From Nocardioides sp. HDW12B (GTDB lineage: Bacteria > Actinomycetota > Actinomycetes > Propionibacteriales > Nocardioidaceae), in assembly GCF_011299595.1 (NCBI RefSeq), contig NZ_CP049867.1, positions 992,001 to 1,056,000 of the forward strand: a stretch of 64,000 nucleotides of DNA. Reading direction: 5' to 3'. The notes beneath the pieces were generated by a model. That model ran no database searches. It was not told the origin of the DNA and saw only the letters and a list, made by a program, of their open reading frames with translations. Made by a program: the position numbers and the translations under genes. Positions 1 to 64,000 of this stretch are shown here, in pieces. Position 1 is the stretch's first letter. Each line of letters begins with the position of its first letter.

Positions 1-373
1 GGGCCAGTCGCGCCGCACCACCGCACGCTTCCTGGCCTTCGGCGTCAACGGCCTCGCCGTAGCGCTCATGATCGTGGTCTTCGTCAGCACCGCCGGCATG
101 ACGGGCGCCGAGGTCGGCATCGCCGGCGGCAGCGCCGTGCTGGGGCAGAAGCTGCTCGAGGCGGTCTTCGGCGACCAGGCCGTGCGGCGGCTCACCGAGC
201 TCTCGCGCCGTGACCTGGAGGAGCGGGTGGCGGCGGCGTACGACGGGGAGCGCGCCCGGTGGGACGAGGTGCTCGCCGCGCTGGGCGTGCGCACCGAGGA
301 CGGCGAGCGGCTGGACGCCGCGGTGGGCGCGGTCGAGCGGTCGCGGGTCGCCGAACCTGAGGCGCGGGCGTGA
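1..373 (+). CDS. Dynamin-like GTPase family protein, C-terminal fragment (cut by window edge)
   Basis: The reading frame is open from base 2 and ends at TGA 371-373, so only the last ~123 residues are present. A hydrophobic stretch (LAFGVNGLAVALMIVVF) is followed by a glycine-rich segment and a charged helical tail. This matches the C-terminal part of actinobacterial membrane-attached GTPases, which usually occur as adjacent pairs. Its stop overlaps the GTG start of the next gene, a GTPase, so the two are probably translationally coupled and may act together at the membrane. The ATG at 68 lies inside the membrane segment and is unlikely to be the true start. Family assignment leans mainly on the neighbour. 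Confidence 0.6.
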   Translation, partial: GQSRRTTARFLAFGVNGLAVALMIVVFVSTAGMTGAEVGIAGGSAVLGQKLLEAVFGDQAVRRLTELSRRDLEERVAAAYDGERARWDEVLAALGVRTEDGERLDAAVGAVERSRVAEPEARA

Positions 374-2019
374 GCATCGCCGCGGGTGTGCGTCGGCTGA
401 CGGGACGCGGACCCGAGCTCCCGGCCCGGCTGGATGCGCTGCGCGAGGCCGTCGAGGCCACCGAGGGCCGGCTCGACCCCGACCTCCTGGCGCGGGCCGG
501 GTCGCTGCTGGAGCGTGCCGAGGGACGTCTCGCCCTGGCCGGCGACCACACCGTGGTGGCGCTCGCCGGGGCCACCGGCTCGGGGAAGTCCTCGCTGTTC
601 AACGCTCTCGCGGGCTCGACGTTGAGCCAGGTCGGCGTACGACGCCCGACGACGTCGTCGACCACCGCCGCGGCCTGGGGCGAGGCCGACGAGGTGCTCG
701 CCTGGCTGGAGGTCCCGCAGCGCCACCAGGTCGGGGGCGACCCCGGGAGGCTCGGGGGACTGGTGCTGCTCGACCTGCCCGACCACGACTCCACCGAGGT
801 CGCCCACCACGTCGAGGTCGACCGACTGGTGGAGGTGGTCGACCTGCTGGTCTTCGTGCTGGACCCGCAGAAGTACGCCGACGCCGCGATCCACCACCGC
901 TACCTCGCCCCGCTGAGCACCCACCGCGACGTGATGATGGTGGTGCTCAACCACGTCGACGAGGTGCCGCCCGAGCGACGCCGTGACCTCGACCGCGACC
1001 TGGCCCGGCTCCTCGACGCCGACGGACTCACCGGCGTGCCCCGGCTGCAGACCTCCGCGCTGACCGGCGAGGGCGTCGACCACCTGCGAGACGTGCTTGC
1101 CGAGCGGGTCGCGGCGACCCGCGCCGCCGCGGCCAGACTGTCCGCCGACGTCTCGGCGGTCGCCGCCCGGATGGCCGAGGCGAACGGCTCCGCCGACGCA
1201 CGCTCCGCCGAGATCGGCAAGGCCCACCGCACCGAGCTGGTCGGGGCGCTGGCCGAGTCGGCGGGCGTGCCCACCGTGGTGCGCGCCGTCGAGCGGTCGA
1301 TGGTGCGCCGGGGCTCGATGCGCACGGGGTGGCCGGTGCTGGCCTGGCGGGCGCGGCTGCGGCCCGACCCGCTGCGTCGCCTGCACCTCGACCGTCTCCC
1401 GGGACGCGGGTCCGGCTCCGGCTCTGATGTCGACCGGGCCCCGGACCGCACCTCGCTGCCGGCCGCCGGTCGGGTCGAGCGGGCCCGGGCCGAGACCGCC
1501 GTACGTCGGGTGGCCGACGTCGTGGGGGAGCCGCTGGCCCCGGCCTGGCAGCGCTCCGTGCGCCGTGCGTCGCTGTCGCGCGCCGACGACCTCGAGGACG
1601 CCCTGGACCGCGCCGTCGCCGGCACCGACCTCGGCGTCGACCGGGTCCCGCTGTGGTGGCGGCTGGCCCGGCTGCTGCAGCTCGTGCTGGTCGTCGCGCT
1701 GCTGGCCGGTGCGGTCTGGCTGGGGCTCCTCGCCCTGGTCGACTTCGTCGCGATCCCGATCCCGGACCCGCCCGAGACCGAGGGCATCCCGGTCCCGACC
1801 CTGCTGCTGGTGGTGGGCCTCGCCGGCGGCTGGGCGCTGGCCGTGCTCTCGCGGGTGGTCAACGGCTGGGTGGCCCGGGCCCGGGGCCGCAAGGCGCGCC
1901 GGCGGCTGGAGGAGTCCGTCGCCGAGGTCGCCGACCGTCTCGTGCTGGCCCCGATCGGCGCCGAGGTCGAGGCCTACGCCCGCGCCCGTCGGGCGCTCGA
2001 GGTGGCTGCCGCCCGCTGA
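370..2019 (+). CDS. Membrane-anchored GTPase (YfjP/dynamin-like), second of a pair
   Basis: This 549-residue protein has a P-loop, GATGSGKS (67-74), a G3-like DLPDHD (135-140) and a G4-like NHVDE (194-198), where NHVD replaces the usual NKxD. Two strongly hydrophobic helices lie near residues 434-460 and 473-496, with basic residues between and after them. This arrangement is typical of bacterial GTPases that attach to the inner face of the membrane. The GTG start overlaps the upstream stop (GTGA), so both genes form one unit. A role in membrane remodelling is inferred from the family; the substrate is unknown. The variant G4 motif may alter nucleotide specificity. Confidence 0.75.
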   Translation: MSIAAGVRRLTGRGPELPARLDALREAVEATEGRLDPDLLARAGSLLERAEGRLALAGDHTVVALAGATGSGKSSLFNALAGSTLSQVGVRRPTTSSTTAAAWGEADEVLAWLEVPQRHQVGGDPGRLGGLVLLDLPDHDSTEVAHHVEVDRLVEVVDLLVFVLDPQKYADAAIHHRYLAPLSTHRDVMMVVLNHVDEVPPERRRDLDRDLARLLDADGLTGVPRLQTSALTGEGVDHLRDVLAERVAATRAAAARLSADVSAVAARMAEANGSADARSAEIGKAHRTELVGALAESAGVPTVVRAVERSMVRRGSMRTGWPVLAWRARLRPDPLRRLHLDRLPGRGSGSGSDVDRAPDRTSLPAAGRVERARAETAVRRVADVVGEPLAPAWQRSVRRASLSRADDLEDALDRAVAGTDLGVDRVPLWWRLARLLQLVLVVALLAGAVWLGLLALVDFVAIPIPDPPETEGIPVPTLLLVVGLAGGWALAVLSRVVNGWVARARGRKARRRLEESVAEVADRLVLAPIGAEVEAYARARRALEVAAAR

Positions 2020-2090
2020 GCGCCGGCCGGGTTCTGGTCACTCCCCGCAGGGATGCCGGGTTCCGGGCGCTGCCCGCACCCGACGGCCCG

Positions 2091-2115
2091 TCCTGGTTGC
2101 AGGCGCCGACCAGGA
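2091..2115 (+). terminator. Hairpin after the GTPase pair
   Basis: TCCTGGT (2091-2097) pairs with ACCAGGA (2109-2115) across an 11-base loop, 70 bases after the GTPase stop. There is no T-run. It could be a weak terminator or an mRNA 3' end structure. Confidence 0.3.
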
Positions 2116-2135
2116 ACCAGCCGACCGGCCCGGAG

Positions 2136-2153
2136 ATCCGTCGCGCGACGGAT
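2136..2153. promoter_or_regulatory. Perfect 18-bp palindrome upstream of histidine kinase gene
   Basis: ATCCGTCGCGCGACGGAT is a perfect 9+9 palindrome centred about 43 bases before the kinase GTG, where it would cover the -35 region of the predicted promoter. NarL-family regulators bind inverted repeats, so autoregulation by the response regulator two genes on is a natural inference. Confidence 0.45.
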
Positions 2154-2175
2154 GTGGACGCCGGTCCAGGTGCCC

Positions 2176-2181
2176 TACGGT
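2176..2181 (+). promoter_or_regulatory. -10 hexamer TACGGT, leaderless start
   Basis: TACGGT lies 6 bases before the GTG at 2188. The spacing fits a transcript that begins at the start codon, and it supports that GTG over upstream in-frame ATGs. Confidence 0.5.
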
Positions 2182-2187
2182 GCTGGG

Positions 2188-3351
2188 GTGCCGCACCTCC
2201 CCGAGCTGACCGTCGAGCGTCTGCGGCCGCCCGCGCTCCGGCAGCCGCCATGGATGGACCTGCTGCTCGCGGGGTTCTTCGTCGCGCTGACCGTGGCCGA
2301 GCAGGTCACCTCGACCGCCCCCCGGGCCCCGTGGCAGCTCGTGCTGGCCGTGCTGGCGATGGCCGCGCTCGCCGTACGGCGTCAGCTGCCGGTCGCGGTC
2401 GCCGTCCTGGTGGTGGTGAGCAACCTGCTCACGAACCCGCAGGGCGACTTCGCGATCCTGCTGAGCCTGGTGCTGGTGGCGTTCTCGGTGGGGTTCGAGA
2501 CCGACCCGCCCCGCAGCGGGTGGGGGCTGGCGGTCGTGCTGCTGCCGTTCCTGGCGGTGCAGCTACCCGGCGGGGTGGAGCCGAGCGACCTCGCGGCGGC
2601 GGTGGTGTTCGTCGGTGGCCCGTGGGGCGTCGGTGCCGCGACCCGTCAGCGCACCCGGCGGGCGGCGGAGGCGATGGCCCGCGCGGAGCTGCTCCAGCGC
2701 GACCAGGAGGACGCGGCGGCGCGGGCCGTGGCGGAGGAGCGCACCCGCATCGCCCGCGAGCTGCACGACGTCGTCTCCCACTCGATCAGCGTCGTGACGA
2801 TCCAGACGCAGGCCGTCCGCCGCCGGCTCGACCCCGCGCAGGAGCGGGAGATCGAGGACCTCGCCCGGATCGAGGCCACCGCGCGCGACGCGATGGCCGA
2901 GATGCGGCGGCTGTTCGGGGTGCTGCGCACCTCGGGCGAGCAGGTCGACCTGGCACCTGCGCCGGGGCTGGGCGAGCTGCCGGCGCTCGTGGGCCGCACC
3001 TCGACCTCCGCGGTGCCCGTCACGCTGCACGTCGAGGGTGCGCCGGTGCCGGTGCGACCCGGTCTCGACCTGGCTGCCTTCCGCGTCGCCCAGGAGGCGC
3101 TGACCAACGCCGCCAAGCACGCCGACGCCACCCGCGTCGAGGTCACGCTGACGTGGACCCCCGCGATGCTGACCGTGCGGGTGCAGGACGACGGTCAGGG
3201 GGCGGCGGACCTGAGCGGCGACGGCGCGGGCCAGGGACTGGCGGGGATGCGCGAGCGCGTCGCGCTGTACGGCGGTGCGGTCGACGTCACCACGTCGCCC
3301 GGCCGTGGCTTCACCGTCGAGGCCCGCTTCCCGCTCGAGGAGCCCAGATGA
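2188..3351 (+). CDS. Two-component sensor histidine kinase, NarL/DesK type
   Basis: This 387-residue kinase has about four to five N-terminal membrane helices (residues ~23-145), a short coiled region, and a HisKA_3 dimerisation motif RELHDVVSH with predicted phospho-acceptor His193. An HATPase domain follows with N-box QEALTNAAKH, VQDDGQG and GQGLAGMRERV. It lacks an extracellular sensor domain, so it probably senses the membrane or a membrane protein. Its stop overlaps the ATG of the cognate response regulator (ATGA). The GTG start was chosen because a -10-like hexamer lies 6 bases upstream and the protein then begins with a normal cytoplasmic tail. Confidence 0.9.
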   Translation: MPHLPELTVERLRPPALRQPPWMDLLLAGFFVALTVAEQVTSTAPRAPWQLVLAVLAMAALAVRRQLPVAVAVLVVVSNLLTNPQGDFAILLSLVLVAFSVGFETDPPRSGWGLAVVLLPFLAVQLPGGVEPSDLAAAVVFVGGPWGVGAATRQRTRRAAEAMARAELLQRDQEDAAARAVAEERTRIARELHDVVSHSISVVTIQTQAVRRRLDPAQEREIEDLARIEATARDAMAEMRRLFGVLRTSGEQVDLAPAPGLGELPALVGRTSTSAVPVTLHVEGAPVPVRPGLDLAAFRVAQEALTNAAKHADATRVEVTLTWTPAMLTVRVQDDGQGAADLSGDGAGQGLAGMRERVALYGGAVDVTTSPGRGFTVEARFPLEEPR

Positions 3352-4031
3352 GCACTCCCATCCGACTCGTGGTGGCCGACGACCAGGGCATGATCCGCGC
3401 GGGCTTCCGCTCCCTGCTGGACGCCGAGCCCGACCTCGAGGTGGTGGGGGAGGCCGCCGACGGCGCCGAGGCGCTGGAGGTCGTGCGCGACCTGCGGCCC
3501 GACGTCACCCTCATGGACATCCGGATGCCGCAGCTCGACGGCATCTCCGCCACCCGGCAGCTGGTCGCCGAGGGGGTGGACACCCGGGTGCTGGTGCTGA
3601 CGACCTTCGACCTCGACGAGTACGTCTTCGAGGCGCTGCGCGCCGGCGCCTCGGGGTTCATGCTCAAGGACGCCCCGGCCGACGAGCTGGCGGCGGCGAT
3701 CCGGGTCGTCGCGGCCGGCGACTCCCTGCTGGCCCCGTCCATCACCCGGCGGGTCATCGACGCCTTCGTGGGGCGGGCGCCGACGCGACCCGCGCACGCC
3801 GTACCGGACGACGCGCTGGGGCGGTTGACGCCGCGCGAACTCGAGGTCCTGGGACTGATGGCGCGCGGCCGCTCGAACGCCGAGATCTCGACCGCGCTGT
3901 TCGTCTCCGAGGCGACCACGAAGACCCACGTCAGCAACGTCCTGGCCAAGCTCGGCCTCAAGGACCGGGTGCAGGCGGTCATCTACGCCTACGAGCACGG
4001 CGTGGTGTCGCCGGGCTCCGACCGGACCTGA
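3348..4031 (+). CDS. LuxR/NarL-family response regulator
   Basis: This 227-residue regulator has a receiver domain with acidic pocket DD (11-12), phosphorylation site Asp57 in LMDIRMP and Lys107 in GFMLKD. A LuxR-type helix-turn-helix follows (LTPRELEVLGLMARGRSNAEI, then ATTKTHVSNVLAKL). It overlaps the kinase gene by four bases and is certainly its partner. Possible targets are the palindrome before the kinase gene and the dyad before the membrane protein gene that follows. It closely resembles the second regulator in this window (35579-36259) in length and motif order. Confidence 0.92.
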   Translation: MSTPIRLVVADDQGMIRAGFRSLLDAEPDLEVVGEAADGAEALEVVRDLRPDVTLMDIRMPQLDGISATRQLVAEGVDTRVLVLTTFDLDEYVFEALRAGASGFMLKDAPADELAAAIRVVAAGDSLLAPSITRRVIDAFVGRAPTRPAHAVPDDALGRLTPRELEVLGLMARGRSNAEISTALFVSEATTKTHVSNVLAKLGLKDRVQAVIYAYEHGVVSPGSDRT

Positions 4032-4170
4032 GCCGACGCCTCCTGCTGCCGGGGGAGGCTCGCGCGTCCTGCTGGTGCGGCGTGCTCGTCCGCCCGGGGG
4101 AGGTCACCCTCCGTCGCGGGGACGAGGCGAAGATCCGTCCTCGGCCCGATCCGTGATGAGGCCCGGTCGC

Positions 4171-4197
4171 GGTTGGCTTCTTGTCAACAACACAACC
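4171..4197. promoter_or_regulatory. AT-richer dyad upstream of membrane protein gene
   Basis: GGTTG (4171-4175) and CAACC (4193-4197) flank TTGTCAACAA (4181-4190), itself a near-palindrome. The patch is much richer in A+T than its surroundings and lies ~50 bases before the next start. It is a plausible operator for the adjacent NarL-type regulator or part of a promoter. Confidence 0.3.
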
Positions 4198-4243
4198 GCT
4201 CCGGACCCGGGCTCCACCGGGTCGCTCCCGAAAGGACCTCGTG

Positions 4244-4945
4244 ATGACCACCGTCACCACTCCCGCTCCCACCGACACGCACGCACCGGCTGCGTTGGCC
4301 GCCCGGCAGCCGTTCGGGCTGCGGATCCGGCGCTACCTGCTCGTGGCATCCCCGGTGATCGCCGCGGCCCTCGCGATCGCCGGCACCGTCGCCGACCCGG
4401 GCACCGGCACCACCGGCGAGGAGATGAACCGGATCTACACGAACAACCCCGACCCGCTGCAGTGGAAGTCCTTCCTGTTCCACTGGTCCTACGCCTTCTG
4501 GATCGCTCCGGCGCTGCTGCTCGCGCCCTACGTCCGGGGGAGGGGTCGCTGGCTGGCCAACGTCGCGGCCGTCCTCGGGTTCACGGGGATGACGACGATG
4601 CCGGGCATGCTGACCATCGACTACGTGGACTCGGCGATCGGTCAGATCTACGGCGTCGCGGCGATCGGCGAGTTCCACGCGTTCATCGACGACTCGATGT
4701 GGGGCCTGCCGGCCATGCTCGTGCCCGGTCTCGTGGGCTTCGCGCTCTCGCTGCCCGTGGTCTCCCTGGCGCTGTGGCGCGCGGGGCTGGTCCGCTGGTG
4801 GGCACCGGCAGCGGTCGTCGCCGGGATCGTGGCCTACGTCGGCTCGATGGCCGCCGTCTGGGGGACCTGCGTCGTGCTCGTGAGCTTCACCGTCTTCGCG
4901 GTGGCCCTGGAGCGAGCCACCCGAGGCAGGGTGCCGTCCGTCTGA
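4244..4945 (+). CDS. Small multi-pass membrane protein of unknown function
   Basis: The protein has 233 residues with about six predicted membrane helices and a Thr/Pro/Ala-rich N-terminus. A conserved-looking extracytoplasmic loop after the first helix carries polar residues (GEEMNRIYTNNPDPLQW). The ATG was chosen because AAAGGA (4232-4237) lies just upstream. I do not recognise the family. It sits downstream of a two-component system and resembles, in size and topology only, the membrane protein at 37564-38241 that sits beside the other two-component system. It may be a regulated target or a sensory partner of the kinase; that is inference. Confidence 0.7.
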   Translation: MTTVTTPAPTDTHAPAALAARQPFGLRIRRYLLVASPVIAAALAIAGTVADPGTGTTGEEMNRIYTNNPDPLQWKSFLFHWSYAFWIAPALLLAPYVRGRGRWLANVAAVLGFTGMTTMPGMLTIDYVDSAIGQIYGVAAIGEFHAFIDDSMWGLPAMLVPGLVGFALSLPVVSLALWRAGLVRWWAPAAVVAGIVAYVGSMAAVWGTCVVLVSFTVFAVALERATRGRVPSV

Positions 4946-4973
4946 GCCGCCCCCGGGCTCGGAGCACCCCTGA

Positions 4974-5008
4974 GGGGCCGTCCGCAGGTCGCACCTGCGG
5001 GCGGCCCC
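4974..5008 (+). terminator. Strong GC-rich hairpin terminator
   Basis: A 16-bp stem (4974-4989 with 4993-5008, one G-T wobble) closes a 3-base loop 28 bases after the membrane protein stop. No long T-run follows, as is common for actinobacterial terminators. Confidence 0.6.
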
Positions 5009-5166
5009 TGTCGTCGTGCGGGCCGGTTGCTGTCCACCGGTCGACGAACCGGCCGGCTCTCCACGACCGCAACCACGCGCCCCCGGGCGTCGGCGGCCGG
5101 CGGCGACAGTGGTGCCCACACGACGGAGCGCACCGGCGACCCGGGCGCAGGACGAAGGGGAATCAG

Positions 5167-5631
5167 ATGCAGGACACGTACGTGACCTTCCAGGGCTGGG
5201 TGGGCAGCGAGGTCCGCCACCGGGTGGTCAAGGAGACCTCGGTGGCCAGCTTCCGCGTCGGGGTCACCCCGCGGCTGCGGCGCGAGGGGGACTGGGTGGA
5301 CGGCGAGACCGGGTGGTACACCGTGACGGTCTGGCGCACGCTCGCCGACCACGTGCGCCAGTCGATCCGCAAGGGCGACCCGGTCATCGTCAGCGGCAAG
5401 CTGCGCACCGAGACCTGGACGCCCGAGGAGGGCTCGCCGAGCACCACGATGATCGTCGACGCCACGCTGGTGGGTCACGACCTCAACCGTGGCTGCAGCC
5501 ACTGGTGGCGCGGCGACCGGCCGCAGGAGCTCGGCGGCGACGGCTCGCGCGAGGGCGGTCGCGCCGACGGCGAGACCCCGGGCGAGGGGGCGGAAGCGAC
5601 CGACGCCGGGGGCGCGGAGCGGGCCGCCTGA
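5167..5631 (+). CDS. ssb: Single-stranded DNA-binding protein paralogue
   Basis: The 154-residue product begins with an OB-fold of the SSB type (YVTFQGWVGSEV, then SFRVGVTPR, WYTVTVWRTLADHV, KGDPVIVSGKL) over about 110 residues. The tail is acidic and Gly/Glu-rich and lacks the DDDIPF-type tip that recruits repair proteins in the main SSB. This suggests the accessory SSB that lies beside ettA in actinobacteria (compare Rv2478c next to Rv2477c). The main replication ssb normally sits with rpsF/rpsR and is not here. A good ribosome site, GAAGGGG, precedes the ATG. Confidence 0.85.
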   Translation: MQDTYVTFQGWVGSEVRHRVVKETSVASFRVGVTPRLRREGDWVDGETGWYTVTVWRTLADHVRQSIRKGDPVIVSGKLRTETWTPEEGSPSTTMIVDATLVGHDLNRGCSHWWRGDRPQELGGDGSREGGRADGETPGEGAEATDAGGAERAA

Positions 5632-5772
5632 GCCCGGGCCGCGACGCCGTCCGGCGCTCGGCGCACGGCTCCCGGCGAGAGCCGGGTCGGATCCTGTCCG
5701 GACGGACCCGACCCGGTGGCGCACCGCGCTGAGCGGTCCGCCGGTGATTGGAGCCGCGGGGCGGGCGCACCG

Positions 5773-5778
5773 TAGGCT
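5773..5778 (+). promoter_or_regulatory. -10 hexamer TAGGCT before ettA; rest of ssb-ettA gap
   Basis: TAGGCT ends 9 bases before the ettA ATG, so the transcript is probably leaderless or nearly so. The gap 5632-5787 also holds a small hairpin CCCGGC-gaga-GCCGGG (5671-5686) that may end the ssb transcript, and a longer imperfect dyad (5684-5714). Confidence 0.45.
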
Positions 5779-5787
5779 GGGGCCACT

Positions 5788-7470
<1,683 letters not shown>

Positions 7471-7476
7471 GCTGCT

Positions 7477-7546
7477 GGTTTCACTAGGTACCTAGTGGTT
7501 CCGGCGCTTCCCGAGCGATACTTCGCTCGGGAAGCGCCGGTTTCGT
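7477..7546 (+). repeat. 70-bp two-hairpin repeat, copy 1 (after ettA)
   Basis: The unit starts with GGTTTCACTAGGTACCTAGTG, a small palindrome centred on GGTACC. It continues with a 17-18-bp stem built on CGGCGCTTCCCGAGCG and its complement around a 4-base loop, ending GGTTTCGT. It matches 66 of 70 positions of the reverse complement of 8682-8751. Each copy begins shortly after the stop of the gene that reads into it, so each could terminate transcription. Their identity and inverted placement also suggest a dispersed repeat or element ends. Confidence 0.85.
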
Positions 7547-7664
7547 CAGGGGAGCAGCGGTCACGACGGGCCGGACTTCGTCCCCAACCCCGGGAGACCT
7601 CCCGCTGCCCACAGCCCAGCACGACGTACGCCGTACGCCGTGCGCGGGGCCTGAGGGTGGGCAC

Positions 7665-8612
7665 ATGCGACTCGACCTCACCGACACCTCGTCCTCCGAG
7701 CCCACGATCCTCCTGCGCCGCGAGGCGCTCGCCGCGGGCGTCGACGACCGCGCCCTGCGTCGAGCCGTGCGGGCCGGGGAGCTCGTGAGGGTGCGTCACG
7801 GTGCCTACATCGCCGCCGACGACTGGGGACGTGCGGACGGGCGCGAGCGCCACCTCATCACCGCGCGCGCCCTGCACCGCACTCACGGCGATCGCGTCGC
7901 GTTCAGCCACCACACGGCAGCGTGCCTGCACGGGTTGGACCTGTGGGACGTCGACCTCCGCAGGCTGCACGTCACCCGAGCGGACGACAAGCACGGGCGT
8001 CGAGCGAACGACGTGGTGCACCACCAGGGGCTCGTCGAGCCCAACGAGCTGACCTGGGTCCGCGGACTGCCGGTCGTCCCCGTCTCCCGCGCCGCGCTGG
8101 AGTCGGCATCGCTGGTGTCCCTCGAGCAGGGCCTCGTCACGCTCGACTCGGCCCTGCGGAACGACCTGTGCGACAAGGAGGCGCTGGCGCACCGGTACGC
8201 CGCGGTCGGAGGGTGGCCGCACAGCCTCGGGCTGCAGCTCGCGGTCACCCTGGCGGACGGGCGTCACGAATCGGCGGGGGAGACCCGCACCGGTCACCTG
8301 CTGTGGCGCTCCGGACTGCCTGCGCCGGTGCCGCAGCTCGAGATCCTGCTGGACGGCAGGGTCATCGCGCGCGTCGACTTCGCCTGGCCTGAGCACGGTG
8401 TGGTCCTCGAGTTCGACGGTCGCAAGAAGTACCTGAAGTACCTCCGCCCCGGGGAGAGCGTGACCGATGCGGTGCTGCGCGAGAAGAAGCGGGAGGACCT
8501 GATCCGCGAGGTGACCGGGTGGATCGTCATCCGCGTCGTCTGGGCCGACCTCGCGGACCCCCGCCGGCTCGTCGCCCGGATCGAGCGGGCGATGCGGCGC
8601 GCCGCGGCCTGA
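7665..8612 (+). CDS. AbiEi-like antitoxin-domain protein with C-terminal nuclease-fold (DUF559-like) domain
   Basis: The protein has 315 residues. The N-terminal ~55 residues resemble the winged helix of AbiEi-family proteins (LLRREALAAGVDDRALRRAV, then VRVRHGAYIA). The C-terminal third (~200-300) has spacing typical of PD-(D/E)XK-like folds: Glu202 or Glu206, Asp238 (RVDFAW), then Glu249, Asp251 and Lys254/255 in LEFDGRKK. No AbiEii-type nucleotidyltransferase toxin is adjacent, so it is an orphan and may not act as an antitoxin. Solo genes of this kind are common in Nocardioides-like genomes. It is the only gene between the two inverted 70-bp repeats. Function is unknown; DNA binding or cleavage is plausible. 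Confidence 0.75.
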   Translation: MRLDLTDTSSSEPTILLRREALAAGVDDRALRRAVRAGELVRVRHGAYIAADDWGRADGRERHLITARALHRTHGDRVAFSHHTAACLHGLDLWDVDLRRLHVTRADDKHGRRANDVVHHQGLVEPNELTWVRGLPVVPVSRAALESASLVSLEQGLVTLDSALRNDLCDKEALAHRYAAVGGWPHSLGLQLAVTLADGRHESAGETRTGHLLWRSGLPAPVPQLEILLDGRVIARVDFAWPEHGVVLEFDGRKKYLKYLRPGESVTDAVLREKKREDLIREVTGWIVIRVVWADLADPRRLVARIERAMRRAAA

Positions 8613-8681
8613 GGGACCTCGGGGGTCGGTTCGGGAGAGAACGGGTCGGTGCGAGGGCGCCGTACGACGGATGCTTCCCGC

Positions 8682-8751
8682 ACGAAACCGGCGCTTCCCG
8701 AGCGAAGTTTCGCTCGGGAAGCGCCGGTTTCACTAGGTACCTAGTGAAACC
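8682..8751 (-). repeat. 70-bp two-hairpin repeat, copy 2 (after thiolase, inverted)
   Basis: Read on the minus strand, it begins 9 bases after the thiolase stop. Its GTTTC-GAAAC block is a perfect 24-bp palindrome centred on GGTACC, followed by a stem of up to 22 bp with a minimal loop. Copy 1 differs at four positions, three of which break the GTTTC/GAAAC symmetry, so copy 2 looks the more intact. Together the copies enclose 1.27 kb. Confidence 0.85.
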
Positions 8752-8760
8752 GACAGGGCC

Positions 8761-9978
8761 TCAGCTGAGGCGCTCGAGGACTAGCGCCATGCCTTGGCCG
8801 CCACCGACGCACATGGTGATGAGGCCGGTCTGCTTGTCGTGGTGCTGCAGGGAGTTGATCATCGTCGACTGCAGGCGGGCGCCGGTCATGCCGAAGGGGT
8901 GTCCCACGGCGATGGCGCCGCCGTTGACGTTGAGCCGGTCGAGGTCGATGCCGAGGTCCTGGTAGGACGGCACGACCTGGGCCGCGAACGCCTCGTTGAT
9001 CTCGACGAGGTCGATGTCGCCGACCGACATCCCGGCGCGCTCCAGCGCCTGCTTCGACGCCTCGACCGGGCCGAGCCCCATGATCTCGGGCGACAGCCCG
9101 GTCAGGCCGGTCGACACGATGCGCGCCAGCGGGGTGAGCCCCAGCTCGGCGGCCTTGGTGTCGCTCATGACGACGACCGCGGCGGCGCCGTCGTTGAGCG
9201 CGCAGCAGTTGCCGGCGGTCACGACACCGTCGGGGCGGAAGACCGGCTGCAGCTGCGAGACCGCGTCGTACGTGACGCCCGCGCGCGGACCGTCGTCGGT
9301 GGAGGCGACCGAGCCGTCGGGCAGCGTCACCGGGGTGATGTCCTTGGCCCAGAAGCCGTCGTTGATCGCCTTCTCGGCCAGGTTCTGCGACCGGACGCCG
9401 AACTCGTCGAGCTCCTGGCGCGAGAGGCCCTTCATGCGGGCGACGTTCTCCGCGGTCTGCCCCATCGCGATGTAGGCGTCGGGCAGCAGCCCGTCCTCGC
9501 GCGGGTCGTGCCAGTCCTGGCCGCCCTCGGCGTACGTCTTCGTGCGCGCCTCGGCGTCGGCGAACAGCGGGTTGTGCGTGTCGGGCCAGTGGTCCGAGGT
9601 GCCCTTCGCGAAGCGGGACACGGTCTCGACACCGGCGCTGATGAAGACGTCGCCCTCGCCGGCCTTGATGGCGTGGAAGGCCATCCGCGTGGTCTGCACC
9701 GACGACGAGCAGTAGCGCGTGATCGTGGCACCGGGCACGTTGTCCATCCCGAGCAGCACCGCGACGATGCGGCCCAGGTTGTTGCCGGACTCGCCGCCGG
9801 GCAGGCCGCAGCCGAGCAGCAGGTCGTCGATGTCGTCGGTCGACAGCGCGGGCACCTTGTCCAGCGCGGCCCGGACCATCTGGGCGGTCAGGTCGTCGGG
9901 GCGCATGTCCTTCAGCGACCCCTTGTTGGCCCGTCCGATGGGGGAGCGGGCGGTGGCGACGATGACGGCCTCGGGCAT
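8761..9978 (-). CDS. Acetyl-CoA C-acyltransferase (thiolase)
   Basis: This 405-residue thiolase has nucleophile Cys90 (TRYCSSS), His360 in VGHPFGMTGARL, and general-base Cys390 in CVGGGQGMALVLERL at the C-terminus. It should catalyse thiolytic cleavage of 3-ketoacyl-CoA in fatty-acid degradation, or the reverse condensation. A GGAGAA ribosome site precedes the ATG. It is transcribed divergently from a thioesterase gene, which suggests a loose acyl-CoA theme, but no other beta-oxidation gene is adjacent. Its position between ettA and the thioesterase is accessory compared with the conserved actinobacterial order. Confidence 0.92.
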   Translation of the reverse strand: MPEAVIVATARSPIGRANKGSLKDMRPDDLTAQMVRAALDKVPALSTDDIDDLLLGCGLPGGESGNNLGRIVAVLLGMDNVPGATITRYCSSSVQTTRMAFHAIKAGEGDVFISAGVETVSRFAKGTSDHWPDTHNPLFADAEARTKTYAEGGQDWHDPREDGLLPDAYIAMGQTAENVARMKGLSRQELDEFGVRSQNLAEKAINDGFWAKDITPVTLPDGSVASTDDGPRAGVTYDAVSQLQPVFRPDGVVTAGNCCALNDGAAAVVVMSDTKAAELGLTPLARIVSTGLTGLSPEIMGLGPVEASKQALERAGMSVGDIDLVEINEAFAAQVVPSYQDLGIDLDRLNVNGGAIAVGHPFGMTGARLQSTMINSLQHHDKQTGLITMCVGGGQGMALVLERLS

Positions 9979-10132
9979 GGGTTCTCCGTTCGGTGGGCGA
10001 CCCCGGACGGTTCCGGCGGGCCGCGGGTGACACGGTCGGACACGGTGCTGAAACGGCGGCAGTCAGTCACACCTCCGCCGTACGGCGAGACCGCCCCGGC
10101 CACCCTAGTGAGGAATCTGCCAGCATGCAGGT

Positions 10133-10996
10133 GTGACTCGTCACCTCTACCGCTGTCCTCTGCGCTGGGCCGACATGGACCAGCTCGGCCACGTCAACAA
10201 CGTCACGTACGTCGACTACCTCCAGGAGGCGCGCGTCGACATGCTGCGGCTGCACGCCCCGGTGTCGGGCGGCGAGGAGCTGGCCGAGGGCGTGGTGGTC
10301 GTCAAGCACGAGGTCGACTACCGGGTGCCGCTGGTCTACCGCGAGGAGCCGGTCTCCATCGAGACGTGGGTGACCAAGGTCGGCGCGGCCTCGTTCACCA
10401 TGGCCTACGAGATCTTCGACGAGGACGAGCACGGCGAGCGCACGGTCTACGTGCAGGCGCGGTCGCAGCTGGCGCCGTACGTCTTCTCGACGGAGTCGCC
10501 GCGCCGCATCACCGCCACCGAGCGCGACGTCCTGGCCCAGCTGAGCGACGACGACGAGGGACCCCGGCCGCGCACCGGCCGCCTGGCGCGCGACTCCGGC
10601 GAGGCGCGGCGCCACCGCTACGACTGCCACGTCCGCTTCTCCGACGTCGACCTCTACCGCCACGTCAACAACGTGACGTACTTCGAGTACGTCCAGGAGG
10701 CGCGCATCGCGATGATGAGCAGCCTCGTCGAGGGCGGCATCGCCCGGTGGAGCCTGGTGGTGGGCGCGATCGACGTGGAGTACGCCCGGCCGATCCTGCT
10801 GCGCCCGGACCCCTACCCGATCGACTCGTGGGTCGAGAGCGTCGGCCGCTCGTCCTTCGTGGTCGCCTCGGAGATCTCCGACGGCGAGAACGTGCTGTCG
10901 CGGGCGCGCGCCGTCATGGTGACCTTCGACCCCGAGACCGGGCACTCGGTGCCGTTGAGCGACTCCGAGCAGGCCGCCCTCAGCGCTCGGCCCTGA
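10133..10996 (+). CDS. Acyl-CoA thioesterase with two tandem hotdog domains
   Basis: The 287-residue protein contains two copies of the 4-hydroxybenzoyl-CoA thioesterase-type hotdog fold. The first signature is DMDQLGHVNNVTYVDYLQEAR, the second DVDLYRHVNNVTYFEYVQEAR, about 155 residues later. Each carries the Asp and the HVNN turn that form the active site, so the gene encodes a fused dimer. It probably hydrolyses medium- or long-chain acyl-CoA. Its place near ettA matches Rv2475c in the mycobacterial order. The 3' end overlaps the convergent methyltransferase gene by 17 bases. GTG start; CAGCAT lies 6 bases upstream. Confidence 0.85.
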   Translation: MTRHLYRCPLRWADMDQLGHVNNVTYVDYLQEARVDMLRLHAPVSGGEELAEGVVVVKHEVDYRVPLVYREEPVSIETWVTKVGAASFTMAYEIFDEDEHGERTVYVQARSQLAPYVFSTESPRRITATERDVLAQLSDDDEGPRPRTGRLARDSGEARRHRYDCHVRFSDVDLYRHVNNVTYFEYVQEARIAMMSSLVEGGIARWSLVVGAIDVEYARPILLRPDPYPIDSWVESVGRSSFVVASEISDGENVLSRARAVMVTFDPETGHSVPLSDSEQAALSARP

Positions 10997-11741
10997 GCAT
11001 CAGGTGCCCCATGAGCGCGGGGTGGTCGAGGGTGTAGGCGGCGCGGTTCCAGGCGGTCGCCACGCCCTTGAGCGGGGGAGGCAGGTAGGGCTCGTAGAGC
11101 CGCGGCAGGTCCCACATCCGCAGCTCGACGCGGGAGAAGCCGGCGTCCTCGAGCCGGTGCGCGACCGAGCCGATGCTGTTCATCCGGTACTCCGTGGGCA
11201 CGTGGTACTCCTGCACCACCTCGGGGTCACGGACGCGCCGCAGCAGCCACTCGTCGACGCCGAGCCGTGAGGTGGCCCAGGTGGTGAGGCCGAAGTAGTG
11301 CCACCGGTTGAGCGTCAGCGCCAGCAGGCAGCCGCCGGGGCGCAGCACCCGTGCGGCGGCCTCGGCGAACGCGGCAGGGTCCGCGACGTGCTCGAGCACG
11401 TAGACGGCGAACGCGACGTCGAAGCTCTCGGGGTGGTCGGGCGCGAACTGCTCCAGCGTCATCCGGTGACGCTCGTCGGCGACGGTGTCGAGGTCCACCC
11501 GTGCGCTGGGGTCGACGCTCACGACACGCCCCGCGCGTCGTCGTACGCCGGGCAGGGCGCCCGACCGGTTGCAGCCGCCACCGATGTTGAGCACGTCGGC
11601 CCCGGGCGGGGTCGACTGCGCGACCCACCGGGCGAACGCGCGCACGGGTCGTTGCGGCGGCGGTGTCACGACGACCGTCGCCGGGATGGTGACGCCGCGC
11701 ACGCGTCGCTCGAGCCGCCCGACCATCCTCCATGGCAGCAC
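10980..11741 (-). CDS. Class I SAM-dependent methyltransferase
   Basis: The protein has 253 residues with a Rossmann-type methyltransferase core. Motif I is VLNIGGGCNRSG, the acidic strand end is SVDPS, and the post-I region carries FAVYVLEHVADP, followed by ARVLRPGGCLLAL. The long region after the core, rich in aromatic residues and PPP, probably forms the substrate pocket. Small-molecule methylation is likely; the substrate is unknown. The start is uncertain: the GTG used here or the ATG 15 bases downstream. It runs in the same direction as the globin gene and overlaps the thioesterase gene tail to tail. Confidence 0.8.
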   Translation of the reverse strand: MLPWRMVGRLERRVRGVTIPATVVVTPPPQRPVRAFARWVAQSTPPGADVLNIGGGCNRSGALPGVRRRAGRVVSVDPSARVDLDTVADERHRMTLEQFAPDHPESFDVAFAVYVLEHVADPAAFAEAAARVLRPGGCLLALTLNRWHYFGLTTWATSRLGVDEWLLRRVRDPEVVQEYHVPTEYRMNSIGSVAHRLEDAGFSRVELRMWDLPRLYEPYLPPPLKGVATAWNRAAYTLDHPALMGHLMLRAER

Positions 11742-11805
11742 CGCGGACCGGCGGATCCCAGGGACCGTCGTCCCCCGTCGGGGCGTTCCCGATGGCCCGG
11801 GTGGA

Positions 11806-12210
11806 CTAGTCCTCGGTGTTGAGCATGAACTCCGCGGCGTAGGTGACGTAGCCCCAGAACTTGGCGTCCTGGTCGGGCGTCAGGTGCGCCTCGTCGAGCC
11901 CGACACGGAAGTGCTCGAGCCAGTGCGCCTGCGCCTCGCGGTTGACCGTGAAGGGAGCGTGCCGCATCCGCAGCCGCGGGTGCCCCCGCTCCTGGGAGTA
12001 CGTCGTGGGGCCGCCCCAGTACTGCGCCAGGAAGAGGCGCAGACGGCGCTCCGCGGAGCCGTCGGCGAGGTCCTCCGCGGGGTACATCGGTCCCAGCACC
12101 GGGTCGGTGGCCACGCCCTCGTAGAAGCGCGCCACGATCTTCTCGATGGTGGGCATGCCGCCGATCTCGTCGAAGAACGACTGCTCGGTCGGGGGGAGGG
12201 TCTCGGTCAC
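11806..12210 (-). CDS. glbO: Group II truncated haemoglobin (TrHbO)
   Basis: This 134-residue 2/2 globin has proximal His84 in RMRHAPFTV and a Trp at 97 in AHWLEHF, matching the invariant TrpG8 of group II globins. The YPAEDL and FLAQYWGGP segments are typical of the family. TrHbO binds oxygen or peroxide and is linked to oxidative or respiratory stress responses. The GTG start was chosen because it gives the usual family length and has CAGACT 7 bases upstream; longer forms would read into the 22-bp repeat array. An OsmC peroxide-defence gene is transcribed divergently, giving a possible oxidative-stress pair. Confidence 0.9.
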   Translation of the reverse strand: MTETLPPTEQSFFDEIGGMPTIEKIVARFYEGVATDPVLGPMYPAEDLADGSAERRLRLFLAQYWGGPTTYSQERGHPRLRMRHAPFTVNREAQAHWLEHFRVGLDEAHLTPDQDAKFWGYVTYAAEFMLNTED

Positions 12211-12255
12211 GGGCCCAAGTCTGTCAGGCGTCGTCGTACGAGCCGCCTCGGTGCG

Positions 12256-12320
12256 CCACACGTGACGCTTCGCTGCGACACACGTGACGCTTCGGCGCGA
12301 CACACGTGACGCTTCGGTGG
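12256..12320. repeat. Three tandem 22-bp repeats (family ACACGTGACGCTTCG)
   Basis: The core CGTGACGCTTCG recurs at 12261, 12283 and 12305, an exact 22-bp period, with ACA before it and C/G-rich variable bases after it. The array lies between the divergent globin and OsmC genes. It is the same family as the arrays at 16264-16323 and 26308-26494. Confidence 0.85.
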
Positions 12321-12448
12321 ATTCTCAGCGGGCGAGGACGGTCGGCGTGGGGCCATCGGGGCCGGGTAGGTTCGCGGCACGACGGCGTGGGACCACCCCC
12401 GCGCGGTCGACCGACGCGAAGCACCGCACACGACGAAGGAGATGCACC

Positions 12449-12874
12449 ATGGCGACTGTCCGCCACGCCTCGACCCACTGGGAAGGCTCGCTGTTCGAGG
12501 GCTCGGGTCAGGTGACCCTGAAGTCCTCCGGCCTCGGCACGTACGACGTGTCCTGGCCCTCGCGCGCCGAGGAGGCCAACGGCAAGACCAGCCCCGAGGA
12601 GCTGATCGCCGCGGCCCACTCGTCCTGCTTCTCGATGGCGCTGTCCAACGGCCTGGCGCAGGCCGACCACGCCCCGCAGGCGCTCGACGTGACCGCCAAC
12701 GTGACCTTCGTGCCGGGCACGGGCATCACCGGCATCAAGCTGACCGTGGTCGGCACCGTCGAGGGCATCTCGGCCGAGGACTTCGCGGCCGCCGCCGAGG
12801 AGGCCAAGAAGAACTGCCCGGTCTCGCAGGCGCTGACCGGCACCGAGATCACGCTGGAGGCGTCGCTCGCCTGA
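12449..12874 (+). CDS. OsmC/Ohr-family peroxiredoxin-like protein
   Basis: The 141-residue protein has the OsmC fold with the two redox cysteines Cys60 (AAAHSSCFSMAL) and Cys123 (KKNCPVSQAL), plus the EEL segment before the first. It should reduce organic hydroperoxides using a dithiol. AAGGAG lies 7 bases before the ATG, which fixes the start; upstream frames run into repeats. TAGGTT at 12367-12372 may be its -10 element. It pairs divergently with the globin gene. Confidence 0.9.
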   Translation: MATVRHASTHWEGSLFEGSGQVTLKSSGLGTYDVSWPSRAEEANGKTSPEELIAAAHSSCFSMALSNGLAQADHAPQALDVTANVTFVPGTGITGIKLTVVGTVEGISAEDFAAAAEEAKKNCPVSQALTGTEITLEASLA

Positions 12875-12896
12875 GCGGCCCCACCGCACCCCGGAG

Positions 12897-12925
12897 GGCC
12901 GGGGCCTCAGTCCGAGGCCCCGGCC
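12897..12925. terminator. Bidirectional hairpin between OsmC and MscS genes
   Basis: A perfect 12-bp stem, GGCCGGGGCCTC with GAGGCCCCGGCC around loop AGTCC, serves the convergent genes. It overlaps the last codons and stop of the MscS gene, so the hairpin is partly coding. Confidence 0.75.
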
Positions 12926-13935
12926 TTCTCGTGCACCGGTCCCCCGCCGGCCGGACCGTCCGGGGCGTCGCGGTGCCAGACCACGCGCTGCGGCAGCGGC
13001 ATCTCGATGCCCTCGGCGCGGAAGCGCTCGCTGATCTTCTGGCGCAGGTCGCGGGCGACCGCCCACTGCTCCAGCGGCACGGTCTTGAGCGCCACCCGCA
13101 CGATCACCGCGTCCGGGTCGATGCGCTCGACGCCCCAGACCTCGGGCTCCTCCATGACGAGCTCGCGGAACCCGCGGTCCAGCCACAGGTGGTGGAAGAG
13201 GTCGGTCAGCACGCGGCGGACCCGGGCGAGGTCCTCGCCGTAGCCGACCTTGATGTCGAGGACCGCGCGCGCCCAGTTCTGGCTCATGTTGCCCACGCGC
13301 AGGATCTCGCCGTTGCGGACGTACCAGACGGTGCCGTTGACGTCGCGCAGCCGGGTCACGCGCAGGGTCACCGCCTCGACGGTGCCGGTGGCGTCACCGA
13401 CGTCGACCACGTCGCCGACGCCGTACTGGTCCTCGAAGAGCATGAAGAGGCCGGACAGGAAGTCCGACACGAGCGACTGGGCGCCGAAGCCGAGGGCGAC
13501 GCCGACGATCCCGGCGCCGGCGATCAGCGGGCCGACGTTGACGTCGAACTCGGAGAGCACCATGACGCCGGCGATGGCGAAGATCGCGAACGACGCGACC
13601 GAGCGGAGCACCTGGCCGAGGGTCTCGGCGCGCTGCTTGCGCCGCTCGCGGGCGACCCGGGCGGTGAGGTGCGCGGACTCGTCGGCCTCGGCCAGCGAGC
13701 CCTGGCCCACGGGCACGACCCCGTGGGCGGCGCGGCGCACGACGCGCGCGACGACCTTGTAGACCAGCCAGCGGGCGATCCAGGCCACGATGAGGATGAA
13801 GAGGATGACCGCGGGCTTGGCGATGAGCCAGTCCGCTGCCGCCGCCAACCAGTCGTTGCCGGTGGCGTCGGAGACGGTCCGGCAGAGCCAGTCCTCCTGG
13901 GCGCATTCGGGGGGAGTGGTGGTGAGCGAGATCAT
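12907..13935 (-). CDS. MscS-family small-conductance mechanosensitive channel
   Basis: This 342-residue protein has an N-terminal membrane helix (~40-62), a charged cytoplasmic stretch, and a pair of helices leading into the pore helix GAGIVGVALGFGAQSLVSDFLSG. The MscS beta domain follows (YGVGDVVDVGDATGTVEAVTLRVT, then GTVWYVRNGEI), with an alpha/beta C-terminal domain. It releases solutes under hypo-osmotic shock. The ATG was chosen because TAGCCT lies 6 bases upstream, suggesting a leaderless mRNA. It is divergent from the small membrane protein gene at 13994. Confidence 0.92.
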   Translation of the reverse strand: MISLTTTPPECAQEDWLCRTVSDATGNDWLAAAADWLIAKPAVILFILIVAWIARWLVYKVVARVVRRAAHGVVPVGQGSLAEADESAHLTARVARERRKQRAETLGQVLRSVASFAIFAIAGVMVLSEFDVNVGPLIAGAGIVGVALGFGAQSLVSDFLSGLFMLFEDQYGVGDVVDVGDATGTVEAVTLRVTRLRDVNGTVWYVRNGEILRVGNMSQNWARAVLDIKVGYGEDLARVRRVLTDLFHHLWLDRGFRELVMEEPEVWGVERIDPDAVIVRVALKTVPLEQWAVARDLRQKISERFRAEGIEMPLPQRVVWHRDAPDGPAGGGPVHEKAGASD

Positions 13936-13941
13936 CCGAGC

Positions 13942-13947
13942 AGGCTA
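13942..13947 (-). promoter_or_regulatory. -10 hexamer TAGCCT, leaderless mscS-like gene
   Basis: On the minus strand TAGCCT ends 6 bases before the ATG at 13935. Its partner TAGGCT on the plus strand lies only 33 bases away, making a compact divergent promoter. Confidence 0.55.
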
Positions 13948-13980
13948 GGTGATCGGGCCGGGGTGGTCCGAGCCGACCGG

Positions 13981-13986
13981 TAGGCT
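13981..13986 (+). promoter_or_regulatory. -10 hexamer TAGGCT, leaderless small membrane protein gene
   Basis: TAGGCT lies 7 bases before the GTG at 13994 and decides that start among several nearby GTG/ATG codons. Confidence 0.55.
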
Positions 13987-13993
13987 GAGCCGT

Positions 13994-14344
13994 GTGAGAA
14001 CCGACATGCCGACCGCTCTGCGACGTCTCGCCGTCCTGACCACCGGTCTCGCGCTCGGAACGGCCGCCTCGCCGGCCTCCGCCGAGCCCCCGACCGCCTG
14101 GGAGCAGGCCGAGGACCCCTCCACCCTGGAGTTCCTCACGGTGCTCGTGGGGATCCCGCTCGCGATCATCGCGGTCCTCGCGCTGCTGACCTACCTGCCC
14201 TCGATGATCCGCGGACAGTCCACCGAGCCCGCGCTCGTCTTCCGCGAGCGCAGCGAGTGGTTCGGCGGCCCCCGCAAGACCCCGGCCGCCGACGAGGTCC
14301 CCGCGGACCGTCAGCCCGTGGGAGGTGCCGGTGCCCAGTTCTGA
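13994..14344 (+). CDS. Small secreted/membrane protein, unknown function
   Basis: The 116-residue protein has a basic N-terminus, a hydrophobic signal core and a likely signal-peptidase site after ASPASA (about residue 30). A short extracytoplasmic segment follows, then one membrane helix (LTVLVGIPLAIIAVLALLTYL) and a ~45-residue cytoplasmic tail with RERSEWFGGPRK. I do not recognise a family. It overlaps the DUF5130 gene by 14 bases and must be cotranscribed with it, so the two products probably function together. Confidence 0.65.
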   Translation: MRTDMPTALRRLAVLTTGLALGTAASPASAEPPTAWEQAEDPSTLEFLTVLVGIPLAIIAVLALLTYLPSMIRGQSTEPALVFRERSEWFGGPRKTPAADEVPADRQPVGGAGAQF

Positions 14345-14726
14345 CGGCTTCACCGCCGCCGAGCGGCAGCAGATCGACCGCGCCATGCGCGACGCCGAGA
14401 CGGTCTGCCGCTTCGAGTTCTCCGTCTTCGTGGGCCCCACCGAGGGTCCCTCCCGGGAGTACGCCGAGCGCCTGCACGCCGCGCTCGTGGCCCCCGACCG
14501 CTCCATCCTGCTGCTGATCGACCCCGCCGCCCGGGTGCTGGAGATCGTGACGGGGTCCGTGGCCCGCCTCGAGCTCGAGGACAAGGAGGTGCGCCTCACA
14601 GTGGTCGAGATGCAGTCGCAGCTGGCCCACGACGACCTCGTCGGCGCGATCACCCGCGGCATCGACCGGCTGGCCCAGCAGGCCCGCAAGCCGCGCAGCC
14701 TGCACACCTCGCACAACCAGACCTGA
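14331..14726 (+). CDS. DUF5130-like protein (TPM-domain-like)
   Basis: This 131-residue protein has no membrane helix. The FEFSVFVGPTEG, RSILLLIDPAARVLEIVTG and HDDLVGAITRGIDRLAQQA segments resemble the TPM/DUF5130 family of actinobacteria. The GTG at 14331 is preferred over the one at 14325 because GGGAGG sits five bases before it. It lies between the mechanosensitive channel gene and, further on, pepN, the place where mycobacteria carry a similar small conserved gene. Its biochemical role is unknown. Confidence 0.65.
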   Translation: MPSSDGFTAAERQQIDRAMRDAETVCRFEFSVFVGPTEGPSREYAERLHAALVAPDRSILLLIDPAARVLEIVTGSVARLELEDKEVRLTVVEMQSQLAHDDLVGAITRGIDRLAQQARKPRSLHTSHNQT

Positions 14727-14767
14727 CGCCCCGGCCGCTCGTCCGTGGGGCCGGCGCCCGGCCGGCG

Positions 14768-15466
14768 TCAGCGAGGAGCGACGCGGCTACGTCGCTCGAG
14801 CGCCAGGACGTCCGCGGCGACTCGGTCCGGTGTCCACAGGAACTGCAGGTGGCCGCCCTCGCGCGTGAGGAGCGGCCATCCCTGGGCGCCGGCGAAGGCG
14901 ACCTCGTCGGCGTAGGTGTCGCCGAAGGCGAGGTAGGCGGTGGGCTCCGCCGCCCACCCGTCGGGCACGTCCACCGTGCTGTCGAGGTAGCCGAGCGGGA
15001 CGCGGGGGCAGTCGCGCTCCAGCGCGGGCAGCACCTCGCCCGGCACCAGCGCCTCGAGCGTGGCGCGTGGCCACCAGTCCGTCCAGGGCGGCAGCAGGCC
15101 GGTGTCGTCGGCCAGCGAGGCCGCGAAGTCGCGGAAGCCCGCCGGGGCCAGGGCGGCACGTCGTCGACCGGCCGGCGGCAGCGCGGCGTCGACGTGCACG
15201 ACCACCGCCCCCGGAGCGGCCCGGGCGCGGACCGCGGGGGCGAGGTAGCCGGCGTTGCTGTGGGCGACGATCAGGTCGGGGCGCAGGTCGCGCGCCACCG
15301 CCGACCAGCGCTCGACGAGCTCCCCGCCCGTGGTCGGCCCGGAGGGGTCGGCGAGCACGGCCGGGCGTGCCCCGTCGGTCGTGGGTGCCGCGCCGGCCAG
15401 CGCCTCGAGCAGCCCCGTGTAGGCGGAGGACGGCAGCAGGGGACTGGGGAGGAGGACGACGCTCAC
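14768..15466 (-). CDS. Alpha/beta-hydrolase-like protein
   Basis: The 232-residue product has a nucleophile-elbow-like VAHSNAGYLAP with Ser70 and a C-terminal GGHLQF with His206, consistent with an alpha/beta hydrolase. The elbow AHSNAG departs from the usual GxSxG. No signal peptide or membrane segment is present. The GTG start overlaps the stop of the upstream CPBP gene (GTGA), so the two are translationally coupled. The substrate is unknown. Confidence 0.6.
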   Translation of the reverse strand: MSVVLLPSPLLPSSAYTGLLEALAGAAPTTDGARPAVLADPSGPTTGGELVERWSAVARDLRPDLIVAHSNAGYLAPAVRARAAPGAVVVHVDAALPPAGRRRAALAPAGFRDFAASLADDTGLLPPWTDWWPRATLEALVPGEVLPALERDCPRVPLGYLDSTVDVPDGWAAEPTAYLAFGDTYADEVAFAGAQGWPLLTREGGHLQFLWTPDRVAADVLALERRSRVAPR

Positions 15467-16209
15467 GGTTCCGGGGTGCCCCGGCTGGTCGGCTCGTCGA
15501 GCGTGGCCCACACGCCGAGGACCAGCGCCACGACCGAGGCGACCGCGGTCAACGGGTCGTAGGCGTCGAGCGCGAACTGCGGCCACACCACGAGCGCACC
15601 CATGAGGGCCAGCAGCGCCACCGGCACGCCCCGGCGGCGCAGCGCCGCGTGCACGACCCCGAAGCACAGGACCGTGCCGGCGACGAGGGCGACCTTCGCC
15701 GTCCCGAAGTCGAGCACCCGCAGGGTCACGGCGTACCCGACGGCCAGCAGGCCGCCGGACAGCAGCACCTGCGGCAGCCGGTGCATCCCCAGGAGCAGCT
15801 GCTGCACGACGCCTCGTCCCAGGAGCTCCTCGCTCGCACCGGTGACGACGAACGCCACCAGGAAGACGCCCGGCGGCACCTGCAGCTGCAGGACCACCAG
15901 CAGCTCGAGGGCCACGACCGGCACCAGCAGGCCCCACGACGCGCGCGGCGGGACGCCGACGAGCCACGGCGCCCGCCACCACCCGAACGCCGCCAGGGCG
16001 CCCAGCGGGACGAGGAGGGCGGCCGCCGGTGGCAGCACGAAGGCTCCGGCCGGGGACCCGTCGGGGCCCCAGGCCACCAGCGCCCAGAAGACGACCTGCC
16101 AGGCCGCCACCAGCGCCACGGCCAGGGCCAGCGCCGCCCCGATGCCCAGCGCAGGGCCGCCCTCCGGCCGCGTGGACGCACCGTGGGCGCCCCGGGAAGC
16201 CGCCGTCAC
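15463..16209 (-). CDS. CPBP-family intramembrane metalloprotease (CAAX protease-like)
   Basis: This 248-residue integral membrane protein has about eight hydrophobic helices. Motif 1 is SEELLGRG with Glu127, Glu128 and Arg132; motif 2 is LCFGVVHAAL with His187. These are the expected catalytic residues of the CPBP/Abi family. The GTG start at 16209 is the last plausible start before the first helix and is not certain. Bacterial CPBP proteins act in membrane protein processing, sometimes in self-immunity to bacteriocins, but no bacteriocin gene is visible. The gene is coupled to the hydrolase gene. Confidence 0.8.
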   Translation of the reverse strand: MTAASRGAHGASTRPEGGPALGIGAALALAVALVAAWQVVFWALVAWGPDGSPAGAFVLPPAAALLVPLGALAAFGWWRAPWLVGVPPRASWGLLVPVVALELLVVLQLQVPPGVFLVAFVVTGASEELLGRGVVQQLLLGMHRLPQVLLSGGLLAVGYAVTLRVLDFGTAKVALVAGTVLCFGVVHAALRRRGVPVALLALMGALVVWPQFALDAYDPLTAVASVVALVLGVWATLDEPTSRGTPEP

Positions 16210-16263
16210 GGCGCGGTTCTCGCTCTCACGGCGCCCATCCTCCCCGAGAGCCGACCCCCTCCG

Positions 16264-16323
16264 GCGCGAAACGTCGCGCGTACACCCGCGACGTTTCGCG
16301 CGTACACGAGCGACGCTTCGCCG
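16264..16323. repeat. 22-bp repeat set with perfect hairpin, downstream of pepN
   Basis: Two direct units begin GTACAC at 16280 and 16302 (period 22), with cores CGACGTTTCG and CGACGCTTCG. A half unit in opposite orientation precedes them, giving a perfect 13-bp inverted repeat (GCGAAACGTCGCG at 16266-16278 and its complement at 16287-16299) with an 8-base loop. It may terminate pepN transcription. Same family as 12256-12320 and 26308-26494. Confidence 0.8.
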
Positions 16324-16334
16324 CAGGAGGGGGG

Positions 16335-18884
16335 TCAGTTGACGGCGGCGTCGAACGCCTGGGCGGCGAGCGCCCGGCGTACGTCGTCGGCGCCCTCGCG
16401 CACGAAGCGGACCGCTCCCGGGTTGGCCGGGTTGTCGGCCAGCCAGGCGTCGACCCGGTCCAGCACGGCCTGGGTGGCGTGGGTGCGGGGGAACATCCAC
16501 TGCAGCACCACGCGGGAGCGCTGGACGCCCTTGGACTCCCAGATCGTCTCGGCGGCCTCGAGGTAGCGGTCGACGTACGGCGCCAGCAGCGCGTCGTCGC
16601 CGGACTCCTGGAAGTGCACCGCGATCTGGCGCTGGGTCTCGTTGGGCGTGTTGTCGCGCTCCACCGCGGTCTGCCAGGCGGCCTCCTTGGCCTCCGGCGT
16701 GGGGATGAGCGCCCGTGCCGAGGCGGCCCGCTCGCGGCCCGAGATGGTGCCGTCGCGCTCCTGCTCGGCGGCGATCTCCTCCTCGCCGGCCCGGCCCCGG
16801 CGGACGGCGGCGTAGAGCAGCAGCCAGCGCAGGTCGGGGTCGAGCGAGAGGCCCTCGAGGGACTGCGACCCGTCGTACCAGCCGACGAGCAGGTCGAGGG
16901 TCTCGTCCGCGTGGGCGGCGGCCGTCAGGGCCCGCACCAGGGCCAGCTGGTGGTCGCTGCCCGGCTCGGCGGCGAGCGCCAGCTCGCGCACGCCGGCGTC
17001 CCACCGGGCCCGGAGCGCCTCGCGGTGCTCGGGTGCGGAGTAGACGTCCACGGCGGTCTGGGCGTAGCGCAGCAGGGCGCTGACCGCGGTCAGGTCGCTC
17101 TCGGTGGCCACGCCCTGGAGCACCAGGGAGGCGAAGGCAGTGGCCGACAGCTCCGCGTCGCGGGTCATGTCCCAGGCGGCGCCCCAGCACAGGGCTCGTG
17201 CCAGCGAGTCGTCGAGGGTGTCGATCGAGGCGACCAGGGTCGCGAGCGAGCGGTCGTCGAGGCGGATCTTGGCGTAGGACAGGTCGCCGTCGTTGAGCAG
17301 CAGCAGCGCCGGCTGGGACCGGCCGACCAGCTCCGGGATCTCCGTGGAGGCGCCGTCGACGTCGGTCTCGACGTGGTGGGTGCGCACCAGCCGGCCGCCG
17401 TCGACCTCGTAGAGGCCGATGCCGATGCGGTGCGGGCGCAGGGTCGCGAAGTCGGGGTGGTGGCTCTGCTCGACCGCGAACGACGTGAAGGTGCCGGCCT
17501 CGTCGACGTCGAAGGACGGACGCAGCGTGTTGACGCCCGACGTCTGCAGCCACGCCTTGCTCCAGGCGGCCAGGTCACGTCCGGAGACGGCCTCGAGGGC
17601 CGTCACCAGGTCGCCGTACTCGGTGTTGCCGAAGGCGTGCTTGGCGAAGTAGTCCCGCAGCCCGCTGAGGAACTCCTCCTCGCCGACGTAGGCCACCAGC
17701 TGCTTGAGGATCGAGGCGCCCTTGGCGTAGGTGATGCCGTCGAAGTTGACCTCCACCGCCTCGAGGTCGACGTTGTCGGCGACCACCGGGTGGGTGGAGG
17801 GCAGCTGGTCCTGGCGGTAGGCCCAGTTCTTGCGGGCGTTGGTGAAGCCGGTCCAGGCCTCGGTGTACTTCGTGGCCTTCACCGAGGAGTGGTGCGCGGC
17901 CCACTCGGCGAACGACTCGTTGAGCCAGAGGTCGTCCCACCACTTCATGGTCACCAGGTCGCCGAACCACATGTGGGCCATCTCGTGGAGCACGGTGTTC
18001 GCGCGCTGCTCGTAGAAGGCGTGGGTCTGGCGGGACCGGGGGAGGTACTCGTCGCGCAGCGTGACGCAGCCGGCGTTCTCCATCGCGCCCATGTTGTACT
18101 CCGGCACGTAGGCCTGGTCGTACTTCCCGAACGGGTAGGGGTAGCCGAAGGCGTCCTCGAAGAACGCGAAGCCCTGCTTCGTGACCTCGACGAGCTCCTC
18201 GACGTCGAGGTGGGCCACGACCGACTGGCGGCAGAAGTGGCCCAGCGGGATGGTGCCGTGCGGGCCGTCATAGGAGTGGTGGACCGCGTGGTACTCCCCG
18301 GCCACGATCGCGGTGATGTACGTCGACATGCGCTCGGTCGTGCCGAACGACCAGCGGGCGCGGCCCTCGTCGAGGGTCTCCGGCTCGGGGGTGGCGGCGT
18401 TTGAGATGACCGTCCAGCCCTCGGGGGCGGTGACGGTGAAGGTGAAGACCGACTTCAGGTCGGGCTGCTCGAAGGTGGTGTAGACGCGGCGGGCGTCCGG
18501 CACCTCGAACTGGGTGTAGGTGTAGACCCGGTCGTCGACGGGGTCGACGAAGCGGTGCAGGCCCTCACCGGTGTGGGAGTAGGGCAGCAGGGCCTCGACG
18601 ACCAGCTCGTTGTCGTCCGCCAGCCCGGTCAGCGCGATGCGGTGGTCGGCGTACACCTCGAGCGGGTCGAGGTCGCGACCGTTGAGGCTGATGCGGCGCA
18701 CGTCGCCGTCGACGAGGTCGGCGAAGGTCTCCGCGCCCGGCTCCCGGCAGGTGAACCGCAGGGTGGTGGTGCTGGCGAAGACCTTGTCGGAGACGGTCAG
18801 GTCGAGGTCGACGACGTAGGACGTGGCGTCGAGCAGACGGGCGCGCTCAGCGGCCTCGTCGCGGGTCAGGTTGGTTCCGGGCAT
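16335..18884 (-). CDS. pepN: Aminopeptidase N (M1 zinc metallopeptidase)
   Basis: This 849-residue cytosolic peptidase has the exopeptidase motif GAMEN (266-270) and the zinc site HEMAH (His300, Glu301, His304) with third ligand Glu323 in NESF. The length is typical for actinobacterial PepN. It removes N-terminal residues from peptides and probably acts downstream of ClpXP. Orientation opposite to rpiB, and proximity to it, matches Rv2467 in mycobacteria. The stop is followed by a 22-bp repeat hairpin. Confidence 0.96.
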   Translation of the reverse strand: MPGTNLTRDEAAERARLLDATSYVVDLDLTVSDKVFASTTTLRFTCREPGAETFADLVDGDVRRISLNGRDLDPLEVYADHRIALTGLADDNELVVEALLPYSHTGEGLHRFVDPVDDRVYTYTQFEVPDARRVYTTFEQPDLKSVFTFTVTAPEGWTVISNAATPEPETLDEGRARWSFGTTERMSTYITAIVAGEYHAVHHSYDGPHGTIPLGHFCRQSVVAHLDVEELVEVTKQGFAFFEDAFGYPYPFGKYDQAYVPEYNMGAMENAGCVTLRDEYLPRSRQTHAFYEQRANTVLHEMAHMWFGDLVTMKWWDDLWLNESFAEWAAHHSSVKATKYTEAWTGFTNARKNWAYRQDQLPSTHPVVADNVDLEAVEVNFDGITYAKGASILKQLVAYVGEEEFLSGLRDYFAKHAFGNTEYGDLVTALEAVSGRDLAAWSKAWLQTSGVNTLRPSFDVDEAGTFTSFAVEQSHHPDFATLRPHRIGIGLYEVDGGRLVRTHHVETDVDGASTEIPELVGRSQPALLLLNDGDLSYAKIRLDDRSLATLVASIDTLDDSLARALCWGAAWDMTRDAELSATAFASLVLQGVATESDLTAVSALLRYAQTAVDVYSAPEHREALRARWDAGVRELALAAEPGSDHQLALVRALTAAAHADETLDLLVGWYDGSQSLEGLSLDPDLRWLLLYAAVRRGRAGEEEIAAEQERDGTISGRERAASARALIPTPEAKEAAWQTAVERDNTPNETQRQIAVHFQESGDDALLAPYVDRYLEAAETIWESKGVQRSRVVLQWMFPRTHATQAVLDRVDAWLADNPANPGAVRFVREGADDVRRALAAQAFDAAVN

Positions 18885-18958
18885 GGCTCATCAGTACACC
18901 ACCGGCCCAGGGCCCCCCAAACCCGCCCGCGGCCGGGCTCCGGGGCGCGACGCGGCGC

Positions 18959-20533
18959 TCAGAGCTGGTCGGCGATGAGGAAGGAGTCCCCGTCGGGGAC
19001 CAGCTGCAGCGTGACCCGCTCCGGCGACGTGGTCTCGCCGCCGGCGCGGCCGTAGCTGACGGTGTAGCTGACCCGGTCGTTGGCCGGGTCGGGCGTGATC
19101 TCGGAGACCTGGGCGCTCTGGTTCAGGCTCCAGAAGCCGTCGTAGGAGCCGAAGCCGCCGCTCTCGCGCTGGTAGCCGGGGGTGAGCATCTGCCACGACG
19201 CCTGGGTGTCGGTGGTGGCGGTCTCCAGGTAGTCGGTGACGAAGGCCCGCTGCCGGTCCGCCACCGTCTCGGTGTCGGCCGACGGCGTCTGGCTGGGAGA
19301 GGCCTCGGCGGACTCGGAGGCCTCCGTGCTCGACGAGGTCGACGGATCCTCGCTCGCCGTCTCGTCACCGTCGCCGCCGAGCAGCCCGGTGACCAGCCCG
19401 ATGCCGAGGAAGGCCACCAGAGCCAGGCCGGCGACGAGGGCGGCGACCGCCAGGCCGCGACGTCTGCGCGGCGAACTGCGCCGCGTCCTCGGCGCGGGAG
19501 CGATCACCGGCGGCTCGTCACCGGTCGGCCGGTGGGAAGTGCCGGTGTCGACGGTGGTCCACACCGGCTCGGCCTCGTAGTCCTCGTCGTCGTCCTCGGG
19601 CCGGTGGCGCTCGGTGGCCCGGCTGACCAGGGACGCGACCGGGGCAGCGGGGGCGACACGCGTCGGGGGGACCGCGGTCGTCGCGACCGTGTCGGTCCCG
19701 GCGGAGCGCGCCTCGTCGAGACGGCGGGGGTCGGCCAGGGCCGCGCGCACCTGGTCCATCGACCACCGGCTCTCGGGGTCCTTGACCAGCGTGTGCTCGA
19801 GCAGCGGGGTGAGCATCCCGGCCCGGTCGCTGCGGGGCTCCGGTCCGTGCACGATCTGGTACATCCCCGCCATGACGTTGCCGCCCATGTCGTACGGCGG
19901 ACGGCCCTCGAGGGCGTGGTAGAGCGTGGCGCCCAGGGCCCACACGTCGCTGGCGGCCGAGGCACGACCGCCCGAGGCGACCTCCGGGGCGAGGTACGCC
20001 GGCGACCCGGTGACCAGGCCCGTCTGAGTCAGGGTCACGTCCGCGGTGGCGCGGGCGATGCCGAAGTCGGTCAGCTTCACGCTGCCGTCGTTGCGGACCA
20101 GGATGTTCGAGGGCTTCACGTCGCGGTGGAGGATGCCGGCGGCGTGCGCGGCGGCCAGCGCGTCGGCGGCCTGGGCCAGCACGACGCGGGCTCGCTCGGG
20201 GTCGAGCGGTCCCTGCTCGGTCGCCATCTGCCCGAGGGTCTGGCCGGGGACGTACTCCATGACCAGCCACTGGGCGTCGCCGTCGGCGACGAGGTCGAAG
20301 ACCGCGACGATGTGGGGGTGGTTCAGCCGGGCGGCCAGCTGGGCCTCGCGCTCGGCCCGGACGAGGTCCGGCTCGGCGCCGCCCGGCATCAGCCCGATCT
20401 TCTTGAGCGCGACCTCCCGACCGAGCATGCGGTCCTCGCCCCGCCAGACCACACCCATGCCCCCACGGCCCACCTGGGCGTCGAGGGTGTAGCGGCCGGC
20501 GATGACTCGGGGCGTCTCGTTGTCGGGACTCAT
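18959..20533 (-). CDS. Receptor-type Ser/Thr protein kinase (Hanks type)
   Basis: The protein has 524 residues. The kinase domain (14-275) has glycine loop GRGGMG (22-27), Lys44, catalytic HRD with Asp138 in HRDVKPSN, and DFG (156-158), all intact. A Pro/Ala-rich and acidic juxtamembrane region ends in RRRRG before one membrane helix (~361-386). The outer part has a Ser/Thr/Glu linker and a ~100-residue domain that looks NTF2-like, instead of the PASTA repeats of PknB. The ATG was chosen because the kinase begins 13 residues later and upstream codons run into the metG promoter. Ligand and targets are unknown. Confidence 0.88.
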   Translation of the reverse strand: MSPDNETPRVIAGRYTLDAQVGRGGMGVVWRGEDRMLGREVALKKIGLMPGGAEPDLVRAEREAQLAARLNHPHIVAVFDLVADGDAQWLVMEYVPGQTLGQMATEQGPLDPERARVVLAQAADALAAAHAAGILHRDVKPSNILVRNDGSVKLTDFGIARATADVTLTQTGLVTGSPAYLAPEVASGGRASAASDVWALGATLYHALEGRPPYDMGGNVMAGMYQIVHGPEPRSDRAGMLTPLLEHTLVKDPESRWSMDQVRAALADPRRLDEARSAGTDTVATTAVPPTRVAPAAPVASLVSRATERHRPEDDDEDYEAEPVWTTVDTGTSHRPTGDEPPVIAPAPRTRRSSPRRRRGLAVAALVAGLALVAFLGIGLVTGLLGGDGDETASEDPSTSSSTEASESAEASPSQTPSADTETVADRQRAFVTDYLETATTDTQASWQMLTPGYQRESGGFGSYDGFWSLNQSAQVSEITPDPANDRVSYTVSYGRAGGETTSPERVTLQLVPDGDSFLIADQL

Positions 20534-20638
20534 CGGAACACTGTTGCCCCTCAGGCCCCGGATCCATGCATCGGGAGCCCCCTGAGCGGGTGTCGTCTGC
20601 ACCACGTCGGGCGGGTCGGGCGATGCCCCGCGGCTGCA

Positions 20639-20644
20639 TAGGAT
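20639..20644 (+). promoter_or_regulatory. -10 hexamer TAGGAT, leaderless metG
   Basis: TAGGAT lies 7 bases before the ATG at 20652. The alternative ATG at 20643 overlaps the hexamer itself, so the downstream ATG is the likely start. Confidence 0.6.
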
Positions 20645-20651
20645 GCGCCTC

Positions 20652-22523
20652 ATGACCGTCCCCGAGACCGATCCCCCCGGCGGCCCCGCCCGGCCCCCCG
20701 TGCTGTCGGCGGTGGCCTGGCCCTACGCCAACGGCCCGCGCCACATCGGCCACGTCGCCGGCTTCGGCGTGCCCTCCGACGTCTTCAGCCGCTACATGCG
20801 CATGACCGGTCACGACGTCCTCATGGTCTCGGGCACCGACGAGCACGGCACCCCGATCCTCATCGCCGCGGACGAGGCCGGGGTGAGTGCCCAGGAGCTG
20901 GCCGACGCCAACCACCGACTCATCGCCGAGGACCTCTGCGCGCTGGGCGTCTCCTACGACCTCTACACGCGGACGACGACCCGCAACCACACCGCGGTGG
21001 TCCAGGAGCTGTTCCTCGGCGTCCACGCGAACGGCTACTTCCAGGAGCGCACGACGTACGGCGCGATCTCGCCGTCCACCGGCCGCACGCTGCCCGACCG
21101 CTACATCGAGGGCACGTGCCCGATCTGCGGCGCACCCGGCGCCCGCGGCGACCAGTGCGACACCTGCGGCAACCAGCTCGACGCCCACGACCTGGTGGAC
21201 CCGGTCTCGAAGATCAACGGCGAGACCCCGCAGTTCATCGAGACGCAGCACTTCTTCCTCGACCTGCCGGCGCTGGCCGACGCGCTCAAGGCCTGGCTCG
21301 ACGAGCGGGAGTCCAGCGGCACCTGGCGGCCCAACGTCATCCGCTTCAGCCAGAACATCCTCGACGACATCCGTCCGCGCGCGATGACCCGCGACATCGA
21401 CTGGGGCATCCCGGTGCCGCTGGACGGGTGGCGCGACGAGCCGACAAAGCGGCTCTACGTCTGGTTCGACGCCGTCATCGGCTACCTGTCCGCCTCCGTC
21501 GAGTGGGCCCGTCGCACCGGCGACTCCGAGCGCTGGCGCGAGTGGTGGAACCCCTCGACGGGCTCGGGAGGGGCCGACCCGGCGCTGTCCTACTACTTCA
21601 TGGGCAAGGACAACATCACCTTCCACTCCCAGATCTGGCCCGCCGAGCTGCTGGCGTACGCCGGGAAGGGCTCGCTGGGCGGCAGCCCGCGCACCTTCGG
21701 GGAGCTGAACCTGCCCACCGAGGTCGTGTCCAGCGAGTTCCTGACCATGGAGGGCCGCAAGTTCTCCTCCTCCAAGCGGGTCGTCATCTACGTGCGCGAC
21801 ATGCTGGCGCGCTACCAGGTCGACGCCTTCCGCTACTTCGTGGCGGCCGCGGGCCCCGAGAACCAGGACTCCGACTTCACGTGGAGCGAGTTCGTCCGCC
21901 GTACCAACGACGAGCTGGTCGCCGGCTGGGGCAACCTGGTCAACCGCACCGCCAGCCTGGTGGCGAAGAACTTCGGCGAGATCCCGGCGGCCGGCGAGCT
22001 GACCGCGACCGACCGGGCGCTGCTCGACCGGGTGGAGGCCGCCTTCGACGTCGTGGGCGACCTCATCGGGCGCCACCGCCAGAAGCAGGCGGTGGGCGAG
22101 GCGATGCGTGTCGTGGCCGAGGTCAACAAGTACGTCTCCGACTCCGAGCCGTGGAAGCTCAAGGGCGAGGAGCAGCGGGAGCGGCTCGGCACCGTGCTGC
22201 ACGTCATGGCGCAGGCCACGAGCGACTGCAACACGATGCTCTCGCCGTTCCTGCCGCACGCCTCGAACGCCGTGGACGCGGTGCTCGGTGGCTCGGGCGA
22301 CTTCCAGCCGATGCCCCGCATCGACGAGGTCGACGACCTCGACGGGGGAGCGGGCTACCCGGTCATCACCGGTGACTACACCGCCGCCCCCGCCTGGGGC
22401 CGACGCCCGCTCGTCGCGGGCACGCCGGTCGGCAAGCCCACACCGGTGTTCACCAAGCTCGACCCGTCGGTGGTCGACGACGAGCTGGCCCGGCTCGAGG
22501 CCGAGGCCGGGACGCGCGCATGA
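20652..22523 (+). CDS. metG: Methionyl-tRNA synthetase
   Basis: This 623-residue class I synthetase has HIGH (31-34) and the KMSKS equivalent KFSSSK (370-375). A zinc knuckle carries four cysteines (156, 159, 169, 172; CPIC and CDTC). It charges initiator and elongator tRNA-Met. The C-terminus ends soon after the anticodon-binding domain, without the dimerising EMAP-like extension. The ATGA overlap with the next esterase gene shows cotranscription, an unusual partner for a synthetase. Confidence 0.96.
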
Positions 22524-23428
22524 GCCTGCACCCGCAGTCGGTCGCCGCGCTCGCCCTGTGGGGCGAGGCGCCGCCGGTGCACACCCTGGACGCGGAGGGC
22601 ATCCGCGCCCGGCGCGCGACGGCGCGCGAGGAGGGCCTGGCCGAGCCGAAGGAGGACGTCGCGCAGACCACCGACGTCGACGCCGGCGGGGTCCCCGCGC
22701 GTCTGCTGCGTCCGCACGGGGCGGACCCCGAGGAGCACCTGCCGGCGCTGGTCTACCTGCACGGGGGCGGCTTCGTCCTCGGTGACCTCGAGACCCACGA
22801 CGCCCCGAGCCGCCGGCTGGCCAACCGCACCGGCCGGGTGGTCCTCGTCGTCGACTACCGCCGCCCGCCCGAGCACGTCTTCCCGGCTGCGCTGGTCGAC
22901 AGCGTGGCCGCCCTCGACTGGATGGTCGCGCACGGCACCGACCACGGCGTCGACGTACGCCGGGTCGGGGTGGTCGGCGACAGCGCCGGCGCCAACCTCG
23001 CGATCGGGACCGCGCTGCGGCGTCCGGGCGTGCTCGAGGCAGCCGTGCTCGTCTACCCGTTCCTCGACCCCGAGGCGAGCTCCGCGTCGTACGCCTCGAC
23101 CACCGGCGGGCTCGACCGTGAGGACGGGCTGTGGTTCTGGCGGCAGTACGTCGAGCCGGGTGACGACCGCGTCCTGCGCGACCCCGAGCTGGCGCCGCTG
23201 CGCTCGACCCGGCTGGGGGAGCTGCCCCGCAGCCTGGTGCAGATCGCCGGTGAGGACACCCTGGTCGACGAGGGGCGGGCGCTGGTGGAGCGGGCCCGCG
23301 ACCTCGGAGCCGACGTCACCGAGCTGACCTACGACGGCATGGTGCACGGCTTCTGGCGCCACCCGGCGGTGTTCGACGCCGCCGAGCAGGCGCTGGCCGA
23401 CGCCGCGGACTGGCTCGACCGGCCCTGA
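22520..23428 (+). CDS. Hormone-sensitive-lipase-type esterase (alpha/beta hydrolase)
   Basis: The 302-residue protein has oxyanion motif HGGG (81-84), nucleophile Ser155 in GDSAGAN, probable acid Asp246 in GEDTLVDEG and His276 in MVHGFW, the full HSL-family signature. No signal peptide is present, so it is cytosolic. It should hydrolyse short acyl esters. It overlaps metG by four bases and is translated from the same mRNA. Confidence 0.9.
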
Positions 23429-23443
23429 CGGCCCCGGAGGGCG

Positions 23444-24850
23444 TCAGAGGCGGTTGATCGTCAGCAGCCGTGCGTAGCCGGCGGCGGCGAGCTCCGGCCC
23501 GCTCAGGCCGTAGACCTCCTGCAGCGCGGCCGCCTGGGCGCGGGCGGGGGAGGTCTTGTCCTCGGCCGCGTCGGCGAGCTCGTCGAGCAGCCGACGCAGG
23601 CGGGGCACCCCGCCGCGGGTGAGGAGCTCCTCGGCCAGGGCCTGGGCCAGGGTGTAGCCGACGACGGGGTTGCCGCGGAACTCGTCGGCGGTGATCAGCC
23701 GCCGGCGCGGTGCGGAGGTGGCGAGGCGGTCGTAGATACGGCCCGGGACGACCAGCTCGGCCATGCCGGCCCGGCGCCAGCCCAGGTGCTCGGCGATCCC
23801 CTCACCCAGCCACAGCGGCTGCGGCTTCTCCCGGAGCACGAAGTGGGTCAGCTCGTGGCGCAGCACCCGGTCGTCGTCGAGGAACTCGTCGAGCACGTCG
23901 GGGTTGTACTTCACCCGCCAGCCGGCGACGCCGAGCGGCTCGTGGCTGGTCAGCGTCGTGGTGATGGCCGGCCCGAACACGGCGCCGGCGACGGCCAGTC
24001 CCTCGTAGCTCAGGCGGGTGGCGTTGCCGCTGCTCGTGGCGTCGACCAGCAGGGGGGCGGGGTCGGTCACCCCGATCTCGCCGCGCACGTAGCCCAGGGC
24101 GCGGGTGACGCGTGCGGTCAGGGCGGCCAGCTGGTCGCTGCGGCTGCGGTCGACCACGACGGTGACCGAGCCGGCACGACGTACGGCGATCGGGCCCTCG
24201 GCCCAGGGGCGGGCCGTGCCGATGCTGCTGAGGGTGCGCTCGGTCTCGTCGATGCGCTCGGCCCCGAGCAGCCACTGCCCGTCGCGCTCGACGAAGGTGA
24301 AGCCCACGGAGGTGGAGACCGGCTCGCTGTCGACCCCGCGCAGCCGGACGTGCTCGGTGATGTCGGGCTTGACCTCGGGGTCGTCGCCGGGGATCGGCGT
24401 CACCGGCAGCGTCTTCTGCTCCAGGCCGTAGAGGATCTCCGCGACCCCGAGGCGCTGGAGGTTCTCGAAGGTGACGCGCTGCTGCGCCCGCACGCCCGGG
24501 CGGTCGTCGACCGTGGCGAGGAACGCCTCGCGGTCGCCCTCGAGGACGGCCTCGGCGCGCGTGTCGAGGACCCGCTGGATGGCGGCGTACTCCTCGTCGG
24601 AGGCGTAGCCGCTGACGGAGCCGTCCGCGCCGCCGGCGTCGACGCCGGTGTCCGGCCCGGTGCCGCTATCGCCGCCGTCCTCGGCCCGGTCGGCGCCGTC
24701 CGCGAGGGACGTCGCGCCGGGTCCGCCCGCGGAGCCGCCGGAGCCGTCGGTGTCCCGGTCGTCGCCGACGGTCACCGTCACCACGACCGCGGCGGCCGTC
24801 GCGGCGATGGCCAGGCCGGCTGCCAGCAGGCCGGTACGCGTCCCCGTCAC
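23444..24850 (-). CDS. Membrane-anchored zinc metallopeptidase-like protein (MA clan)
   Basis: The 468-residue protein has one N-terminal hydrophobic segment (residues 7-28), then a ~55-residue Asp/Gly-rich linker. The outer domain contains HELTHF (His332, Glu333, His336) and, 14 residues later, WLGEGIAEHL with Glu350 as likely third ligand, the pattern of gluzincin peptidases. The central part (85-215) looks like an NTF2-like module. It is probably anchored outside the membrane by an uncleaved signal. The start at 24850 is supported by TACGCT 7 bases upstream. The substrate is unknown. Confidence 0.75.
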   Translation of the reverse strand: MTGTRTGLLAAGLAIAATAAAVVVTVTVGDDRDTDGSGGSAGGPGATSLADGADRAEDGGDSGTGPDTGVDAGGADGSVSGYASDEEYAAIQRVLDTRAEAVLEGDREAFLATVDDRPGVRAQQRVTFENLQRLGVAEILYGLEQKTLPVTPIPGDDPEVKPDITEHVRLRGVDSEPVSTSVGFTFVERDGQWLLGAERIDETERTLSSIGTARPWAEGPIAVRRAGSVTVVVDRSRSDQLAALTARVTRALGYVRGEIGVTDPAPLLVDATSSGNATRLSYEGLAVAGAVFGPAITTTLTSHEPLGVAGWRVKYNPDVLDEFLDDDRVLRHELTHFVLREKPQPLWLGEGIAEHLGWRRAGMAELVVPGRIYDRLATSAPRRRLITADEFRGNPVVGYTLAQALAEELLTRGGVPRLRRLLDELADAAEDKTSPARAQAAALQEVYGLSGPELAAAGYARLLTINRL

Positions 24851-24857
24851 AGGCACC

Positions 24858-24863
24858 AGCGTA
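24858..24863 (-). promoter_or_regulatory. -10 hexamer TACGCT, leaderless metallopeptidase gene
   Basis: On the minus strand TACGCT lies 7 bases before GTG 24850. It faces the rpiB promoter across about 50 bases. Confidence 0.5.
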
Positions 24864-24913
24864 GGAGGAATCGGACACCCGCACCGTGATTCGCAGGCCT
24901 TCGGCGCGGGTGA

Positions 24914-24919
24914 CAGACT
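24914..24919 (+). promoter_or_regulatory. -10-like hexamer CAGACT before rpiB
   Basis: CAGACT lies 7 bases before the ATG at 24927. The same hexamer at the same distance precedes the globin gene, which supports it as a real -10 variant. Confidence 0.4.
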
Positions 24920-24926
24920 TCCGCCC

Positions 24927-25454
24927 ATGCGCGTGCACATCGGATCGGACCATGCCGGACTCGAGCTGAAGGACCACCTCGTGGGCTGGCTGGCCGACCA
25001 GGGGCACGAGGCCGTCGACCACGGGCCGTTCGTCTACGACGCCCTCGACGACTACCCCGTCTTCTGCCTGCGCGCCGCCGAGGCCGTGGTCGCCGACCAG
25101 CAGGACGGCGTTGAGGCCCTCGGCGTGGTCGTCGGCGGGTCGGGCAACGGCGAGCAGATCGCGGCGAACAAGGTGGTCGGCGTCCGTGCCGCCCTGGTCT
25201 GGAGCGAGGAGACCGCAGCCCTCGCACGCGAGCACAACGACGCCAACGTGGTGTCGGTCGGTGGCCGGATGCACACCCTCGACGACATGACGCGCTTCGT
25301 CGAGGTCTTCCTCGGCACCGACTACTCGCGCGCCGAGCGCCACGACCGGCGCATCGCGATGCTCACCGACTACGAGAAGACCCGGAACCTCCCGGCGCTG
25401 CCGGAGTCGGCCCTCGGGGGAGCCGCGGGGGCCGCCGGGCCGGGCGATGCCTGA
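24927..25454 (+). CDS. rpiB: Ribose-5-phosphate isomerase B
   Basis: This 175-residue RpiB/LacA-family enzyme has substrate motif GSDHAG (6-11) and VVVGGSGNGEQIAANK. As in the mycobacterial enzyme, a Glu (Glu76) rather than the Cys of Escherichia coli RpiB occupies the catalytic-base position. It interconverts ribose 5-phosphate and ribulose 5-phosphate in the pentose phosphate pathway. The stop overlaps the DNA glycosylase start by 8 bases, the same pairing as Rv2465c and Rv2464c. Confidence 0.93.
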   Translation: MRVHIGSDHAGLELKDHLVGWLADQGHEAVDHGPFVYDALDDYPVFCLRAAEAVVADQQDGVEALGVVVGGSGNGEQIAANKVVGVRAALVWSEETAALAREHNDANVVSVGGRMHTLDDMTRFVEVFLGTDYSRAERHDRRIAMLTDYEKTRNLPALPESALGGAAGAAGPGDA

Positions 25455-26292
25455 GGGTCACACCCTGCGTCGGCTGGCCGACGACCTGACCGACGCCTTC
25501 GGGGGGCGGGTCGTGCGCGTCAGCAGCCCGCAGGGGCGCTTCGGCGCCGAGGCGGCGCTGCTCGACGGCGGCCGGCTCGAGCGGGCCGACGCGGCCGGCA
25601 AGCACCTCTTCCTCGAGGTCGAGGGCGGTCACGTCGTGCACGTCCACCTCGGCCTCATCGGCACCTTCGTCATCCGCACCGGCGTCCTCGAGCCGCCGGT
25701 CGGCCAGGTCCGGCTGCGGCTCGTCGCGGGCGGGGACGCGAGGGAGACGACGTACGCCGACCTGCGGGGGGCGATCACCTGCGCCCTCGTCACGCCCGAG
25801 CAGCAGGAGGCGGTGATCGCCCGCCTCGGACCGGACCCGCTGCGCGCGGACGCCGACCCGGGCCGCGCGTGGGCGCGGATCTCCCGCAGCCCGCGGAGCA
25901 TCGGCGACCTGCTGATGGACCAGGCGGTGATGGCCGGCGTCGGCAACGTCTACCGGGCGGAGGCGCTGTTCCGTCAGCGGCTCCACCCGTTCCGGCCCGG
26001 GACCTCGGTGCGGCGTGGCCGCTTCGAGGCGCTGTGGGCCGACCTGGTGACGCTGATGGCCGAGGGGGTGCGGACCAACCGGATCGACACCGTGCGGCCC
26101 GAGCACACGCCCGAGGCGATGGGGCGCGACCCGAGGCGCGACGACCACGGGGGAGAGGTCTACGTCTACCGGCGCCACGAGCAGCCCTGCCACGTGTGCG
26201 GCACCCGGATCCGCACGAAGGAGCTGGCCGGGCGCAACGCGTTCTGGTGCCCGAGGTGCCAACCGGTGTTCCGCTCCCGCGCCACCCGCTGA
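25447..26292 (+). CDS. nei: Fpg/Nei-family DNA glycosylase / AP lyase
   Basis: The 281-residue enzyme starts MPEGHTL, giving the catalytic N-terminal Pro2 and Glu3, with Lys52 in GKHLF. The H2TH region is LLMDQAVMAGVGNVYRAEALF, and a C-terminal zinc finger is formed by CHVCG and CPRC. It excises oxidised bases in base-excision repair. The MPEGHT start and the rpiB neighbour indicate orthology to mycobacterial Nei1 (Rv2464c) rather than Fpg/MutM. It is cotranscribed with rpiB. Confidence 0.93.
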   Translation: MPEGHTLRRLADDLTDAFGGRVVRVSSPQGRFGAEAALLDGGRLERADAAGKHLFLEVEGGHVVHVHLGLIGTFVIRTGVLEPPVGQVRLRLVAGGDARETTYADLRGAITCALVTPEQQEAVIARLGPDPLRADADPGRAWARISRSPRSIGDLLMDQAVMAGVGNVYRAEALFRQRLHPFRPGTSVRRGRFEALWADLVTLMAEGVRTNRIDTVRPEHTPEAMGRDPRRDDHGGEVYVYRRHEQPCHVCGTRIRTKELAGRNAFWCPRCQPVFRSRATR

Positions 26293-26307
26293 CCCGTCCC
26301 CACCCCA

Positions 26308-26494
26308 CGAAGCGTCGCGTGTGTACGCGAAGCGTCACGTGTGTACACGCGATGCGTCGGGCGTGTACAAGCGAAACGTCAGGCGTGTACGGCCGAGGCG
26401 TCGCTCGGCGACGCGCCCGCTCCGCGCCGTACATCAGTGACCTTTCGGCTGTACATACGTGACGCTTCGGCTGTACACACGTGACGTTTCGCGC
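26308..26494. repeat. Divergent array of 22-bp repeats (five reverse, three forward)
   Basis: Reverse-oriented units with cores CGAAGCGTC, CGAAGCGTC, CGATGCGTC, CGAAACGTC and CGAGGCGTC start at 26308, 26328, 26350, 26372 and 26394 (periods 20, 22, 22, 22). After a GC-rich spacer (~26404-26428), three forward units start with GTACA at 26429, 26451 and 26473 (period 22), with cores TGACCTTTCG, TGACGCTTCG and TGACGTTTCG. The array fills the gap between the convergent nei and tRNA-Gly genes. Confidence 0.85.
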
Positions 26495-26526
26495 ATGGGG
26501 CCCGGCGGGACGTGCGGTGACGGGGA

Positions 26527-26600
26527 TGGAGCGGATGACGGGAATCGAACCCGCGTAGTCAGTTTGGAAGACTGAAGCTCTACCATTGAGCTACATCCGC
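26527..26600 (-). tRNA. tRNA-Gly (anticodon TCC)
   Basis: On the minus strand GCGGATG pairs with CATCCGC as the acceptor stem. The D arm is GCTC-AATGGTA-GAGC, the anticodon stem-loop TCAGT-CTTCCAA-ACTGA has anticodon TCC, and the T arm is CGGGT-TCGATTC-CCG. Discriminator T and CCA are encoded at 26530-26527. Confidence 0.97.
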
Positions 26601-26724
26601 GTGGCGGTCGTCGGCCGTGCGAGGCCCGGACGCCGCGGACCATGGTGCCACACCAGCAGCCCCGCCCGTCACGCGGGCGAGCGGGCCTGGCGGCCGTCGT
26701 TTCGACAGGCCCAGTCGCGCTGAC

Positions 26725-26730
26725 TAGACT
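26725..26730 (+). promoter_or_regulatory. -10 hexamer TAGACT of tRNA-Pro
   Basis: TAGACT lies 17 bases before the tRNA 5' end, with TTCGAC (26701-26706) 18 bases further upstream as a possible -35. Confidence 0.45.
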
Positions 26731-26747
26731 CCCGGACGTTCCACAAC

Positions 26748-26820
26748 CGGGGCGTAGCGTAGTGGCTAGCGCGCCTGCTTTGGGAGCAGGAGACCGCAGG
26801 TTCGAGTCCTGTCGCCCCGA
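26748..26820 (+). tRNA. tRNA-Pro (anticodon TGG)
   Basis: The acceptor stem CGGGGCG/CGCCCCG, anticodon arm CCTGC-TTTGGGA-GCAGG with anticodon TGG, and T arm GCAGG-TTCGAGT-CCTGT form a full cloverleaf. Discriminator A is followed by CCG, so CCA is not encoded. Confidence 0.97.
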
Positions 26821-26996
26821 CCGCGCGCCCCGTCCGACCCGGCTGCCCAGGCCGTCCGGACACCCGCACGACCCGATCGACCTGCCCGACCGACGTGCCG
26901 CGTCCGTCTGCCCGGACCAAGACCCGGAGCAGAGACCCGGACCTGGCACCCCAGACACCCGGCCGCACCCGCTGAGAAACCCGAGGAGACACCCCT

Positions 26997-28421
26997 GTGA
27001 AGAGCACCGTCGAGACCCTGAGCCCCACGCGGGCGAAGCTCACCGTCGAGGTGCCTTTCGAGGAGCTGAAGCCGAGCCTCGACAGCGCCTACAAGAAGAT
27101 CGCCTCCCAGATCAACGTCCCCGGCTTCCGCCGCGGCAAGGTCCCGGCCCCGATCATCGACCGTCAGGTCGGCCGCGGAGCCGTCCTCGACGAGGCCATC
27201 AACGACGCGCTGCCGGGCCTCTACATCCAGGCGCTGCAGGAGAACGAGCTCGAGCCCCTGGCCCAGCCGGAGATCGACATCACCAAGCTCGAGGACAACG
27301 ACACCCTCGAGTTCACCGCCGAGGTCGACGTCAAGCCGGAGATCACGCTCCCCGAGCTCGACGGCCTCGCGGTGAGCGTCGACGACGTCGCCGTCACCGA
27401 CCAGGACGTCGAGGACCAGGTCGCTGCGCTGCGCGAGCGCTTCGGCACCCTGACTGACGTCGAGCGCGCCGCCGGCGAGGACGACTTCGTCGTCATCGAC
27501 CTGACCGCCCGCAAGGACGGCGAGGTCGTCGAGGGCGGCGAGGCCGCCGGGGTCAGCTACCAGGTCGGCAAGGGCGGCATGCTCGACGGCCTCGACGAGG
27601 CCCTGCGCGGCATGAGCGCCGGCGACAGCACCACCTTCACCAGCAAGCTGGCCGGTGGCGACCTCGAGGGCGAGGACGTCGAGGTCGAGGTCTCCGTCAC
27701 CGCGGTGAAGGAGCAGCAGCTCCCCGAGCTCGACGACGAGTTCGCCCAGATGGCGTCGGAGTTCGACAGCATCGGCGAGCTGACCGACGACGTCCGGGTC
27801 CGCCTGGGCAACGGCAAGCGCCTCGAGCAGGCCGCGGCCGCCCGTGACGCGGTGCTCGAGAAGATCCTCGACCTCACCGAGATCCCGGTCCCCGAGTCCC
27901 TCGTCGCCGAGGAGCTCGTCGCCCGCCGCCGGGGCATCGAGCAGCAGCTGGCGATGGCCGGCATGACGATGGAGGCCTACCTCGACGCCGAGGAGCAGAC
28001 CGTCGACGAGTTCGAGGCCGAGCTCGAGAAGCGGGTCCACGACGCCGTGGCCGCGCAGTTCGTCCTCGACCAGATCGCGGTGGACGAGGAGCTCGGTGTC
28101 GAGCAGCAGGAGCTCACCGAGCACATGCTGCGCCGCGCGCAGCAGTCGGGCCAGAACCCGCAGGAGTACGTCCAGCACATGGTGGAGCACAACCACCTCC
28201 CCGAGCTGGTCTCCGAGGTACGTCGCGGCAAGGCCCTCGCGCTCGTGGTGGAGAAGGCCGTCGTGACCGACGAGTCCGGCAACCACGTCGAGCTGAAGAA
28301 CCTCCGCCCCGACGGCACCATCGGTGAGCCCGCCGACGAGGCAGACGAGGCCGACGAGGCCGCCGAGGCTCCCGAGTCGAGCGACGCCACCGAGGTCGAG
28401 GAGTCGGGCGACAAGGCCTGA
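26997..28421 (+). CDS. tig: Trigger factor (ribosome-associated chaperone / prolyl isomerase)
   Basis: The 474-residue protein has the N-terminal ribosome-docking signature GFRRGKVP (43-50), a central FKBP-type isomerase domain (~150-240) and a long helical C-domain. A ~45-residue acidic tail, rich in Glu, Asp and Ala, ends the protein, as is common in actinobacterial trigger factors. GTG start with GAGGAG (26983-26988) 8 bases upstream. It lies upstream of clpP1P2-clpX as in most bacteria, though here two unrelated genes intervene. Confidence 0.96.
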   Translation: MKSTVETLSPTRAKLTVEVPFEELKPSLDSAYKKIASQINVPGFRRGKVPAPIIDRQVGRGAVLDEAINDALPGLYIQALQENELEPLAQPEIDITKLEDNDTLEFTAEVDVKPEITLPELDGLAVSVDDVAVTDQDVEDQVAALRERFGTLTDVERAAGEDDFVVIDLTARKDGEVVEGGEAAGVSYQVGKGGMLDGLDEALRGMSAGDSTTFTSKLAGGDLEGEDVEVEVSVTAVKEQQLPELDDEFAQMASEFDSIGELTDDVRVRLGNGKRLEQAAAARDAVLEKILDLTEIPVPESLVAEELVARRRGIEQQLAMAGMTMEAYLDAEEQTVDEFEAELEKRVHDAVAAQFVLDQIAVDEELGVEQQELTEHMLRRAQQSGQNPQEYVQHMVEHNHLPELVSEVRRGKALALVVEKAVVTDESGNHVELKNLRPDGTIGEPADEADEADEAAEAPESSDATEVEESGDKA

Positions 28422-28473
28422 GCCTGGCCTTAGCCCGCTCGCAGCGCACGCAGCACGGGCAGCACACGCAGAG

Positions 28474-28508
28474 GAGGACGCGTCCGGATCACATCCGGGC
28501 GCGCCCTC
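28474..28508 (+). terminator. tig terminator hairpin
   Basis: GAGGACGCGTCCGGAT pairs with ATCCGGGCGCGCCCTC around a CAC loop, with one mismatch and one wobble, followed by TTGCG. Confidence 0.6.
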
Positions 28509-28544
28509 TTGCGTGTACAAGTGTTCACTGAGGACACTGGACCC

Positions 28545-29777
28545 ATGGCCACGACGCAGCCCCAGACCCTCGTCCGCACCGGAGACCCGGTGGACGCGCA
28601 GATCCCCGACGCGATCACGCCGGCGCACCCGGAGCCCGGCCTGGTCGACGCGCTCGCGCTCGGCGCCCTGTTCGCCGACGAGCTGATCGTCGCGACCGCG
28701 CGCGACACCCACGAGGCCTTCGCCCGGCGCACGTTCGACCTGCTGACCGGCACCTCGCCCTTCGGGCGCGTCACCCGCGGCATCCACGACGCCGTCGCCG
28801 GCACCGTCTACCGGGGCCTCAGCCTCGGCCTCCAGGGAGCGGCCACGGGTCTCTCCAAGGTCGGCGCCACCGGGGTCGGCCCGCGCCTCGACGCCAGCCC
28901 CCAGGGCCGCGTCCTGCAGTCCGCGGTCAACGGGCTCATCGGAGAGCGGCTCAAGGAGGAGCACCCCCACCTCGCCCTGACCATGACGATCCGCGTGGAC
29001 GGCCGCGCCGTACGCCCCGACCCCGCGGAGCTCGAGGTCGCCTTCCCCGAGGCGACCGACAAGGTCGTCGTCTTCCTCCACGGCCTCGGCGAGCACGAGG
29101 GCCACTGGAACACCCGGGCCGCCGAGATGGGCGGCACCTACGGCAGCCGGCTGGCCGAGAGCGACGGCTGGACGCCGGTCTTCCTGCGCGTCAACACCGG
29201 CCTGTCGGTCGCGGAGAACGGCGTCGCGCTGACCGCGCTGCTGCAGGAGCTGACCGAGAGCTGGCCGGTCCGGGTCGGCCGCATCGCGCTGGTCGGCCAC
29301 TCCATGGGCGGGCTCATCATCCGGGCCGGCTGCGCGGTCACCACCGAGCACGAGCGCTCGTGGCGCGACGTCCTCACCGACGTCGTCACGCTCGGCACGC
29401 CCCACCTCGGCGCCGACCTCGCCCTCGGGGTCAGCCACGGCTCCCGCTTCCTGGCGCTGCTTCCGGAGATCGCGGGGTTCGGCCGCATACTCGAGCACCG
29501 CTCGTCGGGCATCCGCGACCTCGAGCGCGGGCTCCCCGACCTGCCGCCGATGGAGGGGGTCCGCTACCGCCTGGTGTCGGCCGCGCTGGGCAGCGAGCGC
29601 AGCCCGGTCGGCGCGGTCTTCGGCGACCTGCTCGTACGCCGTGCCTCGGCCACCGGTCTGCGCCGCTCGCTCCGGCTCTTCCCCGACGCCGACGTCCTCC
29701 ACGTCGCGAACGCCGGCCACTTCGCGCTGCTCAACCACCCCGAGGTCGACGACGCGCTGGTGGGCTGGCTGGCATGA
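28545..29777 (+). CDS. PGAP1/lipase-like alpha/beta hydrolase
   Basis: The 410-residue protein has an alpha-helical N-terminal region of ~150 residues. The hydrolase core carries HGLGEHEGHW, nucleophile Ser253 in GHSMGG and His392 in NAGHFALLNH. No cleavable signal peptide is evident, although the N-terminal part is rich in Ala and Gly and may associate with membranes. In mycobacteria the lipase gene lipP sits near this position between nei1 and tig, but this is a different family. The ATG is favoured over an upstream GTG because the latter falls in the tig terminator region. Substrate unknown. Confidence 0.75.
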   Translation: MATTQPQTLVRTGDPVDAQIPDAITPAHPEPGLVDALALGALFADELIVATARDTHEAFARRTFDLLTGTSPFGRVTRGIHDAVAGTVYRGLSLGLQGAATGLSKVGATGVGPRLDASPQGRVLQSAVNGLIGERLKEEHPHLALTMTIRVDGRAVRPDPAELEVAFPEATDKVVVFLHGLGEHEGHWNTRAAEMGGTYGSRLAESDGWTPVFLRVNTGLSVAENGVALTALLQELTESWPVRVGRIALVGHSMGGLIIRAGCAVTTEHERSWRDVLTDVVTLGTPHLGADLALGVSHGSRFLALLPEIAGFGRILEHRSSGIRDLERGLPDLPPMEGVRYRLVSAALGSERSPVGAVFGDLLVRRASATGLRRSLRLFPDADVLHVANAGHFALLNHPEVDDALVGWLA

Positions 29778-29784
29778 TCCGGCC

Positions 29785-30285
29785 ATGACCGAGCCGTCGC
29801 ACCGACCCGACCGAGACCGTCCCGCCCCCGGGCGCGAGCTCCAGGCCGAGGTGACGGTGGCGGCGCCCGCCGAGCGCGTCTGGCAGACCCTCACCGACCT
29901 GAGCCGCATGCCGCGGTGGAGCCCCGAGCTGGTCCGGATGGTCCCGCTCGGGCGTGGCGGCCTCCGGGTGGGCCAGACCTACCTCGGCGTGAACCGACGT
30001 GGCGCGGTGGTCTGGCCGACCCGCAACGTGGTCCGCGAGGTCTCCGCGCCCCGGTCCCTGGTCTGGGACACCCCGACCTCGGGCGCGCGCTGGATCTACC
30101 GGGTGGAGCCCGCCGCCGATGGCACCTCCCGGCTGTCGCTCACCCGGCCCGTCCCCGCGGGCATGGCGCTGGGCGGCCGGATCTTCGCCCGCCTCTTCCT
30201 CGGCGGGGCGGGCCCGCACAGCGACGAGCTCGAGGACGGGATGCGCACGACGCTGCAGAGGATCGCCTCCGACGTCGAGGGCTGA
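29785..30285 (+). CDS. SRPBCC-family lipid/ligand-binding protein
   Basis: The 166-residue product has the START/polyketide-cyclase-like pattern: an opening strand ELQAEVTVAAPAERVW, then LTDLSRMPRWSPEL, a beta-rich middle and a long C-terminal helix. Such proteins bind hydrophobic ligands in a cavity. It starts 7 bases after the hydrolase gene and probably shares its transcript. The 3' end runs into a 13-bp tandem repeat that supplies the last codons and stop. Confidence 0.78.
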   Translation: MTEPSHRPDRDRPAPGRELQAEVTVAAPAERVWQTLTDLSRMPRWSPELVRMVPLGRGGLRVGQTYLGVNRRGAVVWPTRNVVREVSAPRSLVWDTPTSGARWIYRVEPAADGTSRLSLTRPVPAGMALGGRIFARLFLGGAGPHSDELEDGMRTTLQRIASDVEG

Positions 30286-30330
30286 CGTCGAGGGCTGACG
30301 TCGAGGGCTGACGTCGAGGGCCGACGTCGG
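30271..30330 (+). repeat. 13-bp tandem repeat spanning a stop codon
   Basis: GACGTCGAGGGCT occurs at 30271, 30284, 30297 and, with a final C, 30310, followed by a partial unit. Each junction creates TGA (30283, 30296, 30309), one in each reading frame, and in each frame the preceding codons read Asp-Val-Glu-Gly. Confidence 0.9.
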
Positions 30331-30350
30331 GGCGTGCGCGCGGGGCGACC

Positions 30351-30367
30351 GTCCGCTGTCCGCGAAC
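30351..30367 (+). promoter_or_regulatory. ClgR-like box upstream of clpP1
   Basis: GTCCGC-TGTCC-GCGAAC fits the CGC-N5-GCG frame of actinobacterial ClgR sites, with a good right half (GCGAAC) and an imperfect left half. It is centred about 70 bases before the clpP1 start. ClgR is known to activate clpP1P2 in several actinobacteria. Confidence 0.4.
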
Positions 30368-30415
30368 ACGGGGGATCGTTGCCCCCCGGGCCCTGGAAAG
30401 GGCGCCACGGCGGGC

Positions 30416-30421
30416 TAGGGT
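30416..30421 (+). promoter_or_regulatory. -10 hexamer TAGGGT, leaderless clpP1
   Basis: TAGGGT lies 7 bases before the GTG at 30429. No -35 match is visible, as expected for an activator-dependent promoter. Confidence 0.55.
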
Positions 30422-30428
30422 CGGGGAC

Positions 30429-31046
30429 GTGACTGACATCGAGATGAACGGTGGCGGGGCCGGCTACGGCCTGGACGACCACATCTACCAGCGGCTCCTG
30501 CGCGAGCGGATCATCTTCCTCGGGTCCGAGGTGCGCGACCAGAACGCGAACGCGATCTGCGCGCAGCTGCTGCTCCTGAGTGCGGAGGACCCGGAGGCGG
30601 ACATCTTCCTCCACATCAACAGCCCCGGAGGCTCCGTCGACTCCGGCATGGCGATCTACGACACCATGAACTACATCCCCAACGACGTCGCGACCGTCGG
30701 CATGGGTCTGGCCGCGTCCATGGGCCAGTTCCTGCTCTGCGCCGGTGCCAAGGGCAAGCGCTACGCCCTGCCCCACGCGCGCATCATGATGCACCAGCCC
30801 TCGGGCGGCATGGGCGGCTCGGCCTCGGACATCAAGATCCAGGCCCAGCAGTCCCTGCACATCAAGAAGGTGCTGTTCGAGCTCATCGCCGACCACACCG
30901 GTCAGCCCCTGGAGCAGATCGAGCTCGACGCCGACCGCGACCGGTGGTTCACCGCGTCGCAGGCCGAGGAGTACGGCTTCATCGACCAGGTCATCCGCAG
31001 CGCCCGCGAGGCCGCCGACGAGGGCCGTCCGGCCCGCAACAAGTGA
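30429..31046 (+). CDS. clpP1: ATP-dependent Clp protease proteolytic subunit 1
   Basis: The 205-residue serine protease has an intact triad: Ser97 (GLAASMGQ), His122 (MMHQPSGG) and Asp171 (DADRDRW). The N-terminal ~14 residues are probably removed on maturation. With ClpP2 it should form the mixed two-ring barrel that ClpX and ClpC feed in actinobacteria. The stop overlaps a possible GTG of clpP2, so the two are cotranslated. Confidence 0.97.
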
Positions 31047-31057
31047 CGGGACCCACC

Positions 31058-31669
31058 ATGAACTACTACATCCCCCAGTGGGAGGAGCGGACGTCGTACG
31101 GCTTCCGCCGCATCGACCCCTACGCCAAGCTCTTCGAGGACCGCATCATCTTCCTCGGCACGCCGATCAGCGACGACATCGCCAACGCGGTGATGGCCCA
31201 GCTGCTCTGCCTGGAGTCGATGGACCCCGACCGCGACATCCAGATCTACATCAACAGCCCCGGTGGCTCGTTCACCGCGCTGACCGCGATCTACGACACG
31301 ATGCGGTTCGTCAAGCCCGACATCCAGACGGTGTGCCTGGGTCAGGCGGCCTCGGCGGCGGCGATCCTGCTCGCCGCCGGTGCGCCGGGCAAGCGCCTGG
31401 CGCTGCCGAACTCGCGGATCCTCATCCACCAGCCCTACACCGAGGGCACCTACGGCCAGACCTCGGACATCGAGATCCAGGCCAACGAGATCCTCCGCAT
31501 GCGTGAGCTGCTGGAGAAGATGATCTCGGACCACTCCGGCAAGCCGGTCGAGGAGGTCAGCCGCGACATCGAGCGCGACAAGATCCTGACCGCGGAGGCG
31601 GCGGTGGAGTACGGCCTGATCGACTCCGTGCTGGCCTCGCGCAAGGGTGCCCTGCAGCTCACCCCGTGA
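31058..31669 (+). CDS. clpP2: ATP-dependent Clp protease proteolytic subunit 2
   Basis: This 203-residue protein has the triad Ser99 (GQAASAAAI), His124 (LIHQPYTEG) and Asp174 (IERDKIL). It differs from ClpP1 in the N-terminus and handle region, as expected for the second ring of the hetero-oligomer. ATG 31058 is used; an in-frame GTG at 31043 overlapping the clpP1 stop would add five residues and cannot be excluded. A hairpin follows its stop. Confidence 0.96.
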
Positions 31670-31674
31670 CGGGT

Positions 31675-31721
31675 GGTGGCACGGCCCGCCGACGCTTGAG
31701 CGAAAGTCGGGCCGTGTCACC
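31675..31721 (+). terminator. Hairpin between clpP2 and clpX
   Basis: GGTGGCACGGCCCG (31675-31688) pairs with CGGGCCGTGTCACC (31708-31721) with one mismatch. It may end the clpP1P2 transcript. The remaining gap to clpX contains an AT-rich patch (31747-31770) likely to hold the clpX promoter. Confidence 0.55.
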
Positions 31722-31841
31722 CATCCCAATCTGGGCGGGCGCGGGGTATTTTCAAACTGAGTGAGCTTGACGTGAACCACAGCCGAGACCCCCAGCCAGG
31801 TCCTTCTGGTTGCTCGGCCCGAGTCGTGAGGAGTCGTGCCT

Positions 31842-33125
<1,284 letters not shown>

Positions 33126-33141
33126 GCCGCGGCCCCCGACG

Positions 33142-35082
33142 GTGACCCCGCACGAGAACGGCGTCGCGCCGCTGGCGCTGCCGACCGACGACGGCTCCTG
33201 GGCCGACTGGCTCTCCGAGCGCGCCGAGGCGCAGCTGGTGGCGGCCGAGCACCACACCGAGCGGTTGCGCTCGATGGACGGCGCCGCGGGTGAGGCCGTC
33301 CTCGAGCGCTGGAACGAGATCGCCCGTCAGCTGCGCAGCGTCGCCTCGCTCGCCTCGCTGGTGACGAACGTGCACCCGGACGAGCGGGTGCGCGACCTCG
33401 CCGAGGCCCTCGAGCAGCGCGTCCAGGGCGTCTACACCGACCTGGGCCTCGACCGGGACTGCTACCGCGTGCTGTCGTCGGTGGACCCCGCCGGGCTCGA
33501 CGCCGGGGCCCGCCGGGTGCTGGAGCGGTCGTTGCGCGACTTCCGGCGCTCCGGGGTCGACCGACCCGACGACGTGCGGGAGCGCGTCCGCTCCCTCTCC
33601 GAGCGCGAGACCGACCTCGGCCTGCGCTTCAGCCGCAACATCCGCAACGGCAGGCGCACCGTGCGGGTGGACCCCGCCCGGCTCGACGGCCTCCCCGACG
33701 ACTTCGTGGCCTCCCGGCCGGTGGCCGACGACGGCACCGTCGAGCTGACGACCGACTACCCCGACTACATGCCGGTCCGCACCCTCGCCACCGACCGGGC
33801 GCTGCGCGAGGAGCTCACGGTCGCCTTCCTCACCCGCGCCTGGCCCGACAACGAGCCGGTGCTGGCCGAGCTGCTCGCCGTACGTCAGGAGCTGGCGCAG
33901 ACCCTCGGGTACGCCGACTGGCCCACCTACGACGCCGAGGTGAAAATGATTCGCGACGGGGCGGCGATCGCGGCCTTCGTCGACACCGTCACCGAGCTCG
34001 CCCGCGAGCCCGCCGCCGCCGAGCACGACACCCTGCTCGCCCGGGCGCAGCAGGACCACCCCGACCTCGACCGCCTGACCGCTGTCGACCGCTACCACTA
34101 CTCCGAGCTGCTGCGCCGCGAGGAGTGCGCGGTCGACGGCCGCGAGGTGCGTGCCTACTTCGACTTCGACCAGGTGCGCGCTGGCCTGCTCGACGTCACC
34201 GGCACCCTGCTCGGCCTGGAGTACGTCGACGTGCCCGACGCCCCGCGCTGGCACCCTGACGTCACCGTCCACGAGGTCCACGACGTGCACGACGGCGGCC
34301 GCTACCTGGGGCGGATCTACCTGGACCTGCACCCGCGGGAGGGGAAGTACTCCCACGCCGCGCAGTTCACGTTGGCGCCCGGCGTCGCGGACCTCCAGGT
34401 GCCGGAGGGCGTGCTGGTCTGCAACTTCTCGCGCGGGCTGATGGAGCACAGCGACGTCGTGACGCTGTTCCACGAGTTCGGCCACCTCGTGCACCACGTC
34501 GTCGGCGGCCGGCAGCGGTGGGTGCGCTTCTCCGGCGTCGCCACCGAGTGGGACTTCGTCGAGGCCCCCTCGCAGATGCTCGAGGAGTGGGCGTGGGACG
34601 CCGACGTGCTGGCCCGCTTCGCCCGGGACGCCGACGGCCGACCCATCCCGGCAGAGCTGGTGGGGCGGATGCGCGCGGCGAACGAGCTCGGCAAGGCGCT
34701 CGGTGTGCGCACCCAGATGTTCTACGCCGCCATCTCCTACCGGCTGCACGCCGAGGTGCCGGCCGACGTCTCCGCGCGGGTGGCCGAGCTGCAGGAGACC
34801 TACGACGGGTGCGCGATGGTGCCTGACACCCACTTCGAGGCGTCCTTCGGCCACCTCGGCGGCTACACGTCGGCGTACTACACCTACATGTGGAGCCAGG
34901 TGATCGCGAAGGACCTGTTCTCCGCCTTCGACCCCGACGACCTGCTCGCTCCCGAGGTCGCCCGGCGCTACCGCGACCGGGTGCTGGCACCCGGCGGCTC
35001 GCGGGACGCGGCCGACCTGGTCGCCGACTTCCTGGGACGTCCCTACTCCTTCGACGCCTTCGAGGCCTGGCTCACCCGCTGA
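33142..35082 (+). CDS. M3-family oligopeptidase (thimet oligopeptidase-like)
   Basis: This 646-residue zinc metallopeptidase has HEFGH (444-448) and third ligand Glu474 in [12 protein letters not shown], in the all-helical M3 architecture. It degrades short cytosolic peptides. It starts 16 bases after clpX and is probably cotranscribed with it, so it may finish peptides released by ClpXP; this is inference. The 3' end coincides with an 11-bp tandem repeat that repeats the stop codon in all frames. Confidence 0.93.
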
Positions 35083-35110
35083 CCGGTCGCTGACCGGTCG
35101 CTGACCGGTC
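35078..35110 (+). repeat. 11-bp tandem repeat spanning a stop codon
   Basis: GCTGACCGGTC occurs three times (35078, 35089, 35100). The real TGA is at 35080 and copies follow at 35091 and 35102, again one per reading frame. The design parallels the 13-bp array at 30271. Confidence 0.9.
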
Positions 35111-35138
35111 GCTTGGGCGCACCCCGGAGACTGAGCGG

Positions 35139-35615
35139 GTGCTCGTCACCAACCACGTCCTGTCCGGCGCGTTCGTCGGGCGCGCCGCCTCCGGCCCGGT
35201 CAGCGCGTTCGTCGCCGGCGTGGCCTCGCACTTCGCGCTCGACGCGGTGCCGCACTGGGGCGACGGACGACCCATCCGCGAGGTCATGCACATCGCCGTG
35301 CCCGACGGGCTGCTCGGCCTGACCGCGATGGCCGGCGTCACCGCCGCCACCGAGCCGTCGGCGCGCCTGCGCGTGCTGGCCGGCATGGCGGGCGCGGCGT
35401 TCCCCGACCTCGACAAGCCGGCCGACCGCTTCCTCGGGTTCTCGCCGTTCCCGAGGCGCTGGGACGCCTTCCACCAGGCCGTCCAGCACGAGTCGGCCGG
35501 ACGGATGCCGCAGGAGGTCCTCGTCGGGCTCGCCCAGGTCGCCCTCCTGGCTGCTCTCGCACGGCGCCGACCCTCCGGTCAGGGCCTCCCCGGTCGGACG
35601 AGTCCCGTCTCGTAG
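35139..35615 (+). CDS. Small membrane-associated putative metal-dependent hydrolase-like protein
   Basis: The 158-residue protein has hydrophobic segments and conserved-looking polar residues: TNHVLSGAFVG, SHFALDAVPHWGD, GAAFPDLDKPADR and HQAVQHES. The His/Asp pattern SHxxxDxxPHW recalls YdjM-like membrane hydrolases, but similarity is weak and the assignment tentative. GTG start. The 3' end overlaps the convergent response-regulator gene by 37 bases. Confidence 0.55.
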   Translation: MLVTNHVLSGAFVGRAASGPVSAFVAGVASHFALDAVPHWGDGRPIREVMHIAVPDGLLGLTAMAGVTAATEPSARLRVLAGMAGAAFPDLDKPADRFLGFSPFPRRWDAFHQAVQHESAGRMPQEVLVGLAQVALLAALARRRPSGQGLPGRTSPVS

Positions 35616-36259
35616 GCCAGCGCCGCGACCTGGACGCGGTCGCGCAGCGACAGCTTGGTCAGGAGCCGGGACACGTAGGTCTTGACCGTCGCCTCGCTCA
35701 GGAACAGCCGGGCCGCGATGTCGTGGTTCGACAGCCCGCGCGCGACCAGAGCGGCCACCTCGCGCTCGCGGTCGGTCAGCGGCTGCCACACCTCCGGCCT
35801 CGGTGCCTGCTGATCCTCGGCCGCGAACCGTTCGAGGAGACGCCGCGCGACGGCCGGCGCCACCATCGCCTCACCCCGCGCGGCGGTCCGCACGCTGTGG
35901 ACGAGCACGTCGGGGTGGACGTCCTTGAGGAGGAACCCGCTGGCGCCGGCGCGGACCGCGGCGTACACGTGCTCGTCGAGGTCGAAGGTGGTCAGCACCA
36001 CCACGCGGGTCTGCGGCGTCGACCGGGAGAGGCGACGGGTGGCCTCGATCCCGTCGAGGCCCGGCATGCGGATGTCCATGAGGACCACGTCGGGCCGGTG
36101 CCGCTCGACGGCGGCGACCGCGGCGAGGCCGTCCTCCGCCTCGGCGACGACGTCGAGTCCGGCGCTCCTCAGGATCAGCGCGAACCCGGCCCGGACCAGC
36201 GCCTGGTCGTCGACCACCACGACGCGCAGCGGCGCACCGTCGGCCCCCGCCGTCGTCAC
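35579..36259 (-). CDS. LuxR/NarL-family response regulator (second system)
   Basis: The 226-residue protein has a receiver domain with DD at 17-18, phospho-acceptor Asp62 (LMDIRMP) and Lys in GFLLKD, and a LuxR-type helix-turn-helix (LTDREREVAALVARGLSNHDI, then ATVKTYVSRLL). The GTG start overlaps the kinase stop (GTGA). It belongs to the same subfamily as the regulator at 3348-4031. Confidence 0.92.
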   Translation of the reverse strand: MTTAGADGAPLRVVVVDDQALVRAGFALILRSAGLDVVAEAEDGLAAVAAVERHRPDVVLMDIRMPGLDGIEATRRLSRSTPQTRVVVLTTFDLDEHVYAAVRAGASGFLLKDVHPDVLVHSVRTAARGEAMVAPAVARRLLERFAAEDQQAPRPEVWQPLTDREREVAALVARGLSNHDIAARLFLSEATVKTYVSRLLTKLSLRDRVQVAALAYETGLVRPGRP

Positions 36260-37434
36260 GTCGGGTCCGGGAGCTCGGCGCGGACGACGAAGCCGTGCCC
36301 GGGCGGCGCGCAGGGACCGACGTGCAGGGTGCCGCCGTAGAGGCTCACCCGCTCCCGGATGCCCAGCAGACCGTGCCCCGGCGCACGGCTCGCGCCGCCC
36401 GGGGTGCTCGCCGCCGACGTACCGGCGCCGTCGTCGGTGACCTCGACGGTCACCCCGCTGTCGGCGTACGCCAGCCGGATCGCCGCCGTGGTCGCCGCCG
36501 CGTGCCGTCGGACGTTGGTCAGCGACTCCTGCACGATGCGGTAGACGGTCAGGTCGAGGCCGGGGGAGAGGGGGACGGCCCGCCCGGAGGTCTCGAGGGT
36601 GACGTCGAGCCCGGCGCTGCGCACCTCCTCGACGAGCGCGGGAATCGCGGCCACCCCCGGGTGGGGTGCGAGGGCGTCCGGCTCACCCTCCGCGCGCATG
36701 ACCGTGACCAGCCGACGCATCTCGGCCAGCGCCTCCGATCCGGTCGCCCGGATGGCGTCGAGGCTCCGGCGCACGAGCTCGGGGTCGTCCTCCACCACGC
36801 GCCCGGCGGCCCCGGCCTGGACGACCATCGTGCTGACCGCGTGGGCGACGATGTCGTGCAGCTCGCGAGCGATCCGGGCCCGCTCCTCGACCACGGCGCT
36901 GAGGACCTGCGCCTGCGCGGCGACCTCGACCTCGATGGCGTGCTGGGTCGAGGCCCGGGCGCGGCGTTCCATGGTGGCCAGGCTCCAGCCGCTGAGCCAC
37001 ACCAGCGTCAGGAGCGTCCAGTGGAAGACGATCTCCGACGGGCTCTGCAGCTCGGGGACCGTGAGGTCGATGACCAGCAGGCACCCCGCCACCAGTGCCC
37101 CGCCCACGAACGGCTCACGACCGCGCCCGTGGCGAGCGACGGAGAAGGTCGCCACGACGATCGGGACGAAGCCGCCCCAGAACAGGACGGGGAGGGACCC
37201 GACGGCGTGCAGGAGCGGCAGGGCGGGGACCACGACGGCCGCGGTGAGGAGCGGAGCCGTGCGGCGGGCCGCGAGCGGCACCGTCATGACGAGCACGCCG
37301 AGCGTCCCGACGGTCCGCGAGCCGCCGCCCTGCGCCGACTCGAACGGCACCCAGAGCTCCAGCAGGCCCATGGCGGTGAGCCCGACCGCGAGCGCGAGGT
37401 CGAGCGCGAGTCGGACCGGGAGCATCGGCCTCAC
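36256..37434 (-). CDS. Two-component sensor histidine kinase, NarL/DesK type (second system)
   Basis: This 392-residue kinase has five to six N-terminal membrane helices (~8-155), coiled linker, HisKA_3 motif RELHDIVAH with His193, N-box QESLTNVRRH and a GHGLLGIRERV G-box. There is no large external sensor domain. GTG start with TAGGGT 6 bases upstream. It is divergent from a small membrane protein gene, and an inverted repeat lies between them. Confidence 0.9.
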   Translation of the reverse strand: MRPMLPVRLALDLALAVGLTAMGLLELWVPFESAQGGGSRTVGTLGVLVMTVPLAARRTAPLLTAAVVVPALPLLHAVGSLPVLFWGGFVPIVVATFSVARHGRGREPFVGGALVAGCLLVIDLTVPELQSPSEIVFHWTLLTLVWLSGWSLATMERRARASTQHAIEVEVAAQAQVLSAVVEERARIARELHDIVAHAVSTMVVQAGAAGRVVEDDPELVRRSLDAIRATGSEALAEMRRLVTVMRAEGEPDALAPHPGVAAIPALVEEVRSAGLDVTLETSGRAVPLSPGLDLTVYRIVQESLTNVRRHAAATTAAIRLAYADSGVTVEVTDDGAGTSAASTPGGASRAPGHGLLGIRERVSLYGGTLHVGPCAPPGHGFVVRAELPDPT

Positions 37435-37440
37435 GGGCCC

Positions 37441-37446
37441 ACCCTA
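37441..37446 (-). promoter_or_regulatory. -10 hexamer TAGGGT, leaderless kinase gene
   Basis: On the minus strand TAGGGT ends 6 bases before GTG 37434. Confidence 0.5.
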
Positions 37447-37468
37447 GGACCTCGCGCGGGCCGCTGTC

Positions 37469-37508
37469 GTCATCCTCAGGTTGACCGCGGAGGTCCTCCG
37501 GGGATGAC
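37469..37508. promoter_or_regulatory. Inverted repeat between kinase and membrane protein genes
   Basis: GTCATCC (37469-37475) and GGATGAC (37502-37508) form a 7-bp inverted repeat with 26 bases between, within the divergent promoter region. It is a candidate operator for the adjacent response regulator. Confidence 0.4.
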
Positions 37509-37563
37509 CAGCAGACGTCCCGGGGCCGACGCGGAGGCTGGTCGTCGGCGCTGGACTGGGTCC

Positions 37564-38241
37564 ATGGACACCACCTCACTCCCTGCCTCGGCAGCCGTCC
37601 CGACAGCACGCCGCGCGGCGCGTCGTGCGGGCGTCGCTGCCTGCCTCGTGGCCACGGCGGCGCTCAGCGCCGTCTCCAACGCGACCGCCCCCGACTTCCC
37701 GGTCGACGCCGCCGACCGGTTGCAGGCCATGGCCGGCGCGGGCGACCGAGCCTGGGTCTCGGCCTTCGCCTTCGTGCTGGCCCAGCTGCCCTTCGTGCTG
37801 GCCGTCCTGGGGCTCGGCGCGTTGCTGCGTGAGCGCCTGCCCCGGCTGGCTCCGGTGGCGACCGGGCTCGCCGTGCTCGGAGGCTTCGGGCACGCGGTCT
37901 TCGGCGGGGTGTCGCTCACCGGCATCGTGCTGGCCGCGGACGGCGCCCACCGGGCGGTGCACGCCGAGGTGCTGGAGGACGTCGAGAGCTCGCCGATCAT
38001 GGCGTTCGCGGTGATGGGGCTGCTGAGCACGGTGCTGGGACTGGTGCTGCTGTCGGTGGCCCTGTGGCGAGGACGTCTCGGGCCCCGCTGGGTGCCGGTG
38101 GTGCTGGGCGCGTTCCTGGTCGTCGAGTTCGCCGGCAGCGCCGTGACCGCCTGGTCCTTCGAGGTCGCCGCCGTGCTCTACCTGATCGCCTTCGGTGCCC
38201 TGGCTCGGGCCCTGCTCGAGCCGGGACCCGACGTGGTCTGA
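37564..38241 (+). CDS. Multi-pass membrane protein, DUF4386-like
   Basis: The protein has 225 residues with about six membrane helices. The first loop (SNATAPDFPVDAADRLQAMAG) and second helix (WVSAFAFVLAQLPFVLAVLG) resemble DUF4386-type proteins; I am not certain of the family. The ATG fits the hydrophobic profile. It is transcribed away from the second kinase gene and may be its target or partner, in parallel with the gene at 4244-4945. Confidence 0.65.
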   Translation: MDTTSLPASAAVPTARRAARRAGVAACLVATAALSAVSNATAPDFPVDAADRLQAMAGAGDRAWVSAFAFVLAQLPFVLAVLGLGALLRERLPRLAPVATGLAVLGGFGHAVFGGVSLTGIVLAADGAHRAVHAEVLEDVESSPIMAFAVMGLLSTVLGLVLLSVALWRGRLGPRWVPVVLGAFLVVEFAGSAVTAWSFEVAAVLYLIAFGALARALLEPGPDVV

Positions 38242-38266
38242 CCCGGGACACGCCGGCGGGTGCGGC

Positions 38267-40882
38267 TCACTCGTTCGTGGGCGGCACCAGCTCGGCGCTG
38301 ACGGCGAGGGTGTCGCCGGGGCCCTCGGTGAAGCCGAGGTCGCCGACGATCTTCGCCGCGGCGACGAGGTCGGCCTGAGCCTGGGCGGTGAGGTCGAGCA
38401 GCCGCTGCGGGCCGGAGACCTGCGCCGAGGACACCTCGGTGCGCTGGGAGACCTTGGCCTGCGACTTGACCCCGCGCAGCCCGGCGAGCGCCGAGGCGAC
38501 CGCGTCGAGCATGGCCGGGTCGGTGTCGCCGAAGCCCGCGAGCTCCTCGGCAGCCGGCCACGACGCCCGGTGGACCGAGCCGTCCTGCCACCAGGACCAG
38601 ACCTCCTCGGTCACGTAGGGCAGGAACGGCGCGAGCAGCCGCAGCTGGACGTGCAGCGCGAGCGCCAGCGCCGACCGCGCCGAGCCAGCGGCCTCCTCGC
38701 CCCGGCCTCCGTAGGCGCGCTCCTTGACCAGCTCGACGTAGTCGTCGCAGAAGGTCCAGAAGAACCGCTCGGTGACCTCGAGGGCCGTCGTGTAGTCGTA
38801 GGCCTCGAACGCCGCGGTCGCGCGCTCGGCGGTGCGGGCCAGGCCGGCCAGCATCGCCCGGTCGACCGGCTCGGTGACCGCGTCGACGTCGTACGACGTG
38901 GCGCCGACGCCGGCGAGGGCGAACTTCGAGGCGTTGAGGACCTTCATGGCCAAGCGCCGGCCGACCTTCATCTGGGTCTCGTCGAAGGGCGAGTCCAGGC
39001 CCGGTCGGGCCATCGCGGCCCGCCAGCGCACGGCGTCGGCGCCGTACTTCTCGAGGATGTCGGTGGGGACGACGACGTTGCCCTTGGACTTGCTCATCTT
39101 CTTGCGGTCGGGGTCCATGACGAACCCGGAGACCAGGGCGTGGGTCCACGGCACGGTGTGGTGCTCGAAGTGGGCGCGCACGACGCGGCTGAAGAGCCAG
39201 GTCCGGATGATGTCGTGGGCCTGAGTGCACAGGTCCATCGGGAAGACCCGGTCGAACAGGTCGGGGTCGGACTCCCAGCCGCCCGCGATCTGCGGGGTGA
39301 GCGAGGAGGTGGCCCAGGTGTCCATGACGTCGGGGTCGCCGAGGAAGCCGTTCGGGCGACCGCGCTGGGACTCGTCGTACCCGCCGGGGACGTCGGTCGA
39401 GGGGTCCATCGGCAGCTGCTCCTCGCGGGGCAGCAGCGGGTGGTCGTAGTCGGGCTCGCCCTCGGCGTCGAGGGGGTACCAGACCGGGAACGGGATGCCG
39501 AAGAACCGCTGGCGCGAGATCAGCCAGTCGCCGTTGAGGCCGCCGACCCAGTTGTCGTAGCGGTGCCGCATGTGGGCCGGGCTCCACGTGATCTCCGAGC
39601 CGCGCTCGACGAGCTCGGTGCGCAGGTCGGTGTCCCGGCCGCCGTTGGTGATGTACCACTGGCGCGTGGAGACGATCTCGAGCGGCTTGTCGCCCTTCTC
39701 GTAGAAGTTCGCCATGCGCTGGGTGGCCGACGGCTCGCCGTCGAGGTCGCCGGAGGCACGCAGCAGCGCCACCATCGCCTCGCGGGCGCTGAAGGTCGTC
39801 TTGCCGGCCAGCTCGGCGTACGCCGCCTCGGCGCCGTCGGCCCCTGCCGCGATCCACTCCGGCGTCTCGCGGTGCAGCCGGCCGTCGCGACCGATCACGG
39901 TGCGGACCGGCAGCTGCAGCTCACGCCACCACGTCACGTCGGTGAGGTCGCCGAAGGTGCAGCACATCGCGATGCCGGCGCCCTTGTCGGGCTCGGCCGC
40001 CGCGTGGGCCCGCACCGGGATCTCGACGCCGAAGACCGGCGAGGTGACGGTGGTGCCGAAGAGGTGCTGGTAGCGCTCGTCGTCGGGGTGGGCGATCAGC
40101 GCCACCACGGCCGGGATCAGCTCGGGCCGTGTGGTCTCGATGTGGACCTTCTCGGAGCCCGCGTGGAAGGCGACCCGGTGGTAGGCGCCGGGGTACTCGC
40201 GCGCCTCGAGCTCGGCCTGGGCGACGGCGGTCTGGAAGGTGACGTCCCACAGCGTGGGCGCCTCCTGCAGGTAGGCCTCGCCGCGCGCGAAGTTCCGCAG
40301 GAACGCGCGCTGGGACACGGTCTGCGCGGCCGGGCCGATGGTGGTGTAGGTCTGCTCCCAGTCGACCGACAGGCCGAGCGTGCGCCACAGCGCCTCGAAG
40401 ACCTTCTCGTCCTCGACGACCAGGCGCTCGCAGAGCTCGACGAAGTTCGGTCGGCTGATCGGCACCTGACGCTTCGGGTCCGGCTTCTCCGGCGGCGTGA
40501 AGCCGGCCTCGTAGGGCAGCGAGGGGTCGCACCGGACGCCGAAGTAGTTCTGCACGCGACGCTCGGTCGGCAGGCCGTTGTCGTCCCAGCCCATCGGGTA
40601 GAAGACCTCCTTGCCGCGCATCCGCTGGAAGCGCGCGACGAGGTCGGTGTGGGTGTAGGAGAAGACGTGCCCGACGTGCAGCGAGCCCGACACGGTCGGG
40701 GGCGGGGTGTCGATGGCGTAGACCTGCTCGCGCGGGGCGGTGCGGTCGAAGGCGTAGGTGCCCTCGGCCTTCCAGGTCTCGGCCCAGCGGGCCTCGAGGC
40801 CCTCCAGCGCCGGCTTGTCCGGTACGGCGACGCCGGCGGCGGGCGTCGGCGTGGTCCGGGGCGGGCTCTGGGTGTCAGTCAT
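38267..40882 (-). CDS. valS: Valyl-tRNA synthetase
   Basis: This 871-residue class I synthetase has HVGH (69-72) and KMSKS (595-599). The connective editing domain spans ~220-400, and the C-terminal arm is short, as in mycobacterial ValS. The ATG is set by TAGGAT 7 bases upstream. Unlike mycobacteria and Streptomyces, where valS and folC are codirectional, it is divergent from folC here. Confidence 0.95.
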
Positions 40883-40889
40883 GGTGCGA

Positions 40890-40895
40890 ATCCTA
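40890..40895 (-). promoter_or_regulatory. -10 hexamer TAGGAT, leaderless valS
   Basis: On the minus strand TAGGAT lies 7 bases before the valS ATG. The intergenic region is 88 bp and shared with folC; no T-box-like leader fits. Confidence 0.6.
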
Positions 40896-40955
40896 CGAAG
40901 CCGCAGGTGGTCGGGGCGAACCCGTTCCCCTCGGCCGCTGGTCGGGCCGCGCCCG

Positions 40956-40961
40956 TAGACT
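40956..40961 (+). promoter_or_regulatory. -10 hexamer TAGACT before folC
   Basis: TAGACT ends 9 bases before the folC ATG at 40971. Confidence 0.45.
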
Positions 40962-40970
40962 CGGCAGGCC

Positions 40971-42362
40971 ATGTCAGACACCCCCGCTCCGTCCTCCACA
41001 CCGTCCACCACTCCGTCGTACGACGAGGCCGAGCGGGCCCTGCTCGCCCGCTGGCCGGAGACCCGGCTGGAGCCCAGCCTGGACCGGATCGCGGCGCTGA
41101 CCGAGCTGCTCGGCGACCCGCAGCGCGGCTACCCGGTGGTCCACCTGACCGGCACCAACGGCAAGACCACGACCTCGCGGATGATCGACGACCTGCTGCG
41201 GGCGCGGGGCCTGCGGACCGGCCGCTTCACCAGCCCCCACGTGGAGTCGATGACCGAGCGGATCAGCCTCGACGGCCAGCCGCTGACCGAGGAGGCCTTC
41301 GCCCAGGCCTACACCGACATCGCGGCGTACCTCGACCTCGTCGACGCCGACCAGCCGCACCCGCTGTCGTTCTTCGAGACCGTGGTCGGGATGGCGTTCG
41401 CCGCCTTCGCCGACTCCCCGGTCGACGTGGCCGTCGTCGAGGTGGGCATGGGCGGCTCCTGGGACGCCACGAACGTCGCCGACGGCACGGTGGCCGTGGT
41501 GACCCCGATCGCGGTCGACCACGCCCGCTACCTCGGCGACCGGGCCGGGACCATCGCGGTGGAGAAGTCCGGGATCATCAAGCCCGGCGCCACCGTCGTC
41601 GTCGCCGAGCAGGAGGACGAGGTGATGGAGGTCCTCGCCGAGCGTGCCCAGGAGGTCGGCGCCACCCTGCTGCGCGAGGGCACCGACTTCGGCGTCGTGC
41701 ACCGCGCCGCCGCCGTCGGCGGGCAGGTCGTCGACCTCCAAGGGCTGCGCGGCCGCTACGACGAGGTCTTCCTGCCGCTGTACGGCGCCCACCAGGCCCA
41801 GAACGCCGTGCTGGCGCTGGCCGCCGTCGAGGTGCTCGCCGGGGAGGACCCGCTGGCCGACGACCTGGTGCGCGAGGCGTTCGGCGCCGTCACCTCGCCG
41901 GGGCGGCTCGAGGTGGTCCGACGCGGTCCCACGGTGCTGCTCGACGCCGCCCACAACCCGCACGGTGCGACCGCCCTGGTCGAGGCGGTCCGTGACTCGT
42001 TCACCTTCGACCCGCTCATCGGCGTGGTCGCGATGATGGCCGACAAGGACGCGGAGTCCTTCCTCGCCGAGCTCGAGCCGGTGCTCTCGCAGATCGTGTG
42101 CACCCGCAACGCCACCGACCGCAGCATGGCCGCCGACGACCTCGGCGAGATCGCGCGCGACCTGTTCGGCGAGCACCGGGTGGTCGTCCACGACCGTCTC
42201 GACGACGCGCTCGAGGAGGCCGTCACGCTCGCCGAGACCGGCGGCTCCGGCGGGGAGTCCATCGGCAGCGGGGGAGTGCTCGTCACCGGCTCGGTCGTCA
42301 CCGCCGGCGAGGCGCGGCGCCTGCTGCGCCGCCGCGACCGCTCCGGGCAGGGCCAGTTCTGA
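40971..42362 (+). CDS. folC: Bifunctional folylpolyglutamate synthase / dihydrofolate synthase
   Basis: The 463-residue Mur-ligase-fold protein has P-loop GTNGKT (61-66), the FPGS signature around [13 protein letters not shown], and AAHNPHG in the C-domain. It adds glutamate to folates. The stop overlaps the next ATG (TGATG), so the DUF4233 gene is translationally coupled. Confidence 0.94.
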
Positions 42363-42706
42363 TGGGGCGCATCCAGCGGGCGATGTGCTCCGGAATGCTC
42401 ATGCTCCAGGCCGTGGTCCTGCTCCTGACGACCCCGGTGCTGCTCGTGCTGACCGACGTCAGCACGCCGCTGGCCCTGGCCCTCGGGCTGGGCCTGACGC
42501 TGGCGTGCATCGTCGCCGGCGGCACCATGGGACGCCCCTTCGGCGGAGCGCTGGGCTGGGCGGTGCAGGTGGCCACGTTCCTCATGGGCTTCCTCATCAC
42601 CGCGATGGTGGCGCTCGGCGTGGTGTTCCTCTCGCTGTACGCCGGCTCGTGGTTCCTCGGCGCGAAGATCGACCGGGAGCGCATCGCGCGGGGCCAGACC
42701 GCGTAG
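42362..42706 (+). CDS. DUF4233 small membrane protein
   Basis: The 114-residue protein has three to four membrane helices and a short basic C-terminal tail. Position between folC and ndk and length match the actinobacterial DUF4233 family (Rv2446c position). Function unknown. It overlaps folC by one base. Confidence 0.8.
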   Translation: MGRIQRAMCSGMLMLQAVVLLLTTPVLLVLTDVSTPLALALGLGLTLACIVAGGTMGRPFGGALGWAVQVATFLMGFLITAMVALGVVFLSLYAGSWFLGAKIDRERIARGQTA

Positions 42707-42748
42707 GTCCTACCACCGGCGCCGGTCGCGTCTGCGAGCATGGCGCCC

Positions 42749-43159
42749 ATGTCACAGCGCACCTTCGTCCTGCTCAAGCCCGACACCGTCAAGCGCGGTC
42801 TCGTCGGCGCCGTCGTCCGCCGCTTCGAGGACCGGGGCCTGCGGATCGTGGCGATGGAGCACCGCACCATCGACGGCGACCTCGCCGACCAGCACTACGC
42901 CGAGCACGTGGAGCGGGACTTCTACCCGCCGCTGCGCGCCTTCGTCACCTCCGGCCCGCTCGTGGCGCTGGTCCTCGAGGGCGACGAGGCCATCGAGGTG
43001 GTGCGCGGCATCAACGGCGCCACGGACGGTCGCAAGGCCGCCCCCGGCACCATCCGCGGCGACTACTCGCTGTCGAACCGCGAGAACCTCGTCCACGGGT
43101 CCGACTCGGAGGAGTCAGCCGCGCGCGAGATCGCGCTCTGGTTCCCCGGACTGGCCTGA
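42749..43159 (+). CDS. ndk: Nucleoside diphosphate kinase
   Basis: The 136-residue enzyme has catalytic His116 in NLVHGSDS and the family pattern TFVLLKPD, APGTIRGDY. It equilibrates NTP pools. ATG 42749 is preferred over 42740 because it gives the family length and start and has GAGCAT 7 bases upstream. Its 3' end overlaps the convergent MFS gene by 45 bases. Confidence 0.95.
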   Translation: MSQRTFVLLKPDTVKRGLVGAVVRRFEDRGLRIVAMEHRTIDGDLADQHYAEHVERDFYPPLRAFVTSGPLVALVLEGDEAIEVVRGINGATDGRKAAPGTIRGDYSLSNRENLVHGSDSEESAAREIALWFPGLA

Positions 43160-44452
43160 GCCCTCCCCGTCGGTGGTCGGTCCGGCGCCGGTGTCCGGGC
43201 GTCGGTCCAGTCCGCGGAAGCTCGGCACCAGCAGCGGGGCCATGGTGGCGACGAGGTACGCCGTGCCGGCTCCCAGCAGGGTGGCCACCTCGCCGTACCC
43301 CGACACGGCCAGGCCGGCCAGCAGCCCGCCGAAGGGCATGCCGGCCCACGACAGCGCCGAGGTCAGGGTGACCACGCGACCGACCAGGTGCGGCGGGATC
43401 CGCTCGAAGATGACGGCGCCCAGGATCGGGTTGATGAAGCCCGCTCCGAAGCCACCGACCACGGCGACGACCAGGACCCACCACAGCGGGGTGTCGGCGG
43501 CGACGTCGTACGCCATCACCGCGAAGCGGGGGAGCCCGCACAGGGTGAAGGCCACGACGTAGATCGTGAAGCGCGGCAGACGCTCGCCGAGCCGCGAGGC
43601 GATGAGGCTGCCGAGCACGGCGGCGCCGCTGAAGAAGCCGAAGAGCAGGCCGATCGCGCGGGCGCCGCCGCCGGTCTGCTCGGCCCACACCGGCACGAGC
43701 ACCGAGGCGTAGGCGACGTCGAGCAGGTTGGTGAAGGCGACCATGAGCGTGATCGCCAGCAGCACGGGCTCGCGGCGCAGGAAGCCTCCGCCCTCGCGGA
43801 GCTGGGCGAGGTAGCCGGTCGTGCCGCCGACCGGCTCCGAACCGGTGTCGGGGGAGGGGGCCGGCACGAAGGCCGCGAGCAGCGCGGCCGCGACCCCGAA
43901 GCTGACCGCGTCGATGACCAGCGCCTCGGCCGGACCGACCGCGGCCACCAGCAGCCCGGCGAACGCCGCGCCCAGGGTCGAGGCCAGACGCTCGACGGCG
44001 CCGCTGAGCCCGGTCGCCCGCTCCAGCGACACCCCGGAGCTGGCCACCACCGCGGGCACGAGGGCGTGCTTGGCGCCGTCGCTGGGCCCGCGCAGCGTCC
44101 CCGCGAGCGCCACCACGACCGTGACGACCGGCATCGTCAGCAGGTCGAGGGCGTGCAGCAGGGGAACGGCGCCGACGACGAGCACGCTGAGCAGGTCCGT
44201 CACCACCGAGACCCGGCGTGGCCCGAGCCGGTCGATCAGCGGTCCGGAGGCGGCCTTGGCCACGACGTAGGGGAGCATCTCGGCGAACGCCACGACACCG
44301 GTCCAGGTGGCGCTGCCCGACGTGGTGAGCACCAGCCAGGGGATCGCGACCATCGAGACGCGCGTGCCCGTCAGCGACACGGCCTCGGCGGTCAGCCAGC
44401 CGCGCAGCGCCCGGTGCGACGGACGGCGGTCCGCGGCCACGGACTCAGTCAC
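43115..44452 (-). CDS. MFS transporter, probable drug or metabolite exporter
   Basis: The 445-residue protein has about 12 membrane helices, a Major Facilitator loop 2-3 motif (GPLIDRLGPRRV) and a long central loop. It resembles EntS/MFS_3-type exporters. The GTG start overlaps the upstream ArsR-family gene by 8 bases, forming a regulator-exporter operon, so its expression is probably ligand-induced. Confidence 0.88.
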   Translation of the reverse strand: MTESVAADRRPSHRALRGWLTAEAVSLTGTRVSMVAIPWLVLTTSGSATWTGVVAFAEMLPYVVAKAASGPLIDRLGPRRVSVVTDLLSVLVVGAVPLLHALDLLTMPVVTVVVALAGTLRGPSDGAKHALVPAVVASSGVSLERATGLSGAVERLASTLGAAFAGLLVAAVGPAEALVIDAVSFGVAAALLAAFVPAPSPDTGSEPVGGTTGYLAQLREGGGFLRREPVLLAITLMVAFTNLLDVAYASVLVPVWAEQTGGGARAIGLLFGFFSGAAVLGSLIASRLGERLPRFTIYVVAFTLCGLPRFAVMAYDVAADTPLWWVLVVAVVGGFGAGFINPILGAVIFERIPPHLVGRVVTLTSALSWAGMPFGGLLAGLAVSGYGEVATLLGAGTAYLVATMAPLLVPSFRGLDRRPDTGAGPTTDGEGSGQSGEPERDLARG

Positions 44453-45086
44453 CGTCGGCTCCTCGGTCGGCCTCCGACCCAGAGGAGAGACCGGACGGGA
44501 GATCGGACGGGGGAGCGGACACGGCGCCGGGGCGCGGGTGGGTGGTGAGCGCGACGACGAACGGGGCGGCGCCCTCGGCGTCCTCGTCGTCCTCCTCCCA
44601 CCCCGCGACGACCGCCGACATCGCCTGCATCAGCTCGCGCGCCCGCGACGGGGTGAGCACGAGGCCCCAGTCGCTGAACGTGGAGGCGGCGCGCCACTCC
44701 GCAGGCAGCAGGGGGCGCTCCTCGACGGCCTGCTGGAGCTGCTCGGTCCGCACGATCGCGACCGCCTGGAGGAACGCGTCGTTGGTGTCGCGGTCGGTGA
44801 CGGCGTCCGGAGCCGCGTCGTCGGTGGGGACGCGGGTCGACTGGTGCGCCGCGCGCCACCACCGGTCGCGGCCGTTGCCGCGCTCCTCGGCGTCGACCAC
44901 GAAGCCGTGCTGGGCCAGCTGGCGCAGGTGGTAGCTCGTCGCGCCCGAGTTCAGGCCCAGCCGGGTGGCGAGCGCGCTGGCGGTCGACGGCCCGTCCATC
45001 CGCAGCAGCCCGAGCATGCGTAGGCGCACCGGGTGGGAGAGCGCGCGCAGCGCCTCCGGCCCGGGAGTGATCGAGGTGAGCTCCAT
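44445..45086 (-). CDS. ArsR-family winged-helix regulator
   Basis: The 213-residue protein has an N-terminal winged helix: ALSHPVRLRMLGLLRMDGPSTASALATRLGLNSGATSYHLRQLAQHGFV. A ~100-residue C-terminal domain and an acidic tail follow. No cysteine metal site is visible, so the effector is probably organic. The ATG has TATCCT 6 bases upstream. A perfect dyad in the promoter spacer indicates autoregulation together with the downstream exporter. Confidence 0.85.
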   Translation of the reverse strand: MELTSITPGPEALRALSHPVRLRMLGLLRMDGPSTASALATRLGLNSGATSYHLRQLAQHGFVVDAEERGNGRDRWWRAAHQSTRVPTDDAAPDAVTDRDTNDAFLQAVAIVRTEQLQQAVEERPLLPAEWRAASTFSDWGLVLTPSRARELMQAMSAVVAGWEEDDEDAEGAAPFVVALTTHPRPGAVSAPPSDLPSGLSSGSEADRGADGD

Positions 45087-45092
45087 GCCTCG

Positions 45093-45121
45093 AGGATAGA
45101 ACCGCAAAGGAGTCTTTGCAA
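45093..45121 (-). promoter_or_regulatory. Promoter of the ArsR-MFS operon
   Basis: On the minus strand TTGCAA (-35, 45116-45121) is 17 bases from TATCCT (-10, 45093-45098), which ends 6 bases before the ATG. Confidence 0.55.
45104..45119. promoter_or_regulatory. ArsR operator dyad
   Basis: GCAAAG-GAGT-CTTTGC is a perfect 6-4-6 inverted repeat within the -35/-10 spacer of the ArsR promoter. A further CTTTG half-site lies at ~45128. Confidence 0.6.
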
Positions 45122-45141
45122 ACACTTCTTTGTGGTTGCGT

Positions 45142-45231
45142 CGGTTTCCCACGGGATGTCGGGAAACTGGCACTCCCCATGGCGTCGGCACCGTGGGGAG
45201 TGCCAGTTCGGCTGCATACCGTGGGAAACCG
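45142..45231. repeat. 90-bp imperfect palindrome upstream of mreB
   Basis: Two 43-base arms (45142-45184, 45189-45231) match at 35 positions around a TCGG loop. Arms begin CGGTTTCCCACGG and share AACTGGCACTCCCCA. The layout, GTTTC-GAAAC sub-hairpins next to a GGCACTCCCC stem, echoes the 70-bp repeats at 7477 and 8682. Confidence 0.75.
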
Positions 45232-45334
45232 GCAGCGGGCCGAGCCGCTCGCGCCGCGTGTCCTCCCGGGCGGGAGGCGTCGCGATGCCTACGCTGCTCA
45301 AGACACTGGTGTGACGAAAGTGGCGGACGCAACG

Positions 45335-46360
45335 ATGGCGAACAGCTTCATCGGACGGGACATGGCCGTTGACCTGGGGACGGCGAACACCCTGGTCTAC
45401 GTGCGGGGCAAGGGCGTGCTGCTCGACGAGCCGAGCGTGGTCGCGCTCAACTCGAGCACGGGCGAGATCCTCGCCGTCGGCCACGAGGCGAAGCGGATGC
45501 TCGGGCGCACGCCCGACAACATCACCGCGCTGCGCCCGCTCCAGGACGGCGTGATCGCCGACTTCGACTCCACCGAGCAGATGCTCCGGTTCTTCATCCA
45601 GCAGGTGCACCGCCGCCGCTACTTCGCCAAGCCCCGCCTGGTGATCTGCGTGCCGAGCGCCATCACCGCGGTCGAGCAGCGCGCAGTGAAGGAGGCCGGC
45701 TACCAGGCCGGTGCCCGCCGGGTCTACATCATCGAGGAGCCCATGGCCGCCGCCATCGGCGCCGGGCTCCCCGTCCACGAGGCCACCGGCAACATGGTCG
45801 TCGACGTCGGCGGCGGCACCACCGAGGTCGCGGTGATCTCGCTGGGCGGCATCGTCACCAGCCTCAGCGTCCGCACCGCCGGCGACGACATCGACCAGGC
45901 GATCATCGCGTGGATGAAGAAGGAGCACTCCCTGATGCTGGGGGAGCGCACCGCCGAGGAGATCAAGATGACCCTCGGCACGGCCTTCCCGCTCACCAAG
46001 GAGCCCGAGGCCGAGATCCGCGGTCGCGACATGGTCACCGGGCTGCCCAAGACGATCGTGGTCTCCAGCGTCGAGGTGCGCCACGCCATCGAGGAGCCGC
46101 TGCACGACATCGTCGACGCGGTGCGCGCCACCCTCGACCAGACCCCGCCCGAGCTCGCCGGCGACATCATGGACCGCGGCGTGGTCCTGACCGGTGGAGG
46201 GGCGCTGCTCCGCGGGCTCGACGAGCGGCTGCGCCACGAGACCGGCATGCCCGTCCACGTGGCCGAGGAGCCGCTGCACTCGGTCGCCCTGGGCGCCGGC
46301 AAGTGCGTCGAGGAGTTCGAAGCGCTCCAGCAGGTCCTCGTCTCCGAGCCGCGGCGGTAG
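45335..46360 (+). CDS. mreB: Rod-shape-determining protein MreB (actin homologue)
   Basis: The 341-residue protein has phosphate-1 DLGTANT, phosphate-2 VDVGGGTTE and adenosine LTGGGALL motifs. It polymerises under the membrane and positions the elongation machinery. ATG 45335 gives MANSFIGRDMAVDLGT, matching Streptomyces MreB; an in-frame GTG at 45311 would add 8 residues. It leads the mreBCD-mrdA-rodA operon, placed between ndk and rne as in Streptomyces. Confidence 0.95.
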   Translation: MANSFIGRDMAVDLGTANTLVYVRGKGVLLDEPSVVALNSSTGEILAVGHEAKRMLGRTPDNITALRPLQDGVIADFDSTEQMLRFFIQQVHRRRYFAKPRLVICVPSAITAVEQRAVKEAGYQAGARRVYIIEEPMAAAIGAGLPVHEATGNMVVDVGGGTTEVAVISLGGIVTSLSVRTAGDDIDQAIIAWMKKEHSLMLGERTAEEIKMTLGTAFPLTKEPEAEIRGRDMVTGLPKTIVVSSVEVRHAIEEPLHDIVDAVRATLDQTPPELAGDIMDRGVVLTGGGALLRGLDERLRHETGMPVHVAEEPLHSVALGAGKCVEEFEALQQVLVSEPRR

Positions 46361-46362
46361 TC

Positions 46363-47265
46363 GTGGCCCTCAAGGACTCCCGCTCGGGTGCCGGACGGTC
46401 GGTGGTGGCCGTGCTGGCGCTGGCCTGCGTCACCACGATGGTCGTCGACTATCAGGGCCAGGACGACTCGCCGTTCCAGCCGGTGCGGCGCGGCATCGGC
46501 GACCTCCTCGCCCCGGCGCAGGAGGGCACCGCCGTGGTGGCGCGCCCGCTGCACGACATCCCCGGCTTCTTCGAGTCCAGCAAGGACCTCCGCGCCGACG
46601 TCGCGCGTCTCGAGGCCGAGAACGCCAACCTCCGCGGCCAGGTCGCCACGACCTCCGAGGTGCGCTACCGCGCCGCCGAGCTCGACGGGCTGCTGGCCGC
46701 CTCCCGCACGGCCGACCTCGCCCTGGTCCCGGCCCGGGTGGTCGCGATGGGACCGGCCCAGGCCTTCTCCCACACCGTCACCATCGACGCCGGCACCAGC
46801 TCCGGCGTCCACGCCGACATGACCGTCATCAACAACGCCGGGCTGGTCGGGCGCGTGCTCCACGCCAGCCGCAGCACGGCGACGATCCTGCTGGTGGTGG
46901 ACGAGGCCTCCGTGGTCGGGGCCCGGCTGGGCTCCAACGCCGAGGTGGGCTTCCTGCGCGGCCGCGGCGAGATCGACGGCGACACCCGCCTCGACCTCGA
47001 CCTCGTCGACAACTCCGAGACGCCGGGCGAGGACGACGTCGTCGTCACGTGGGGCAGCCGCAGCGGCGGACCGTACGTCGCCGGCATCCCGATCGGGTCC
47101 GTCGGCTCGGTCTACTCCAGCCCGCGCGAGCAGTCCAAGCACGCCGTCATCACGCCGTTCGTCGACTTCTCCTCCCTCGACCTCGTCGGGGTGGTCGTCG
47201 ACGGTGACACCCAGGGGGACCGTCCGGTGATCCGCGCCGGCGAGGTCCCGGAGGAGGACCGCTGA
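46363..47265 (+). CDS. mreC: Rod-shape-determining protein MreC
   Basis: The 300-residue protein has one N-terminal membrane helix, a coiled coil (KDLRADVARLEAENANLRGQ) and the double beta-barrel domain. It bridges MreB to periplasm-facing synthases. GTG start two bases after the mreB stop; its own stop overlaps mreD. Confidence 0.92.
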   Translation: MALKDSRSGAGRSVVAVLALACVTTMVVDYQGQDDSPFQPVRRGIGDLLAPAQEGTAVVARPLHDIPGFFESSKDLRADVARLEAENANLRGQVATTSEVRYRAAELDGLLAASRTADLALVPARVVAMGPAQAFSHTVTIDAGTSSGVHADMTVINNAGLVGRVLHASRSTATILLVVDEASVVGARLGSNAEVGFLRGRGEIDGDTRLDLDLVDNSETPGEDDVVVTWGSRSGGPYVAGIPIGSVGSVYSSPREQSKHAVITPFVDFSSLDLVGVVVDGDTQGDRPVIRAGEVPEEDR

Positions 47266-47789
47266 TGCCTGTCGTCCGCGCCGCCCTGTTCACCGTGCTG
47301 CTGCTCGCGGCCGTGGTGCTGCAGACCGCGTTCTTCCCGTACTTCGCCCTCGACGGCGTCACGCCCGACGTGGTGCTCATCGTCGTGGTGGCCGCCGGCC
47401 TCACCCGCGGGCCGGAGTTCGCCGCGGTCCTCGGCTTCTTCGGGGGCCTGCTCATCGACCTCGCACCGCCGGCCGAGCACGTCGCCGGCCGGTGGGCGCT
47501 GGCGCTCATGGTGGTCGGCTACCTCGCCGGCAAGGTGCGCCCCGAGGCCGGGCGCTCCGCGCTGGCGGCGCTGGCGACGGTGGGGGCGGCGTCCTTCGTC
47601 GGCACCTCGATCTTCGCGCTGTCCGGGCTGCTCATGATCGAGCCGTCGGTCACCGCCGGGGAGGCGCTGCGCGTCATTCCGATCGCCCTGCTCCTCGACC
47701 TCCTGCTCGCGCCGTTCGTGCTGCCGCCGGCCCTGCGGATCTTCCGCCGGGTCCAGCCACGGCAGGTCGCCTACGAGCGGCGCGCATGA
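47265..47789 (+). CDS. mreD: Rod-shape-determining protein MreD
   Basis: The 174-residue integral membrane protein has about five helices (first: RAALFTVLLLAAVVLQTAF). TGATG overlap with mreC and GGAGGA upstream. It is the membrane partner of MreC. Confidence 0.88.
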   Translation: MPVVRAALFTVLLLAAVVLQTAFFPYFALDGVTPDVVLIVVVAAGLTRGPEFAAVLGFFGGLLIDLAPPAEHVAGRWALALMVVGYLAGKVRPEAGRSALAALATVGAASFVGTSIFALSGLLMIEPSVTAGEALRVIPIALLLDLLLAPFVLPPALRIFRRVQPRQVAYERRA

Positions 47790-47822
47790 CCCGGTCGACG
47801 ACTCGAGCGGACACGCGCTGAC

Positions 47823-50015
47823 ATGGCCATCATGAGCGGGCTCACCGCACTTCGCGCCGACCCCTCGCGCGCAGCCCGGCCCACCTCGGGCCTGCGGGCC
47901 GCCGTGAAGGGGCAGCTGCGCATCCGCGTGATCATGGCGCTCGTCCTGGCGCTGTTCCTCACCCTCTTCGGCCGGCTGTGGTACCTCCAGGTCCTCGACG
48001 GCGAGGCCTACCAGGCCAAGGCCGCCGACCAGTCGGTCCGCGAGATCGTGGTGCAGCCCGCGCGCGGCCTCATCGTCGACGACATGGGCCGACCGCTGGT
48101 CGCCAACCGCACCTCCTGGGTCGTCACCATCGACCGCACGCTGCTCGGCAAGCTCGACGAGCCGGTGCAGAAGCGGCTGCTGCGCCGCATCGCCGGCGCC
48201 GTCGACCGGCCCTACGCCGCGATCCGCGAGCGCACGCTGCTGTGCGGGGAGCCCGGCTCCATGGCCGGCACCTGCTGGAACGGCTCGCCCTACCAGCCGG
48301 TCCCGGTCGCCAAGGACATCGAGCAGCAGACCGCGATCTCGATCATGGAGCAGAACGAGGACTTCCCTGCCGTCCTGGTCGAGAACCAGACGGTGCGCTC
48401 CTACCCGGCGCCCTACGGCATCAACGCCGCCCACCTGCTGGGCTACCTCAGCCCCATCACCGAGGGCGAGCTGGACCGGGCCGAGAAGTCCGAGGACGCC
48501 TCGGTCCACGGTGCCTCCGTGGTCGGTCGCGCCGGCCTCGAGAAGGCCTACGACCGCTACCTGCGCGGCTACCCCGGCTACAAGCAGGTCGCGGTGGACT
48601 CGGTCGGTCGCGTCCTGGGCGACTCCGGCGAGGTCCAGGGCAGGGTCGGGGACACCCTGGTCACCTCGATCGACTCCCGGGTCCAGGCCGTCGTCGAGCA
48701 GCAGCTCGCGCAGACCATCAAGACCGCCCGCGCCACCGTCGACGAGGTCACGGGCCGGCCCTACGTCGCCGACTCCGGCGCCGCCGTCGTGATGGAGGCG
48801 GACACCGGTCGCATCGTCGCGATGGCCAGCCAGCCGACGTACGACCCGAAGCTGTGGGTGGGCGGCATCCGCGAGTCCGAGCTGCAGCGCCTCTACTCAC
48901 AAGCCTCCGGCACCCCGCTGCTGTCGCGCGCCACCCAGGGCCAGTTCGCGCCCGGCTCCACCTGGAAGCCGTTCATGACCGCCGGCGCCCTGGGCGACGG
49001 CTACACCCAGAGCACCTCGCTCAACTGCTCCTCGTCGCTGCAGGTGGGCAATCGCCCCTTCAAGAACTACGAGTCCGGGGCCTACGGCTACATCGGCTTC
49101 CAGAAGGCGCTCGAAGTCTCGTGCAACACCTTCTTCTACCGGATCGGGCTGAACTTCTGGCAGAAGTACGGCTCCGACGTCGCCGACGTCGACGCCAAGG
49201 ACCCGCTGGTCGAGGAGGCCAAGGAGTTCGGCTTCGGCTCGACCACGGGGATCGACATCCCCGGTGAGGCGAGCGGTCGCATCGCCGACCGGAAGTGGAA
49301 GCTCGAGTACTACAAGACGATGAAGGACTACTACTGCAAGGTGGGCAAGGAGCCGGGCTACGACTTCCTGCACCGCTTCGCGCGCGAGTTCTGCGTCGAG
49401 GGCTTCGCCTACCGGGCCGGCGACGCGGTCAACTTCGCCATCGGCCAGGGCGACACCGTGGTGACGCCGCTGCAGCTCGCGCGTGCGTACGGCGCCCTGT
49501 CGAACGGCGGCACGCTCTACGAGCCCAGCGTCGGCAAGGCGATCGTCGACCCGGCCGGCGAGGTCGTCAAGCAGATCGAGCCGAAGGTGCAGGCGAAGGT
49601 CGACGTGCCGCAGAGCGACCTCGACTTCATCGACGCCGGCCTGCGCAACGTCGCCGCCTCGAGCACCGGCACCATGAACTGGCGGCTGCTGGAGTTCCCG
49701 CTCGGGCAGGTGCCGATCCGCGCCAAGACCGGCTCGGCGGAGGTCTACGGCAAGCAGTCGACGTCGTGGGTTGCGTCGTACACGAAGGACTACGTCGTGG
49801 TGATGATGGTGTCCCAGGGCGGCACCGGCTCGGGCACCTCGGGTCCGGCGATCCGCAAGATCTACGAGACCCTGTACGGCGTCAAGGGCATGTCCGTGAA
49901 GCCCGCCGAGGCCGCCATCCCGGGCGTGACCCCGCCGGCGAGGCTGCCGGTGTTCGCCGAGGACGGCTCGATCCTGCCGCCCTCGACCGACGCCGTGGCG
50001 AAGGGCGGTTCGTGA
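47823..50015 (+). CDS. mrdA: Penicillin-binding protein 2 (elongation transpeptidase)
   Basis: This 730-residue class B PBP has a short N-tail, one membrane helix (~35-55) and a dimerisation/pedestal domain. The transpeptidase domain has SxxK (Ser379, Lys382; APGSTWKPF), SCN (433-435) and KTG (from Lys635). It cross-links peptidoglycan with RodA. There are no PASTA domains. An alternative ATG lies nine bases downstream. Confidence 0.94.
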   Translation: MAIMSGLTALRADPSRAARPTSGLRAAVKGQLRIRVIMALVLALFLTLFGRLWYLQVLDGEAYQAKAADQSVREIVVQPARGLIVDDMGRPLVANRTSWVVTIDRTLLGKLDEPVQKRLLRRIAGAVDRPYAAIRERTLLCGEPGSMAGTCWNGSPYQPVPVAKDIEQQTAISIMEQNEDFPAVLVENQTVRSYPAPYGINAAHLLGYLSPITEGELDRAEKSEDASVHGASVVGRAGLEKAYDRYLRGYPGYKQVAVDSVGRVLGDSGEVQGRVGDTLVTSIDSRVQAVVEQQLAQTIKTARATVDEVTGRPYVADSGAAVVMEADTGRIVAMASQPTYDPKLWVGGIRESELQRLYSQASGTPLLSRATQGQFAPGSTWKPFMTAGALGDGYTQSTSLNCSSSLQVGNRPFKNYESGAYGYIGFQKALEVSCNTFFYRIGLNFWQKYGSDVADVDAKDPLVEEAKEFGFGSTTGIDIPGEASGRIADRKWKLEYYKTMKDYYCKVGKEPGYDFLHRFAREFCVEGFAYRAGDAVNFAIGQGDTVVTPLQLARAYGALSNGGTLYEPSVGKAIVDPAGEVVKQIEPKVQAKVDVPQSDLDFIDAGLRNVAASSTGTMNWRLLEFPLGQVPIRAKTGSAEVYGKQSTSWVASYTKDYVVVMMVSQGGTGSGTSGPAIRKIYETLYGVKGMSVKPAEAAIPGVTPPARLPVFAEDGSILPPSTDAVAKGGS

Positions 50016-51268
50016 TGGCCCTCCTCGCCCCCGGTCGTCCTTCCTCCGGCTCCCGCAACCGCACCCCGCTGGCGCGCCCGCGCACCATCCGCACCGAGTC
50101 GAGCCTGGCCCGCGTCCCGCGCCTGGACTGGCTCCTGCTCGTGGCGACCGCGGCCCTGCTGGCGCTGGGCACGATGCTGGTCTGGTCGGCGACCGCCGAG
50201 CGTGACGTGCTCACCGGCGGCGACTCGACGGCCTTCCTGCGGCGCCACCTGGTCAACATCGCCATCGGCGTGGTGCTGGCCGTGCTGGTCGCCGCCACCG
50301 AGCACCGCTGGGTGCGCATCCTCGCCCCGCCGGTGTACGTCGCCTCCCTCGTCGGGCTGCTGCTCGTGCTCGTCATGGGCTCGACCATCAACGGCTCCCG
50401 GTCGTGGATCGTGATCGCCGGCATGTCCATCCAGCCGGCCGAGTTCGCCAAGCTCTCGGTCGTCATCGGCATGGCCCTCGTCGTCGCCGAGCGCACCGAG
50501 GGGTCGTGGCGCCAGCGCGAGGTCCGCCACCTCGACGTCCTCGGCATGCTGGCGGTGGCGTCCGTGCCCGCCGTGCTGATCCTGCTCCAGCCCGACCTCG
50601 GCACCGTGCTGGTGCTGCTGGCCACCGTCTTCGGGGTCATCGCGGTCTCCGGCGCCCCGCGCCGCTGGCTGTGGATGCTGCTGGGCGGCGGGGTGCTCGT
50701 CAGCGCCGCGGCCGTCCGCTTCGGACTGCTGAAGGCCTACCAGATCGACCGGTTCATGGCCTTCACGAACCCGGCCCTCGACCCGCAGGGTGCGGGCTAC
50801 AACACCGAGCAGGCGCGCATCGCGATCGGCAACGGCGGCGTCTTCGGCCAGGGCCTGTTCAACGGCTCGCAGACCCGCTCGGGCTTCGTGCCCGAGCAGC
50901 AGACGGACTTCATCTTCACGGTCGCGGGGGAGGAGCTCGGCCTCGTCGGCGCCGCCGTGATCATCGGCCTGCTCGCGCTGCTGCTGTGGCGGGCCTTCGT
51001 GATCGCCGCGCAGGCCCAGGACCTCTTCGGTCGTCTGGCAGCGGCCGGGGTGGCGTGCTGGTTCGCCTTCCAGTCCTTCCAGAACATCGGGATGTGCCTG
51101 GGGATCATGCCGGTCACCGGCGTACCCCTGCCGCTGGTGTCCTACGGCGGCACGTCGATGTTCGCCACCCTGATGGCCGTCGGCCTGCTGCTCAACATCC
51201 ACCTGCGCACCCAGCGCGCGATGGGCCTCGGCATGTCGCGCACCGGGGTCAACCGCTCCCGCTCCTGA
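50015..51268 (+). CDS. rodA: RodA (SEDS peptidoglycan polymerase)
   Basis: The 417-residue protein has about ten membrane helices and SEDS motifs SIQPAEFAK, LQPDLGT and a large loop with FNGSQTRSGFVPEQQTDFIF. PLPLVSYGGTS is near the end. It is the glycosyltransferase partner of PBP2; its ATG overlaps the mrdA stop (TGATG). Confidence 0.94.
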   Translation: MALLAPGRPSSGSRNRTPLARPRTIRTESSLARVPRLDWLLLVATAALLALGTMLVWSATAERDVLTGGDSTAFLRRHLVNIAIGVVLAVLVAATEHRWVRILAPPVYVASLVGLLLVLVMGSTINGSRSWIVIAGMSIQPAEFAKLSVVIGMALVVAERTEGSWRQREVRHLDVLGMLAVASVPAVLILLQPDLGTVLVLLATVFGVIAVSGAPRRWLWMLLGGGVLVSAAAVRFGLLKAYQIDRFMAFTNPALDPQGAGYNTEQARIAIGNGGVFGQGLFNGSQTRSGFVPEQQTDFIFTVAGEELGLVGAAVIIGLLALLLWRAFVIAAQAQDLFGRLAAAGVACWFAFQSFQNIGMCLGIMPVTGVPLPLVSYGGTSMFATLMAVGLLLNIHLRTQRAMGLGMSRTGVNRSRS

Positions 51269-51375
51269 CCGACCCCCGGCCGCGGGTGGCCGGTCCGGCT
51301 CGCGGGTTGGGGTCCGGTGCGCTCGGCGGCGTACCCTGGGCCGGTCCACCGCCCCCGACCGCGAGGTTCCCCGCC

Positions 51376-53355
<1,980 letters not shown>

Positions 53356-53472
53356 CCCGCCAGCCGGCCGCGGGCCCGTCGGCGTGACCGTTCGCCCGGC
53401 GTTCACCGAGGGGTTGCGCCGACGTGCGGCCGGGTGCCTACGGTGCCGGGGAACCCGACCCGAGGAGCCACC

Positions 53473-54441
53473 GTGACCGCACAGATCCGTCGCCTCGCCG
53501 CCATCGGCTGCACCACCGTCCTGGTCTCCGGCCTGACCGCCTCCGCCGTCGCCCGGCCGCCTGCGCCGAAGGACGACACCCTCGCCCGGGCGTTCGAGAA
53601 CGTCTCGCGCAGCACGACCTGGACGAAGACAGGCTCGCTGCGCCTCGACTTCAACACCCACCACCCGCAGGCGATGGAGGTCGTGGGCGACCGGACCTAC
53701 CTGTCCTCGGTCGAGATCACCGAGGCGCCGGAGAAGTACCCCGAGCCGGTCGGCGGCTACGACCGCACCCCGGGCAAGGGCGTCGGGCACCTGTTCGTGC
53801 TCGACCGCGAGGGCAACCTCCTCGAGGACGTGGTCCTCGGTGAGGGCGACATGTACCACCCCGGTGGCCTGGACGTGGACCGCGACGGGGGCATCTGGCT
53901 GCCCGTGGCGGAGTACCGCCCCGACAGCCGGGCGATCGTCTACAAGGTCGACCCGCGCACCTTCGAGGCGACCGAGATGTTCACCGTCGACGACCACGTC
54001 GGTGGGGTCGTCCGCGACCAGGTCACCGGTCGCGTCGTCGGGCAGTCGTGGGGCTCGCGGCGCTTCTACGAGTGGACCCCCGACGGCCGGCAGAAGGCGC
54101 GCTGGCTGAACGACAGCCACGTCGTGGACTACCAGGACTGCGAGTACGTCGCTTCCCGCAAGGCTCTCTGCTCCGGGGTCGCGGGCCTGCCCGCCCAGCC
54201 CGGCGCCGGTACGCCGTACGAGCTGGGTGGGTTCGCGCTCCTCGACCTCCGCAGCCGCACGATCCTGCACGAGGTGCCGACCCAGCTGTGGTCGACCGCC
54301 GGCCACGTGGTGACCCGCAACCCCACGGACATCGACGCCGCCGGCAGCAGGCTCACGATGTACGCCGCTCCCGACGACTTCGGCGAGGGCAACGACACCG
54401 AGCTGCTCACCTACGAGGCGACCGTCACGCCGCTGCGCTGA
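53473..54441 (+). CDS. Secreted beta-propeller-like protein (DUF6454-like)
   Basis: The 322-residue protein has a signal peptide ending near TASAVA. The mature part has repeated beta-strand blocks with HPGGLDVDRDGGIWLPVAEY, typical of propellers. I tentatively place it with DUF6454. GAGGAG five bases before GTG; TACGGT (53439-53444) is a likely -10. It and the next gene split the radical SAM/DUF2344 pair. Confidence 0.68.
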   Translation: MTAQIRRLAAIGCTTVLVSGLTASAVARPPAPKDDTLARAFENVSRSTTWTKTGSLRLDFNTHHPQAMEVVGDRTYLSSVEITEAPEKYPEPVGGYDRTPGKGVGHLFVLDREGNLLEDVVLGEGDMYHPGGLDVDRDGGIWLPVAEYRPDSRAIVYKVDPRTFEATEMFTVDDHVGGVVRDQVTGRVVGQSWGSRRFYEWTPDGRQKARWLNDSHVVDYQDCEYVASRKALCSGVAGLPAQPGAGTPYELGGFALLDLRSRTILHEVPTQLWSTAGHVVTRNPTDIDAAGSRLTMYAAPDDFGEGNDTELLTYEATVTPLR

Positions 54442-54481
54442 CGGGGGCCTGACGGGCCGCCCGGCTCCGACGCAGGCAGGG

Positions 54482-55708
54482 TCAGGTACGACGAGCCAGC
54501 TCGTCCTCGAGGTAGCGGGGACGGGCGGCCATCAGCCCGAGCACCATCTGGGGCACCAGCAGCGCGGCGAGGAAGACGATCGGGACGTCCCAGCCGCCGG
54601 TGGCCGCGTAGATGATGCCGATGCCGAACGGGCCGATCGCCGAGAACAGGTAGCCCACCGACTGGGTGAACCCGGACAGCGCAGCCGTGCCCTGCGGCGT
54701 CCGGGAGCGCAGCCCGATCATGGTCAGCGCCAGCGGGAAGCAGGCGCCCCCGACCCCGATCAGCAGCGCCCAGAACCACGCCAGGTCGGCCCGGAAGACG
54801 AACAGGCCGAGGTAGCCGAGCCCGTAGGTGCTCACCAGGACCACCACGATCGCGCGCTGGTCGGGCCGTCGTCCGGCCAGCCACGGCACGAGCAGCGAGG
54901 TCGGGATGCTCGCCCCGGCCAGCACGCCGACGAGCAGCCCGGCGGTGGCGGCGCTGTAGCCGCTGTCGCGGAAGAGCTGGGCGAACCAGCCGAACGTCGC
55001 GTACGCCTGCACCGACTGCAGCCCGAAGAACGCCGCCATGGTCCAGCCGAGCCGGGTGCGGGCGACGTCGCTCCAGCCGACGTTGCCCTCGCCGTGGCGC
55101 GCCAGGGTGGCGGTGCGGTCGAGGCGCCAGAGCAGGAACCACGGCAGCGCGGCCACGGCCGCCAGCACCGCCCACGCGCCGAGGCCGACACGCCAGGACG
55201 AGTCGGCCAGCAGGTGCGTGAACGGCACGGTCAGGGTGAATCCAGCCGTCAGCCCGATGGCCAGTGCCGTCGTGTAGACGGCCGTCATCACGCCGATGCG
55301 GTCGGGGAAGTGGCGCTTGACCAGTGACGGCATCAGCACGTTGGTGGTCGCCATCGCGGACAGGCTCAGGAACGACAGCGCGAGGAAGACCGCGGCGGAG
55401 TCGGTCAGCGCTCGCCCCGACAGCCCGAGCACCAGCACCACGAGCGCCACCAGGGTCACCCGGTGGGGTCCGAACCGGGCGGCCAGCGCGGGGGACAGCG
55501 CCCCCACGGTGGAGAAGGCCAGCACGGGGAGCGTGGTCAGCAGTCCGGCCCCGGCGCCCCCCAGGCCGAGGGCGGTCGACACCTCGTCGAGGACCGGCCC
55601 GACGCTCACCGCGGCCGGGCGCAGGTTGAACGAGACCATCACGATCGCGGCGAGGACGAGGAGACCGCCCCCCGTTCTCTGGGTCGGGCGGGTCGCGGTC
55701 GAGGTCAC
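54482..55708 (-). CDS. MFS transporter, CynX/NimT family
   Basis: The 408-residue protein has about 12 membrane helices and the NLRPAAVSVGPVLDEV opening typical of the CynX/NimT group. LMPSLVKRHFP follows helix 4. The GTG start was chosen at the first plausible codon before helix 1. It is convergent with the secreted-protein gene and divergent from the DUF2344 gene. The substrate is unknown. Confidence 0.85.
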   Translation of the reverse strand: MTSTATRPTQRTGGGLLVLAAIVMVSFNLRPAAVSVGPVLDEVSTALGLGGAGAGLLTTLPVLAFSTVGALSPALAARFGPHRVTLVALVVLVLGLSGRALTDSAAVFLALSFLSLSAMATTNVLMPSLVKRHFPDRIGVMTAVYTTALAIGLTAGFTLTVPFTHLLADSSWRVGLGAWAVLAAVAALPWFLLWRLDRTATLARHGEGNVGWSDVARTRLGWTMAAFFGLQSVQAYATFGWFAQLFRDSGYSAATAGLLVGVLAGASIPTSLLVPWLAGRRPDQRAIVVVLVSTYGLGYLGLFVFRADLAWFWALLIGVGGACFPLALTMIGLRSRTPQGTAALSGFTQSVGYLFSAIGPFGIGIIYAATGGWDVPIVFLAALLVPQMVLGLMAARPRYLEDELARRT

Positions 55709-55748
55709 CGGACCATCCTCTCCCGCGGGACCGCGGACCAACCGCCGG

Positions 55749-55754
55749 TAGGCT
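55749..55754 (+). promoter_or_regulatory. -10 hexamer TAGGCT before DUF2344 gene
   Basis: TAGGCT lies 8 bases before GTG 55763, giving the gene its own promoter after separation from the radical SAM gene. Confidence 0.5.
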
Positions 55755-55762
55755 GGTCGATC

Positions 55763-56503
55763 GTGCGTGACCAGCCCCAGCAGCAGCCACCCCCCGTCCA
55801 GCGCCTCCGTGTGCGCTACGCCAAGCGCGGCCGGTTGCGCTTCACCAGCCACCGCGACTTCTCGCGCGCCTTCGAGCGCGCGCTGGTGCGCGCCCGGGTG
55901 CCGATGGCCTACTCCTCCGGCTTCAACCCCCACCCCCGGATCTCGTACGCCGGGGCAGCGCCGACGGGGTCCGCCAGCGAGGCGGAGTACCTCGAGATCG
56001 GGCTCGCCCAGGTGGTGGACCCCGAGGAGATGCGCCAGGCCCTCGACGCCGCCCTGCCCCCGGGCCTCGACGTGCTGGAGGTGCGACCGTCCGCCGGAGG
56101 CTCGCTCGCCGACCTGCTCCAGGCCAGCATCTGGCGGCTGAGCCTCCCCGGCGTCGCCGAGGACGAGGCGAGCCGGGCCGCCGAGGCCTTCCTCGCGGCT
56201 CCGGAGATCTCGGTCGAGCGGATGACGAAGCGCGGGCTGCGTACCTTCGACGCCCGCGGTGCGGTCGCCGCGCTGGCCGTCGTGGAGTCGGGGTCCTCGG
56301 AGGGGGAGTGTGCGATACTCCAGGTGGTCTTGCGGCACGGCGTGCCGTCCGTCAGACCCGACGACGTCCTCGCCGGTCTGCGCGAGGTCTCGGGACTCCA
56401 GGCCGGAGCCGCTGCCACGTTCGAGCGGGTGGCCCAGGGGACTTGGGACGCTCAGGCCGGCACAGTGGGCGACCCGTTGGTGCTCGACCGCGACGCGGTG
56501 TGA
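55763..56503 (+). CDS. DUF2344 / TIGR03936 protein
   Basis: The 246-residue protein starts with the family pattern LRVRYAKRGRLRFTSHRDFSRAFERALVRA and SSGFNPHPRISYA. It is usually adjacent or fused to the TIGR03960 radical SAM protein and upstream of rne, suggesting a role in RNA modification or processing. Here it keeps the rne neighbour only. Confidence 0.88.
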   Translation: MRDQPQQQPPPVQRLRVRYAKRGRLRFTSHRDFSRAFERALVRARVPMAYSSGFNPHPRISYAGAAPTGSASEAEYLEIGLAQVVDPEEMRQALDAALPPGLDVLEVRPSAGGSLADLLQASIWRLSLPGVAEDEASRAAEAFLAAPEISVERMTKRGLRTFDARGAVAALAVVESGSSEGECAILQVVLRHGVPSVRPDDVLAGLREVSGLQAGAAATFERVAQGTWDAQAGTVGDPLVLDRDAV

Positions 56504-56707
56504 GTCGGATGGTGACAGCTCCGGCCCGCTGACGCCGTTGACCGCGGTCAGGCTCGACAGGTCTCCTCTGACGCAACGCCGGTGGGCGTCGCCGCTGCTC
56601 CACTGCCCGTGGCGCACCACCGAAGACTTGCGCTGGACCGGTCGAGGCCGGGACGGCGACCGACACGCTCGTGAGCCGCGTGAAGCGGCATCGCGACGAG
56701 GAGAACG
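56504..56707 (+). other. 204-bp gap before rne
   Basis: It contains the palindrome GACCGCGGTC (~56540) after TTGAC, and GACGAGGAGA just before the rne start. No convincing promoter pair or hairpin was seen. Possibly an rne 5' leader for RNase E autoregulation. Confidence 0.3.
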
Positions 56708-59700
56708 ATGCTCGAGGAGCACACCGACCAGACCAACCCCGCCGACGAGTCCTCCGGGACCTCGGCACCGCCGGACCCCGGCGCTCCGGCCGCCGCCAGC
56801 GACACCGCCGGCAGCGACACGTCCGGCAGCGACACCGCTGCGGGTGACACCTCCGATGCGCCGGCACCGGCCAAGAAGGCCGCGCGGGCGCGCAAGAGCA
56901 CCCCGCGCACCCGCACGACCAAGAAGGCCGCCTCCGACACGCCGGACGGGGCCGTCGAGGCGCCCGCCGACAGCCCGGTCGACGCCGACCAGGCACCTGT
57001 GCCCGACCCGGCCGCCCCGGCCAAGAAGACCGCAGCGAAGCGGACCGCGAAGAAGACCACCAGCCGCACCACGAACAAGGCCGCCGCGGCTCCCGCCGAC
57101 GCCGCGTCCGGCCCGGCTGGCGACGGCCCGGTCGTCGACCCGGCCGCCCCGGAGCCGGCAGGGGCGCCCGTCCCGCTGTTCCAGGCCCCGGAGGCGCCCG
57201 CCGCCCCGGCCAAGCGCGCCAGCCGCCGTACGACGAAGAAGGCCGCCCCGGCCGCGGAGGCTGCTGAGACCACCGCGACCGACGCGTCGGGTGAGGCCGG
57301 CCGCACCGAGGGACAGGCGGGGGAGTCGGCCGACGCCGCCCCGGCCAAGAAGGCCACGGCCAAGAAGACGGCCAAGCGCTCCCCGCGCGCGACCAAGAAG
57401 ACCGCAGCCGCCCCCACGGCGGCCGACGGCTCCGGGAGCGACGCGGCTGCGCAGGACGCCGACAGCGTCGCGGCCGCCGAGTCCGCTCCGGAGGCGCTGG
57501 AGGTCGATGCCGAGGTCGACGGCGACCTCGAGGCCGTCGGCACCGCTGACGCCGAGGGCGTCGCGGACGAGAGCGCGGCCTCGGACGACGCCGACGCGTC
57601 GGACGACTCCGACGACTCCGACGACGCCGACTCCGACGACACCGACGACACCGACGACACCGACGACACCGACTCCGACGACGACGGCGACGGCGACTCC
57701 GACGAGAACCGCGAGGGCTCACCGCGGCGTCGCCGACGCCGCGGCGGACGCCGTCGGCGCAAGGGCTCCGGCGGCGGTGGCTCGAACGGCGGCGACGCCG
57801 ACGGTGACCGTGACGACCGCGCGTCGAACGACGGCGACCAGGACGACCAGCAGGGCGAAGGACGTCAGCAGGGCGGGCAGGGCGGGCAGGGCGGCCGCGG
57901 CGGCAAGGGTGGTCGCGGCAACCAGGGCAACCAGTCCAACCAGGGCAAGAACCGCGACGACTCCGACTCCGGGTCCGACGACCAGGACAGCTCGACCGGG
58001 CCGTCCGACGGCGAGGACCGCTCCGGCGGGGACGGCGACAGCAACAGCAGCCGGCGTCGGCGTCGGCGACGTCGCTCCGGCGAGGGCGGCGACGACGGCG
58101 GGGACGACCCCGAGAACACCGTCACGCGTGTCCGCAAGGCCCGCAGCGCCGAGGACGAGATCACCAGCTTCTCCGGGTCGACCCGGCTCGAGGCCAAGAA
58201 GCAGCGCCGGCGCGAGGGCCGCGAGGCCGGCCGGCGTCGGGCCCCCATCATCAGCGAGGCCGAGTTCCTGGCCCGCCGCGAGGCGGTCGACCGCACCATG
58301 GTCATCCGCCAGCGCGACGACCTGACCCAGATCGCGGTGCTCGAGGACAAGGTGCTCGTCGAGCACTACGTGGCCCGCGAGTCGCAGACGTCGCTGATCG
58401 GCAACGTCTACCTCGGTCGCGTCCAGAACGTGCTGCCGAGCATGGAGGCTGCCTTCGTCGACATCGGCAAGGGCCGCAACGCCGTGCTCTACGCCGGCGA
58501 GGTCAACTGGGAGGCCCTCGGCGCCAAGGACGGCAACCAGCGCAAGATCGAGCAGGTCCTCAAGCCGGGGCAGGCGGTGCTGGTGCAGGTCACCAAGGAC
58601 CCGATCGGGCACAAGGGCGCCCGCCTCACCAGCCAGATCAGCCTGCCCGGCCGGTTCCTGGTCTACGTGCCCGCCGGCAGCACCTCCGGCATCTCGCGCA
58701 AGCTCCCCGAGGGCGAGCGCAACCGCCTCAAGACGCTGCTCAAGGAGATCGTCCCGGACACCGCCGGCGTCATCGTGCGCACGGCCGCAGAGGGGGCCAG
58801 CGAGGACGAGCTGACCCACGACGTCGCCCGCCTCAAGGCGCGCTGGGAGGACATCGAGAAGAAGGTCGAGACCAGCAAGTCGGGCAAGTCGCCCGAGCTG
58901 CTGTACGGCGAGCCCGACCTGACCCTCAAGGTCGTCCGTGACCTGTTCACCGAGGACTTCGGCAAGCTCGTCATCTCCGGCGACCAGGCCTGGGAGATGG
59001 TCCAGAGCTACGTCGACCAGGTCGCCCCCGACCTCGCCGACCGGCTGGAGCGACACGACGACAGCGCCGGCGACGCGTTCAGCGACCACCGCATCGATGA
59101 GCAGATCGCCAAGGCCCTCGAGCGCAAGGTCTGGCTGCCCTCCGGCGGCTCCCTGGTGATCGACCGCACCGAGGCGATGACTGTCGTCGACGTCAACACG
59201 GGCAAGTTCACCGGCTCGGGCGGCAACCTCGAGGAGACGGTCACCAAGAACAACCTCGAGGCGGCCGAGGAGATCGTGCGGCAGCTCCGCCTGCGGGACA
59301 TCGGCGGCATCATCGTCGTCGACTTCATCGACATGGTGCTCGAGAGCAACCGCGACCTGGTGCTGCGCCGCCTCATCGAGTGCCTGGGACGCGACCGCAC
59401 CCGCCACCAGGTGGCCGAGGTGACCTCCCTCGGACTGGTCCAGATGACGCGCAAGCGGATCGGGACCGGGCTGCTGGAGGCGTTCAGCGAGAACTGCGAG
59501 CACTGCAGCGGCCGCGGCCTGGTGCTCCACCCGGAGCCGGTCGAGTCGCGCCGCAAGCCCGCCGACGACGAGCCCCGCAAGGGCCGGCGCTCGCGCGGTC
59601 GCGGGCGCGACGACGACGACAACGGCTCGGGCAACGGCTCGTCCGGGTCCTCGGGATCCCGCAGCGGGTCGGGTGGAGGCCGTGGCGACCAGCGCGGCGA

Positions 59701-60436
59701 CTCCTCGCGTGGCTCCTCCGGGCGCGACGACGAGGGGTCGGCACAGACCCCGCGGCGCCCCACGCCGGCGGAGTTCGCGGCGATGGCCCGGGCGGAGAAG
59801 GCCGAGCGCGACGCCGACCAGACCGGACCGTCGACCTCGGCCGACGCCACGACCGGGACCACCAGCGAAGCCTCGAGCGAGACGTCCTCGGTGAGCAGCC
59901 CGCAGGTCAGCCAGCCCCAGGACCCGTCCTCCGACGGGACCGACGCGACTGATCCGGCGGACACCCCGACGAGCAGCCCGGCCGACGCCGGGGCAGCGGC
60001 CGAGGCCACGCCGGAGGCCGTCGAGGGCACGGTCGACGAGGCCGTCACCGGTGCAGCACCGGGATCGGGACCGGGGTCGACCCCCGGGTCGGTCACGGAC
60101 ACCGAGCCCGCGGCGACGGCACCGGCCACGGCGGAGACGGCGGCACCCGGCAGGGAGCCCGAGACCGTGGGGACAGCCCCCGAGGCCCTGGACGCGACCC
60201 CGGACGCCCCGGTTGCACCCGTGGCTCCGCCGGCCCCGCCGGCGGCTCCCCGCATCGTGACCTCGACCCGACGGATCGGGGCCCGCCGGGCCGCCGGACC
60301 GCCGGCGGCGAGCACCGTGGCGGCCACCGACGGCGCGGCTTCCGGTGAGCCGACGGAGGCCGCGGAGGGCTCCGAGACCGAGGAGTCGAGCACCGCCCAC
60401 GTGCCCGTGAAGAAGAAGGGCACGCGCAAGCGGTGA
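56708..60436 (+). CDS. rne: Ribonuclease E/G with very long disordered arms
   Basis: The protein has 1242 residues; the catalytic core is about residues 530-945. It has the S1 domain (SQTSLIGNVYLGRVQNVLPSMEAAF), metal-binding Asp828 (VVDVNTG) and Asp872 (VVDFIDM), and the zinc-link CEHC (Cys930, Cys933). The N-terminal ~530 residues are low complexity in three blocks: histone H1-like PAKKA/TKK repeats, a poly-Asp block (~295-335), then Arg/Gly-rich runs. The C-terminal ~300 residues are Ser/Thr/Ala/Pro-rich with a basic end. Mycobacterial RNase E has a similar layout, but these arms are long. It cleaves single-stranded RNA in decay and rRNA processing. Confidence 0.94.
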   Translation: MLEEHTDQTNPADESSGTSAPPDPGAPAAASDTAGSDTSGSDTAAGDTSDAPAPAKKAARARKSTPRTRTTKKAASDTPDGAVEAPADSPVDADQAPVPDPAAPAKKTAAKRTAKKTTSRTTNKAAAAPADAASGPAGDGPVVDPAAPEPAGAPVPLFQAPEAPAAPAKRASRRTTKKAAPAAEAAETTATDASGEAGRTEGQAGESADAAPAKKATAKKTAKRSPRATKKTAAAPTAADGSGSDAAAQDADSVAAAESAPEALEVDAEVDGDLEAVGTADAEGVADESAASDDADASDDSDDSDDADSDDTDDTDDTDDTDSDDDGDGDSDENREGSPRRRRRRGGRRRRKGSGGGGSNGGDADGDRDDRASNDGDQDDQQGEGRQQGGQGGQGGRGGKGGRGNQGNQSNQGKNRDDSDSGSDDQDSSTGPSDGEDRSGGDGDSNSSRRRRRRRRSGEGGDDGGDDPENTVTRVRKARSAEDEITSFSGSTRLEAKKQRRREGREAGRRRAPIISEAEFLARREAVDRTMVIRQRDDLTQIAVLEDKVLVEHYVARESQTSLIGNVYLGRVQNVLPSMEAAFVDIGKGRNAVLYAGEVNWEALGAKDGNQRKIEQVLKPGQAVLVQVTKDPIGHKGARLTSQISLPGRFLVYVPAGSTSGISRKLPEGERNRLKTLLKEIVPDTAGVIVRTAAEGASEDELTHDVARLKARWEDIEKKVETSKSGKSPELLYGEPDLTLKVVRDLFTEDFGKLVISGDQAWEMVQSYVDQVAPDLADRLERHDDSAGDAFSDHRIDEQIAKALERKVWLPSGGSLVIDRTEAMTVVDVNTGKFTGSGGNLEETVTKNNLEAAEEIVRQLRLRDIGGIIVVDFIDMVLESNRDLVLRRLIECLGRDRTRHQVAEVTSLGLVQMTRKRIGTGLLEAFSENCEHCSGRGLVLHPEPVESRRKPADDEPRKGRRSRGRGRDDDDNGSGNGSSGSSGSRSGSGGGRGDQRGDSSRGSSGRDDEGSAQTPRRPTPAEFAAMARAEKAERDADQTGPSTSADATTGTTSEASSETSSVSSPQVSQPQDPSSDGTDATDPADTPTSSPADAGAAAEATPEAVEGTVDEAVTGAAPGSGPGSTPGSVTDTEPAATAPATAETAAPGREPETVGTAPEALDATPDAPVAPVAPPAPPAAPRIVTSTRRIGARRAAGPPAASTVAATDGAASGEPTEAAEGSETEESSTAHVPVKKKGTRKR
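57635..57670 (+). repeat. 9-bp coding repeat, Asp-Asp-Thr x4, in rne
   Basis: GACGACACC repeats four times in frame from codon 310, inside a longer Asp/Ser/Thr run. It is prone to copy-number change by slippage. Confidence 0.9.
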
Positions 60437-60454
60437 CACCCGGAGGTGCGCGTT

Positions 60455-60484
60455 TTGACCCGTGCTCGGGTCGAACCGTAAACT
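60455..60484 (+). promoter_or_regulatory. Consensus-like promoter of rplU-rpmA
   Basis: TTGACC (60455-60460) is 18 bases from TAAACT (60479-60484), one of the best sigma-70-type matches in the window. It starts 19 bases after the rne stop. Confidence 0.7.
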
Positions 60485-60490
60485 CGACCT

Positions 60491-60605
60491 TTGGCGCGCC
60501 GAGCGCGCCCACCGTCGTGTGCAGCGCGTGCCCCCATCGATCCACCGGGCGCAAGCATGCTGCCCGGCGTCCAGACTGATGAAGTGACGAGGAGAGTGAG
60601 TCGCG
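60491..60605 (+). promoter_or_regulatory. rplU 5' leader
   Basis: A ~115-base leader precedes rplU. It holds a hairpin CCGGGC (60545-60550) with GCCCGG (60562-60567) whose loop contains AGCATGCT, then GAGGAG (60589-60594). Ribosomal protein leaders often bind their product; this one is a candidate only. Confidence 0.35.
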
Positions 60606-60917
60606 GTGTACGCGATCGTGCGTGGTGGCGGGACCCAGCAGAAGGTCGCCGTCGGCGATGTCGTCGAGATCGACAAGGTCGGCCAGGGCGTCGGCGAGTC
60701 GGTGACTCTTCCCGTCCTGATGATCGTCGACGGTGAGTCGGTCACGACCGACCCCGGGACGCTGGCGAAGGCGTCGGTGACCGCCGAGGTGCTCGGCGCC
60801 ACCAAGGGCCCGAAGATCACCATCCTGAAGTACAAGAACAAGACCGGTTACCGCAAGCGCCAGGGGCACCGTCAGAAGTACACCCAGGTCAAGGTCACCG
60901 ACATCTCGGCCAGCTGA
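60606..60917 (+). CDS. rplU: 50S ribosomal protein L21 (bL21)
   Basis: The 103-residue protein starts [18 protein letters not shown] and ends with the [23 protein letters not shown] rRNA-binding segment. GTG start. It is in operon with rpmA, the universal L21-L27 pair. Confidence 0.97.
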
Positions 60918-60953
60918 CGGCCACCCTCCACCACGGCGTAAAGGACTGAATCG

Positions 60954-61208
60954 ATGGCACACAAGAAGGGCGCGGCGTCCACCAAGAACGGCCGCGACTC
61001 CAACTCCAAGCGTCTGGGCGTCAAGCGCTTCGGCGGCCAGGTCGTCAGCGCGGGCGAGATCATCGTCCGCCAGCGCGGCACCCACTTCCACCCCGGCGCC
61101 GGCGTCGGTCGTGGCGGTGACGACACCCTCTTCGCGCTCGTCCCGGGCAGCGTCGAGTTCGGCACCAAGCGCGGTCGCCGGGTCGTCAACATCGTCGCGG
61201 GTCAGTGA
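60954..61208 (+). CDS. rpmA: 50S ribosomal protein L27 (bL27)
   Basis: The 84-residue protein starts [22 protein letters not shown], so the N-terminus that reaches the peptidyl-transferase centre is present without a cleavable leader. It follows rplU by 36 bases and is followed by a strong terminator. Confidence 0.97.
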
Positions 61209-61231
61209 CCTCGTCACCACCCCGGTTCTTC

Positions 61232-61270
61232 CAGACGCCCTGCTGATCAGGCAGGGCGTCTGCCCTTTTT
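61232..61270 (+). terminator. Rho-independent terminator between rpmA and obgE
   Basis: A perfect 12-bp stem, CAGACGCCCTGC with GCAGGGCGTCTG, loop TGATCAG, is followed by CCC and a five-T run. It is the most canonical terminator in the window; some read-through into obgE is likely. Confidence 0.9.
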
Positions 61271-61295
61271 CGTGCACGTCAGCTGAGGAGCAACC

Positions 61296-62774
61296 ATGGC
61301 GGTCCCCACGTTCGTGGACCGGGTCGTGCTGCACGTGCACGCCGGGCGCGGCGGCAACGGTGTCGCCAGCGTCCACCGGGAGAAGTTCAAGCCCCTGGGC
61401 GGGCCCGACGGCGGCAACGGCGGTCCCGGCGGAAGCGTGATCCTGCGGGTCGACCCCGACGTCACCACGCTGATCGACTACCACCACAGTCCCGTACGCC
61501 GTGCCGAGCACGGTGGCCAGGGAGCCGGGGGGCACCGCAACGGCGGCCACGGCGACGACCTGGTCCTGCCCGTGCCCGACGGCACGTTGGTGCTCGACGA
61601 GCGCGGCGAGATGATCGTCGACCTCGTCGGCGCCGGCACCGAGGTGGTCGTGGCCCAGGGCGGTCGCGGCGGGCTCGGCAACGCGGCCCTGGCGAGCGCG
61701 AAGCGCAAGGCGCCCGGCTTCGCCCTGCTCGGCGAGCCCGGCGAGGAGCTCACGGTCGCCCTGGAGCTGAAGGTCGTCGCCGACATCGGCCTCGTCGGCT
61801 ACCCCAGCGCCGGCAAGTCCAGCCTCATCGCGGCCCTGAGCCGCGCGCGTCCCAAGATCGCCGACTACCCCTTCACGACGCTGGTGCCGAACCTCGGCGT
61901 GGTGACCGCGGGCGACACGACGTACACCGTGGCCGACGTGCCCGGGCTGATCGAGGGCGCCAGCGAGGGCAAGGGCCTCGGGCACGAATTCCTGCGCCAC
62001 GTCGAGCGCTGCGCCGCGATCGTGCACGTCGTGGACATGGCCACCATGGAGCCCGACCGCAACCCGGTCGCCGACCTCGACGTCATCGAGAACGAGCTGA
62101 GCCGCTACGGCGGGCTCGAGGGGCGTCCGCGCATCGTTGCGCTCAACAAGATCGACGTCCCGGACGGCCGCGACATGGCCGACATCGTCATCGACGAGAT
62201 CCGCGCCCGCGGCCTACGGGTCTTCCCGGTCTCGGCGGCGAGCCGCGAGGGTCTGCGGGAGCTGTCGTTCGCGATGGCCGAGATCGTCGCGGCCGAGCGC
62301 GCCGCCCACGTGGTCGAGGAGGCTCCGCGCATCGTGCTGCGCCCGCGCGGCCGCGGTGACGCCGCGGAGTTCACCATCAGCCAGGAGAACGACGTCTGGC
62401 TGGTCCAGGGCGACAAGCCCGAGCGGTGGGTGCGCCAGACCGACTTCAGCAACGAGGAGGCCGTGGGCTTCCTCGCCGACCGCCTGAACCGCCTCGGCGT
62501 CGAGGACCGGCTGCTGGCGCTCGGTGCGGCCGAGGGCGACGCGGTCGTCATCGGGTCGCTCGACGGCGGTGTGGTCTTCGACTTCAAGCCGATGGTCGAC
62601 GCCGGCGCCTCGGTGCTCGGCAGCCGCCGCGGCGAGGACAACCGGTTCGAGGAGCGACGCCCCAGCGAGCAGCGACGCCGCGCCATCGAGTCGGCGTACG
62701 ACGACCGCGGCGAGGGCGAGACCCGCGCCGACGTGGCGCGGCGGGAGGACGACGCGCGACGGGACCAGCCGTGA
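61296..62774 (+). CDS. obgE: Obg-family GTPase (ObgE/CgtA)
   Basis: The 492-residue protein has a glycine-rich Obg fold ([13 protein letters not shown]), a G domain with GYPSAGKS (168-175), [10 protein letters not shown] and NKIDV, and a C-terminal OCT domain plus a charged tail. It acts in 50S assembly and stress signalling. The stop overlaps the proB GTG (GTGA). Confidence 0.96.
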
Positions 62775-63931
62775 CCGAGCCCCACGAGCAGGTGGACGAC
62801 CCGGCCGGCGCCGCGCGCGCAGCGGTCGTCTCGGCGCGTCGCGTGGTGGTGAAGGTCGGCTCCTCGTCGCTGACAACCGCCGCCGGCGGGCTCGACCCGG
62901 AGCGGCTCACCGCTCTGGTCGACACCCTGGCCGGTCTGCGGGCACGCGGCGCCGAGGTCGTGCTGGTCTCCAGCGGCGCCATCGCCACCGGTCTGGCCCC
63001 GCTCGGGCTCAGCAGGCGTCCGCGCGACCTGGCGACGCAGCAGGCGGCCGCGTCGGTCGGGCAGGGGCTGCTGGTGCAGCGCTACACCGAGGCGCTGGCC
63101 GGGCACGGCCTGGTCACCGGCCAGGTGCTGCTCACCCTCGACGACGTGACGCGGCGCAGCCACCACCAGAACGCCTACCGCACGTTCGCCAAGCTGCTCG
63201 AGCTCGGCGTGCTGCCGATCGTCAACGAGAACGACACCGTCGCCACCACCGAGATCCGCTTCGGCGACAACGACCGGCTCGCCGCGCTGGTGGCCCACCT
63301 CGTCCACGCCGACCTGCTGCTCCTGCTCAGCGACGTCGACGGCCTCTACGACCGCAAGCCCAGCGAGGACGGCGCGGTGCGGATCCCCGAGGTCCGCGAC
63401 GAGTCCGACCTGACCGCGGTGGACATCGGGTCGGTCGGGGCCTCGGGCGTCGGGACGGGGGGCATGCAGACCAAGGTCGAGGCAGCGCGCATCGCCACCG
63501 GGGCCGGCATCCCCGCCCTCCTGGCCGCAGCCCCCGACGCCGCCCTGGCCCTGGAGGGTGCGCCGGTCGGCACCCTGTTCCACCCCACCGGCAAGCGTCG
63601 CTCCACCCGGCTGCTGTGGCTCGCCCATGCCACCGAGCCGCGCGGCCGGGTCGTCCTCGACGACGGGGCCGTGCTGGCGCTGACCCACCGACGGGCCTCG
63701 CTGCTGCCGGCCGGCATCGTCGCGGTCGAGGGCGCCTTCGTGGCCGGCGACCCGGTCGACCTGGTGGGCTCCGAGGGGCAGGTGATCGGCCGAGGGCTGG
63801 TCAACTACGACGCCGTCGACCTGCCCGGCATGATCGGTCGGTCCACCCGCGAGCTCGCCCGCGCCCTCGGCTCGGCGTACGAGCGCGAGGTCGTGCACCG
63901 CGACGACCTGGTGATCCTGCGCCGCTCCTGA
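62771..63931 (+). CDS. proB: Glutamate 5-kinase
   Basis: The 386-residue protein has an amino-acid kinase domain ([50 protein letters not shown]) and a C-terminal PUA domain. It catalyses the first step of proline synthesis. It is coupled to obgE as in mycobacteria. The 69 bases after its stop contain no recognisable feature. Confidence 0.95.
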
Positions 63932-64000
63932 CGACACGCCGCCCGCCGCGCGCGACACCTGTGCACTGGGCGAGTTTCCTCCTGCCCATCTGGTCACTCA

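Follow-up and report, generated by a model that had tools for sequence, protein, structure and literature searches.

A gene for a predicted AbiEi-type nuclease framed by inverted copies of a dispersed palindromic element in Nocardioides sp. HDW12B

The window (the whole 64,000-nt stretch analyzed) corresponds to C1:992001-1056000 of Nocardioides sp. HDW12B (G000 below), whose 4.19 Mb genome is a single contig. Within it, one gene encoding a 315-aa protein lies between a gene which we take to be ettA, following the naming of an earlier sequence-only reading of this DNA, and a thiolase gene; inverted copies of a structured element separate it from both (Table 1). The same ettA neighbor is present in the congeneric genomes G001, G002, and G003.

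Table 1. Features of the ettA-thiolase interval and its flanks (window positions)
Feature	Position	Strand	Basis
ettA, flanking gene marking the insertion site	5788..7470	+	ABC-type ATPase domains (profile match)
P, outer palindrome of left element, core CACTAGGTACCTAGTG	7477..7502	+	60 genome copies vs. 0 for control
H, hairpin of left element	7503..7538	+	fold of 91-nt stretch, z -8.1
A3, third, inner half-arm of left element	7539..7556	+	alignment of long-type ends
Gene for AbiEi winged helix plus predicted Vsr-fold nuclease, 315 aa	7665..8612	+	PF13338 and structure model
Putative nuclease domain, residues 203-315	8271..8609	+	invariant acidic residues and fold model
A3, right element	8672..8689	-	repeat and alignment
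H, right element	8690..8725	-	fold of 91-nt stretch on this strand, z -8.7
P, right element	8726..8751	-	palindrome match
Thiolase gene, other flank	8761..9978	-	domain match; convergent with ettA

Outermost in each element is the palindrome P (GGTTTCACTAGGTACCTAGTGAAACC), followed by the hairpin H and, innermost, by A3, a half-arm resembling the right arm of H. The two inverted copies (7477-7546 on the plus strand, 8682-8751 on the minus strand) share 66 of their 70 bases, and with a repeat search the match lengthens to 91 nt (88% identity). The left copy starts 6 bases past the ettA stop codon (which ends at 7470), while the thiolase stop codon (8761-8763) is 9 bases beyond the right copy. 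The 91-nt stretches fold into a small palindrome and a hairpin of 16-20 pairs, with z-scores from -8.1 to -9.8 over both strands of both copies; in each case none of 200 shuffles was equally stable. With up to 2 mismatches allowed, ACTAGGTACCTAGT has two matches in the window, compared to a mean of 0.00 in 100 shuffles of it. Among 30 aligned long-type ends from the host genome, H is kept in nearly all and A3 is conserved, with conservation ending beyond A3. No gene for an AbiEii nucleotidyltransferase toxin adjoins the AbiEi-type gene, whose neighbors are ettA and the thiolase gene. The sequence-only reading had described two inverted 70-bp copies around one AbiEi-type gene lacking a toxin partner, each copy with a small palindrome and a long stem and each starting just past a flanking stop codon; recounting and refolding bear this out.

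The protein matches PF13338 (AbiEi_4, E 5.8e-10). Among the best fold matches of its structure model are an AbiEi antitoxin and the homing endonuclease I-Bth0305I/Vsr (the absence of a chain from the matches listed excludes nothing), and three acidic residues of the putative nuclease domain (E206, D238, and E249) are invariant among 17 aligned homologues. The model has an AbiEi winged helix followed by a nuclease that resembles Vsr and homing endonucleases. The sequence-only reading had noted a PD-(D/E)XK-like C-terminus. Profile searches found no solved relative, and there was no NCBIfam match. Its closest named homologues are from Nocardioides. Of 197 genomes from the family to which the host belongs, 136 have a match at E ≤1e-40. 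In the host genome, no other gene of this kind reaches comparable similarity to the window gene.

The palindrome is not confined to this locus. In a genome-wide search of the kind proposed by the sequence-only reading, TTCACTAGGTACCTAGTGAA (≤3 mismatches) gave 60 matches in the host genome, and a reversed control pattern gave none. These cluster into about 38 sites, a site being defined as a cluster of palindrome matches, and the sites are of three kinds: P-H-P′, a short symmetric form whose palindromes are spaced 62 bp apart; a single-ended form, P-H-A3; and inverted pairs, of which there are seven, with palindrome spacings of 226 to 1249 bp. Just two of the inverted pairs enclose a gene. One is that of the window; the other (C1:736495-737581; L046 5996-7082) holds a methyltransferase gene (Methyltransf_12, E 1.6e-14), and the orthologous place in G002 bears the short form alone. 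A lone window-type palindrome without a hairpin was also seen at C1:3951886-3951905 (L070 5987-6006), immediately past the repeat belonging to a different AbiEi gene (L147).

By the predictions of our own codon-bias gene finder (used here and for the framing counts of neighboring genes and of the 494-kb sample below), all 40 clusters are outside genes: 23 are between convergent genes, 14 between genes of the same direction, and 3 between divergent genes, and 28 of the 40 are no more than 20 bp from the stop codon of a gene pointing at them. No target duplication was noticed by eye in 40 element stretches, viewed without an alignable empty site. An RNA-family identity was dropped, as its six matches all fell far under the gathering scores. 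A GTACGnCG motif present inside many elements was dropped too, since both strands of a 494-kb sample of the host genome contain it 932 times in all.

The position of the elements directly past stop codons, together with their strong hairpins, could suggest ordinary dispersed terminator repeats that flank a gene by chance, and the sequence-only reading had offered a portable terminator as one of its two explanations. A promoter/terminator consensus scan gave no hits at all, with no terminator-like sites in 7400-8850 and no T-run, so lends this no support, although terminators in this host may need no T-run. The same reading had set against a cassette the prospect of isolated copies after unrelated genes with no link to the gene family; many such isolated copies do exist, but the link to the gene family is strong. 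As described next, nearly all close homologues are framed, with scores above those of all 176 shifted controls, making chance flanking by terminators scarcely credible.

To score framing, 450 bp upstream of each homologue were compared with 450 bp downstream for an inverted match. The 66 loci scored comprise the best 30 places from the 136 matching genomes, the host's own paralogues, and 32 further loci; L081 was left out, since it is another piece of the L080 gene. Of the 42 homologue loci with a protein score of at least 400, 41 lie between inverted repeats, each of the 41 exceeding every one of 176 shifted-position controls (maximum 37), and the repeat score has a median of 83.5 across the 38 best-scoring proteins. 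The sole failure is L103, at 34. Among more distant homologues (protein score <400), 7 of 24 have flanking repeats within 450 bp. At named loci with high scores, AbiEi genes are framed in 11 of 11 cases and their neighboring genes in 0 of 51. In a 494-kb sample of the host genome, made of stretches chosen around element sites, framing is seen for 3 of 210 genes: the window gene, the AbiEi gene at L070/L147, and the methyltransferase gene. In the first repeat score matrix, off-diagonal values reached 378, which was taken to reflect homologous neighboring genes; its p values understate the effect, and the framing claim is drawn from the shifted-position and neighbor-gene controls instead.

The framing repeats are mostly unlike in sequence from one locus to another, while the palindrome-plus-hairpin build is commonly kept, as judged by reading them. 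Similarity of repeats follows similarity of proteins to some extent (Mantel r 0.28, p 0.0005, 2000 permutations, n = 41), mainly through close pairs, and the repeat of the nearest protein ranks 0 or 1 at just 17 of the 41 loci. The tied best hits outside the window's genus, in G098 (E 1.9e-81) and G031 (E 2.0e-81), illustrate both outcomes: the G098 repeat is kin to that of the window and the G031 repeat is not. Since gene and repeats are physically linked, this covariation may reflect shared descent. Farther afield, AbiEi-nuclease genes at L127 and L129 (two Mycobacterium/Mycolicibacterium genomes) are framed by hairpin repeats with a common GCAGACACAAAC core, relatives of which are found near the homologues at L128 and L136. 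In G115, one of two palindromes in total (≤2 mismatches) is at C176:9011-9026; an AbiEi homologue with 41% identity lies 85 bp away.

The host genome has eight PF13338 matches. Flanking inverted repeats are clear at the window gene, L080/L146, L082/L151, L147, and L150, and weaker at L152 (score 44), L084 (39; not itself among the PF13338 matches), and L148 (36, below the control maximum of 37), with flanks of 600 bp compared in part of this set and of 450 bp for controls. At L083/L149 there are no inverted repeats, only a tandem 22-bp array upstream. Within the 494 kb, the L080 repeat recurs at four further sites, the L082 repeat at three, the L084 repeat at one, and the L148 repeat, weakly, at one. 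These repeat families differ from each other and from that of the window.

Traces of such families are also seen in the window itself. A short-form inverted doublet at 45142-45236 belongs to the L080 family, which frames the AbiEi paralogue at C1:3805414; this paralogue (L080/L146, C1:3805393-3806309) is in two overlapping frames and apparently broken, with its repeats still framing it. Iterated 22-bp units (GTGACGCTTCG..ACACAC) occur at 12240-12316, 16266-16342, and 26326-26493, forming inverted arrays in the last, and are possibly another cognate family. The tandem array upstream of the AbiEi-like L083 is similar, with another sequence.

The ettA-thiolase site differs among the four genomes compared. 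G000 has the pair of elements and the gene; G001 has a pair of repeats of different sequence around a 52%-identical gene; in G002, two inverted elements of the G002 type enclose no gene; and G003 has no element, with 59 bp between the two stop codons. The empty site that the sequence-only reading had suggested looking for is present in G003, and occupied and empty alleles, as for a transposon or MITE, are found between species rather than within one. G002, which has 62 palindromes, carries its homologue (66% identity) at another locus, framed by an inverted pair of its own version of the repeat. The identities of the AbiEi protein to that of the window fall in the same order as those of the thiolase (88% in G002, 85% in G001); this, and the locus shared by G000 and G001, suggest partly vertical inheritance.

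Few sites are shared with G002. Comparison of 38 G000 sites with 36 in G002 (36 clusters rather than all; the stretch around 987078 was left out) found five orthologous sites. For 121 of the 126 repeat units of G000 and G002, the nearest unit, excluding the same site, is in the same genome; by sequence comparison, the repeats cluster by genome and not by site. The 42 homologue loci fall into 30 neighborhoods with both flanks in common, one of which (L094, L100, L113, and L117) has four different palindromes. A larger neighborhood group of seven loci was considered as further cases of the ettA site and rejected: in five of them the common flank is another thiolase paralogue (33-36% identical), and of the seven just G000 and G001 have the ettA-thiolase site in common. 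A second candidate empty site (a G002 element near L182:9691, with none in the window) was also rejected, because its flanks are separated by 1.7 kb of unrelated sequence.

Repeats from three foreign cassettes were searched for over one set of 12 genomes, counting matches on both strands (sites, grouped from the listed matches, are fewer). The G017 repeat has 27 matches in G017 (about 23 sites) and none in the 11 others. The G091 repeat has 33 in G091 (about 17 sites), 19 each in G074 and G097, which are of the same genus, and none in the 9 others. The G098 repeat has 33 in G098 (about 15 sites), 2 in G091, 1 in G097, and none in 7, with weaker matches in G000 (58) and G089 (15), hosts of related families. 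Taken together, five genomes belonging to three other genera carry dispersed copies of the foreign repeats, and most of the remaining genomes have none. The window palindrome itself had matches in 11 genomes, although in 7 of these it is a single match, at the level of the reversed control (up to 6). G097 has 7 window-type palindromes, none of them on the two contigs that bear its E ≤1e-40 homologues.

Several known systems share parts of this arrangement. REPtrons (REP/REPIN elements with a RAYT, or TnpA-REP, gene) are closest: there too the gene is bordered by palindromes, and cognate palindromes, single or in inverted doublets, are scattered through intergenic space, as are the extragenic palindromes cognate to the flanked gene described here. 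REPtrons also have gene-specific families where a genome holds several (PMC3116915, PMC3733652, PMC8266576). The enzyme here is unrelated, however, and the element has a palindrome, a hairpin, and a third half-arm. The Y1/HuH transposase family PF01797 has no match in the host genome, while control genomes match in 5 of 14 cases, which sets aside a RAYT acting in trans. Within 9 bases of the palindrome, GTAG is found at 0 of 60 copies and CGTC at 4; across the 80 nt of P-H-A3, GTAG turns up in one of 30 long ends and CGTC in seven. Neither the Y1/HuH gene nor the GTAG/CGTC tag of REPtrons can therefore be assigned to this system. The nearest known kind shares its layout but differs in the defining enzyme and tag.

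Other comparisons are less close. TIRtrons, described in PMC3733652 as tyrosine transposase (TIRYT) genes with long terminal inverted repeats, some of them dispersed, also have such repeats around a lone gene, but their enzyme is of a different class. Type IV AbiE systems share the N-terminal fold and family match, and AbiEi has been described (PMC11062541) as binding palindromes in its own promoter and at oriT; here there is an AbiEi domain without AbiEii alongside, an additional predicted nuclease domain, and palindromes both on the two sides of the gene and dispersed. MITEs, too, are short inverted-repeat forms that are non-autonomous and presumed to derive from a parent, but no classical transposase is known here and target duplication was not recognized. 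The predicted model resembles Vsr-fold nucleases in its fold and invariant acidic residues; I-Bth0305I has one homing site, while the putative nuclease here is fused to AbiEi and its cognate repeats are dispersed. No papers linking AbiEi or DUF559 genes with dispersed palindromes were found in open-licence PMC text, the scope of the search (subscription papers are outside it).

What seems the best explanation, and a reasonably probable one, is a REP/RAYT-like system whose enzyme is the AbiEi-nuclease in place of a HuH transposase, maintaining its cognate palindromes and probably spreading them. Gene and repeats are paired over many genomes, cognate repeats are dispersed in the genomes tested, the repeats are genome-specific, and one site exists in different states. 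The window would then be the "parent" locus of a dispersed palindromic family, its gene bounded by inverted copies of its own P-H-A3. The winged helix may recognize the palindrome or the hairpin, which is plausible because AbiEi antitoxins bind palindromes (PMC11062541). The nuclease, to judge from its modeled fold and invariant acidic residues, could nick or cut at such sites, and elements might be copied into new intergenic sites by cutting and repair. A full cassette, P-H-A3-gene-A3′-H′-P′, would by internal deletion give rise to short-spacer pairs and eventually to P-H-P′, which would be to the cassette what REPINs are to RAYT loci. Each gene lineage would keep its own repeat sequence, protein and repeat changing together.

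The sequence-only reading had proposed a mobile or domesticated cassette whose nuclease could act on the repeats, and this is the explanation favored by the framing at 41 of 42 loci, the empty site, the gene-less pair, and the G002 gene in its own pair elsewhere; movement of the cassette and cutting of its repeats are inferred. Several observations weigh against a mobilizing role: neither a transposition intermediate nor polymorphism within a species was seen, repeats are often undetected at distant homologues, L103 scores below the control maximum, a methyltransferase occupies one pair, inheritance looks partly vertical, the G097 palindromes are off the contigs of its listed homologues, and the nearest proteins do not always have the nearest repeats.

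It is conceivable, though unlikely, that the protein is instead a resident DNA-binding or repair factor using the palindromes as sites (for transcript ends, insulation, nucleoid organization, or hairpin trimming), with selection matching gene to sites and the repeats spreading in some other way. The sites' location outside genes and mostly at gene ends agrees with this, as do the presence of Vsr, a repair enzyme, among the best fold matches and the partly vertical inheritance. So few sites orthologous with G002, however, would be a fast turnover for a conserved regulon; the few clusters between divergent genes give no support to a promoter-type regulon; and paralogues with families of their own would each require a separate role. 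Still less probable is that the repeats are the ends of a transposon-like cassette moved in trans by an unrelated transposase (the search for transposases in the host genome covered PF01797 only), with the AbiEi-nuclease as cargo, perhaps anti-phage. In favor of this are the place of the AbiEi models in a defense library and the inverted pair that encloses a methyltransferase gene, with just a short form at the orthologous G002 site. Cargo would be expected to vary, yet two of the three framed genes in the 494 kb are AbiEi genes, as are those framed at nearly all homologue loci, and repeat sequence covaries with the AbiEi protein. A maintenance element, in which the state of the repeats decides whether the nuclease attacks a chromosome or tolerates it, so that loss of gene or repeats is punished, has in its favor the type IV toxin-antitoxin membership of AbiEi and the invariant acidic residues of the nuclease domain. 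It seems very improbable given that there is no toxin partner alongside, and that G002 has an allele with repeats and no gene at ettA-thiolase, though it keeps the gene elsewhere.

A wider generalization, for which the chances seem about even, is that Actinobacteria have a class of mobile palindromic repeats without RAYT/HuH enzymes, for which an AbiEi-winged-helix/Vsr-fold nuclease is the dedicated mobilizer. Repeat and nuclease would repeatedly switch specificity together, several non-interfering families could coexist in one genome, and many orphan "AbiEi antitoxins" would be family parents. A widespread AbiEi-nuclease family gains a testable role and substrate, and genes annotated as defense or toxin-antitoxin components on the strength of AbiEi matches may be neither. 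Should the nuclease be what moves the repeats, dozens of protein-repeat pairs would be ready for specificity studies, and the enzyme, which is nearer to homing and repair nucleases, would represent a second, convergent solution to the presumed task of the RAYTs.
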